IMG/VR virus record: IMGVR_UViG_3300035703_000311
Coordinates: 1 to 31,544 of that record
From: a virus
DNA: 31,544 nt
Strand: one strand, 5' to 3'
Below, in pieces: positions 1 to 31,544 of this stretch; positions within the stretch are counted from its first letter, which is position 1, and every line of letters starts with the position of its first letter. The position numbers and the translations under genes were made by a program. The notes under the pieces are model-generated. The model worked only from the letters and a program-made list of their open reading frames with translations, did not search any database and was not told where the DNA came from.

Positions 1-64
1 TCATGATAAGTTGCCATTGGCCGCCGCCTCCGCAATAGATGTGGTAGTAGTGGATGAGTTTCAT
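1..64 (-). CDS. Glycosyltransferase-like protein, 5' fragment (duplicate of 31069-30410)
   Basis: The first 21 codons of the glycosyltransferase-like gene, beginning at the ATG at 64 and cut by the window edge. It is identical to the start of the full gene at 31069 because of the terminal overlap. It is not a second gene; in the closed circle it continues into 31005 and below. Confidence 0.85.
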   Translation of the reverse strand, partial: MKLIHYYHIYCGGGGQWQLIM

Positions 65-150
65 AGGGAAGCGATTGCAAAAATCAAGACCAATAGCAGG
101 ACGAATCTGCCAAAAATCAAAAGCGTATCAATGATGGATTCGAGGTTCAT
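61..150 (-). CDS. 29-aa single-pass membrane peptide (left-copy allele)
   Basis: A 29-residue reading frame starts MNLESIIDTLL and is followed by a hydrophobic stretch of leucine, valine, isoleucine and phenylalanine, interrupted only by a GR pair near residue 14. One membrane helix is likely. Its TGA overlaps the ATG of the glycosyltransferase gene (ATGA), which suggests translational coupling. Upstream, TAACTTTG (162-155) overlaps the TAA stop of terL and lies four bases from the ATG, so this allele may be read from a leaderless transcript. The right-hand allele keeps the hydrophobic part unchanged but begins MNPERILDTLL. Substitutions confined to the N-terminus with a conserved C-terminus, plus coupling on the 3' side, support a real gene. 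Function is unknown; too short for family assignment. Confidence 0.6.
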   Translation of the reverse strand: MNLESIIDTLLIFGRFVLLLVLIFAIASL

Positions 151-154
151 GCCC

Positions 155-162
155 CAAAGTTA
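155..162 (-). promoter_or_regulatory. Putative Bacteroidetes -7 box overlapping the terL stop codon
   Basis: TAACTTTG fits the Bacteroidetes -7 consensus TAnnTTTG, and its TA is part of the TAA stop of terL. It sits four bases before the ATG of the 29-aa peptide. The same octamer is conserved in the right-hand copy (31381-31374). No convincing -33 TTG was seen. Confidence 0.4.
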
Positions 163-1338
163 CACCACCAAATACCTTCCCGAGTTACTGACCGCAAGTT
201 TGTTGAGAGCCACATAACGCAGGGCATCGCAGGCGTGGTTGAACGAATCGATGGGAACCCCCGTGTCCTTGCCCTCTTTGTCGGTGGCCCAAGTGTACGA
301 GCGGAGTTCCTTTATCAGGTTTGTCGAATCCTTGGTGATGTGAAGATTGAACCGCTTCACGATGTCAATGCCCTGCCTGACGCTATCGGGCCCTTTGCTT
401 GCTGGCTTGATGTTGAATCCGAGCCGATAGATTTCCTCAATGCTCTTGGGTTCTGCGCTATCAGCCACAATCTCCCACGCCCTCGTAATGCCGAACTCCT
501 TCAACTTGGCGGCAATGTCCGAGTTGGTGAGGCCACGGTTGTACAGCAGTTCATGGACAAAGAGGTCATCCCCCCTGCGGTACACGGCGACCAATGCCGT
601 GGGGTCGTTGCTAAAGCCCCAATCGAGGCCGTAGGCGACGAATTTCATTGTGGATGGGTCTATGCCCTCAACTACCGAGAAGTCCCCGTATATCGCACCT
701 TGGAGGGTTCCAACCTGACCCATGCCGTACACCTTCCACCAATTCGCCCAATAGGCGGAGGTTTCGGCTTTGGCTCGGTTTAGTTCAATATCGTTTCGAA
801 TCGTATCAGGCAGGGCCTCGTTGTCTTGGTAGGTAAGAATCAGGAACTCCGCATCGGTTTCGGGCAGGACTTCGGTATGCGCCCAGAACTCATGGGTCGG
901 GTTGAAGTCGATGTAAATCTCCTGCGATGTACGGATGGCGAGCTGGTAGTAGGAATCAAAGTCGATGTTGTTGGCCTCGTTGATGTAGAGGATTTGCCTC
1001 CTTGCCCCTCGTAAGCGTGCCTCGGAATCAGCAGAAAAGAACTCAATCGTTGAACCGTTGGCGAAGTTGTACTGCAGGAGGGTCTTGTTCCAACGGTCTG
1101 CAACCCAGCGATGGGTCCATTGCATAATCTTGGCGAAGTCCTTAATCGCCCCCCTGCGAAGGTGAGGCACGGATTCGGACACGACCGAAATCTCGGACTT
1201 TGGATGGCGAGCCGCATGGTCAATCAGGACCGCAAGGATGCCGAAGGTCTTGGACGCAGATGTACCGCCCTGTATGACTTTCTTCCGAGCGGTCATCGCC
1301 CGAATCTTCTTGATGGCCGTGGTGTACTTAAACTCCAT
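160..1338 (-). CDS. terL: Terminase large subunit
   Basis: Packaging motor ATPase-nuclease that translocates DNA into the prohead and cuts it. The 392 residues show a Walker A-like GGTSASKT at 24-31, a Walker B ILYINEAN at 116-123, and an RNase H-type nuclease domain with acidic motifs LDWG near 238-241, VADSAEPK near 291-298 and DSFNHACDAL near 364-373. Length and motif order fit PBSX/Terminase_6-type large terminases. The ATG at 1338 lies inside the end of the small subunit gene (11-bp overlap), as is usual for terS-terL pairs. The stop TAA is reused in a putative promoter box for the next gene. A partial second allele at 31379-31544 differs in its last residues (LRVSNSGKYVVV against LAVSNSGRYLVV). 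Confidence 0.93.
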   Translation of the reverse strand: MEFKYTTAIKKIRAMTARKKVIQGGTSASKTFGILAVLIDHAARHPKSEISVVSESVPHLRRGAIKDFAKIMQWTHRWVADRWNKTLLQYNFANGSTIEFFSADSEARLRGARRQILYINEANNIDFDSYYQLAIRTSQEIYIDFNPTHEFWAHTEVLPETDAEFLILTYQDNEALPDTIRNDIELNRAKAETSAYWANWWKVYGMGQVGTLQGAIYGDFSVVEGIDPSTMKFVAYGLDWGFSNDPTALVAVYRRGDDLFVHELLYNRGLTNSDIAAKLKEFGITRAWEIVADSAEPKSIEEIYRLGFNIKPASKGPDSVRQGIDIVKRFNLHITKDSTNLIKELRSYTWATDKEGKDTGVPIDSFNHACDALRYVALNKLAVSNSGRYLVV

Positions 1339-1744
1339 CGCCGAACAACGGCTGCTCTATCGTTATGCTCGTTTCCTGCTTTTCGACCAAGCCGTTCAAT
1401 CGCTGGGTGATGGATGGGTTGTAGATACCCGCCATGCCTCCTTTGATTTGGTCGGCTCGGATGGATTCCTTTATGCGTGAGCAGACGGTGGAAAACTCTT
1501 GATATGCTCCTGTGCGATTAAGAAAATACTCCTTTCCTCCATCAGCAATACCCTTATCCCAAAGATGCAACCTAAACCCCTCCATGGTCAGCGGGGCTTC
1601 CTTCTCCCGATAAACCTCGATAGCCTTTGGCCCTACCCAATCCTTTACGATGATAGGCCGTTCCTTGGTTTTATCGCAGTATTCGGTAAACTCATCCCAA
1701 AGGTCTTGAGGTGTCGCAAATATCCTTGGCCTTCCTGCTCCCAT
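1328..1744 (-). CDS. terS: Terminase small subunit
   Basis: 138 residues directly upstream of terL. The N-terminal GAGRPRIFATPQDLWDEFTEYCD followed by a PLTMEGF helix and a C-terminal AGIYNPSI segment resembles the gp3/Terminase_2-like small terminase family, where an N-terminal helix-turn-helix region recognises packaging-site DNA. Its ATG shares one base with the TGA of the 46-aa gene (TGATG), and its end overlaps terL by 11 bases. Role by family and position: DNA recognition and regulation of the large subunit. The family match is by eye. Confidence 0.8.
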   Translation of the reverse strand: MGAGRPRIFATPQDLWDEFTEYCDKTKERPIIVKDWVGPKAIEVYREKEAPLTMEGFRLHLWDKGIADGGKEYFLNRTGAYQEFSTVCSRIKESIRADQIKGGMAGIYNPSITQRLNGLVEKQETSITIEQPLFGDGV

Positions 1745-1884
1745 CAGTATTCGATTTTATCAATGAGTTCGTCAATCTTGTCCACGATTTTCATCTTGAC
1801 CGCAAAAGCGTTGGGCGAGTTGGATTCGTCCACCGCACCAATGCAGTCGCAGAGGGTCGTGATGACCATCATCAGCGAATCCAT
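1744..1884 (-). CDS. 46-aa conserved-context small protein
   Basis: Reads MDSLMMVITT then an acidic/lysine-rich C-terminus (MKIVDKIDELIDKIEY) likely to form an amphipathic helix. I chose the ATG at 1884, 25 bases after the stop of the 155-aa gene; a longer reading back to a TTG overlapping that gene is possible. The stop overlaps the terS ATG by one base, so it is probably translated as part of the packaging operon. No function recognised. The open frame extends much further upstream, but that part is antisense-frame noise over the neighbouring gene. Confidence 0.55.
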   Translation of the reverse strand: MDSLMMVITTLCDCIGAVDESNSPNAFAVKMKIVDKIDELIDKIEY

Positions 1885-1909
1885 GCGGGCTTGGACCTGC
1901 GCTTCGGGG

Positions 1910-2377
1910 TCAGCCTTCGTCGAGTTCGCCAAGTTCTCGGAGTTTATTCCTTGACCACCCAAGGGCCGCTTTGCCGCCCCATAGCAGGTAGGAGATGTAG
2001 CCGCAATCGCTGGTAGAATCAGCGTTGTCGTAGTAGGTTTCTGCACGAGATAGGTAGGAGTGCATCCGTTTAATCGTTGCAAGGGAAATCGCTTCACCGC
2101 TTGCGAGTTGCTGCGCCCTGACCTTGCCTGTTTGGGTTGCGCACTTGTTGCCGTTACGCTCGTTGAGTTCAATCCCCCGCTTGGCGTTATTGCGTACCCC
2201 TTCGCCGTAGTCAGCATAGGATTCGAAAGCCTGTCGCTTGTGGTTGGCGTAGATGTTGCCGCATACCGCAAGGCGTTGCTGGGCATCAGGGAACTCTGCA
2301 TTGGTTGCGGCATTGGTCATGCAACGACTGAGGAACTGGTCGCTGGTTTCATTGGGTTGCGGGATTGGTAAGGGCAT
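1910..2377 (-). CDS. Conserved phage protein, possibly head-associated
   Basis: 155 residues with an N-terminal LSRCM...EFPDAQQRLAVC segment and a C-terminal block containing KRGIELNE, KCATQTGKVRAQQLASGE, IKRMHSYLSRAE and CGYISYLLWGGK. I recall this C-terminal block in many phage proteins, often next to or fused with prohead protease or other head genes; this is a recollection of the family pattern, not a search result. Four cysteines (two in each half) could bind metal. The gene starts inside the end of the 87-aa gene (29-bp overlap) and lies two genes upstream of terS. Role in head assembly is plausible but unproven. Confidence 0.65.
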   Translation of the reverse strand: MPLPIPQPNETSDQFLSRCMTNAATNAEFPDAQQRLAVCGNIYANHKRQAFESYADYGEGVRNNAKRGIELNERNGNKCATQTGKVRAQQLASGEAISLATIKRMHSYLSRAETYYDNADSTSDCGYISYLLWGGKAALGWSRNKLRELGELDEG

Positions 2378-2612
2378 GGGATACGGTCTGCTGATTTGCT
2401 TCGGCGAATTGGTCCGCCTGTTCGTAAATGTAGGAGAGCGCAGATTTTACGCAGTCCGCACACCACCAATTCGTGTTTGGCCTGCCGTGAGCCACGAGGA
2501 TGGTCTGCAAGTCGTGGACCGCTTCGGGGGTCAGTCGCATGAACAGGGCGGCCTGATATTGTTCCCAATAGTGGCGATGCTTTTGAGCCAATAGGTATTC
2601 GGCTGCGGTCAT
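2349..2612 (-). CDS. 87-aa protein with CxxC motif
   Basis: Starts MTAAEYLLAQKHRHYWEQYQ and contains NWWCADC near residues 48-54, a possible zinc-binding or disulfide pair, within otherwise helical sequence. The ATG at 2612 overlaps the TGA of the membrane protein upstream (ATGA). That coupling fixes the start: a longer open frame upstream overlaps the membrane-protein gene and is noise. No family recognised. Confidence 0.6.
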   Translation of the reverse strand: MTAAEYLLAQKHRHYWEQYQAALFMRLTPEAVHDLQTILVAHGRPNTNWWCADCVKSALSYIYEQADQFAEANQQTVSHALTNPATQ

Positions 2613-2857
2613 CGGTTGGTCAGTTGCAGGATGACAACGGTCAGCCCTGCCGAGGCAAGGCCATAAACGGGGGCGAGCATCCAGTCGCAGGTGAGCAAGG
2701 TGAGGACAAATCCTGTCCAAAACGATAGGCAAGTCACGCAGGAGAATGGCTTGTGCCTTCCCAGCCATGTGCGATACCAAGCCTGCGGCAGGACGTGGTA
2801 CTCGGCAATGGCGAGGGCGGTCAAACTGCTAACGAGTAGCGTCAGGATTACTTCCAT
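2609..2857 (-). CDS. Small membrane protein with CVTCLSFWTGF motif
   Basis: 82 residues with hydrophobic segments near 2-19, 44-58 and 60-79 and a C40-x2-C43 followed by LSFWTGF. The C-x-x-C-(L)SFW pattern beside a membrane helix resembles the DUF1360-like group of small phage and bacterial membrane proteins of unknown function. It begins inside the last 29 bases of the sigma-like gene and ends in an ATGA overlap with the 87-aa gene. Likely inserted in the inner membrane; role unknown. Confidence 0.6.
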   Translation of the reverse strand: MEVILTLLVSSLTALAIAEYHVLPQAWYRTWLGRHKPFSCVTCLSFWTGFVLTLLTCDWMLAPVYGLASAGLTVVILQLTNR

Positions 2858-3380
2858 GTTTTAGTAGAATTGCGGCTTTGATTTTGGCCTTGGCTTGCTC
2901 GATGGAATAAATGACCGAGCGATAGGGGATGCCTGTATCTCTTGACAACTTCTTCATGTTCCCTGTCGCCATGTGCAGTTTCAGCAGTTCCTTGTCATAC
3001 GGAAACGCCCCCTCCTTCGCCCAAGAATCCATCTCCGATTCGGCAATCGCCCACATATCGTCAACGAGGGAACTGTACTCTTCGTGGGTCATATCAGCGT
3101 TTGGGTCGATTTCCTCCGTGATGTCGTGATGCCTGTACTTTTGGGCGAACTGGTTGTTCTTGCCTCGGTACAGGTTCAGCAGGAGGCGCACGACGTAGAA
3201 TTTGAAGTACCCCTGCTCTTGAATTTGCAGAATCTTGGCGGGGTCTTTTTCGAGCAGGATGAGGACGCATTCCTGTTCCAAGTCCCTCCAAAGCGGGTCA
3301 CCGCCTGTGATGGTGATGCAGGCCTTCTTGATTTCGCCTGAACGATAGAGGTCAAGGATTACGGTTTCGGCTGACTGCAT
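2829..3380 (-). CDS. Sigma-70-like factor / transcription regulator
   Basis: 183 residues from the ATG at 3380. Residues about 27-82 (PLWRDLEQECVLILLEKDP...FYVVRLLLNLYRGKNNQFAQKYR) look like sigma region 2, and residues about 143-172 (KKLSRDTGIPYRSVIYSIEQAKAKIKAAI) like a region 4 helix-turn-helix. This layout matches small ECF-like phage sigma factors. The gene stands first in the late unit: it follows a strong terminator (3395-3427) and has a -7 box (3391-3384) three bases from the ATG. An upstream in-frame start exists, but it would place the terminator inside the gene. Inference: it directs host RNA polymerase to late promoters. An alternative is a DNA-binding regulator without sigma activity. 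Confidence 0.6.
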   Translation of the reverse strand: MQSAETVILDLYRSGEIKKACITITGGDPLWRDLEQECVLILLEKDPAKILQIQEQGYFKFYVVRLLLNLYRGKNNQFAQKYRHHDITEEIDPNADMTHEEYSSLVDDMWAIAESEMDSWAKEGAFPYDKELLKLHMATGNMKKLSRDTGIPYRSVIYSIEQAKAKIKAAILLKHGSNPDATR

Positions 3381-3383
3381 ATG

Positions 3384-3391
3384 CAAAGGTA
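3384..3391 (-). promoter_or_regulatory. -7 box TACCTTTG driving the sigma-like gene
   Basis: TACCTTTG matches the Bacteroidetes -7 consensus TAnnTTTG exactly and is separated from the ATG at 3380 by only CAT. Since the element is centred at about -7, transcription would begin at or next to the A of the ATG, giving a leaderless mRNA. It abuts the T tract of the terminator at 3395-3427. No clear -33 TTG; CTG lies at the expected distance. Confidence 0.55.
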
Positions 3392-3394
3392 TGC

Positions 3395-3427
3395 AAAAAA
3401 ATAGGGGGATGCAGTTAAGCACCCCCC
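3395..3427 (-). terminator. Intrinsic terminator ending the replication unit
   Basis: On the minus strand GGGGGGTGC (3427-3419), loop TTAACT, GCATCCCCC (3412-3404), then TATTTTTTT. The 9-bp stem contains one G-U pair. It lies about 60 bases after the stop of the DnaA-domain-IV-like gene and immediately before the promoter of the sigma-like gene. Confidence 0.85.
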
Positions 3428-3485
3428 CATCCGAATCTCACGGATTTGCCGATTATCGTAGGCTCACCGACGACGTAAGTCGCAC

Positions 3486-3812
3486 CTACTTAGAATTATA
3501 ACCTCCGTAAAGATTTAACAAAAAATCCTGCGCATTGTGCAAAACTTGTCTGCGGATGTACTTTATTTCGGGGGTTGCGATGATGTCCTGCTCGTAGGAG
3601 AGTTTGTTCTTGATGAGCGTGGAGTGGTTGCGCTTGAGGACTGCCCCGATTTCGTGGTACTTGAACAGGAAGTCGTTGTAGGCAACGTCGGTGATGATGT
3701 TGCGAGCGATGACGTTTGCCCTCTTGCGGGAACTGGAGCAGATGGCTTCTCGGCTGATTCCGAGTACCATTGCGGTGGTGTCAACGATATGGTTGATGAG
3801 TACTGGGGTCAT
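3486..3812 (-). CDS. DnaA domain IV-like DNA-binding protein
   Basis: 108 residues. Positions about 12-75 follow the pattern of the DnaA C-terminal domain: a VLGISREAICSSSRKRANVIARNIITDVAY helix pair and then IGAVLKRNHSTLIKNK, the counterpart of the DnaA signature around IG..F..RDHSTV. In DnaA this domain binds DnaA boxes. The AAA+ module and other DnaA domains are absent. The gene closes the replication unit and is followed by a terminator. It may bind origin repeats, mimic or titrate host DnaA at its boxes, or regulate transcription; the sequence does not decide. It ends YGGYNSK-stop. Confidence 0.72.
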   Translation of the reverse strand: MTPVLINHIVDTTAMVLGISREAICSSSRKRANVIARNIITDVAYNDFLFKYHEIGAVLKRNHSTLIKNKLSYEQDIIATPEIKYIRRQVLHNAQDFLLNLYGGYNSK

Positions 3813-3814
3813 GG

Positions 3815-4003
3815 CTATGGCTTTTTAGGGTACATCCAATGACTGACCTCATGCGTCCACCACGCTTCGCCGTGAATGTTGGTGAAGGTCTGCGTCTGCT
3901 CGCCAACGAGCCAAGCCACGGCGTAGTTTCCGTCATGCAGAGCGATGAAGACTTCCTCCATCTTGTCGGGCATCGTTTCAGGGGTTAGGCGTGTCCATTC
4001 CAT
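3815..4003 (-). CDS. DUF551-like small protein
   Basis: 62 residues starting MEWTRLTPETMPDKMEEV and ending WTHEVSHWMYPKKP. The N-terminal W.....MP and the C-terminal (V/T)HWM.P pattern resemble DUF551, a short family common in phages with no established function. It ends two bases before the DnaA-domain-like gene and starts three bases after the 50-aa gene, so it is within the same operon. Confidence 0.6.
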   Translation of the reverse strand: MEWTRLTPETMPDKMEEVFIALHDGNYAVAWLVGEQTQTFTNIHGEAWWTHEVSHWMYPKKP

Positions 4004-4006
4004 AGC

Positions 4007-4159
4007 TTAGGCTTTTTTGGCGTTAAGGATATGGCCAAGCAGTACCCAATTTACCCGAAAGGGGGAAATGGTTTCGGCGTGGTCGGGGGTGAGGCAGGTG
4101 GCACAAGCCTTTCTAATGTGAATCTGCCAGCGGCGGAAATCGGTGGGGGTTGGTTTCAT
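4007..4159 (-). CDS. 50-aa hypothetical protein
   Basis: Starts MKPTPTDFRRWQIHIRKACATC and ends VLLGHILNAKKA. A C-A-T-C pair (residues about 14-17) might bind metal, but this is weak. I chose the ATG at 4159 because the leader CTAAACCCTAAACCCATG matches the recurring AAACC leader of this genome; a start 33 bases upstream is possible. TATCTTTA (4181-4174) upstream is a near -7 box. No function recognised. Confidence 0.5.
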   Translation of the reverse strand: MKPTPTDFRRWQIHIRKACATCLTPDHAETISPFRVNWVLLGHILNAKKA

Positions 4160-4195
4160 GGGTTTAGGGTTTAGTTCGGTAAAGATATACACAAA

Positions 4196-4522
4196 TTAGG
4201 AACATTCAGCCAGCATCTTCTGGAAATCCTCAAGGCTTCGGATGACTACATACTTGTAGTCAACTGCCTCTACGACCCCCTGCCACCACTTTTGGGAGAG
4301 GGATTGCCTGCCTCGCTCGTCCTTGAACTCCAAGAACACGGCTCCCTTAGACGATAACCAAATCATGTCGCTAACCCCTGCAACCACGCCCATGGCCTTC
4401 ATCACGCTTCCTGCATAGGCAGATGGTGCGTTGTTGTTTACAGTAAACAATCGACCACGCTGGTCGGGAAAGTTATTCCAGTGCCACTGGAAGCATTCGG
4501 CTTGAATCTTAAACTCGCTCAT
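4196..4522 (-). CDS. VRR-NUC-like nuclease
   Basis: 108 residues with the PD-(D/E)XK order of VRR-NUC domains: GVSDMIW (Asp 52), then VFLEFKDERGRQS (Glu 65-x-Lys 67) and a downstream Gln 77 in SQKWWQ. VRR-NUC proteins are often stand-alone in phages and associated with helicases; substrates are typically branched or flap DNA. The ATG at 4522 shares a base with the TAA of the helicase gene (TAATG), so the two are probably co-translated and may act together in replication or recombination. The size fits minimal phage VRR-NUC proteins. Confidence 0.78.
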   Translation of the reverse strand: MSEFKIQAECFQWHWNNFPDQRGRLFTVNNNAPSAYAGSVMKAMGVVAGVSDMIWLSSKGAVFLEFKDERGRQSLSQKWWQGVVEAVDYKYVVIRSLEDFQKMLAECS

Positions 4523-5955
4523 TATTGTAGGATTTTGAATCGGTCTTTGTTGTGGTACACCCAACCCGGCTTGTATCCCATGAAGGCGATAAATTGCAGG
4601 GCTTCCTCTTTGGTCTTGCATTGTGTGTGCAATACCCAATATGGCGAAATTACCTTGGCTTTCGCAAGTTGTGCCTTTTGGTACATGGTGCTGGTCTTGG
4701 CCGCTTCCATCCCTTGGGCCTTGGTCATCAGGTGTAGGGTAACAGTTTCGGCACGCTCTTGGGGTTTGCGCTCGTACTCGTACTTGCAATGCGGGCAAAC
4801 CATCACGGCAACAGGAATGAGAGCATCGCAAGCCTTGCAGTTCTTCGCTCCGCCAACGCCATCGGACTTGCGCTTGCGTTTCTTCTTCAGCGACCAATCA
4901 CGCCTCGCATCCCAAAACCCATGGTGGTTGACGTTGTTGCCGAAGTCAAGGATGGTAAACTCTCGCTTGGTTGTGGTTACACGGGAACCACGGCCCACCA
5001 TCTGCATATAGAGGGGCAGGCTTGCCGTTGCTCTATACAGGATAACCACCTCAATGGTTGGCTCGTCAAAGCCCGTGGTCATCAGGTCGCAGTTGCACAG
5101 GATAGCATCGGGCGTGTTCTTGAACCAATCCAGCACGGCGGCACGCTCTTGCTTGCGCATATCCCCATCCACATGGCGGGCGTTATGCCCTGCAATCTGC
5201 AAAGCGTTGCAGACCTCTTTGCTCGATGCGATGTTGCTGGCAAACAGAATCGCCTTCTTGCCTCTGCAGTGGCGGCCGTAGTTCTGGACAACGCCATCGA
5301 ATACCTTGCGCTTTGAGTACACCGAAGCCATCTGCTCGGTGTCGTAGTCATTGCCCTTCATGCGAATGCCCGACAAGTCCATGGTCATGCCGTAAGTTAT
5401 GGGGCTTGCCAAGAACCCTTGGTCAATCAGTTCCTGTACCTGCACTGGATTATGCAGGGCTTGGTAGAACTTGGAAAGGCACTCTTGGTTCCCACGGCGC
5501 AGGGGCGTTGCCGTGGCCCCGATGACTACGGCGTTGGGGTTGATGTAGGGCAGCAGTGGGTTGAAGGTTTGCTTGTGCGCTTCGTCAATGATGACCAAGT
5601 CCATCCCCGCAATGAGATCGGCGTAGTCAGCGTTGTTCTTGCGGCGGGAATAGGTCTGCGCCATGGCTATGAAACATGATCCCGATACGTCCAATCGGGT
5701 CTTGCCTGCCTCGATCAATGTCGGCACGATCCCGAACTGGTCAAGCGCGCCGTTGGATTGCTTCAGCAGTTCTGCCCGATCGGTGAAGATCATGCACCGT
5801 TTACCTCGTTGCAGGGCGGAGGCCACCATGTAGGTGAACATAACTGTCTTTCCGCTTCCAGTGGGAGCGCAGAGGATGATTCGCTTCTTGCCCGCTGCGA
5901 TACTTGTCCGCATCAGGTCAATAGCTTTGGTTTGGTAGGGTCTAAGCGTAGTCAC
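4522..5955 (-). CDS. Superfamily II DEAH-box helicase
   Basis: 477 residues. LRPYQTKAI at 4-12 is the usual N-terminal motif, Walker A APTGSGKT at 30-37, DEAH at 124-127, GATATP at 146-151, TGFDEPT around 294-300 and motif VI QMVGRGSR at 318-325. The C-terminus has four cysteines (373, 376, 387, 390) that could form a zinc ribbon. It resembles RecQ/UvsW/SSL2-type phage helicases that unwind or remodel replication and recombination intermediates. The start must be the GTG at 5955: a TGA lies three codons upstream and the next ATG would delete the LRPYQ motif. That GTG falls inside a copy of the GTAGTCAC/GTGACTAC repeat, so a protein bound there could affect its expression. Confidence 0.88.
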   Translation of the reverse strand: MTTLRPYQTKAIDLMRTSIAAGKKRIILCAPTGSGKTVMFTYMVASALQRGKRCMIFTDRAELLKQSNGALDQFGIVPTLIEAGKTRLDVSGSCFIAMAQTYSRRKNNADYADLIAGMDLVIIDEAHKQTFNPLLPYINPNAVVIGATATPLRRGNQECLSKFYQALHNPVQVQELIDQGFLASPITYGMTMDLSGIRMKGNDYDTEQMASVYSKRKVFDGVVQNYGRHCRGKKAILFASNIASSKEVCNALQIAGHNARHVDGDMRKQERAAVLDWFKNTPDAILCNCDLMTTGFDEPTIEVVILYRATASLPLYMQMVGRGSRVTTTKREFTILDFGNNVNHHGFWDARRDWSLKKKRKRKSDGVGGAKNCKACDALIPVAVMVCPHCKYEYERKPQERAETVTLHLMTKAQGMEAAKTSTMYQKAQLAKAKVISPYWVLHTQCKTKEEALQFIAFMGYKPGWVYHNKDRFKILQ

Positions 5956-6216
5956 TTGTAGTCACTTTGAATTTTGAGAAGTGACTACAAAAAACGGCCT
6001 TCCTGATAGCGTGGAGGCGGTTGTAGTCAGTGTAGTCACTTGTAGTTACTTTTTTTCTTATGAGTATATATAGTACACACACACGCACACGCACACGCTC
6101 GTATATATTGCCTAAAGGAAATTGCATAAAAAACTGCCTACACTGACTACTTAAAACGGAACGCCTTTATTATTAGGCATTTGGGCGTAGTCACTTTTTT
6201 CGAATAATCTGACTAC
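5948..6216. repeat. GTAGTCACTT repeat cluster, possible origin or operator array
   Basis: GTAGTCACTT occurs at 5948-5957, 5958-5967, 6032-6041 and 6187-6196, with GTAGTTACTT at 6042-6051; inverted AAGTGACTAC is at 5979-5988 and CTGACTAC at 6143-6150 and 6209-6216. GTAGTCAGTGTAG (6023-6035) and CTACACTGACTAC (6138-6150) form a perfect 13-bp inverted pair. Between them lies a strictly alternating purine-pyrimidine tract (6073-6098, ACACGC-rich) flanked by TATATA runs. The cluster covers the start codon of the helicase gene, the 195-bp gap 5956-6150 and the end of the primase gene. Location between primase and helicase and the iteron-like structure suggest a replication origin or autoregulatory site. 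Confidence 0.75.
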
Positions 6217-8385
6217 AAAATAGCATCCAAGGAAATTTCGCTCCCTTCGGCATACTTTTTTGCATCCAAGCGACTTTAGGATCGCCCCAAGTTTGTGTGC
6301 GGAAACTTTTTGCTTCGAATAAGTTTCGATGATGTCTTTGATCTCGGAGTTGGTCAGCCACTTGCCTTCGGGATCCTGCTCATCGGTAGCAATTCGGAAT
6401 AGCTTGAAGAATAGCTCCTTTTCAACGGCAGGCTGGACGTTTAGCTGGGTGTGCTTATTCAAGATCCCAATTTCAGCTTTGTTTAACTGCCAAGCGTCTG
6501 CGCCAAGTTTCTGCACTAAATGGTAGGCTTCCATCAGTAGATCGGTTTTGTCGATTGCTTCGTAGGCATCCCAGTCAATATCTGCGATCACCACTGGCAG
6601 GATCCTCCTGTTTCCTGTTGGGTCATTGATGACTTCCTCATCGTTGGACGTGCCGCATAGCACGGCGTAGCGGTTGAGATCTTCATGGACACGGCCATAA
6701 GGCTTGCGGATGCTGAATGTCTGCTTGGAGGATAGCTCCTTAAGTTTCTTGGCCTCCTGCTTGGACTTGCCTCCAAATTCGTCATCGCAGAGGATAATCT
6801 TCTTGCACATGAGGATTTCGTCATCCTTGCCAGCATCCAGTTTTGATTCGGCATAGTATGGCCGCAGTTCAGCGGGGAGCAGGTGACGAAAGAAGTTGGT
6901 TTTGCCGATACCTTGATCGCCGCAAAGCACCAAGATTGCAAGGGAGTATTCGCCTTGCATACTTGCAACCACGGAGCAATACCATTTGAGAATGCAGAGT
7001 TGGATGAACTGATGCTCTTGGGTATGGCTTGTGATGGTGTTGGTCAAGGCTTCAATGCATCCAGTGGGTTGGCGGTGTGCGTTTTTTGCAAAGAACTCCA
7101 AGAACGGATTGTAAGTTGGCACGAAATCGGAATCCACGATGGCGTTGACCAACTGCATGGATACGTCCTTTTTGCCAAAATTCTCCAAACACGCCACATA
7201 GATGTTGTTGAGGTCAGTGTCGTTGATGGGTAAGCCGTGGATCTCGATGTTTCTGGTAACGGCGTTGCGGCGCAGATCATAGGATCGCAGGTACGCTTTA
7301 ATCTGCTTTACAGGTGAATCCTCGGTTGCGGCGGACTTAAGTTCATCGCCATCCAGTTGCATGGTGTGGGCAACGATTTCTTCTACCTGCTCAATGTTTA
7401 TTTGATCAATCTCTCGAAGGATCCTGACTGCCTGCTCGGTTGCTGATGCAATATCCTTTGGTCCGCCGTTGGTTCCCACACGCATACGGTGCGACTTGGC
7501 GGTGGATACGATGTGCTTGGTTTCAGGCGTTTGGATCTCTACGCCTGCATTCTTAGCAAGCCACATAAACGATGCAAAGGACACGGTATTCCCACGAGTT
7601 TGGCATAAGGCTCGGTACTTGCGGTCGCAGGCTTCGGCGTTGTACTTGGGGGATATTGCGGAAACCCGATGGAACAGGTCTGCACCAGCGTCCTGATATT
7701 TTGCGGCAATGGCAAAACCGATCTTGACCCAATCAGCATATGATGCAGTCAGGTCAATGCGCTTGGCTTCAATTTGCTGGAGGATGTGTTCAACGTCATG
7801 CTCACCATGGGGATAGAACTTTGGTGCTGGTGTTGCCTTGGACTTAGGCAGATATGCCTTAAAAACTGCGACCTTGCGTTCAGTGTAGAAGGCTTCGGGA
7901 TCATGACTGACAAATCGGAGGCGAGATACATCCTTGCAGGCTGGGTCAACAATGATGTGGAACTTGTCTGCCAATCGTTTCTCCAATGCATAAAACGCAT
8001 CAAGATGCCGATCGGGTTCGATGCGATAGTATGCGGCATAGCCTTCGCCTCCAGTCGACTTGTGCATGGCAAGCAGGAACTCATCGTTCAGCAGTGCCTT
8101 CATGTTTACGCCATCGTTGTCCTTGGCATCAATATCCATGCAGAGAATACCCGAATGCTGATCGAGGCCATCCCTGCCCTGTTTCTTAAACTTACCGCTG
8201 GGCGTTACGGCAGTGAGCCTGCGCTTGGTTTCCTCGCTTTTGTTGCTACGGTATGCGGTTACCTCGTTGTACCAATAGCCTTCCTGAATGTTGGTAATGT
8301 ACTCGGCGAAGTCAAGGTGTTCGTCAGGGATCGTGTTGCGAGTGGAGGATCCTTTGCCTGATTTGAATACTGAAATTGTTGCCAT
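6151..8385 (-). CDS. Primase-helicase (PrimPol-like / PriCT-2 / VirE-type)
   Basis: 744 residues in three parts. Residues about 1-185 resemble the BT4734/VirE N-terminal primase-polymerase-like domain, with the acidic LCMDIDAKDN at 81-90. Residues about 198-282 (ASYADWVKIGFAIAAKYQ...FHRVSAISPKYN) match the PriCT-2 pattern. Residues about 450-700 form a VirE-type P-loop helicase domain with Walker A GDQGIGKT at 489-496 and Walker B ILCDDEF at 531-537. Such proteins both prime and unwind at phage origins. The gene opens the replication unit: a terminator with eight T's ends just ten bases before the ATG. Its 3' end contains copies of the origin-like repeat. Confidence 0.85.
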   Translation of the reverse strand: MATISVFKSGKGSSTRNTIPDEHLDFAEYITNIQEGYWYNEVTAYRSNKSEETKRRLTAVTPSGKFKKQGRDGLDQHSGILCMDIDAKDNDGVNMKALLNDEFLLAMHKSTGGEGYAAYYRIEPDRHLDAFYALEKRLADKFHIIVDPACKDVSRLRFVSHDPEAFYTERKVAVFKAYLPKSKATPAPKFYPHGEHDVEHILQQIEAKRIDLTASYADWVKIGFAIAAKYQDAGADLFHRVSAISPKYNAEACDRKYRALCQTRGNTVSFASFMWLAKNAGVEIQTPETKHIVSTAKSHRMRVGTNGGPKDIASATEQAVRILREIDQINIEQVEEIVAHTMQLDGDELKSAATEDSPVKQIKAYLRSYDLRRNAVTRNIEIHGLPINDTDLNNIYVACLENFGKKDVSMQLVNAIVDSDFVPTYNPFLEFFAKNAHRQPTGCIEALTNTITSHTQEHQFIQLCILKWYCSVVASMQGEYSLAILVLCGDQGIGKTNFFRHLLPAELRPYYAESKLDAGKDDEILMCKKIILCDDEFGGKSKQEAKKLKELSSKQTFSIRKPYGRVHEDLNRYAVLCGTSNDEEVINDPTGNRRILPVVIADIDWDAYEAIDKTDLLMEAYHLVQKLGADAWQLNKAEIGILNKHTQLNVQPAVEKELFFKLFRIATDEQDPEGKWLTNSEIKDIIETYSKQKVSAHKLGAILKSLGCKKVCRRERNFLGCYFVVRLFEKSDYAQMPNNKGVPF

Positions 8386-8394
8386 AGGGTAAGA

Positions 8395-8427
8395 TAAAAA
8401 AACCCCGACTGATTGCAGCAGCCGGGG
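8395..8427 (-). terminator. Intrinsic terminator before the primase gene
   Basis: Minus-strand stem CCCCGGCTG (8427-8419), loop CTGCAAT, CAGTCGGGG (8411-8403), followed by eight T's (8402-8395). The 9-bp stem has one G-U pair. It separates the early unit from the replication unit. The sequence right after it, TATCTTACCCTATG, places a degenerate -7-like box three bases from the primase ATG at 8385. Confidence 0.85.
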
Positions 8428-8521
8428 CGGGGGTTAAGAGGGAACCCTTTATCGAAAGCACCATTTGGCTGCAATTACAAATGGGCTATATTGGTAAATG
8501 TAAACTTAGGGCAAATTTACA
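8428..8521 (-). other. Non-coding leader between SSB-like gene and terminator
   Basis: 94 bases with no credible gene. It carries an exact -7 box TAAATTTG (8519-8512) starting two bases after the SSB-like stop codon, and a perfect 7-bp inverted repeat CCATTTG (8461-8467) / CAAATGG (8478-8484). A transcript from that box would run about 110 bases, fold at the inverted repeat and stop at 8395. It could be a short RNA, or an attenuated leader of the primase mRNA. Confidence 0.35.
8512..8519 (-). promoter_or_regulatory. Putative -7 box TAAATTTG
   Basis: Exact TAnnTTTG octamer two bases beyond the stop of the SSB-like gene. No ATG follows closely, unlike the other boxes, so it would produce a non-coding leader ending at the terminator at 8395-8427 or, on read-through, the primase mRNA. 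No clear -33 element was identified. Confidence 0.35.
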
Positions 8522-8770
8522 CTAAAATGGCAAATCATCGCCATCTTTTTGTGGAGATGGTGCAGATTGTTGCTGTTCTTGCATCGGCTCGACCTTGCCG
8601 CTCAGGAACTTCCTGCCTCCGTTGGCTGATTCACGCACCCATGCGGAGAGGCGCATCTTGGTTCCATCGGGCATAATTAGTTCCCCACGGTAATCAGGAC
8701 GCTTGGGGTTGTCGCCTTTGTCGTTGGCGAACAGGGAGAAGGTGTTGGGTTGTGGGGTGTAGTTGCTCAT
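8522..8770 (-). CDS. Small SSB-like single-stranded DNA-binding protein
   Basis: 82 residues: an N-terminal compact beta-rich region (NTFSLFANDKGDNPKRPDYRGELIMPDGTKMRLSAW...) and a Gln/Ser/Pro-rich linker ending in the acidic tail DGDDLPF. The terminal DDLPF resembles the SSB C-terminal DDIPF peptide that recruits replication partners. It is shorter than bacterial SSB, so a trimmed OB fold is possible. Position between recombination-type genes and the primase supports a role in phage DNA replication. The leader TTTAACCCCCAACCCCATG lacks a Shine-Dalgarno site. It is the last gene of the early unit. Confidence 0.65.
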   Translation of the reverse strand: MSNYTPQPNTFSLFANDKGDNPKRPDYRGELIMPDGTKMRLSAWVRESANGGRKFLSGKVEPMQEQQQSAPSPQKDGDDLPF

Positions 8771-8781
8771 GGGGTTGGGGG

Positions 8782-9054
8782 TTAAAGGTTTGGGTCTTTG
8801 ATTGGGATTAGATGTTGTAAGTCGTTGTTCTTCTTAGGGTCGAACCAAAAGTAGCAGCGGTGCGAATATAGGTGGCCCGTGGCTCTTAGGTCGTTGAGGA
8901 TGCGATAAACCACACGAATCTGGACGTTGAGTGCCTTAGCTAATTCGGTGGCCCTGTAGGGCTTATCCATCAGCAGTAGGGTGGCGTTTAATCCTGCCAC
9001 CCTGCCGATGAGTTGCACGCCTCGCTCTTTCTTTAGGTGCGCTGGCTTCGTCAT
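8782..9054 (-). CDS. Winged-helix/HTH-like protein
   Basis: 90 residues from ATG 9054 (a GTG one codon earlier is also possible). Residues about 25-65 (LLLMDKPYRATELAKALNVQIRVVYRILNDLRATG) have a helix-turn-helix pattern and HLYSHRCYFWFDP could be the wing. The ATG shares a base with the TGA of the 147-aa gene (TGATG). It may be an early-gene regulator. DNA binding is inferred only from sequence pattern. Confidence 0.6.
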   Translation of the reverse strand: MTKPAHLKKERGVQLIGRVAGLNATLLLMDKPYRATELAKALNVQIRVVYRILNDLRATGHLYSHRCYFWFDPKKNNDLQHLIPIKDPNL

Positions 9055-9497
9055 CACTTGAAGGTTACAGCGATGGACGGCTTGGTTCCCTTGGCGGGGC
9101 AGACAGGAACGACCTCGCCTGTGGCTTCATCAATGACCGTCATCTTTCCCGCATTGCGGAAAGCCATCTTCAACTGCTCCTCTCGCCCTTTCATGCTTGC
9201 TTGCAGGTCGCTCCATACTTGGTCGCAGGAGTAGTCAGGAGTAAGCGACCCCTCCTTGATTTGGATGTCAGCACCAAAGGCTGAGAAGGTTTTGCCGTTC
9301 TTTTCTGCTTCGTCCCTTACGGCATCCTCGGTTGCTTTGAGGACTTGCTCAACGGCCTTGATGACGGCTTTTAGGCGAACGTGTGCGGCTACTGGATTGA
9401 CCTCGCCCTCCAGTATGCGGAGGGTGAGGGCGGCGGCGATGTCGGCGATTTCAGCCTTGCTGATGTCGCTCTTGGGGATTGTGACGAGGTGGCTCAT
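9054..9497 (-). CDS. 147-aa conserved-context early protein
   Basis: Start chosen at MSHLVTIPKSDISK (9497) because this ATG overlaps the TGA of the 79-aa gene (ATGA); a longer frame upstream overlaps that gene and is rejected. The protein is helical in the middle (ILEGEVNPVAAHVRLKAVIKAVEQVLKA) and has YSCDQVWSDL and a C-terminal KPSIAVTFK. I have an impression of similar ends in other phage early proteins but cannot name a family. It lies between a putative annealing protein and replication genes. Confidence 0.6.
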   Translation of the reverse strand: MSHLVTIPKSDISKAEIADIAAALTLRILEGEVNPVAAHVRLKAVIKAVEQVLKATEDAVRDEAEKNGKTFSAFGADIQIKEGSLTPDYSCDQVWSDLQASMKGREEQLKMAFRNAGKMTVIDEATGEVVPVCPAKGTKPSIAVTFK

Positions 9498-9733
9498 GGC
9501 ATTGTGGTGGTTTCTTGTGATTGGAATAGAAGGGAGAAGGTGTGGAGTTTTAAGTTCCAAATTTCAATGGGTAGATGAGCAGAGAACCAAAGCATATCGC
9601 CACAAGTCACATCAAAAGGCGATGTGTGGCTTTGCAGGATGCTGATAATCCTCTCGCCAAAGCTGGGGTTCTTTTCTTTGATGTCGAGTATTGCTTTGAA
9701 CACATCGGCATTGCATTGCTCGAGCAGGGTCAT
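9494..9733 (-). CDS. 79-aa hypothetical early protein
   Basis: Begins MTLLEQCNADVFKAILDIKEKNPSFG. Both ends are coupled by ATGA overlaps: the start with the TGA of the annealing-protein gene and the stop with the ATG of the 147-aa gene, which is the main reason for calling it. An aromatic stretch (MLWFSAHLPIEIWNL) sits in the middle. No family recognised. Confidence 0.55.
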   Translation of the reverse strand: MTLLEQCNADVFKAILDIKEKNPSFGERIISILQSHTSPFDVTCGDMLWFSAHLPIEIWNLKLHTFSLLFQSQETTTMP

Positions 9734-10296
9734 GGCTTTTTCAGTTTAGCGATTTGGTCTTGGAGGAATTTGATGCCTTTTTCGTAGCGAGCTGGGGTCA
9801 TGCCCTTGTGGTCTTGATACTTGAACCGCTGGTCTTCGGGCAGTTGCTCGACTAGGCGAATGAAGTCAGCCTTTAGGATTGCCATGTCGAGGTCGGAGTA
9901 AGTCGAAACCAAGCCAAGGCGGTCGGTGAGGTCATCAAGGTTAGCCTGCTGGGCGATTGCCATGGACACCTCGTTGGCGGATGCAATGCTTGTTTCGATG
10001 CCGATTCCCAAGGCGGCCAAGGCACGACCGAATGCAGAGGTTTCGCAGTTCTCAACGTAGGAGATCTTGTTTATCATGGAACTGGTGCGGTCCTCATGTG
10101 CGTGGCCTGTTGCCCTGATGCGGCCTTCTGCGTCCTTGATGACGGCACGAATGCAGCAACGGTCAGGTTGCAGGTCAACGAGTTCGGATTCGATGCTCCA
10201 ATCGGCGTAAGCTTTCTCGTTGCGGAAGTACAGGAGGCGTTGGTTGACCTCCACATAGTCCTTCCCTTTGATGTTGGTGGTTTTGAACTTGTGCAT
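9730..10296 (-). CDS. Putative single-strand annealing / ssDNA-binding protein
   Basis: 188 residues from ATG 10296, preceded by the AAACC-type leader CTAAACCACCAAACCATG. Residues 10-20 (KGKDYVEVNQR), 60-68 (IRATGHAHE) and 78-110 (ISYVENCETSAFGRALAALGIGIETSIASANEV) follow a pattern seen in phage proteins proposed to be Erf/Rad52-like ssDNA annealing or binding proteins. Context agrees: SSB-like protein, helicase and VRR-NUC nuclease are downstream. The C-terminus is lysine-rich. The family assignment is by memory of pattern and should be held loosely. Confidence 0.5.
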   Translation of the reverse strand: MHKFKTTNIKGKDYVEVNQRLLYFRNEKAYADWSIESELVDLQPDRCCIRAVIKDAEGRIRATGHAHEDRTSSMINKISYVENCETSAFGRALAALGIGIETSIASANEVSMAIAQQANLDDLTDRLGLVSTYSDLDMAILKADFIRLVEQLPEDQRFKYQDHKGMTPARYEKGIKFLQDQIAKLKKP

Positions 10297-10307
10297 GGTT
10301 TGGTGGT

Positions 10308-10421
10308 TTAGAGGGTTAGGTAGTGGATGAGCCAGCGGAGGATGCAAAGGCAGACACCGATGCCTCCGATGTAGGTTGCGACGAGCATTATTGCGTCGCA
10401 GTAGCGTTCGAGTTTGTTCAT
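10308..10421 (-). CDS. 37-aa small membrane protein
   Basis: Reads MNKLERYCDAIMLVATYIGGIGVCLCILRW and ends LIHYLTL. One or two hydrophobic segments are predicted by eye (about 11-29 and 31-37). It is the first gene of the early minus-strand unit, 32 bases after a -7 box (10460-10453), with the leader CTAAACCACAAACCCATG. The gene following it begins 11 bases after its stop with a near-identical leader. Function unknown; small early membrane proteins of phages sometimes alter the host membrane or exclude other phages, but nothing here shows that. Confidence 0.55.
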   Translation of the reverse strand: MNKLERYCDAIMLVATYIGGIGVCLCILRWLIHYLTL

Positions 10422-10452
10422 GGGTTTGTGGTTTAGTGGTTGGTTTGTAGGT

Positions 10453-10460
10453 CAAAGATA
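10453..10460 (-). promoter_or_regulatory. -7 box TATCTTTG of the early minus-strand unit
   Basis: Exact TAnnTTTG octamer lying 31 bases before the 37-aa gene. It is part of a 13-base sequence AGGTCAAAGATAC (plus-strand reading, 10449-10461) that recurs exactly at 20190-20202, in the same orientation, downstream of the tail tube gene. Confidence 0.5.
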
Positions 10461-10576
10461 CAACCGTTTTTCTTTTTGCGACTTCTTGCGTCATTTTTTT
10501 TTATTTTTTTTTCAGGGCATTGCACCCGAAGCGGTATAAATTCCTGATTTTCGCCATAATTAGAACCTAAAGGGTA

Positions 10577-10584
10577 TAAATTTG
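10577..10584 (+). promoter_or_regulatory. -7 box TAAATTTG of the plus-strand lysis unit
   Basis: Exact TAnnTTTG octamer four bases before the ATG at 10589, so transcription should start at or beside the start codon. It overlaps the second GGTATAAATT repeat. No TTG at the usual -33 distance. Confidence 0.5.
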
Positions 10585-10588
10585 CATC

Positions 10589-10840
10589 ATGACCTACCAC
10601 TCCACTCGACCTGCAAAAGCCCTCACAAACGCCTTGGAGCGGCTTATGATTTCAATTTCAGCCCAAGAACTGGAAGAGAACCACGTCCTCCTTTGCGAGT
10701 ACAGGCGTGCCTGCGACTTACTGGGCTACGACCCTGCCAAAGCCCAATGGAGTAACGTCGAGGGCGTGAATGCGTCAGGATTGCCCAACGACGAGGACCA
10801 CACCATTGACTACTACTATTTGCTAAACCCTGAAGAATAG
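10589..10840 (+). CDS. 83-aa hypothetical protein upstream of endolysin
   Basis: Starts MTYHSTRPAKALTNALERLMISISAQELEENH, a mostly helical N-terminus, and ends with an acidic stretch (NDEDHTIDYYYLLNPEE). It is one of only two genes on the plus strand and ends two bases before the amidase gene, so the two form a small operon. A -7 box lies four bases before the ATG. No family was recognised; there is no membrane segment, so it is not an obvious holin. Confidence 0.6.
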   Translation: MTYHSTRPAKALTNALERLMISISAQELEENHVLLCEYRRACDLLGYDPAKAQWSNVEGVNASGLPNDEDHTIDYYYLLNPEE

Positions 10841-10842
10841 CC

Positions 10843-11271
10843 ATGCGCCAAATAACCCACCTCGTTGTGCATTGCACGGCCACCCCGAAGAATACCACCA
10901 TCGCGTCCATCCGTAGATATTGGAAGGAAGCCCTTGGCTGGAAGTCCGTGGGCTATCATAAGATAATCGAGGCGAACGGAAACATCGTACAACTAGCACC
11001 CGATTCAGCCATCACCAACGGCGTGCAGGGCCACAACTCCACGAGCCTGCACGTCTGCTATATCGGCGGCAAAGACGAAGATGACCGCACTATCGGCCAA
11101 AGGCAAGCGATTGCAGCGGTGTTGCTGGGATGGTTGCAGAAGTACCCCACGGCTCGGATATGCGGCCACAGGGATTTCGCAGGGGTGACCAAGGACTGCC
11201 CTCGATTCAGCGCAGAGAAGGAGTACGGTTACCTCTATCTCACGGCGGCGGGCAAGCCTCCGCAGGTGTAG
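10843..11271 (+). CDS. N-acetylmuramoyl-L-alanine amidase (endolysin)
   Basis: 142 residues of the T7-lysozyme/Amidase_2 type, which cleaves the bond between muramic acid and L-alanine in peptidoglycan. VVHCTATP carries His 10, GYHKII gives Tyr 38 and His 39, HNSTSLHVCYIGG (64-76) is the usual core strand, and GHRDFAGVTKDCPRF gives His 109, Lys 117 and Cys 119, matching zinc ligands and catalytic residues of the T7 enzyme in order. No signal peptide or transmembrane segment, so release would need a holin (see 12500-12727) or similar. Length is near that of T7 lysozyme. Confidence 0.92.
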   Translation: MRQITHLVVHCTATPKNTTIASIRRYWKEALGWKSVGYHKIIEANGNIVQLAPDSAITNGVQGHNSTSLHVCYIGGKDEDDRTIGQRQAIAAVLLGWLQKYPTARICGHRDFAGVTKDCPRFSAEKEYGYLYLTAAGKPPQV

Positions 11272-11346
11272 TTTTTATGGAAAATAATCCCTGTTTTTGG
11301 GCGTATAGTGGAGAATTTATTCCCCAATCCCATCGAAATCGAGGGG

Positions 11347-12231
11347 TTAGTACAACCTATCCGCAGGGGTGAACGTGGCGTGCAACTGCACCTCTGGGCC
11401 TCGATTATCCTTGCTGCTGTTTCTGCTCGTTTCCAGCTTCATCCAATATCCACCAAGAGGCTTCGGGCCTCGGCCTCGTTCAGTGTGAAAGCCCATGTAC
11501 CCGCCATCCCATTCCTCTTTGTACGTCGCAGTGCGAAGTTGGTGAACAGGTTTCTGCAGGAGCGTTTTGGTTTGGCGGTCATAGCGGTGGATGATGTTTT
11601 GATGGTAGTATAGTTCATGGACGTGGCCCATCCATGTGAGGTCATAGCCTTCGGTGGATGCCAGCAGGCGTTGGTCTTGGATTACGCCCTTGGTAACTGG
11701 TCCGCCACCTCCTGCGCCGTGGTAGTAATGCACCACGAAGTTCACGCCTCGCAGATGGTCGTGCATCACTCGGATGTCCAGCGTACCGCCGTAGCCACCA
11801 ACCTCCACCGCTGACCCTGTGGCGTAGTTCAAGGTGCTGGCAAAGCGTTGCAGAATGTCGGTTTCTTGGTGATGGATTATGCTCGTTTCGTGGTTGCCGT
11901 ATCCAAGCAGCAGCAGGTTCTTGGCGTAGGGGCTGAACCATTCCACCGCCGTGTTGACGATGCTGTCCAAATACCTTGCGTTATTGTGTTCGGGGCGGAT
12001 GTCCTCCTTGCTCCTTCGTGGGTCGCCCTTGCCTTGCATTAAACAAAAAAAGTCACCGTTGACGATGACCCCTGCATTGCGGCGTTGTGCCTCCTTTAGG
12101 TGGTTGGCCAGTAGATTCCTATCGCAATGGGGATTGTCCCAGTGCAGGTCGCTTATGAGCAGGAACTCCTGCCCCGATTGGCAGGAAAGGTCGTGGATGT
12201 TGCGGTGGTGCTTGGTAAGTGGTAGGAGCAT
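11347..12231 (-). CDS. Calcineurin-like metallophosphoesterase
   Basis: 294 residues with the family motifs in order: LLISDLHWD (25-32), VNGDF (57-61), YGNHE (111-115), a His near 168 (VVHYYHG) and GHVHE (202-206). These ligate two metal ions that hydrolyse phosphomono- or diesters; the substrate cannot be predicted. It is the last gene of late unit 2, with its ATG sharing a base with the stop of the coiled-coil protein (TAATG), and converges on the amidase gene across 75 bases. Phage versions may process DNA ends, RNA or nucleotides; none is favoured here. Confidence 0.85.
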   Translation of the reverse strand: MLLPLTKHHRNIHDLSCQSGQEFLLISDLHWDNPHCDRNLLANHLKEAQRRNAGVIVNGDFFCLMQGKGDPRRSKEDIRPEHNNARYLDSIVNTAVEWFSPYAKNLLLLGYGNHETSIIHHQETDILQRFASTLNYATGSAVEVGGYGGTLDIRVMHDHLRGVNFVVHYYHGAGGGGPVTKGVIQDQRLLASTEGYDLTWMGHVHELYYHQNIIHRYDRQTKTLLQKPVHQLRTATYKEEWDGGYMGFHTERGRGPKPLGGYWMKLETSRNSSKDNRGPEVQLHATFTPADRLY

Positions 12232-12503
12232 TAGGCGTTTCGTAGGGTTGCATTCTCGGCTTCAAGCACTTGGATTGTGTTCTCCAAACACTCTATCCGC
12301 TCTCGCAAAGCTACGATTTCATTCCTCAATTGCGCCAATTCCTTCTGCTGCGCCTCCGCCGTCTGCTGCCACATAGCCAACACCGCTTGGGCTTGCTTGA
12401 CTTGGAGGCTATCCGCTTGGAACTTGCCACGAGTTAGCCAAGCCACAGCACCGCCAACGATTGCGCTGACCGTGCCGATGATGGTCGTCTCGATTAAGTT
12501 CAC
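12231..12503 (-). CDS. Membrane-anchored coiled-coil protein
   Basis: 90 residues: an N-terminal hydrophobic helix (about 5-24, IETTIIGTVSAIVGGAVAWL) then a long heptad-like segment (about 33-88, with EAQQKELAQLRNEIVALRERIECLENTIQVLEAENATL). It starts with GTG at 12503, overlapping the TGA of the holin-like gene (GTGA). One helix plus an extended coiled coil beside a holin resembles an inner-membrane spanin, but no outer-membrane lipoprotein partner was found, so the role is open. Confidence 0.6.
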   Translation of the reverse strand: MNLIETTIIGTVSAIVGGAVAWLTRGKFQADSLQVKQAQAVLAMWQQTAEAQQKELAQLRNEIVALRERIECLENTIQVLEAENATLRNA

Positions 12504-12727
12504 GCCTTGGGAACTTCGGGTTTAGCCTTTACTTTCTCTACGGCCATCCAACCTACTGAAAGCAAGGTTATTAATGCGCCGATGATTTCCTGCAAAGCGG
12601 TTGCGTCAAGTAACCCTTTGGCTACGAGTGTGCCACCGATGAAGGTAAGTAGATGGCGAAGAAGAGCGATGATTGCTGATTGCATAAGGTTGGGTTTGTC
12701 GGGGTTACGGCGGCGAAATAGTCGCAT
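12500..12727 (-). CDS. Holin-like small membrane protein
   Basis: 75 residues from the ATG at 12727: basic N-terminus (MRLFRRRNPDKPN), hydrophobic segments near 16-38 and 46-63, and a lysine-rich tail. Small size, two membrane helices, charged ends and location next to a spanin-like protein fit a phage holin that would release the amidase into the periplasm. Longer in-frame starts extend into the neighbouring gene and are not supported. It sits on the opposite strand from the endolysin, within a virion-gene operon. Confidence 0.6.
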   Translation of the reverse strand: MRLFRRRNPDKPNLMQSAIIALLRHLLTFIGGTLVAKGLLDATALQEIIGALITLLSVGWMAVEKVKAKPEVPKA

Positions 12728-12738
12728 ATTGGTAGATG

Positions 12739-13014
12739 TTATTTCGTACTGGGTGTTGCAAATTCTTGGTAATCTGCTTCGTATTGCGCATCCCAACCGA
12801 GGAAAGAATGCACACCGCAGGGCTTGGGCCACACCTGATTGCGCACCCAATACGTTGGCTCTGCGCCTTCCCAAAGGATGTCCACGCAGTACGCTTTGGC
12901 GTTGTCGGGGTTCACATGGCCCAACTCTACGCAGGTATTCGGGTCTGCCTCCGCATCGTGAATGGCGCGAAAGTCAGCGTAATTGGCGAATTCGTATTTT
13001 CGGAATGTAGCCAT
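12739..13014 (-). CDS. 91-aa conserved-type hypothetical protein
   Basis: Starts MATFRKYEFANYADFRAIHDAE and contains VELGHV, YCVDILWEGAEPTYW and VWPKPCGVHSFLGWD. The VDILW...P..W.....P.P.G.H.F pattern recalls small proteins encoded next to tail-fibre genes in other phages, though I cannot name the family. Its ATG shares a base with the TAA of the fibre gene (TAATG), so it may be produced together with the fibre. Confidence 0.6.
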   Translation of the reverse strand: MATFRKYEFANYADFRAIHDAEADPNTCVELGHVNPDNAKAYCVDILWEGAEPTYWVRNQVWPKPCGVHSFLGWDAQYEADYQEFATPSTK

Positions 13015-14336
13015 TAGGTCGTAAGGGCAGCGAGTTCAGCGTTGGTGAGCCTTGTGGTGTAGAGCGCAGCAGCACGGATGCGGTCGTTCAGGTGTGCGCC
13101 ATAAACACCTGCGGCAATTCTTGAGCCTATGGATATATTTGTTAAAGCCACCGTTGGGAAATTAGTTGGTGTCCCGCTTGCCAAAAACACTCCGTCTAAA
13201 TATACCTGTACGCTTCCTGATGAATAGGAAAAGGACGCTTTATGAGTTCCTGTTGTAATACTTCCAGTTAATATCGTGGATACGCCACCCCCCGCAACAA
13301 GTGCCTCAAATCGATTTGGGTTCGTATTTACAAAACAAGCGATTCGATTAGTAGTCGTTCCATCGTCAATTTGCATTATAGCCTTGCCTGCCGTTAGATT
13401 TGATAAATTAACCTCCGCATATATCGTCCCCTCGGTCTGTCCGATGCAACCGCTGACTGCGCCTGATAGGCTGATATTTTCTGCGTTGCGTGTTGCTGCT
13501 GCGGTCGTTGTGGGGATGTAGGAGGTTGCAATGGAGCCTGTTTCAAGTTGTGCGCCCCAGCCGTACAAGATGTCCGTAGTTGTGCCTGTAAAAATAGACG
13601 CACGAGTACTACCGCTTGTTTCAATTAATGCGATGGATATACCATTTGCACCTGTTCCTGTACTTATGCAGGTATTTGTGCATCTGCATCGATACCAGCC
13701 ATTTCCGTAATTTTCTATGCCTGCCGTTACCGTTGAACCTGTTACGAGGGCAACTGTTCCAAGTTGCAGGTCAAAATTCGCAAAGGTATTTGAAGCAAAT
13801 CTTGTAGGAGCCCAAAATATTTGGACATATCTTCCTGCATTGCCCACTCCCTGTTTGAAAAATGCGGATACCGTGTAAACCGTTCCGCTTGTAAAACTTG
13901 TAGCACTATCATTACCAATCTTTGTGTGTGATATATTCCCACTCGTAGGACTGATTGCATTGGCCGTGTTTGTCCCATATGGGTCAAGCGTTCCTGTGGT
14001 CGCTGACACGGTTGTTACATTTCCTAAAACATCAGCCCTCCAGCCACTCGCAAGCCAGTTTTCGCTTTGTACGACCAAGTTCTGCGCACTCGGCTCAACG
14101 AGTAAAGCAGGGCATCCAGCCGTTCCACCGCTGGTGTAGTAGTCCAAACGGGGTATTCCGCTTGCAACCGATTCAATAAAGCCACTCGCATTCACCCTTG
14201 TCGCTGATGTCGCACGAGTGACATTGAAGTCGCCCGATGCACCAAGCACCGTACCCCCCGAAGTCGTAGCCAAGGGAGTGTATAGTTTACCTGTCTTGAA
14301 GCGAGCAGGCACAAGGATTAGCGATGGTGTCGGCAT
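13014..14336 (-). CDS. Putative tail fibre / receptor-binding protein
   Basis: 440 residues from MPTPSLILVPARFKTGKLYTPLAT. The sequence is rich in Thr, Ser, Gly and Ala, typical of beta-structured fibre proteins. Residues about 45-115 (ATRVNASGFIE...IPRLDYY...CPALLVEPSAQNLVVQSENW) are a pattern common to phage spike or fibre proteins. The C-terminal third (SLSGAVSGCIGQTEGTIYAEVNL to the end) resembles a concanavalin/LamG-like carbohydrate-binding domain. It is a candidate host-recognition protein. Several early residues repeat the MPTP start of the 91-aa gene at 14788. Confidence 0.65.
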   Translation of the reverse strand: MPTPSLILVPARFKTGKLYTPLATTSGGTVLGASGDFNVTRATSATRVNASGFIESVASGIPRLDYYTSGGTAGCPALLVEPSAQNLVVQSENWLASGWRADVLGNVTTVSATTGTLDPYGTNTANAISPTSGNISHTKIGNDSATSFTSGTVYTVSAFFKQGVGNAGRYVQIFWAPTRFASNTFANFDLQLGTVALVTGSTVTAGIENYGNGWYRCRCTNTCISTGTGANGISIALIETSGSTRASIFTGTTTDILYGWGAQLETGSIATSYIPTTTAAATRNAENISLSGAVSGCIGQTEGTIYAEVNLSNLTAGKAIMQIDDGTTTNRIACFVNTNPNRFEALVAGGGVSTILTGSITTGTHKASFSYSSGSVQVYLDGVFLASGTPTNFPTVALTNISIGSRIAAGVYGAHLNDRIRAAALYTTRLTNAELAALTT

Positions 14337-14338
14337 TG

Positions 14339-14509
14339 TTAGAAGTTGTAGATGACTGCAAATCGATTGAAGAGGCACCCATCCACGGCAGCCTCGGCAG
14401 CGGTCGCACCATCAGCGGTTGCCCTTGCGTTGAAGGTAGCCCATACCCCAGCAGCAACTCCACCTTGGAGCATATTCGTTGGGTAGCCGTAGCCGTAGCC
14501 TATCAGCAT
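14339..14509 (-). CDS. 56-aa small virion-operon protein
   Basis: Starts MLIGYGYGYPTNMLQGGVAAGVW, includes an alanine-rich stretch (ATADGATAAEAAVDG) and ends FAVIYNF. It fits exactly between two virion genes: three bases after the stop of the upstream gene and two bases before the fibre ATG. The stop is in frame with that spacing, supporting a real gene. The Gly-Tyr repeat is notable. Function unknown, possibly a small structural protein. Confidence 0.6.
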   Translation of the reverse strand: MLIGYGYGYPTNMLQGGVAAGVWATFNARATADGATAAEAAVDGCLFNRFAVIYNF

Positions 14510-14512
14510 GGC

Positions 14513-14788
14513 TTAGAGGAAGGTGTAACCGATGACGCTTCCCACGGATGGAGTAACGGCCGTAATCTTGCCGCCGTTCCTGCCGCTGATGACGATGCCA
14601 GCTGAAACGGATTTGCCGCTCAAAGAGTAGGCAGTCAGCAGGTTCTCGCCACCTGTACCCGTCAAGGTCGTGAAGGTTGCAGCAGCGTTGACCACGATGA
14701 AGTCGAAGTTTGCACCGCTAACGGCTGCGTCAATGAATTGCATCGAACCACCTTGGCCGAGCATTTGTTGGAGAATTGGAGTTGGCAT
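14513..14788 (-). CDS. 91-aa small structural-like protein
   Basis: Starts MPTPILQQMLGQGGSMQFIDAAVSGANFDFIVVNAAATFTTL and ends GSVIGYTFL. The alternation of hydrophobic, Thr and Gly residues suggests an all-beta fold. It lies in the run of virion genes between the connector/tail-terminator genes and the fibre. It may be a virion decoration or fibre-associated protein; no family recognised. Confidence 0.55.
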   Translation of the reverse strand: MPTPILQQMLGQGGSMQFIDAAVSGANFDFIVVNAAATFTTLTGTGGENLLTAYSLSGKSVSAGIVISGRNGGKITAVTPSVGSVIGYTFL

Positions 14789-14819
14789 TTTGTATGGGTT
14801 GCTTTAGGGTAAATGTAAA

Positions 14820-15323
14820 TTAAGAGGGAATTTCACAAACGGAGTGGCTGTAGGGTATTTGGAACTGTAGCGTAGCCACCCATCCCGCTGTGCGGTCATC
14901 TCGGCTCTCTACGAAGCGCGTCAGGTTAACGCTGGTACTTAGCGTCCATTCTTGGCTTGGGTCGTTCGTGAGCGATGATATGAAGTCCTGAGCGACTTGC
15001 AGTTGGTCGCTCAAAACCTCGTCCTCGTTGTCCTGCCAACCCAATGTCGGACTGCCCGAAACCACGCCGCCCATCGAGGCAATGGATTCCACTCGGTCGC
15101 TGAAATAGACACCCACAACCAAAGAGAGAGTGCCAGCATCAGTAGTCGCTGACTGCACGTCTGCAAACACGAGTGGATAGACGATTCGCTCACGGCTTGG
15201 GGTTCGCAGGTTTATCGTGTTGTCCGTCCCGATGGCCAACGGGTCGCCCGTTCCGAACGAGTTCACTTGCGGATGGTTGTTTGCAAGCGTCAGGAGTGCC
15301 TGCTTGATTTTTATCCAAGACAT
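14820..15323 (-). CDS. Putative tail terminator / tail completion protein
   Basis: 167 residues. Start MSWIKIKQALLTLANNHPQVNSFGTGDP, followed by a core with YPLVFADVQSA and VGVYFSDRV, then EVLSDQLQVAQDFISSL and DDRTAGWVATLQFQIPY. Similar size, fold pattern and position just after the head-tail connector gene suggest a tail terminator or neck protein. Evidence is mainly context and a beta-alpha-beta pattern. Confidence 0.45.
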   Translation of the reverse strand: MSWIKIKQALLTLANNHPQVNSFGTGDPLAIGTDNTINLRTPSRERIVYPLVFADVQSATTDAGTLSLVVGVYFSDRVESIASMGGVVSGSPTLGWQDNEDEVLSDQLQVAQDFISSLTNDPSQEWTLSTSVNLTRFVESRDDRTAGWVATLQFQIPYSHSVCEIPS

Positions 15324-15365
15324 ATTTTTGGAGTTTCAGGATGTTTTTTGCGTGTGCGCCCATCG

Positions 15366-15947
15366 TTAGCAGTTGTTGCAGTAAGGGTCGTAGCCATACG
15401 GCCAAGGTCTATCCAAGCCAGCACCACGGCGGAGGGTGCGGGCATCCAAGGCCATCCCCGTGTTGTAGTTCGTGCCATTCGGGTAAATAGTATCCAAGGC
15501 CGATGGTGGTGAGTTGAATAGCGGGTAGTTTGCACGCTGCTCCATGAGGTAGCGAGTGATGCGTTCCGAGTACCACTCCGCATCGTTCTTCACCTTGTCC
15601 GTTAGGCGAGTGATTTCGTCCATGCTCATCTGGGAACTTTCCTCGCTGGTACGCCGAACCATGCCCTTGTTCATGTACTTAAACGCCAATACCATGGGTA
15701 GTTCATAGTACAGCCATTGCACCATCGCAGGCTGGATGTAGTCCTCCAGCAGGGTGTTGTTCAAGGCCGTGGTTGTGCCACTCACCACTTGCCCCACCAT
15801 TTCGTTGTACAGGGCAGAGCCTACGATGGGCTGAATCCGCATCTCCTGTACCTTGACGATGGTTGGCCGTATCTGCGTGAAGGATACGTTCTCGTTTATT
15901 ACGCTATTGTCGAGCAGGGTTTGTTCGCTGATAAAGAGTGCCTTCAT
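15366..15947 (-). CDS. Head-tail connector / adaptor (DUF6712-like)
   Basis: 193 residues from MKALFISEQTLLDNSVINENV, followed by IRPTIVKVQEMRIQPIVGSALYNEMV. This N-terminal pattern is the one I associate with DUF6712-type head-tail adaptors of Bacteroidetes phages. The ATG at 15947 overlaps the portal gene's TGA (ATGA), fixing the start and linking production to portal. The C-terminus ends in a Tyr/Pro/Cys-rich tail (DRPWPYGYDPYCNNC). Expected role: bridges the portal ring to the tail. Confidence 0.7.
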   Translation of the reverse strand: MKALFISEQTLLDNSVINENVSFTQIRPTIVKVQEMRIQPIVGSALYNEMVGQVVSGTTTALNNTLLEDYIQPAMVQWLYYELPMVLAFKYMNKGMVRRTSEESSQMSMDEITRLTDKVKNDAEWYSERITRYLMEQRANYPLFNSPPSALDTIYPNGTNYNTGMALDARTLRRGAGLDRPWPYGYDPYCNNC

Positions 15948-18061
15948 GCTTTGCTGATTTTGTTGCCTTTGCGGATGACGATTTGCTGCTCCCACACATG
16001 GCGGCATTGCGGACGGTTTACGCCGCTGGCAGTGTGATACCAACCACCCCTGCGATTCCATACGGAGTAGCCCATGATGGAAGAGATGCCGTCAATATCC
16101 TGCCGAGTATAGACCTTGCCTTGGTCAGCCAAATCCAGCATCACCTTGCAGAACTCACGGCTGCTGCCCTTGTCGGCATTGCTGAATCCTGCCGCCCATG
16201 CGTATTTGTACCGCACCTCAAGCACAGGTTCTGCCGTTGGCTTTGCGCCTTCTTTGGCGATGGTGTCCACGGCCCTTGCGATGGGATAGCGGTCTTTGTT
16301 CATCAGGTAGGCCACACGCTTGGCGACCTTGGCCTTGCTCACACCGAACTCCTTGGCCATCTCCTCAACGCTTGCGTCACGATTCTTCTTGCGGTAGGCC
16401 TCAATCTTTTTATCCAGTTCCTTCTCCTCCTCGCCAAGTTCGGCAAAGGCTTGACGCACTTGGGTGTCCAAGTCGGAATCAAATCGAATTGGCCTGCTAT
16501 TCATGACAACATATTCGTCCGCATTGCTTCCGAACTTGCTGGCAACCACCTCCAAAACCTTGAACTCCTCATCGCCCCAACCGAGGTCGGATTCATCGTC
16601 TTCCTCACCCCACCATGGCTCGTTAGGGTTGCTGAACTTCTGCTCTTGCACTCCGAGCAGGGTGTTTACCTCGTCTGCATTCAATCCGAATCCCGATGCC
16701 AGCATGGTGCGAGCCATGTCCAGCGTGATTTTGTCTTGGGCATAGTGCCGCACAATCCGCATCAGGTTCTGGTACTCACGGCCCGATAGCTTCTTGATAT
16801 TGTCGTTACTCAACTGCGCAGGCGCTTGGGGTTGCTCGTCAGGTTGCGGATTCGGGCCAACGACGTCAGCGGGTTGCTTTTCCAATGGCGGCAAACCTGC
16901 TTTCTCCCGCAATTCTTCGGGCGTCATAATGGTCAGCAGGGCTTGCTCGGATAATCGTTCAGTTATCGGCTCAACGGGTATCAATTCGATTCCCTCAACA
17001 CCATTGAACGAAGCCAAGTAGTTTATCATCCGCTCCACCTTCCTCACTCGGTCGTTCACATACGTTGCCTTAAACAACTCGTAAGCCTCCACCAATTCCT
17101 GCCTGCCTCCAAGTTGCCCTTCGGTCTTTACGCCGAATAGCATCGGGTTGACCACACGGTGCGAGATGAAGATTTCTTGCTGGATGGCTTTGTTGAGAAT
17201 CTCAAACTGCTTATCCATGTCGGACGGCGTGAGCGGCTCCAATGTCGGGGCTTTGCTTACGTCGTCGTTGAAGGTCACCACAAAGCGGCCAGCGTTGTCC
17301 GTGCCGCTGAATTTGCGCTTGATTTGACGCTCGATGTCGCCCTGTTCTTCGGGGGTCGGGATACCGTTGTTGAAGTTTATCAAGTACCCTCCCCAAAAGT
17401 TATTCCGCAGGTTGTTGTTGTGGAAGTTCGCTACTTGGACATCGGCCTCTATCCAAGCCAAGCCGCCCATGTATTCGGGCAGGGGATAGGACTTGACACC
17501 CGCCGCATACACCCTGTAATAGAACAGTTGCTTTCCGATGCGGTTATCAGCATCAAATGCGGGAATCTTCTCGACATCGCCAATCTTGGGGTATAGTTGC
17601 ACCATGTCGTCGTTGTACCACTCTGCAACTTGAAACATCCGCTCTTCTTTGTCAACCCTGATTTTCTCGAATGGGATGTGTTCCATCTTGGCAATCGTTC
17701 CCATCTTATTCCAGTGAACGCAGACCGCAAAGCCGTTAAAGATTTCCAAGTCAAGGACAAGCTTTTCGGTGATGTCGTTCAGGTCATCGTGTTCGGATAA
17801 TCCGTCAAAGAATTTCGCATATCGGGCCTGTTGCTCCACGGTCATCTTCTCGCCTGCCTTCCAGCCACCACCTACGATGTAGTTCACTTTTCCGTTAACA
17901 ATGGCGTTATGTTTTGAACTGCGGCGGTAGTTATCCAGCAGATAGTATGGGTACTCGTTAAACGCACCATAGGTGATGTACTTGCCTGCCTTGTTCTCCA
18001 ACATGACAGGCACTTTGTGTTCAATACCCAACCACTGGGTGAAGGATTGCTTTATACTCAT
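15944..18061 (-). CDS. Portal protein with long C-terminal extension
   Basis: 705 residues. About 1-395 resembles phage portal proteins: FNEYPYYLLDNYRRSSKHNAIVNGKVNYIVGGGW at the start, EIFNGFAVCVHWNK, FHNNNLRNNFWGGYLI and IFISHRVVNPMLFGVKTEGQLGGRQELVEAYELF. After a Pro/Gln-rich linker (about 395-418) come a helical region, an acidic patch (486-500), an HTH-like motif near 563-590 (SVEEMAKEFGVSKAKVAKRVAYL), and a final domain (about 615-700) with FCKVML, YTRQDI and CRHVW. The latter recalls the C-terminal part of Mu gpF-type head proteins. Typical portals are 400-500 residues, so this looks like a fusion of portal and minor head functions. Confidence 0.82.
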   Translation of the reverse strand: MSIKQSFTQWLGIEHKVPVMLENKAGKYITYGAFNEYPYYLLDNYRRSSKHNAIVNGKVNYIVGGGWKAGEKMTVEQQARYAKFFDGLSEHDDLNDITEKLVLDLEIFNGFAVCVHWNKMGTIAKMEHIPFEKIRVDKEERMFQVAEWYNDDMVQLYPKIGDVEKIPAFDADNRIGKQLFYYRVYAAGVKSYPLPEYMGGLAWIEADVQVANFHNNNLRNNFWGGYLINFNNGIPTPEEQGDIERQIKRKFSGTDNAGRFVVTFNDDVSKAPTLEPLTPSDMDKQFEILNKAIQQEIFISHRVVNPMLFGVKTEGQLGGRQELVEAYELFKATYVNDRVRKVERMINYLASFNGVEGIELIPVEPITERLSEQALLTIMTPEELREKAGLPPLEKQPADVVGPNPQPDEQPQAPAQLSNDNIKKLSGREYQNLMRIVRHYAQDKITLDMARTMLASGFGLNADEVNTLLGVQEQKFSNPNEPWWGEEDDESDLGWGDEEFKVLEVVASKFGSNADEYVVMNSRPIRFDSDLDTQVRQAFAELGEEEKELDKKIEAYRKKNRDASVEEMAKEFGVSKAKVAKRVAYLMNKDRYPIARAVDTIAKEGAKPTAEPVLEVRYKYAWAAGFSNADKGSSREFCKVMLDLADQGKVYTRQDIDGISSIMGYSVWNRRGGWYHTASGVNRPQCRHVWEQQIVIRKGNKISKA

Positions 18062-18612
18062 AGCGTATGGGCGGTAAAGGTGAGAGCCGAAATCGTGATG
18101 GCAGAACCACTATCCACGGCGTTGATGTACACGGAGAATTCTGCGTTGTCCGTGCCTTGCAAGACCGTTTCGGTGAAGACCGCATGGCCGTTGTCGTGTT
18201 GCAGAGTGATGTCAGCCATCGATTGTGCAATTATTGTGCTATTCTTAGCGATGTAGATTTTCACCTGATTGCCATTGCCTTGGGATAGCACCATGTTTAC
18301 GGACACCCGAAGCATGGCCTGCGTAGTGCCTGTGTAGGTGATAGCCGTAGTCGTGCGGGTGAAGTTGTAGGTTGATAAAACCCCCAACTTCATTGCAGCA
18401 GTCAGCTTCACCGCCTGCCCCTGCGTTGGTGTCCAGTTGGTCGGGCTATCGAGGTAAAGGTTGGCCACACCACGCTCACGGTCAAGCGTTGCGGTGTCTG
18501 CAAGGTCATCGAACAAACCACCCACACGGGCGGCGGTATTCGCCCCTGCGGCGGTTTCGGTGGTAATCGTTGCGGCACTTGCCTGCAACTGCGTTCTTGT
18601 TTGTACGCTCAT
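18058..18612 (-). CDS. Putative virion fibre/decoration protein (TNF-like C-terminus)
   Basis: 184 residues. The N-terminus MSVQTRTQLQASAATITTETAAGANTAARVGGLFDDLADT is a helical, low-complexity pattern common in phage fibre attachment regions; the C-terminal half (about 75-184) alternates strands and ends SGSAITISALTFTAHTL, typical of jelly-roll/TNF-like trimers. The end overlaps the portal start (ATGA) and the start overlaps the preceding gene (ATGA). It is probably a head or collar fibre. The fold assignment is inference. Confidence 0.55.
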   Translation of the reverse strand: MSVQTRTQLQASAATITTETAAGANTAARVGGLFDDLADTATLDRERGVANLYLDSPTNWTPTQGQAVKLTAAMKLGVLSTYNFTRTTTAITYTGTTQAMLRVSVNMVLSQGNGNQVKIYIAKNSTIIAQSMADITLQHDNGHAVFTETVLQGTDNAEFSVYINAVDSGSAITISALTFTAHTL

Positions 18613-19007
18613 GCAAAGGATGGGTCAAAGGTGGAATCGAATACCCTCACGGCACTTGCCGCATAGGGTTGGTAGGTGATAGTGTTTGCGTAGGTATTGT
18701 AAGTAAGCGACACTACCTGTACATACGCCAAGCCTGTTTCAACCACCGCAACGGCTGCAGCAACCGTGGAAGAGGTATCGTAAACCTCGTAACGATAGGA
18801 ACCCGTTTCAAGCGACCCCACGGCAATCTGAAATTTGTCATAGCGTTCGGTGTAGGAAGAAAGGTTGGCCGATTTCAACAGGGTGAAGTCCGTGCTGGAG
18901 TTCTTAGCGATGTTGGTCAGCCGCAAGATGTAACGGTCGCCCGTGCTTGCTCGTTGCGTCCAAGTGACGGTGATAGTGTTCGTGGTGTTCGGGGATAGGT
19001 ATATCAT
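18609..19007 (-). CDS. Conserved Bacteroidetes-phage virion protein
   Basis: 132 residues from ATG 19007: MIYLSPNTTNTITVTWTQRASTGDRYILRLTNIAKNS and a second half SYRYEVYDT. The MIYL.....N.I.VT........YILR.TN pattern is one I associate with small proteins encoded in Bacteroidetes phage structural operons. All-beta, Ig-like fold likely. Upstream AAGGAAAGGATG is one of the few purine-rich Shine-Dalgarno-like sites in the window, though directly abutting the ATG. Role in the virion unknown. Confidence 0.55.
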   Translation of the reverse strand: MIYLSPNTTNTITVTWTQRASTGDRYILRLTNIAKNSSTDFTLLKSANLSSYTERYDKFQIAVGSLETGSYRYEVYDTSSTVAAAVAVVETGLAYVQVVSLTYNTYANTITYQPYAASAVRVFDSTFDPSFA

Positions 19008-19038
19008 CCTTTCCTTAAATGTAGGATGCGCCCGAATT

Positions 19039-20112
19039 TCACAATTTGCGCCCGATGCTTCGGTAGAGTTCGGCTCTGCGCTCAGCGGTCTTGCGGATGT
19101 CAAACCTTTCCCTCACGTCCTTGCTCAACTGCACGGCCAAGGATTTGGCGTAGTCAGGCTCGTTCACAAACTTGCGGACTGCCTTGTACCATGCGTCCTT
19201 TTTGCCGTAGGGAATGACCAAACCATTGTGGCCATGCACCAAGATGTCTGTATATGGGATGGTTTCGGATGCTATTATCGCCTTGCCCATCCAGCCTGCC
19301 TCGACTACCTTCAACTCGGATTTGAGGCGGTTGAACTTCGTATCTCGCAGGGGTGCTATCGTTGCGTTGATGAAGTTATAGCCTCCCACATAGGAATAGA
19401 TGTCAGCGGCTTGGATTCTGCCGTAGTTCGCATTTTTGCCGTTGCAGGATAGCATCCGCTCGTAGTCTACATAGACGGGGTTTTCGTTCCATCCACCGAG
19501 GTAGATTTTGTATCTCCCATCAAGCGAATGGTCATGGGCAAGCAAGCCAAACGAATGCTCCACCAAGGCAATATCCTCCTGATGCTGCGCCCCGCCAAAC
19601 CATCCAATCTTGAACAGGTGCGGTTCTGGTTCTGCCGTCGTGTCGGGAATGTACTGCTGATACGCTTCGTACGGTTCATTCGGCAGGATGGTTACGTTCT
19701 TGTTCAGCAAGCGAATCTTCTGCGCAAGGTGTTCGGTGGTGGTGGTCACATGGTCAGCCAAGCGGATATGCTCCCGTATCTGCTCATCCAATTTGGTGGA
19801 CAGGTAATGGCGGTACATGATATGCCCCGATTCCAGCACCCAGTAGTCATCTAAGTCCAAGATGACCTTCGCTCCAAAAGCCGTCAGGGCCTTGTAGACA
19901 TTGCGAATTTGGTCAAGCGTGCCTTGACACCACAAGCGATTAAAAAGCCATATATCGACCGTCTTCAAGTCCTCATCGTTGACGTTGGCGATGTTGTCCA
20001 CGCATACATAATCGAACTCCGTGTAGTTGTCGCCAAGGTATGCGTTCGGCATCTCAAGTCGGTAAAAGGAACACCCCGTTGGGTGAGCATTGTAAACGAT
20101 GCAAATTCTCAT
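19039..20112 (-). CDS. Glycosyltransferase, GT4-like (GT-B fold)
   Basis: 357 residues from MRICIVYNAHPTGCSFYRLEMP. The C-terminal half has FKIGWFGGAQHQED (start of the donor-binding domain) and ELKVVEAGWMGKAIIAS, the E-x4-E-containing loop typical of GT4 retaining transferases, then HNGLVIPYG. It would transfer a sugar from a nucleotide-sugar to an acceptor that is probably a virion protein or glycan, or a host surface glycan. It heads late unit 2, upstream of virion and portal genes, behind a terminator-coupled promoter. The ATG chosen (20112) is three bases from a -7 box; longer upstream frames cross the terminator. Confidence 0.8.
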   Translation of the reverse strand: MRICIVYNAHPTGCSFYRLEMPNAYLGDNYTEFDYVCVDNIANVNDEDLKTVDIWLFNRLWCQGTLDQIRNVYKALTAFGAKVILDLDDYWVLESGHIMYRHYLSTKLDEQIREHIRLADHVTTTTEHLAQKIRLLNKNVTILPNEPYEAYQQYIPDTTAEPEPHLFKIGWFGGAQHQEDIALVEHSFGLLAHDHSLDGRYKIYLGGWNENPVYVDYERMLSCNGKNANYGRIQAADIYSYVGGYNFINATIAPLRDTKFNRLKSELKVVEAGWMGKAIIASETIPYTDILVHGHNGLVIPYGKKDAWYKAVRKFVNEPDYAKSLAVQLSKDVRERFDIRKTAERRAELYRSIGRKL

Positions 20113-20115
20113 GCA

Positions 20116-20123
20116 CAAAGGTA
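20116..20123 (-). promoter_or_regulatory. -7 box TACCTTTG driving late unit 2
   Basis: TACCTTTG is identical to the box before the sigma-like gene (3391-3384) and is again separated by three bases (TGC) from the ATG. It begins two bases after the T tract of the terminator at 20125-20155. TTC lies 20 bases upstream, a weak candidate -33. Confidence 0.55.
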
Positions 20124-20124
20124 C

Positions 20125-20155
20125 AAAAAAAAAGGCCACCCCCGAAGAGATGGCC
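20125..20155 (-). terminator. Intrinsic terminator with UUCG tetraloop
   Basis: Minus strand: GGCCATCTC (20155-20147), TTCG, GGGGTGGCC (20142-20134), then nine T's (20133-20125). The nine-pair stem includes two G-U pairs, and the UUCG loop is unusually stable. It ends the tail tube unit and lies just upstream of the late unit 2 promoter. Confidence 0.9.
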
Positions 20156-20190
20156 TTAACCACTAAACCATGCGGAGTATGAGTGCCGCA
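20125..20190 (-). ncRNA. Candidate ~65-nt small RNA
   Basis: TATCTTTG (20201-20194), an exact -7 box two bases after the tail tube stop codon, would begin a transcript near 20190 that ends at the terminator 20125. The predicted RNA has a 5-bp hairpin TGCGG (20187-20183) / CCGCA (20172-20168), with a 10-base loop, and the strong terminator hairpin. The 13-base block containing the box recurs exactly at the early promoter (10449-10461). No convincing reading frame is present. This is prediction only; it could equally be a 3' UTR with an incidental box. Confidence 0.35.
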
Positions 20191-20193
20191 GGT

Positions 20194-20201
20194 CAAAGAT
20201 A
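20194..20201 (-). promoter_or_regulatory. -7 box TATCTTTG after the tail tube gene
   Basis: Exact TAnnTTTG octamer located two bases beyond the TAG stop of the tail tube gene, in the 13-bp block shared with the early promoter at 10449-10461. It would drive the candidate short RNA, or late unit 2 if the terminator is bypassed. Confidence 0.4.
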
Positions 20202-20203
20202 CT

Positions 20204-20734
20204 CTACGATCCGCTGATTTGCGTTGCGGAAGCAGAGAAAGTTGTGCTTGCGATGAGCAGCATCGGGTTTGTTTCCATACCCGACAAAGTCATCTCGTAG
20301 CCTGAACGGTCACCGAATGCAGTACCAGTTCCAGCAGTACCCGCAGTTGCCTCCAATCCGTTGTCAGCACCAAGCAACCAGTATCTGCTGTTGTTGTCTT
20401 GCACGATGACAATCAAACGATTGCGAGCCAAGAGGCGCAGTTCATTGCGGACCGCTACCTGCAACTTGTTGATGGTGAAGGTGACTTCAGGTGTGTAGAA
20501 CAGCGTGCCGTTCTCGACGCTGGCGTTCAGCGTTTCGGTCATCGAAGAAGTGGCCTTGGTCAAGTCGTACTCGAAGAACGACCCTGACGCATAACCTGTA
20601 AATCCAGTAACCGTTCCGCTTCCGTTGGTGTTTATCGAACCCGTAGGGTTGAAGGCTTGAACGTAGATAGTTTTGATGCCGCCGATTGAATCTCGGCATC
20701 CGAGGGCGTAGCCCGTAGTTAAGGAGCAGGACAT
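20204..20734 (-). CDS. Putative major tail tube protein
   Basis: 176 residues: MSCSLTTGYALGCRDSIGGIKTIYVQAFNPTGSI, then FFEYDLTKATSSMTETLNASVENGTLFYTPEVTFTINKLQVAVRNELRLLARNRLIVIVQDNN and SGYEMTLSGMETNPMLLI. The SFTET...ENGT..Y...V..T..KL.......E...L pattern is one I associate with tail tube proteins of Bacteroidetes phages. It follows the major capsid gene but is separated from it by a terminator, suggesting a separate promoter or read-through control of the copy number ratio of capsid to tube. Confidence 0.6.
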   Translation of the reverse strand: MSCSLTTGYALGCRDSIGGIKTIYVQAFNPTGSINTNGSGTVTGFTGYASGSFFEYDLTKATSSMTETLNASVENGTLFYTPEVTFTINKLQVAVRNELRLLARNRLIVIVQDNNSRYWLLGADNGLEATAGTAGTGTAFGDRSGYEMTLSGMETNPMLLIASTTFSASATQISGS

Positions 20735-20765
20735 AGTGTATTTTTATTTTAGGAGTTGCAAGAAT

Positions 20766-20795
20766 AAAAAAGCGGGGGGAAGTTGCCCTCCCCCC
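20766..20795 (-). terminator. Intrinsic terminator after the major capsid gene
   Basis: Minus-strand GGGGGG AG (20795-20788), loop, TTCCCCCC (20781-20774), followed by GC and TTTTTT (20771-20766). Six G-C pairs plus an A-T and a G-U pair. It lies six bases after the capsid stop codon and before the tail tube gene. Confidence 0.8.
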
Positions 20796-20801
20796 TTACA
20801 C

Positions 20802-21740
20802 TTAGGCCAATTTGAAGTCAACCATCATATCTCCGTAGGCAAAATTCACTCCAGCCTTAAAGGCTGCCTGCCAACGGATAGAGTCGTTGTCCCTTGAATG
20901 CCAGATGGAAAACTGTTCTTCGTCCGAAAGCAAATCAGTTCCGTAGAACAAGTTGCCGAGGTAGGTTGCAACGATGCGGTTAGTACCAGTTAAGCCGGGA
21001 ACTGCAACTACACGGACGTTTGTTCCGGGGTAGATGATGTCACCGTCAGCCATGCCTTGCAAGTCCACCTGATTGTACATGACACCAGTCTGCGACTTCA
21101 TTGCGCCAATCAAGGTGCGGAAGTTATTCCAACCGCAGAAGATTACGAGGTCGTTGCGGGTCAAGATGGCCTGTGGGATGTCATTGTACACCTTGTCGAA
21201 GATGCTGATGACGTTGGAAGTTGTAATACCAACGGAAGCAGATACTGGAGTCCAAGTGGTAGAGGAAGCGTTGGCAAGAACTGTAGAACCCGAAGCGGCA
21301 TTCAGCAGTTGATTGATACCGCTAAAGTAGGCATTACCCTGCCAAATAGCGTTCTCCAAGGCCTCAGCGATGCGGAGAGCCTTCTGCTCGGAGAACGCCT
21401 GCTCGAAAGGAACACCGTCGTAAGATGACCCTGCGGTCAACTGGGATTGCATCCAGTACTGTTCCAAAGAGCGAGGGCAAAGTTCTTCTTGGATTTTCAT
21501 GCGACCAACGGTGATGTTGCGCTGCGTGAAGGTTGTGGTTCCTGAAGAAGTCCATCCGCAAGAATCACCACTCGCAATAGCGGCATCGGTGTCCATCAGG
21601 TTGAGAGCGGCGGCTGACTTGATACCAACTTGCTTGGTGAACAAGGATGCCGAACGAGCGGAGAAGACCGCTTTGGTGATGAGGGGAAGGCGCTGCTGCT
21701 CGGTATAGGTAGTCAGCGGTGCAACAAATGAATAACTCAT
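20802..21740 (-). CDS. Major capsid protein (HK97-like)
   Basis: 312 residues, starting MSYSFVAPLTTYTEQQRLPLITKAVFSARS. Contains a long-helix-like segment, the EQAFSEQKALRIAEALENAIWQG region, a middle domain with IFDKVYNDIPQAILTRNDLVIFCGWNNFRTLIGAM, and a C-terminal GDIIYPGTNVRVVAVPGLTGTNRIVATYLGNLFYGTDLLSDEEQFSIW...GVNFAYGDMMVDFKLA, typical of HK97-fold capsid proteins. It sits immediately downstream of protease and scaffold, as usual. Followed by a terminator. Capsid size cannot be inferred from sequence. Confidence 0.85.
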   Translation of the reverse strand: MSYSFVAPLTTYTEQQRLPLITKAVFSARSASLFTKQVGIKSAAALNLMDTDAAIASGDSCGWTSSGTTTFTQRNITVGRMKIQEELCPRSLEQYWMQSQLTAGSSYDGVPFEQAFSEQKALRIAEALENAIWQGNAYFSGINQLLNAASGSTVLANASSTTWTPVSASVGITTSNVISIFDKVYNDIPQAILTRNDLVIFCGWNNFRTLIGAMKSQTGVMYNQVDLQGMADGDIIYPGTNVRVVAVPGLTGTNRIVATYLGNLFYGTDLLSDEEQFSIWHSRDNDSIRWQAAFKAGVNFAYGDMMVDFKLA

Positions 21741-21764
21741 GGCTTTGTTTTTGGGGGGTTAAGG

Positions 21765-22397
21765 TTAGTTAGATTTTTTTAGGTTTTGGATTGCTTGGGC
21801 GAGTGCGTTGAAGTTCTGCTGCGTTGCGGCCTTCCGTTGCTCCACGATAGCGGATGCGGTTGGCTTGGGGGCTTCGGATGGAAGTTCGGCGACCTTCTCA
21901 ACGATGTCGGTCATGGTTTCCATTTGACTTGCAAAGGATGCCATCTTTTCCTTCATCTTGCCCATTTCGACTTCCATTGCGGCCTTCATCTCTTCCACGA
22001 TGGCGGCAAGGTGCTTGGCAACGATTTCCTGCACGGCTTCGGGAGTAAGTCCGACACCAGCGGCAGCAGGGGCTTCGGGGGCTTCGCCTTCGGGAGAAAC
22101 CTCGATTTCAACTTCTTGCGCTGCAACTTCAGCGGCAGGGGCTTCGGCTACAACGACTTCGGTAATCTTGCCGCCTTCGGTCTTAACGACACCAACGCCT
22201 TCAACTTGATGCTCTCCATCGGGAGCGGGCAGGGTTGCGTCATCGGTGATTACATACACAGGAGTACCTGCAACGAGGTCGCCATCCACACGGATGACCG
22301 TGCCATCGGCCAACTTGTAGTCGGCGAAGGCTTGCTTTTGGGTTGTGAACTTCCGCAGTTCGGTGCGGAGAGTTTCAATGGCTGATTTTAGATTCAT
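21765..22397 (-). CDS. Capsid scaffolding protein
   Basis: 210 residues: a short helical N-terminus, a central Ala/Pro/Glu-rich low-complexity linker (about 80-118) and a long C-terminal helix with heptad-like pattern (about 120-165, LAAIVEEMKAAMEVEMGKMKEKMASFASQMETMTDIVEKV). This composition and the position between protease and major capsid match phage scaffold/core proteins that guide prohead assembly and are then cleaved or released. Residues about 40-72 (DGDLVAGTPVYVITDDATLPAPDGEHQVEGVGVVKTEGGKI) form a beta-rich segment. Confidence 0.75.
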   Translation of the reverse strand: MNLKSAIETLRTELRKFTTQKQAFADYKLADGTVIRVDGDLVAGTPVYVITDDATLPAPDGEHQVEGVGVVKTEGGKITEVVVAEAPAAEVAAQEVEIEVSPEGEAPEAPAAAGVGLTPEAVQEIVAKHLAAIVEEMKAAMEVEMGKMKEKMASFASQMETMTDIVEKVAELPSEAPKPTASAIVEQRKAATQQNFNALAQAIQNLKKSN

Positions 22398-22400
22398 AGA

Positions 22401-22994
22401 TTAAAGGGATTTGTAGGTTGGGTTGATATGTTGCAAAAAGTTCGTCAAATCATCTGCAAGGCCCGCAAGTGCGACCTCTAGTTCAGTTCCCGTGTTCTTC
22501 ATCCCGAACAAGCCCTCCACCGAGAAACCCTTGAAGGCGTGGCGGTTGTCCCACACATCGTCGTTCTCGACTTTGAACGAGCCGAACCATGAACCGTCGG
22601 GAGTGTCCTCGTAGCCTTTGGGCGGCATTACGCCACGTTCTGCATCGGTGATGTAGGATTCGAACATGAACACACCGTCAAGTTCTGCGTTGTGGTAGGC
22701 GTTGACGTTGTGCTGGTTGCCCTGCTTGAAGTATTTTTGGACAATCTTGCGGATGGTGGCTTTGTCGAACACCACGTAATACTCGCCGTAGGTGTCATCC
22801 TTGCGGAAGATGGGAGTGTCGGCAAGCATCAGCGGTCCTGTCAGCACCCTGCGCTCTCCAGTTTCAGCGAACCGTTGCGGGGTCTTGGCGAAGGCTTGGA
22901 AGGGTTTCTCAATGGCAGGCATATCAACGAGGGCGACAAATTGCACGCCTTCGTCCACCTCATCCACAGTCATCCGATATACGGGTAGTTCCAT
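22401..22994 (-). CDS. XkdF-like prohead protease
   Basis: 197 residues. VYRMTVDEVDEGVQFVALVDMPAIEKPF, then GPLMLADTPIFRKDDTYGEYYVVFDKATIRKIVQKYFKQGNQHNVNAYHN and the final KGFSVEGLFG follow the XkdF family, putative serine proteases for scaffold and capsid maturation. The gene stops three bases before the scaffold ATG and precedes scaffold and capsid, as expected. The catalytic residues cannot be assigned with certainty by eye. Confidence 0.8.
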   Translation of the reverse strand: MELPVYRMTVDEVDEGVQFVALVDMPAIEKPFQAFAKTPQRFAETGERRVLTGPLMLADTPIFRKDDTYGEYYVVFDKATIRKIVQKYFKQGNQHNVNAYHNAELDGVFMFESYITDAERGVMPPKGYEDTPDGSWFGSFKVENDDVWDNRHAFKGFSVEGLFGMKNTGTELEVALAGLADDLTNFLQHINPTYKSL

Positions 22995-23011
22995 GCGAGG
23001 AGATGTAGGAC

Positions 23012-24514
23012 TTAGCCTAATGTTGCAAATTCGGACAAACGGCGTACCCTGCTGGTGGTCTGCTGGATGTCACGTTCTACCACATAGGCTCGCATGGGTT
23101 GGCTGCCTTGCGGTTGCGGTACAGGCTCGCCCTGATTGCCAAGCATAGTCGTGTTGGGGTTGCTGAATGTAGCGGATGGCGTTGCCGTAGAACTCCCTCC
23201 TGATGGTGCGGCAGTATTGCTTGTGTTGCTACCGCCTCCTTGGAATTGCGTGGCCTTAATCTTGGCTACGTTTGCAAGACCTGCGGCAAGGGTCAACGCC
23301 GCCTGAACGAATCGCTGACCTGGAAAGACCTCTTTGGTCAAAGCCAATGCCGAGGTCACGCCAAGGTAGGTGTTGACGATGGCTTGGGCAATGCTCGCCG
23401 CTTTTGACACGTTGAACGCTTTTCGCTGGGCTTTTTCGCTCTCACCTGCCGTTGCCGTGATGATGTCGCCAATGATGCCAAAGGACTGGTCAGCCATCTG
23501 TTGCTGGGCTTGCCGCAAGTCGGATTCCCGTTGCAGTTCTCCTTCTTTGGTTGCCTTATCCCTTGCAAGCGCACCCTGTGTGGCCTTTAAGCGAATGGCC
23601 GCCTCCCGTTGCATCGCCGCCTCCAAAGACCGCTCCTTGCGTGCCTGCGAATCCAGTTCTTCCTCGTATAGCAGGAGATTGGTTTCCTCCATGAAGGCGA
23701 TGAAGGCCTTGTTGTCATCCCTCAATTTCTGCAAGCGTTGGCGTTCTGCCTCTGCCGCTTTCTTGCGTTGTTCCTCTCTCTTTTTGTCTGCCGCAATCAG
23801 GGAATCGGTGTGTTCCTCGTAGGCATTGCGGTAGCGGTTCAACTGCGCCTCTTGGTCTTTCAGGGCTTGCGCTTGCTTGGCCGCTTCCTCCTTCGGATCA
23901 GGCAAATCCAAGAATCGCCGTACTGCCGCAGTCAATTCATCCCACTTGGCTATCAATAGCCCAATGGCCGCAACTGCCGCACCGATACCCGTCGCAAGCA
24001 GGGCAATCCTGAACGCTCGCATCGCTCCAGTCGCCGTACCAACGGCTACGGTGTAGAGGTTTGTAGCCGCCGTGTTGATTCCCATCATGACCGCCGATTC
24101 TTTTTGCAAGAGGTTGGCTACCTGTTGCACACCGTTTGCAAGGGCCATCGCTCCTTGCACTTTCAGCATTGCCTTCTGCAAGTCCTCGTTCTCATCGCCG
24201 AACAACGCCGCCGCTCCCTGTGCGATTTGAAACCCTGCCGCAATGCCCTGCACCGCTCCCACAAAAGCGTCAATGCGCTTGGTATCCGAGGCAAGGTTTT
24301 TGATCCGCTGATTGACATCGCCAATCTCGTCCTTCAACGAACCTGCCTGTTGCTCCAATCGCTTGAACGCATCCGTGCCTTGCTGGCCCGCTTCGGCCAT
24401 TGCAATCAATTCCTTCTGCATCTCACGCAGGCGTTGCTTTGCGCTTTGCGTGCCTGCGCTGGTGCTATCCTTGAGCGATACTTCTAATGCTATTTCTTTG
24501 GTTACGTCTGCCAT
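23012..24514 (-). CDS. Tail tape measure protein
   Basis: 500 residues: N-terminal long helix with QSAKQRLREMQKELIAMAEAGQQGTDAFKRLEQQAGSLKDEIGDVNQRIKNLAS, hydrophobic Ala/Gly-rich segments in the middle (about 160-210, MRAFRIALLATGIGAAVAAIGLLIAKW), a strongly charged coiled coil (about 225-345, rich in EEQRKKAAEAERQRLQKLR) and a Ser/Thr/Gly/Asn-rich tail. This order is characteristic of tape measure proteins, which set tail length and may cross the host membrane. Using about 1.5 angstrom per residue, the tail would be roughly 75 nm. Unusually, two tail genes (392 and 754 aa) lie upstream of it, between it and the chaperone. Confidence 0.75.
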   Translation of the reverse strand: MADVTKEIALEVSLKDSTSAGTQSAKQRLREMQKELIAMAEAGQQGTDAFKRLEQQAGSLKDEIGDVNQRIKNLASDTKRIDAFVGAVQGIAAGFQIAQGAAALFGDENEDLQKAMLKVQGAMALANGVQQVANLLQKESAVMMGINTAATNLYTVAVGTATGAMRAFRIALLATGIGAAVAAIGLLIAKWDELTAAVRRFLDLPDPKEEAAKQAQALKDQEAQLNRYRNAYEEHTDSLIAADKKREEQRKKAAEAERQRLQKLRDDNKAFIAFMEETNLLLYEEELDSQARKERSLEAAMQREAAIRLKATQGALARDKATKEGELQRESDLRQAQQQMADQSFGIIGDIITATAGESEKAQRKAFNVSKAASIAQAIVNTYLGVTSALALTKEVFPGQRFVQAALTLAAGLANVAKIKATQFQGGGSNTSNTAAPSGGSSTATPSATFSNPNTTMLGNQGEPVPQPQGSQPMRAYVVERDIQQTTSRVRRLSEFATLG

Positions 24515-24517
24515 AGT

Positions 24518-26782
24518 TTATCCTTCGGAGGGTAGTTCAGGGTTTACGGGTGGTTCGTAGTTCGGGTCGGATGGGTCGCTGGTAATCGGACCGTTGTACA
24601 GGAATGCGGGGTCGTTTGCAATCGGCACGTCAGTCACAGGTGTAAAGTCAGCAAGGTTCAGGATGCGGCGTAGCGTTACCCTGCACGGCTTCATCTGCCC
24701 AACGAGGTAGTCACGAATCTCAAGCAATCGCCAACGGATGCCGCCGTAATAAATCGGCTTGCGGAAGTCAAGTTGGTAGATGTCCACCGAGGATAGCATC
24801 ATGGTGAGTTCCAACTGCAGGGCTTCCTTGCTGACCGTTTCGTTGACGTAGTTCTTCCAATACTTGTTGAACAGGTTGTTGTTCGTGTAGTTGATAGTGC
24901 TACCGCTTGCGTTTACGGCGTTGTAGTACACCAAGCGAGGAATCTCAAATGCAAGGTCAAAGGTCGGAGCGTAAGGGTTGTCGATGTGGCTGATGAAGGG
25001 CATCTTGAGAATCCCGACCGATAGAGCCACGTTGCCGCTCACTCCGTATTGGTACGCCCACTCGGTTTGCCCCTCGACCAAGTTGTATTGCGCCAAGCGG
25101 TAACCCGTCTGCAAGGGCTTGACCGTACCACTTGCAAGAGTGCCGTCAATATCCCAAGTGCGGCCCACAATTTTGTCCGTGCTGAATGACGCTGGTATCA
25201 ACGTGCCGCAGGAAGTTTCCACTACCTTATCCCCTTTGCCGTAGAAGTTCTGCGTTGGGAATAGCTTACCGCCGTAGCCCTCCTTGGCGAGTGGATAGGA
25301 CTGCTTGTAGGTTTTGGACAAATAATCGCCCATATCCTTGTACTTGAAGATGAGGTTGGTGCTTGCGTTGGGGTCGCCGTTGGTCAGGATTTGCTCGGCA
25401 TTCTCATCCGCTTTCTGCGACCAATCGACTGCACCCGAAGCGTAGAAGTCCACCCACGGTTCGATGTACAGCAGTTTCGGGTCTTGGGAATCCGCCATGA
25501 TGTGCAGATTAAACATCTTCTGCAGGTCTTGCAGCAGGTCGCCTTGCTTTACGTCTGCAGGCAGAGCGGTGCGCATATCCAGCACTCCGATGTTTGTCGG
25601 GTTTTCAAGGCAAGTCCATTGTACGGTTGACCCTGATAGAACGGTGAAATTTTGGGCCGCAACGGTATAGTCGTTGTTTACACGAAACCCAATGTTGGCC
25701 GTTGTGTTCGCTGGTATCCTCACGTCTTGAAAGGTTACCGAGGCCACCTGATTCTTCACCACCACCACTCCCCCGATATAAGCGTTGTCGGTGCTATCGG
25801 TGATGTTTCGGATTGATAGTGCGCAAACGATGTATGGAGCGGATGGCGTTGTAGCAACGGAACCGCTTACCGTGAAATTCACCGTAACGTTCCAACGTGT
25901 GTCAGTTTGAGGTGCGACAAAGACGCTTGACGATGCCGTCCAGTAGTTCGGTCGGTCGTAGAATGGCGCAGGCGTGTCCTTGCTGAAAAGCAGCGTTTGG
26001 TCTGTCAGTTCTGCAAATGGTGTGAGATTCCCTGTACTCTGCGCAAATATGTTTGACCCCGACAAGTTCACGGGCATGGTTCCTGCGGCATAGGGCAGCA
26101 CCAACTTGCCGAAGGTTGCCGAATTGAAGAAGTTGCTGGAGTACCTGTACCCTGCTTCGGCGAAGATTAAATCGACCATCTTCTTGACGTAGATGCTTGG
26201 CCCAAGCCTCCACCAAGGTGCCTGAAACCAACCGCCGCCTACGTTCAGGATATCCGTGAACCCTGCCGCATCCACCACCCCATAGACGTAACCACTGCTT
26301 GCGCTCCCCGATGCCGTCCATGTTCCCGAAACATGGCTGCTCGTTGGCGTATGGTTCATCCCTGTAACGCCTGCGGTGTTGACGAGCAGATTCCCCTCGA
26401 TGGCTTGGTATAATCCCACGTCATCGGTGAACAATCCGACCTCATACGTTACCTTGCCCCTCGTCTTGGCCATCGATAGCAGTTGCAGCACGCCCGAAAA
26501 GACCTGCACGCCATCCTCCCACATTGCGGCACGAATCTTCTTGTTCGGTGTGAAGCCTCCCACAAAGGATTGGATGTTGTAGGCAAAGCCAAAGCATCGC
26601 TCGTTGGTCGGAGTGTTCGGCAGGGTGATGGTCTTACTGAACGACCCCCTGCGCTTGGTTACGTCCTCGATGTCGCTGATGGAGTAGGTTATGGCCACGT
26701 CCGTGCCGCCCATGGTGTCCAAGACATACGGCACCTCAACATTGCTGTCGTTGAGCGGATACGCAATCAGGGTGACGCTCAT
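24518..26782 (-). CDS. Large tail/baseplate protein
   Basis: 754 residues, starting MSVTLIAYPLNDSNVEVPYVLDTMGGTDVAITYSISDIEDVTKRRGSFSKTITLPNT, a block I associate with tail or baseplate proteins of Bacteroidetes phages. Mostly beta-rich, with DLQKMFNLHIMADSQDPKLLYIEPWVDFYASGAVDW near residue 440-475, which may be a hub-like domain. Gene start overlaps the 392-aa gene stop (ATGA). Likely forms part of the tail tip or baseplate and may contact the host receptor. Confidence 0.6.
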   Translation of the reverse strand: MSVTLIAYPLNDSNVEVPYVLDTMGGTDVAITYSISDIEDVTKRRGSFSKTITLPNTPTNERCFGFAYNIQSFVGGFTPNKKIRAAMWEDGVQVFSGVLQLLSMAKTRGKVTYEVGLFTDDVGLYQAIEGNLLVNTAGVTGMNHTPTSSHVSGTWTASGSASSGYVYGVVDAAGFTDILNVGGGWFQAPWWRLGPSIYVKKMVDLIFAEAGYRYSSNFFNSATFGKLVLPYAAGTMPVNLSGSNIFAQSTGNLTPFAELTDQTLLFSKDTPAPFYDRPNYWTASSSVFVAPQTDTRWNVTVNFTVSGSVATTPSAPYIVCALSIRNITDSTDNAYIGGVVVVKNQVASVTFQDVRIPANTTANIGFRVNNDYTVAAQNFTVLSGSTVQWTCLENPTNIGVLDMRTALPADVKQGDLLQDLQKMFNLHIMADSQDPKLLYIEPWVDFYASGAVDWSQKADENAEQILTNGDPNASTNLIFKYKDMGDYLSKTYKQSYPLAKEGYGGKLFPTQNFYGKGDKVVETSCGTLIPASFSTDKIVGRTWDIDGTLASGTVKPLQTGYRLAQYNLVEGQTEWAYQYGVSGNVALSVGILKMPFISHIDNPYAPTFDLAFEIPRLVYYNAVNASGSTINYTNNNLFNKYWKNYVNETVSKEALQLELTMMLSSVDIYQLDFRKPIYYGGIRWRLLEIRDYLVGQMKPCRVTLRRILNLADFTPVTDVPIANDPAFLYNGPITSDPSDPNYEPPVNPELPSEG

Positions 26783-27957
26783 AGGATGTTGTTCTTGTAT
26801 GCGATAGCAACTTCCAACTGCAACTGCTGGAGCTGGTCGTTCCTACGGGTTACAAATTGATACTGGTTGGCGTTAACCACCGCCTCCACGAGTTGACCGT
26901 CAATCTCAAGCCATACCTGCCCCGAGCGAACCAACTCGATGAGCCACTCGCTTTCCGCATCGGTCAGCCAATCGGAGTTGAGGGCATAGACGTAATCGAA
27001 TGACCCTGCCCACACTTTGTCATAGGTGAGCGTGCCGTAAACGTCCGTATTATACCCAAAGGTATCCCGCTGCACATTGGCTCGCTTGCGGTTCTTGAGC
27101 GTGAAGGTGTAGGAATCAATCCCACCGTATTTGTTGACGAAGTGGACAGGTTGCGAGGTGAATCGCTGGCAAGGGCCGATGGTGTAGGTGTAGTAAACCG
27201 AGAAATTGCCTGCAAACGAATCCTCAAAGGCGATGGTGTACGATGACCCATCTGCCGTTGGGAATCCCACCGAACCCGCTTGGCTATCCGAGCATTGCCC
27301 TGATGTGAGTGCCTTAAGATTCATTGGCCCTGCACCAAAGCGAGCGATGGACCCGCTTACCGATGCAGGCAAAGCAACGGTAAAGGTTCTCGTTGGATAA
27401 GTTACCTGCACTCTATCCCAAGGCTGACCCGATAGACCCATGCAGAGGAATCCGTAATCCGTGCCATATACCGTGCGAGTTGTGGGGGTCGTAAGTGCCT
27501 TGCTTACGCCATCCGTTATAAAGTCAGGGAAATACACCCCTCCACTCCAATCCGCCAATTCCAACTGCTCCAAGTTGCCTGCAAAGGCAACATTGCCAGT
27601 CACGTTGGTAGTCGTTCCCGTCTGCACCACAGGCGTTGAGCCGTATTCCTCCATGAAGGTCAGGCGGTATCCCGAATAGAATCCAGCGTGGTCGGCAAAG
27701 CCTGCCTGCGTCAGCGTGGGAACGGTAGGAGCCATCAGCGTTTCCACGACCCTGCTGACATCGAAAAATCCGTAATTCGTGGTAGGCAGTTTGTCGCATT
27801 TCAATCGGGCAAGCGTGGTCGTGCCTGCCGCATCCTTGACATCGCAGACATAGCGGTAATTGGCTCCGCTGGTAAGCGAGCCGCTGACTTTGAAGAGCAT
27901 TTTGTTGTACACGGGGGTCGCTGCTTGGGGCGACCCTGATAAGACGGATATTGCCAT
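26779..27957 (-). CDS. Tail protein, possibly distal tail or receptor-contacting
   Basis: 392 residues, beta-rich throughout, with MAISVLSGSPQAATPVYNKMLFKVSGSLTSGANYRYVCDVKDAAGTTTL at the start and CQRFTSQPVHFVNKYGGIDSYTFTLKNRKRANVQRDTFGYNTD near 275-317. A C-terminal TDAESEWLIELVRSGQVWLEIDGQLVEAVV...YQFVTRRNDQLQQLQLEVAIAYKN block resembles the end of distal-tail-type proteins. It lies between a neck-like protein and the 754-aa tail protein. Role in tail assembly is likely; precise function uncertain. Confidence 0.55.
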   Translation of the reverse strand: MAISVLSGSPQAATPVYNKMLFKVSGSLTSGANYRYVCDVKDAAGTTTLARLKCDKLPTTNYGFFDVSRVVETLMAPTVPTLTQAGFADHAGFYSGYRLTFMEEYGSTPVVQTGTTTNVTGNVAFAGNLEQLELADWSGGVYFPDFITDGVSKALTTPTTRTVYGTDYGFLCMGLSGQPWDRVQVTYPTRTFTVALPASVSGSIARFGAGPMNLKALTSGQCSDSQAGSVGFPTADGSSYTIAFEDSFAGNFSVYYTYTIGPCQRFTSQPVHFVNKYGGIDSYTFTLKNRKRANVQRDTFGYNTDVYGTLTYDKVWAGSFDYVYALNSDWLTDAESEWLIELVRSGQVWLEIDGQLVEAVVNANQYQFVTRRNDQLQQLQLEVAIAYKNNIL

Positions 27958-27960
27958 GGG

Positions 27961-28560
27961 TTATCGGGAGGTTGCTACGCTGATGGATTTGCCGAGGACT
28001 TCGGCGATGTTTTCGGTGAGGACGGCGACCATGTCTTCGGTTACAGCATTGGACATGAAGTTGGTGGCTTTCAAGCCTTCCCGCCGAATCTTGTTGGCGA
28101 TGTTGATGGCAAAGGAACGGTTTGCGGCAATCTTATCTCTTCCCTGCAAAGGAATGCTTTTGAAGGCAATCCATTCTTGGATGGGTCGGATAGGAGGCCG
28201 CTTATCCCTGTACTGAAACGGACTGTTCGGCGCACGGCTACTGCTTTTCGCACCTTTGACACCAAGGTCAACGAACTTCCAGTAATCGTTGGCCTTGATA
28301 GCCACGACAAAGGACGAATCGGTCAGGGTGATGGGTTCAATGGTTATGCTTTGGGCAAGGGCATTGCTGGCAATAGCGTTGGCGTTGGCAAGGTTCTGCT
28401 TGGCTAACTTGACCACGCCTTCGAGCCATTTGGTGACTAAAGCATAGGACTTGTTTTCGATAGTTCCCTCCGCAAGCGTTACGCCAAAGTCAGCCAAGGC
28501 TTCCTTCTGCACGTTGGTCAGTTTCTTCCCTGACCCACCAACAAATACATCGAACTCCAT
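27961..28560 (-). CDS. Neck / HK97 gp10-like tail-completion protein
   Basis: 199 residues from MEFDVFVGGSGKKLTN (ATG 28560, preferred over a longer non-ATG start). FVVAIKANDYWKFVDLGVKGAKSSSRAPNSPFQYRDKRPPIRPIQEWIAFKSIPLQGRDKIAANRSFAINIANKIRREG follows the layout of gp10-like phage minor proteins, in which a helical start leads to a strand and 'Y..FV..G' core. Position: just downstream of the tail chaperone. Likely a neck or tail completion component. Confidence 0.55.
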   Translation of the reverse strand: MEFDVFVGGSGKKLTNVQKEALADFGVTLAEGTIENKSYALVTKWLEGVVKLAKQNLANANAIASNALAQSITIEPITLTDSSFVVAIKANDYWKFVDLGVKGAKSSSRAPNSPFQYRDKRPPIRPIQEWIAFKSIPLQGRDKIAANRSFAINIANKIRREGLKATNFMSNAVTEDMVAVLTENIAEVLGKSISVATSR

Positions 28561-28592
28561 GCTGGTAAATGTCCAGCCACGCAAATAGTGTC

Positions 28593-29338
28593 CTACCGCC
28601 TACGCATCCGCTCTGCCTCTTGCCGTTCCGCCTCCAAGATGTCGTGTATCAGCATCGCATAGTTCAGGAACTCCACCGCCTTCATGGCAAAGATGGCATC
28701 GAATTTCAGCACGTCTTTGTTGGCCATTCTCCACACGACCATGAGCCAACCGTAGCCAGCGAGGGGATTCGTTATAGGGCCGCCGCCGTCTTCGTCAGGT
28801 GTGCTGAATAGTCGCTCAAAATTTTCAAGTAGCTTTCGGAACTTAGCAAAAAAAAACTGACCACCCCCCAAACATCGCCAATCTTGGCGTTGGCTTTGAG
28901 CAGTTCGGCCCTATCAGCATGGCCTGCCCCATCGTACTTCTTCGGGAACCATCCCATGAACCCCGCTTCCCTGCACAGCGTTGCCATGATGCGGTGTAGG
29001 TTCTGCACCAGTTGGCGCTCGTCCGTGGTGTTCATATCCATCAGGTCGATGAGCTGCCCTGCCGTGAGTTCGTCCGTGAACACCGTTGGAATCCACCACT
29101 TGCCCCCTGCTTTGAACTTCCGCTTGTAGGCGAGTGCAGGCAGTTCGTTCCATTCCTTCACGATGGCCTTGTACCGCTTCGTGAGTGCCGTGGCAGGCAT
29201 ATCCCTGACGATAGCGACTTCCACACCCTCCACAATCGCAACTACGCCCACTCGTTTGTCGCTATCCGTAAGCGCAGGGCTGAACTCCAGTGCGGCTATC
29301 CGTTGGAATTGGTCGATGGTGAGGTCTTGGAGTTTCAT
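28593..29338 (-). CDS. Tail assembly chaperone G-GT, programmed -1 frameshift product
   Basis: Two overlapping frames: an upstream frame (29338-28772, 188 aa) and a downstream frame ending at 28593. They meet at nine T's (28856-28848). In the upstream frame AGT TTT TTT TTG is read; a -1 slip on T TTT TTT moves the ribosome into TTT GCT AAG of the second frame, giving a 248-residue fusion (163 + 85). The second frame lacks a good start of its own. Its C-terminal part, ITNPLAGYGWLMVVWRMANKD and FLNYAMLIHDILEAE, belongs to the tail chaperone type. Such G/GT pairs prepare the tape measure for tail tube assembly. Slippage by RNA polymerase on the T run is an alternative. Confidence 0.72.
28772..29338 (-). 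CDS. Tail assembly chaperone, short form (G-like)
   Basis: The unshifted product: 188 residues, MKLQDLTIDQFQRIAALEFSPALTD...VWGVVSFFLLSSESYLKILSDYSAHLTKTAAAL. N-terminal 163 residues are shared with the fusion; the last 25 are unique to this form. The ATG at 29338 overlaps the TGA of the methyltransferase gene (ATGA). Phages of this type usually need both short and long forms in a fixed ratio. Confidence 0.75.
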   Translation of the reverse strand: MKLQDLTIDQFQRIAALEFSPALTDSDKRVGVVAIVEGVEVAIVRDMPATALTKRYKAIVKEWNELPALAYKRKFKAGGKWWIPTVFTDELTAGQLIDLMDMNTTDERQLVQNLHRIMATLCREAGFMGWFPKKYDGAGHADRAELLKANAKIGDVWGVVSFFLLSSESYLKILSDYSAHLTKTAAAL

Positions 29339-29868
29339 AGCTTAATGATCCATGATGTGTCGGTAAAGTATTGCAGAGGTTCACCAAGGCAATCCTTGAC
29401 CGCCTTTAGAACTTCAGGCATATAGGAATCGTGGCCTGCGATGTAACCACCTTGCTTGACCTTCGGCTTCCAAGCGTTGATGTCTTCCACGACCGAAGCG
29501 TAGGAATGGTCAGCGTCAATGTACACGAAATCAAGAGAGCCATCGGCATATTGCTTGGATGCCTCAACGCTGGTCATCTTGACCTTGGTGATGTTTGAGT
29601 AATCTACAAGCATTGAATCAAACATCTGCTCGGCTTGTGCTACCGCACCCCAAGACCAAGGATCCACGCAATGCAACTCTCCGCAGTGAAGTGCAATTAC
29701 ACGACTGCTGACACCTGAAAAGCATCCAACCTCTACACATTTGTCCGTTGGTTTGAGATACTTTTGACAAAGGTCAACAAGGCCATCCACCTTGTTCTCG
29801 TTCTCCAAGGCGGTCCAATAGACCCTTGGGGTTTGCAGTAGTTCTGCGATGCGTTGTTCGTAATTCAT
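29335..29868 (-). CDS. SAM-dependent methyltransferase (class I)
   Basis: 177 residues. CVEVGCFSGVSS (44-55) is the S-adenosylmethionine-binding motif I, then HCVDPW near 66-71 and DFVYIDADHSYASVVEDINAWKPKVKQGGYIAGHD (113-147) is motif-II-like and typical of the Methyltransf_24 type. Flanked on both sides by ATGA overlaps and following two glycosyltransferase-like genes, it likely methylates a sugar or other small moiety on a glycan. Protein or DNA methylation is less likely since no target-recognition domain is present. Confidence 0.8.
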   Translation of the reverse strand: MNYEQRIAELLQTPRVYWTALENENKVDGLVDLCQKYLKPTDKCVEVGCFSGVSSRVIALHCGELHCVDPWSWGAVAQAEQMFDSMLVDYSNITKVKMTSVEASKQYADGSLDFVYIDADHSYASVVEDINAWKPKVKQGGYIAGHDSYMPEVLKAVKDCLGEPLQYFTDTSWIIKL

Positions 29869-30407
29869 GGTCGAAGGTAGTTGTAGTAAGACAAGTATTG
29901 TTCAATTTTGCGTTGGCTCTTTGTTCGTGCCACGACTTGCTGGGCGAAATATCCGTCAGCATCATATCTACTTGCAATCCATTGGAGGTCGCCAATGACT
30001 GAACGCTTGACCATAAACGACCCCGAATCAATGCCTCCCACCCAATAATTGCCAGCGGCCAATCGATGCTCTCCGTTGGCCCAAGTTTGCGCCCAACTCA
30101 CGATGTCCTCCTCGCAATCCTTAACCGCTTCCCAAAAATCGGGATGTAGAATGGTATCGTCATCGATTTGCAAGACGTACCCATCGGCAATCAGCCTGTT
30201 GGCGAAGTTGCGTTGAGCGTGGCCTGCAATACTTCCCTGCTCTCGGTACAGGTGTTGCTCTGCCTCCTTTGGTGTTTCTATATTGGGAAACTCCTCGGCA
30301 TCGTGTACGACAATCCAACGGTAGTGCCTGCTTGGGATGTTGATGGATTCGGCAATGGCTTTGAGGTTTTCGGGCCTACTGCACGGGGTGACGATATTGA
30401 TAAGCAT
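29865..30407 (-). CDS. Glycosyltransferase, GT2-like (GT-A fold)
   Basis: 180 residues: MLINIVTPCSRPENLKAIAESI, then YVLQIDDDTILHPDFW with DDD at 82-84 (metal-binding DXD-like motif), then GGIDSGSFMVKRSVI. Fits a short GT-A glycosyltransferase. It shares ATGA overlap with the methyltransferase and lies two bases from the previous glycosyltransferase-like gene. Probable function: building or transferring a glycan, on virion or host surface; acceptor unknown. Confidence 0.75.
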   Translation of the reverse strand: MLINIVTPCSRPENLKAIAESINIPSRHYRWIVVHDAEEFPNIETPKEAEQHLYREQGSIAGHAQRNFANRLIADGYVLQIDDDTILHPDFWEAVKDCEEDIVSWAQTWANGEHRLAAGNYWVGGIDSGSFMVKRSVIGDLQWIASRYDADGYFAQQVVARTKSQRKIEQYLSYYNYLRP

Positions 30408-30409
30408 GG

Positions 30410-31069
30410 CTAAAAAGTAACGACAAATTTATCAGGCGCAGGCCATCCCTTGCAGGAGTTGTACACGGTCATCCCTTCCCGCTTCCCAATCCAATGCTCT
30501 GCCTGCCAGCGGTGTTCTCGGACAGGTTCTCCGAGTTCTCGGATATGGCTTGACTTGGCCCACCAGAACGTGCCAGCGAAATAGGGGTATCCATCGGGGT
30601 TGTTGTGGTCTGCAATTTGGGGGAACTCCTCCTTGGTCAGCCAATAGGCTCCAACCGCATCCACGTTCTCCAGTTCTGCAAGACACCGCTCCCAAGCGAC
30701 GACATTGAAGAAAATCATCGACCTGCACCACAGTTGGTTTATCAGTGATGGGTCGGAACTGCCCTTAGTATGAGCGTACAGGTACACGGCATCCTCATCC
30801 TGACTAGCTTTGTACATCTCGGTCAGTGTCGCCTGCTCCCATGCGTTGGTGCGGGTGACCACGACCTTGACCTTGTGGGCGATGAGCGACCCCTCCAAGA
30901 TTTCCTTCACGGCTTTCCTCTGCTCTGGTGGACCAACGATGCCCACCCGAATCTCGTCAAGCCTGTCGATGAGGCCGTAGTTGCACAGGGCCATCATGTG
31001 TTGATTCATGATAAGTTGCCATTGGCCGCCGCCTCCGCAATAGATGTGGTAGTAGTGGATGAGTTTCAT
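30410..31069 (-). CDS. Glycosyltransferase-like protein
   Basis: 219 residues: MKLIHYYHIYCGGGGQWQLIMNQHMM, then DAVYLYAHTKGSSDPSLINQLWCRSMIFF, VDAVGAYWLTKEE and YPYFAGTFWWAKSSHIRELG. The Y.HTKG and FAGTFWWA blocks occur in proteins annotated as glycosyltransferases or of unknown function in surface-glycan loci, and I think of it as a divergent GT-A type. ATGA overlap with the upstream 29-aa peptide. Its first 64 bases are duplicated at 1-64 because of the terminal overlap. Confidence 0.6.
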   Translation of the reverse strand: MKLIHYYHIYCGGGGQWQLIMNQHMMALCNYGLIDRLDEIRVGIVGPPEQRKAVKEILEGSLIAHKVKVVVTRTNAWEQATLTEMYKASQDEDAVYLYAHTKGSSDPSLINQLWCRSMIFFNVVAWERCLAELENVDAVGAYWLTKEEFPQIADHNNPDGYPYFAGTFWWAKSSHIRELGEPVREHRWQAEHWIGKREGMTVYNSCKGWPAPDKFVVTF

Positions 31070-31155
31070 AGGGAAGCGATTGCAAAAATCAAGACCAATA
31101 GCAGGACGAATCTGCCAAAAATCAAAAGCGTGTCAAGGATGCGTTCGGGGTTCAT
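31066..31155 (-). CDS. 29-aa membrane peptide (right-copy allele)
   Basis: Same gene as 61-150 but beginning MNPERILDTLL. Here the ATG overlaps the TGA of the extra 65-aa gene (ATGA), so the three genes 65-aa, 29-aa and glycosyltransferase are chained by two ATGA overlaps. Hydrophobic core identical to the other allele. Confidence 0.6.
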   Translation of the reverse strand: MNPERILDTLLIFGRFVLLLVLIFAIASL

Positions 31156-31349
31156 TTAAGTAGCAAGTCTATTCTTTCGTACAAAACGGTGCTATAAGTT
31201 TTCATTGCTTGATATTGAACTCTCATTAGTCCAAGCATAACTTTATCAATCGATTGAGCCTCATCGCTTTCAATAAAATCATGAAGTTTAGCCATTTTTG
31301 TGTGAAGTTCGTTTCTTTCATCTAATAGGCGCACGACAAAATCTTTCAT
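31152..31349 (-). CDS. 65-aa crAss001_48-type small protein, present in only one allele
   Basis: Reads MKDFVVRLLDERNELHTKMAKLHDFI and ends with MRVQYQAMKTYSTVLYERIDLLLK. The pattern (E..EL..K..KL..FI, then L...Q...M..Y...L..RI) matches the crAss001_48-related small proteins found widely in phages; function unknown, likely helical hairpin/coiled coil. Start set at ATG 31349; a non-ATG start at 31376 would overlap the putative -7 box. The leader TTAAACCCCTAAACAATATG has the recurring AAACC motif. Its stop overlaps the 29-aa ATG (ATGA). Absent from the left copy. Confidence 0.72.
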   Translation of the reverse strand: MKDFVVRLLDERNELHTKMAKLHDFIESDEAQSIDKVMLGLMRVQYQAMKTYSTVLYERIDLLLK

Positions 31350-31373
31350 ATTGTTTAGGGGTTTAAGTTTATG

Positions 31374-31381
31374 CAAAGTTA
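31374..31381 (-). promoter_or_regulatory. -7 box TAACTTTG in the long allele
   Basis: Same octamer as at 162-155, overlapping the terL stop, but here followed by a 24-base leader before the 65-aa gene rather than directly by the 29-aa gene. Confidence 0.35.
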
Positions 31382-31544
31382 CACCACAACATACTTACCC
31401 GAATTGCTTACCCTCAATTTGTTGAGAGCCACATAACGCAGGGCATCGCAGGCGTGGTTGAACGAATCGATGGGAACCCCCGTGTCCTTGCCCTCTTTGT
31501 CGGTGGCCCAAGTGTACGAGCGGAGTTCCTTTATCAGGTTTGTC
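31379..31544 (-). CDS. terL: Terminase large subunit, 3' fragment (second allele)
   Basis: The last 54 codons of terL from the alternative variant. Identical in DNA to 199-325 for the upstream part, then differs at the extreme C-terminus (LRVSNSGKYVVV). Cut by the window edge; part of the terminal overlap, not an extra gene. Confidence 0.85.
   Translation of the reverse strand, partial: TNLIKELRSYTWATDKEGKDTGVPIDSFNHACDALRYVALNKLRVSNSGKYVVV

Follow-up and report, generated by a model that had tools for sequence, protein, structure and literature searches.

On the minus strand of a phage genome we find two places (3378–3432 and 20110–20157) at which an intrinsic terminator is, quite probably, fused to a promoter for the Bacteroidota housekeeping sigma factor that is set for a transcription start at the ATG of the following gene or within one base of it. 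The case is carried by the anatomy of the two sites, their conservation, the covariation of the stems, the fixed spacing and the recurrence of the arrangement in unrelated viral contigs. Leaderless starts as such are already known from Bacteroidota (PMC7366714, PMC9723704); the two modules represent known parts in a new combination, which is recurrent in viruses of these bacteria. The literature that we covered in part yielded no description of the terminator fusion, of its recurrence in unrelated viruses or of a higher viral share of leaderless spacing. Phages of Bacteroidota are abundant, and the timing of their gene expression is little known. A compact module of fixed geometry that closes one unit and opens another is searchable from sequence alone and predicts transcription starts within a base. 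It also makes leaderless translation directly testable in a phylum whose genes lack Shine-Dalgarno sequences (PMC6847099).

Anatomy and conservation of the modules

The window, i.e. the whole stretch of DNA that was analysed, is a virus record of 31,544 bases. Nearly all of its genes lie on the minus strand, to which the coordinates below refer unless the plus strand is named. Close relatives of the window genes occur in hundreds of IMG/VR contigs, and distant relationships via primase, portal and terminase lead to phages of Flavobacteriia, namely Nonlabens P12024S/L, Cellulophaga phi46:1 and Flavobacterium phages. The virus family consists of freshwater viruses of Bacteroidota-type bacteria.

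A sequence-only reading of this DNA had proposed three modules of one type, each composed of a terminator, a -7 element and an ATG, at the heads of the units B, C and E. Two of them proved exact and conserved. Module 1 begins with a terminator stem-loop (3399–3432), which has a GC-rich core of 9 bp (GGGGGGTGC/GCATCCCCC), 14 pairs when the flanking A-U pairs are included, and covarying pairs in relatives. The seven T of the terminator U tract (3395–3401) fall at about -16 to -22 in the usual promoter numbering, and runs of five to nine T occupy this place in the 80 relatives. They are followed by GCA, the -7 element TACCTTTG of the housekeeping sigma type (3384–3391), CAT, and the ATG (3378–3380), which would be the 5′ end of a leaderless mRNA. 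Module 2 has the same order: a terminator stem-loop supported by fold and relatives (20132–20157), a tract of nine T (20125–20133), the -7 element TACCTTTG (20116–20123), TGC, and the ATG of a glycosyltransferase gene (20110–20112). Both terminators show a GC-rich stem, a loop of 3–8 nt and a T tract immediately after, with pairing kept through two-sided changes. In their stem, short loop and tract of seven to nine T they are like any intrinsic (Rho-independent) terminator; they differ in that the T tract is promoter DNA as well.

Relatives were fetched by the downstream gene (80 for the sigma-like gene behind module 1, 80 for the glycosyltransferase and 65 for the primase, 56 of the latter with the start covered), and the stretch preceding each ATG was scored per relative. 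Before the sigma-like gene, the -7 element reads TAHHTTTG in 40/80 and AATCTTTG, a variant that has lost the first T (T-12), in 39/80. In 79/80 exactly 3 nt separate the element from the start codon; in L031, the one deviating case, a GTG start lies, by our reading, 5 nt past the element. Before the glycosyltransferase gene TAHHTTTG is present in 71/80, with a gap of 3 nt in 59 relatives and of 4 nt in 21, so that all 80 fall within 3–4 nt. In both modules the gap bases vary while the gap length is fixed, and the terminator stems retain their pairing despite base changes. A search of the window for T6-N4-TANNTTTG-N3-ATG with up to two mismatches returned modules 1 and 2 only, where 0.05 matches are expected, and none of 400 dinucleotide shuffles of the window contained T6, TAHHTTTG, 3–4 nt and ATG in this order.

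The third proposed module, in front of the primase gene, fared differently. Its stem, the octamer TATCTTAC (8389–8396), CCT and the ATG (8385) are present as had been described, but the T tract counts seven T rather than eight. TAHHTTTG occurs between terminator and ATG in none of the 56 relatives, so the candidate degenerate -7 element is not conserved; we judge it to be no promoter and retain only the terminator. A single module type heading all three units can therefore not be upheld. The idea that the module both closes a unit and opens its successor on an apparently leaderless mRNA stands for modules 1 and 2, given their conservation, fixed spacing and the collection-wide test described below, and falls for the primase copy.

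The earlier reading had also missed several signals. These are second, conserved promoters at 20201 and 8519, each upstream of a terminator (in module 2 and module 3, respectively), a conserved promoter at 10577 and a fourth terminator (20795–20774). The promoter at 10577–10584 on the plus strand (TAAATTTG) has no terminator. It lies 4 nt before the ATG at 10589, at the head of the only genes of the plus strand, and would likewise be leaderless. In about 20 relatives the element (TAAATTTG, in one TTAATTTTG-like) is also found 4 nt before the ATG (10577–10589, plus strand).

Putative structured RNAs upstream of the primase and glycosyltransferase genes

The promoter TAAATTTG at 8512–8519, located right after the stop of an SSB-like gene and conserved in relatives as TAAATTTG or TAACTTTG, would give rise to an RNA of about 110 nt up to the terminator. 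For this putative structured RNA (8396–8507), fold prediction and conservation indicate three hairpins, HP1, HP2 and HP3, the last being the terminator. The loop of HP1 (8457–8487) comprises 10 nt and includes ATTGCAG (8475–8469), which is complementary to the whole loop CTGCAAT (8418–8412) of the terminator HP3 (about 8402–8428), and thus a kissing loop is predicted. In relatives the two loops change together (TTCCAG/CTGGAA, TAGCAG/CTGCTA, TTCCGG/CCGGAA, TTGCGG/CCGCAA and TAACGG/CCGTTA). All eight distinct loop pairs are complementary, a result that random re-pairing reached in 0 of 2000 trials. Covariation was counted on a gap-free, hand-trimmed alignment of the hairpin cores with 11 distinct rows. 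All 19 pairs are formed in every row, compared with 33–49% in slid versions, and the covariation score is 0.390 versus 0.171 in shuffles; trimming on the hairpin stems favours these stems, and the loop contact served to choose its own six columns only. The primase leader thus has both two complementary loops and covariation. It has no Rfam match at gathering score. It is a candidate for a new RNA family and offers a clear experimental handle. The prospects that this RNA is a leader controlling primase expression appear balanced.

The promoter of the primase RNA is situated inside an imperfect inverted repeat, TGTAAATTTG ... TTTACATTTAC (8493–8522), which could be an operator; TACATTT in this region is invariant in relatives. 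Nonlabens P12024S/L have distant primase and portal matches, and there the primase gene overlaps the preceding gene and has no such leader.

A second putative structured RNA precedes the glycosyltransferase gene. The conserved promoter TATCTTTG (20194–20201) comes right behind the preceding stop codon and is followed by an RNA of about 60 nt (20125–20189) that consists of a hairpin with the loop CTCATAC, the linker GGTTTAGTGG and the terminator of module 2. The loop shows no variation in 51 sequences, and no Rfam family is matched at gathering score. The loop resembles a Met anticodon loop and complements the ATGAG with which the next gene begins, and the linker GTTTAGTGG is invariant. No tRNA was found in 20130–20190 by ARAGORN.

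The terminators may be attenuators, i.e. an upstream promoter would produce a structured leader RNA and the gene would be expressed via regulated read-through. Overall we give this reading an even chance. For the primase gene it is the favoured one, as the conserved promoter lies right past the preceding stop codon, the conserved structured RNA ends in a terminator, and the relatives have no -7 element between terminator and ATG. For the glycosyltransferase gene, which has a promoter and an RNA of the same kind, it is possible in part; yet here, as in module 1, a conserved -7 element between terminator and ATG makes read-through unneeded, and module 1 showed no promoter further upstream. A non-systematic look revealed no conserved anti-terminator fold. 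Attenuators and riboswitch leaders, e.g. those of purine riboswitches, are 5′ RNAs with loop-loop contacts and a terminator before the gene. The primase leader shares these features. It is unlike them in that the contact uses the terminator loop itself, which also sets this terminator apart from ordinary intrinsic ones; a non-systematic look found no ligand-binding core or alternative fold.

It is somewhat unlikely that the terminator RNAs of modules 2 and 3 are instead free, trans-acting small RNAs, with the downstream genes using their own, unrelated expression signals. Each of these RNAs has its own promoter, a compact fold and a strong terminator, and the loop CTCATAC, unchanged in 51/51 and a complement of the next gene's start, would suit such a function. 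Any target is putative, though, the kissing contact lies within one RNA, and the RNAs are seen only beside the same gene in loci that had been fetched by that gene.

Spacing and the predicted leaderless start

For modules 1 and 2 we return to the terminator-promoter fusion, which most likely, judging from the sequence arrangement, makes a leaderless mRNA. TAHHTTTG at -7, directly behind the intrinsic terminator, would take the promoter role that recruits the housekeeping sigma factor. The terminator T tract (about -14 to -22) would double as the AT-rich promoter stretch near -18, and RNA synthesis would begin at the ATG or within a base of it. At the same time the terminator would shield the new unit from the unit upstream. 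In this scheme we infer that transcription starts at the ATG, that it terminates in vivo at the stem-loop, and that the leaderless mRNA is translated. In Flavobacterium johnsoniae, mapped promoters carry TAHHTTTG at -12 to -5 and are AT-rich near -18 and -28, their -33 element is little evident, and transcription starts 4–5 nt past the -7 element (PMC6847099). The modules are like the promoters of the Bacteroidota housekeeping sigma factor (sigma-ABfr; TTTG/TAnnTTTG, for F. johnsoniae since redefined as TAHHTTTG, PMC6847099) in the -7 octamer, the T-rich stretch near -18 and the closeness to the start, and modules 1 and 2 but not module 3 contain TAHHTTTG. They differ in lacking the -33 TTTG, in being fused to a terminator and in having only 3–4 nt to the ATG. 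No TTTG occurs near -33 in modules 1 and 2, where the terminator stem occupies that stretch; we do not hold it to be required because it is not evident in F. johnsoniae either (PMC6847099).

With a gap of 4 nt, the A of the ATG would be the usual start, whereas with a gap of 3 nt it comes one base early. A start at this A is plausible because a purine is preferred. Several points speak against the scheme: a gap of 3 nt is one base short of the distance mapped in the host, half of the module 1 relatives carry AATCTTTG and thus lack T-12, the -33 TTTG is missing, a terminator this near upstream could cause promoter occlusion, and the viral excess described below shrinks when the selection sites are left out.

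Leaderless mRNAs make up 5.5% in F. psychrophilum (PMC9723704), 5′ UTRs of less than 10 nt are found in 3.7% of the mRNAs of Bacteroides thetaiotaomicron (PMC7366714), and 87% of the leaders in F. johnsoniae exceed 10 nt (PMC6847099). The modules would resemble these leaderless mRNAs in an RNA start at or beside the ATG; in viral contigs, by contrast, such spacing is found more frequently, and a terminator often goes with it. This emerged from a scan of IMG/VR for T7-N0-6-octamer-N0-20-ATG with the octamers TACCTTTG and TATCTTTG and the scrambled controls TGTCATCT and TCTATGTT. The figures are samples among the matches listed (about 120 per scan) after removal of proteins with identical starts. 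Within these listed matches an ORF begins at the ATG in 115/205 cases with the -7 octamers versus 17/202 with the scrambled ones, a stem precedes the T tract in 58 versus 4, and the gap to the ATG is 3–5 nt in 41 versus 4. Stem and gap of 3–5 nt occur together in 13 versus 0 (p 2e-4). The sequence-only reading had asked for a comparison of this kind in other phages; among the matches listed, the layout is commoner with the -7 octamers than with the scrambled ones, and many of the matching viral contigs are unrelated to the phage of the window. When the same scan was run on bacterial genome contigs, nearly all of them from Bacteroidota, a gap of 3–5 nt was found in 8/44 of the matches listed, compared with 25/46 in viral contigs (p 5e-4); stems preceded 9/118 and 27/103, respectively. 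Leaving out the selection sites weakens the viral excess of leaderless spacing to 20/94 versus 12/113 in genome contigs (p 0.05).

Considering all sites 0–40 nt before an ORF start, the spacing of TAHHTTTG is bimodal, with maxima at 3–5 and about 15–40 nt, and the peak is absent with permuted motifs. A spacing of 0–2 nt was found in none of the sets, as one would predict for transcription that begins at the ATG, since a closer ATG would be lost from the mRNA. In the cultured Croceibacter phage P2559S (L591, 4938–4961) a terminator is fused to TATATTTG, 5 nt before the ATG at 4961.

A real promoter followed by an ordinary leader, with the gene starting at a later codon, would account for a gap that falls one base under the usual 4–5 nt, but this is improbable, as the protein similarity in relatives begins at residue 1 of the ATG-started protein and the gap keeps its length while its bases vary. 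It is very improbable that TACCTTTG in front of the ATG serves translation, or is an AT-rich stretch that occurs by chance where genes end, instead of being a promoter. In favour of this reading, A and T abound in terminator T tracts and around starts, and Bacteroidota genes have no Shine-Dalgarno sequences (PMC6847099). Against it, the pattern is absent with scrambled octamers of equal composition, and the octamer also lies 15–40 nt before other starts and never 0–2 nt, as suits a promoter but not a signal in the mRNA.

The sigma-like protein and further elements

The gene headed by module 1 (2829–3380) encodes a protein of 183 aa whose predicted fold resembles that of ECF sigma factors, region 2 coming first and region 4 second. 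The model is of low confidence (pLDDT 63), and its best Foldseek E value is 0.77. Residues 1–90 of this low-confidence model (pLDDT 63) resemble ECF sigma region 2, with Z up to 9.0; sigma factors or sigma-containing complexes fill all of the 26 best rows of the comparison. Residues 96–176 resemble region 4 of sigma-E (2h27, Z 4.8), again on the low-confidence model. Unlike ECF sigma factors, the protein matches no sigma profile of Pfam, nor one of the PDB. A search for close relatives returned no match in named phages; a weak pairwise match (E 0.003) links the protein to gp35 of the Nonlabens phage P12024L, a Sigma70_r2 protein encoded near the terminase gene of that phage. The 183-aa protein is a likely, though still putative, phage sigma factor.

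One may go further and see in all these elements cis-acting, terminator-ended RNAs of an undescribed kind that control units, with a kissing attenuator for the primase and two U tracts that serve as leaderless promoter DNA, including that for the mRNA of a phage sigma factor switching to late genes. Taken as a whole, we consider this wider picture rather unlikely.

Upstream of module 1, a conserved structured element (3432–3483) lies between a DnaA-like gene, to whose 3′ UTR it belongs, and the terminator. It comprises a P1 hairpin and the invariant CCGTGAGATTCGG, and module 1 follows it. Its highly conserved consensus reads GTCGGTSAGC...GATAATMGGC...CCGTGAGATTCGG; other relatives, which form a second group, have an unrelated sequence at this place. 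Scattered chance matches in other contexts aside, the element turned up in viral contigs only ahead of the sigma-like gene, and it has no Rfam match at gathering score. A kissing contact between the module 1 terminator loop and the upstream P1 loop, inspected by eye, was inconsistent between clades and was discarded. Hits to the Rfam families P31, L20 leader, Spot 42 and sbrA remained below gathering scores and are best explained by a shared terminator shape.

The fourth terminator (20774–20795) has a strong, conserved stem, followed by an A-rich leader and the ATG at 20734. It was rejected as a module because no conserved -7 element lies behind it. Finally, the record ends (1–325 and 31006–31544) repeat each other with 94–97% identity, one side containing about 220 extra bases (gene 31152–31376), which perhaps reflects a circular genome in which two strain variants were joined at closure, or a gene gain.
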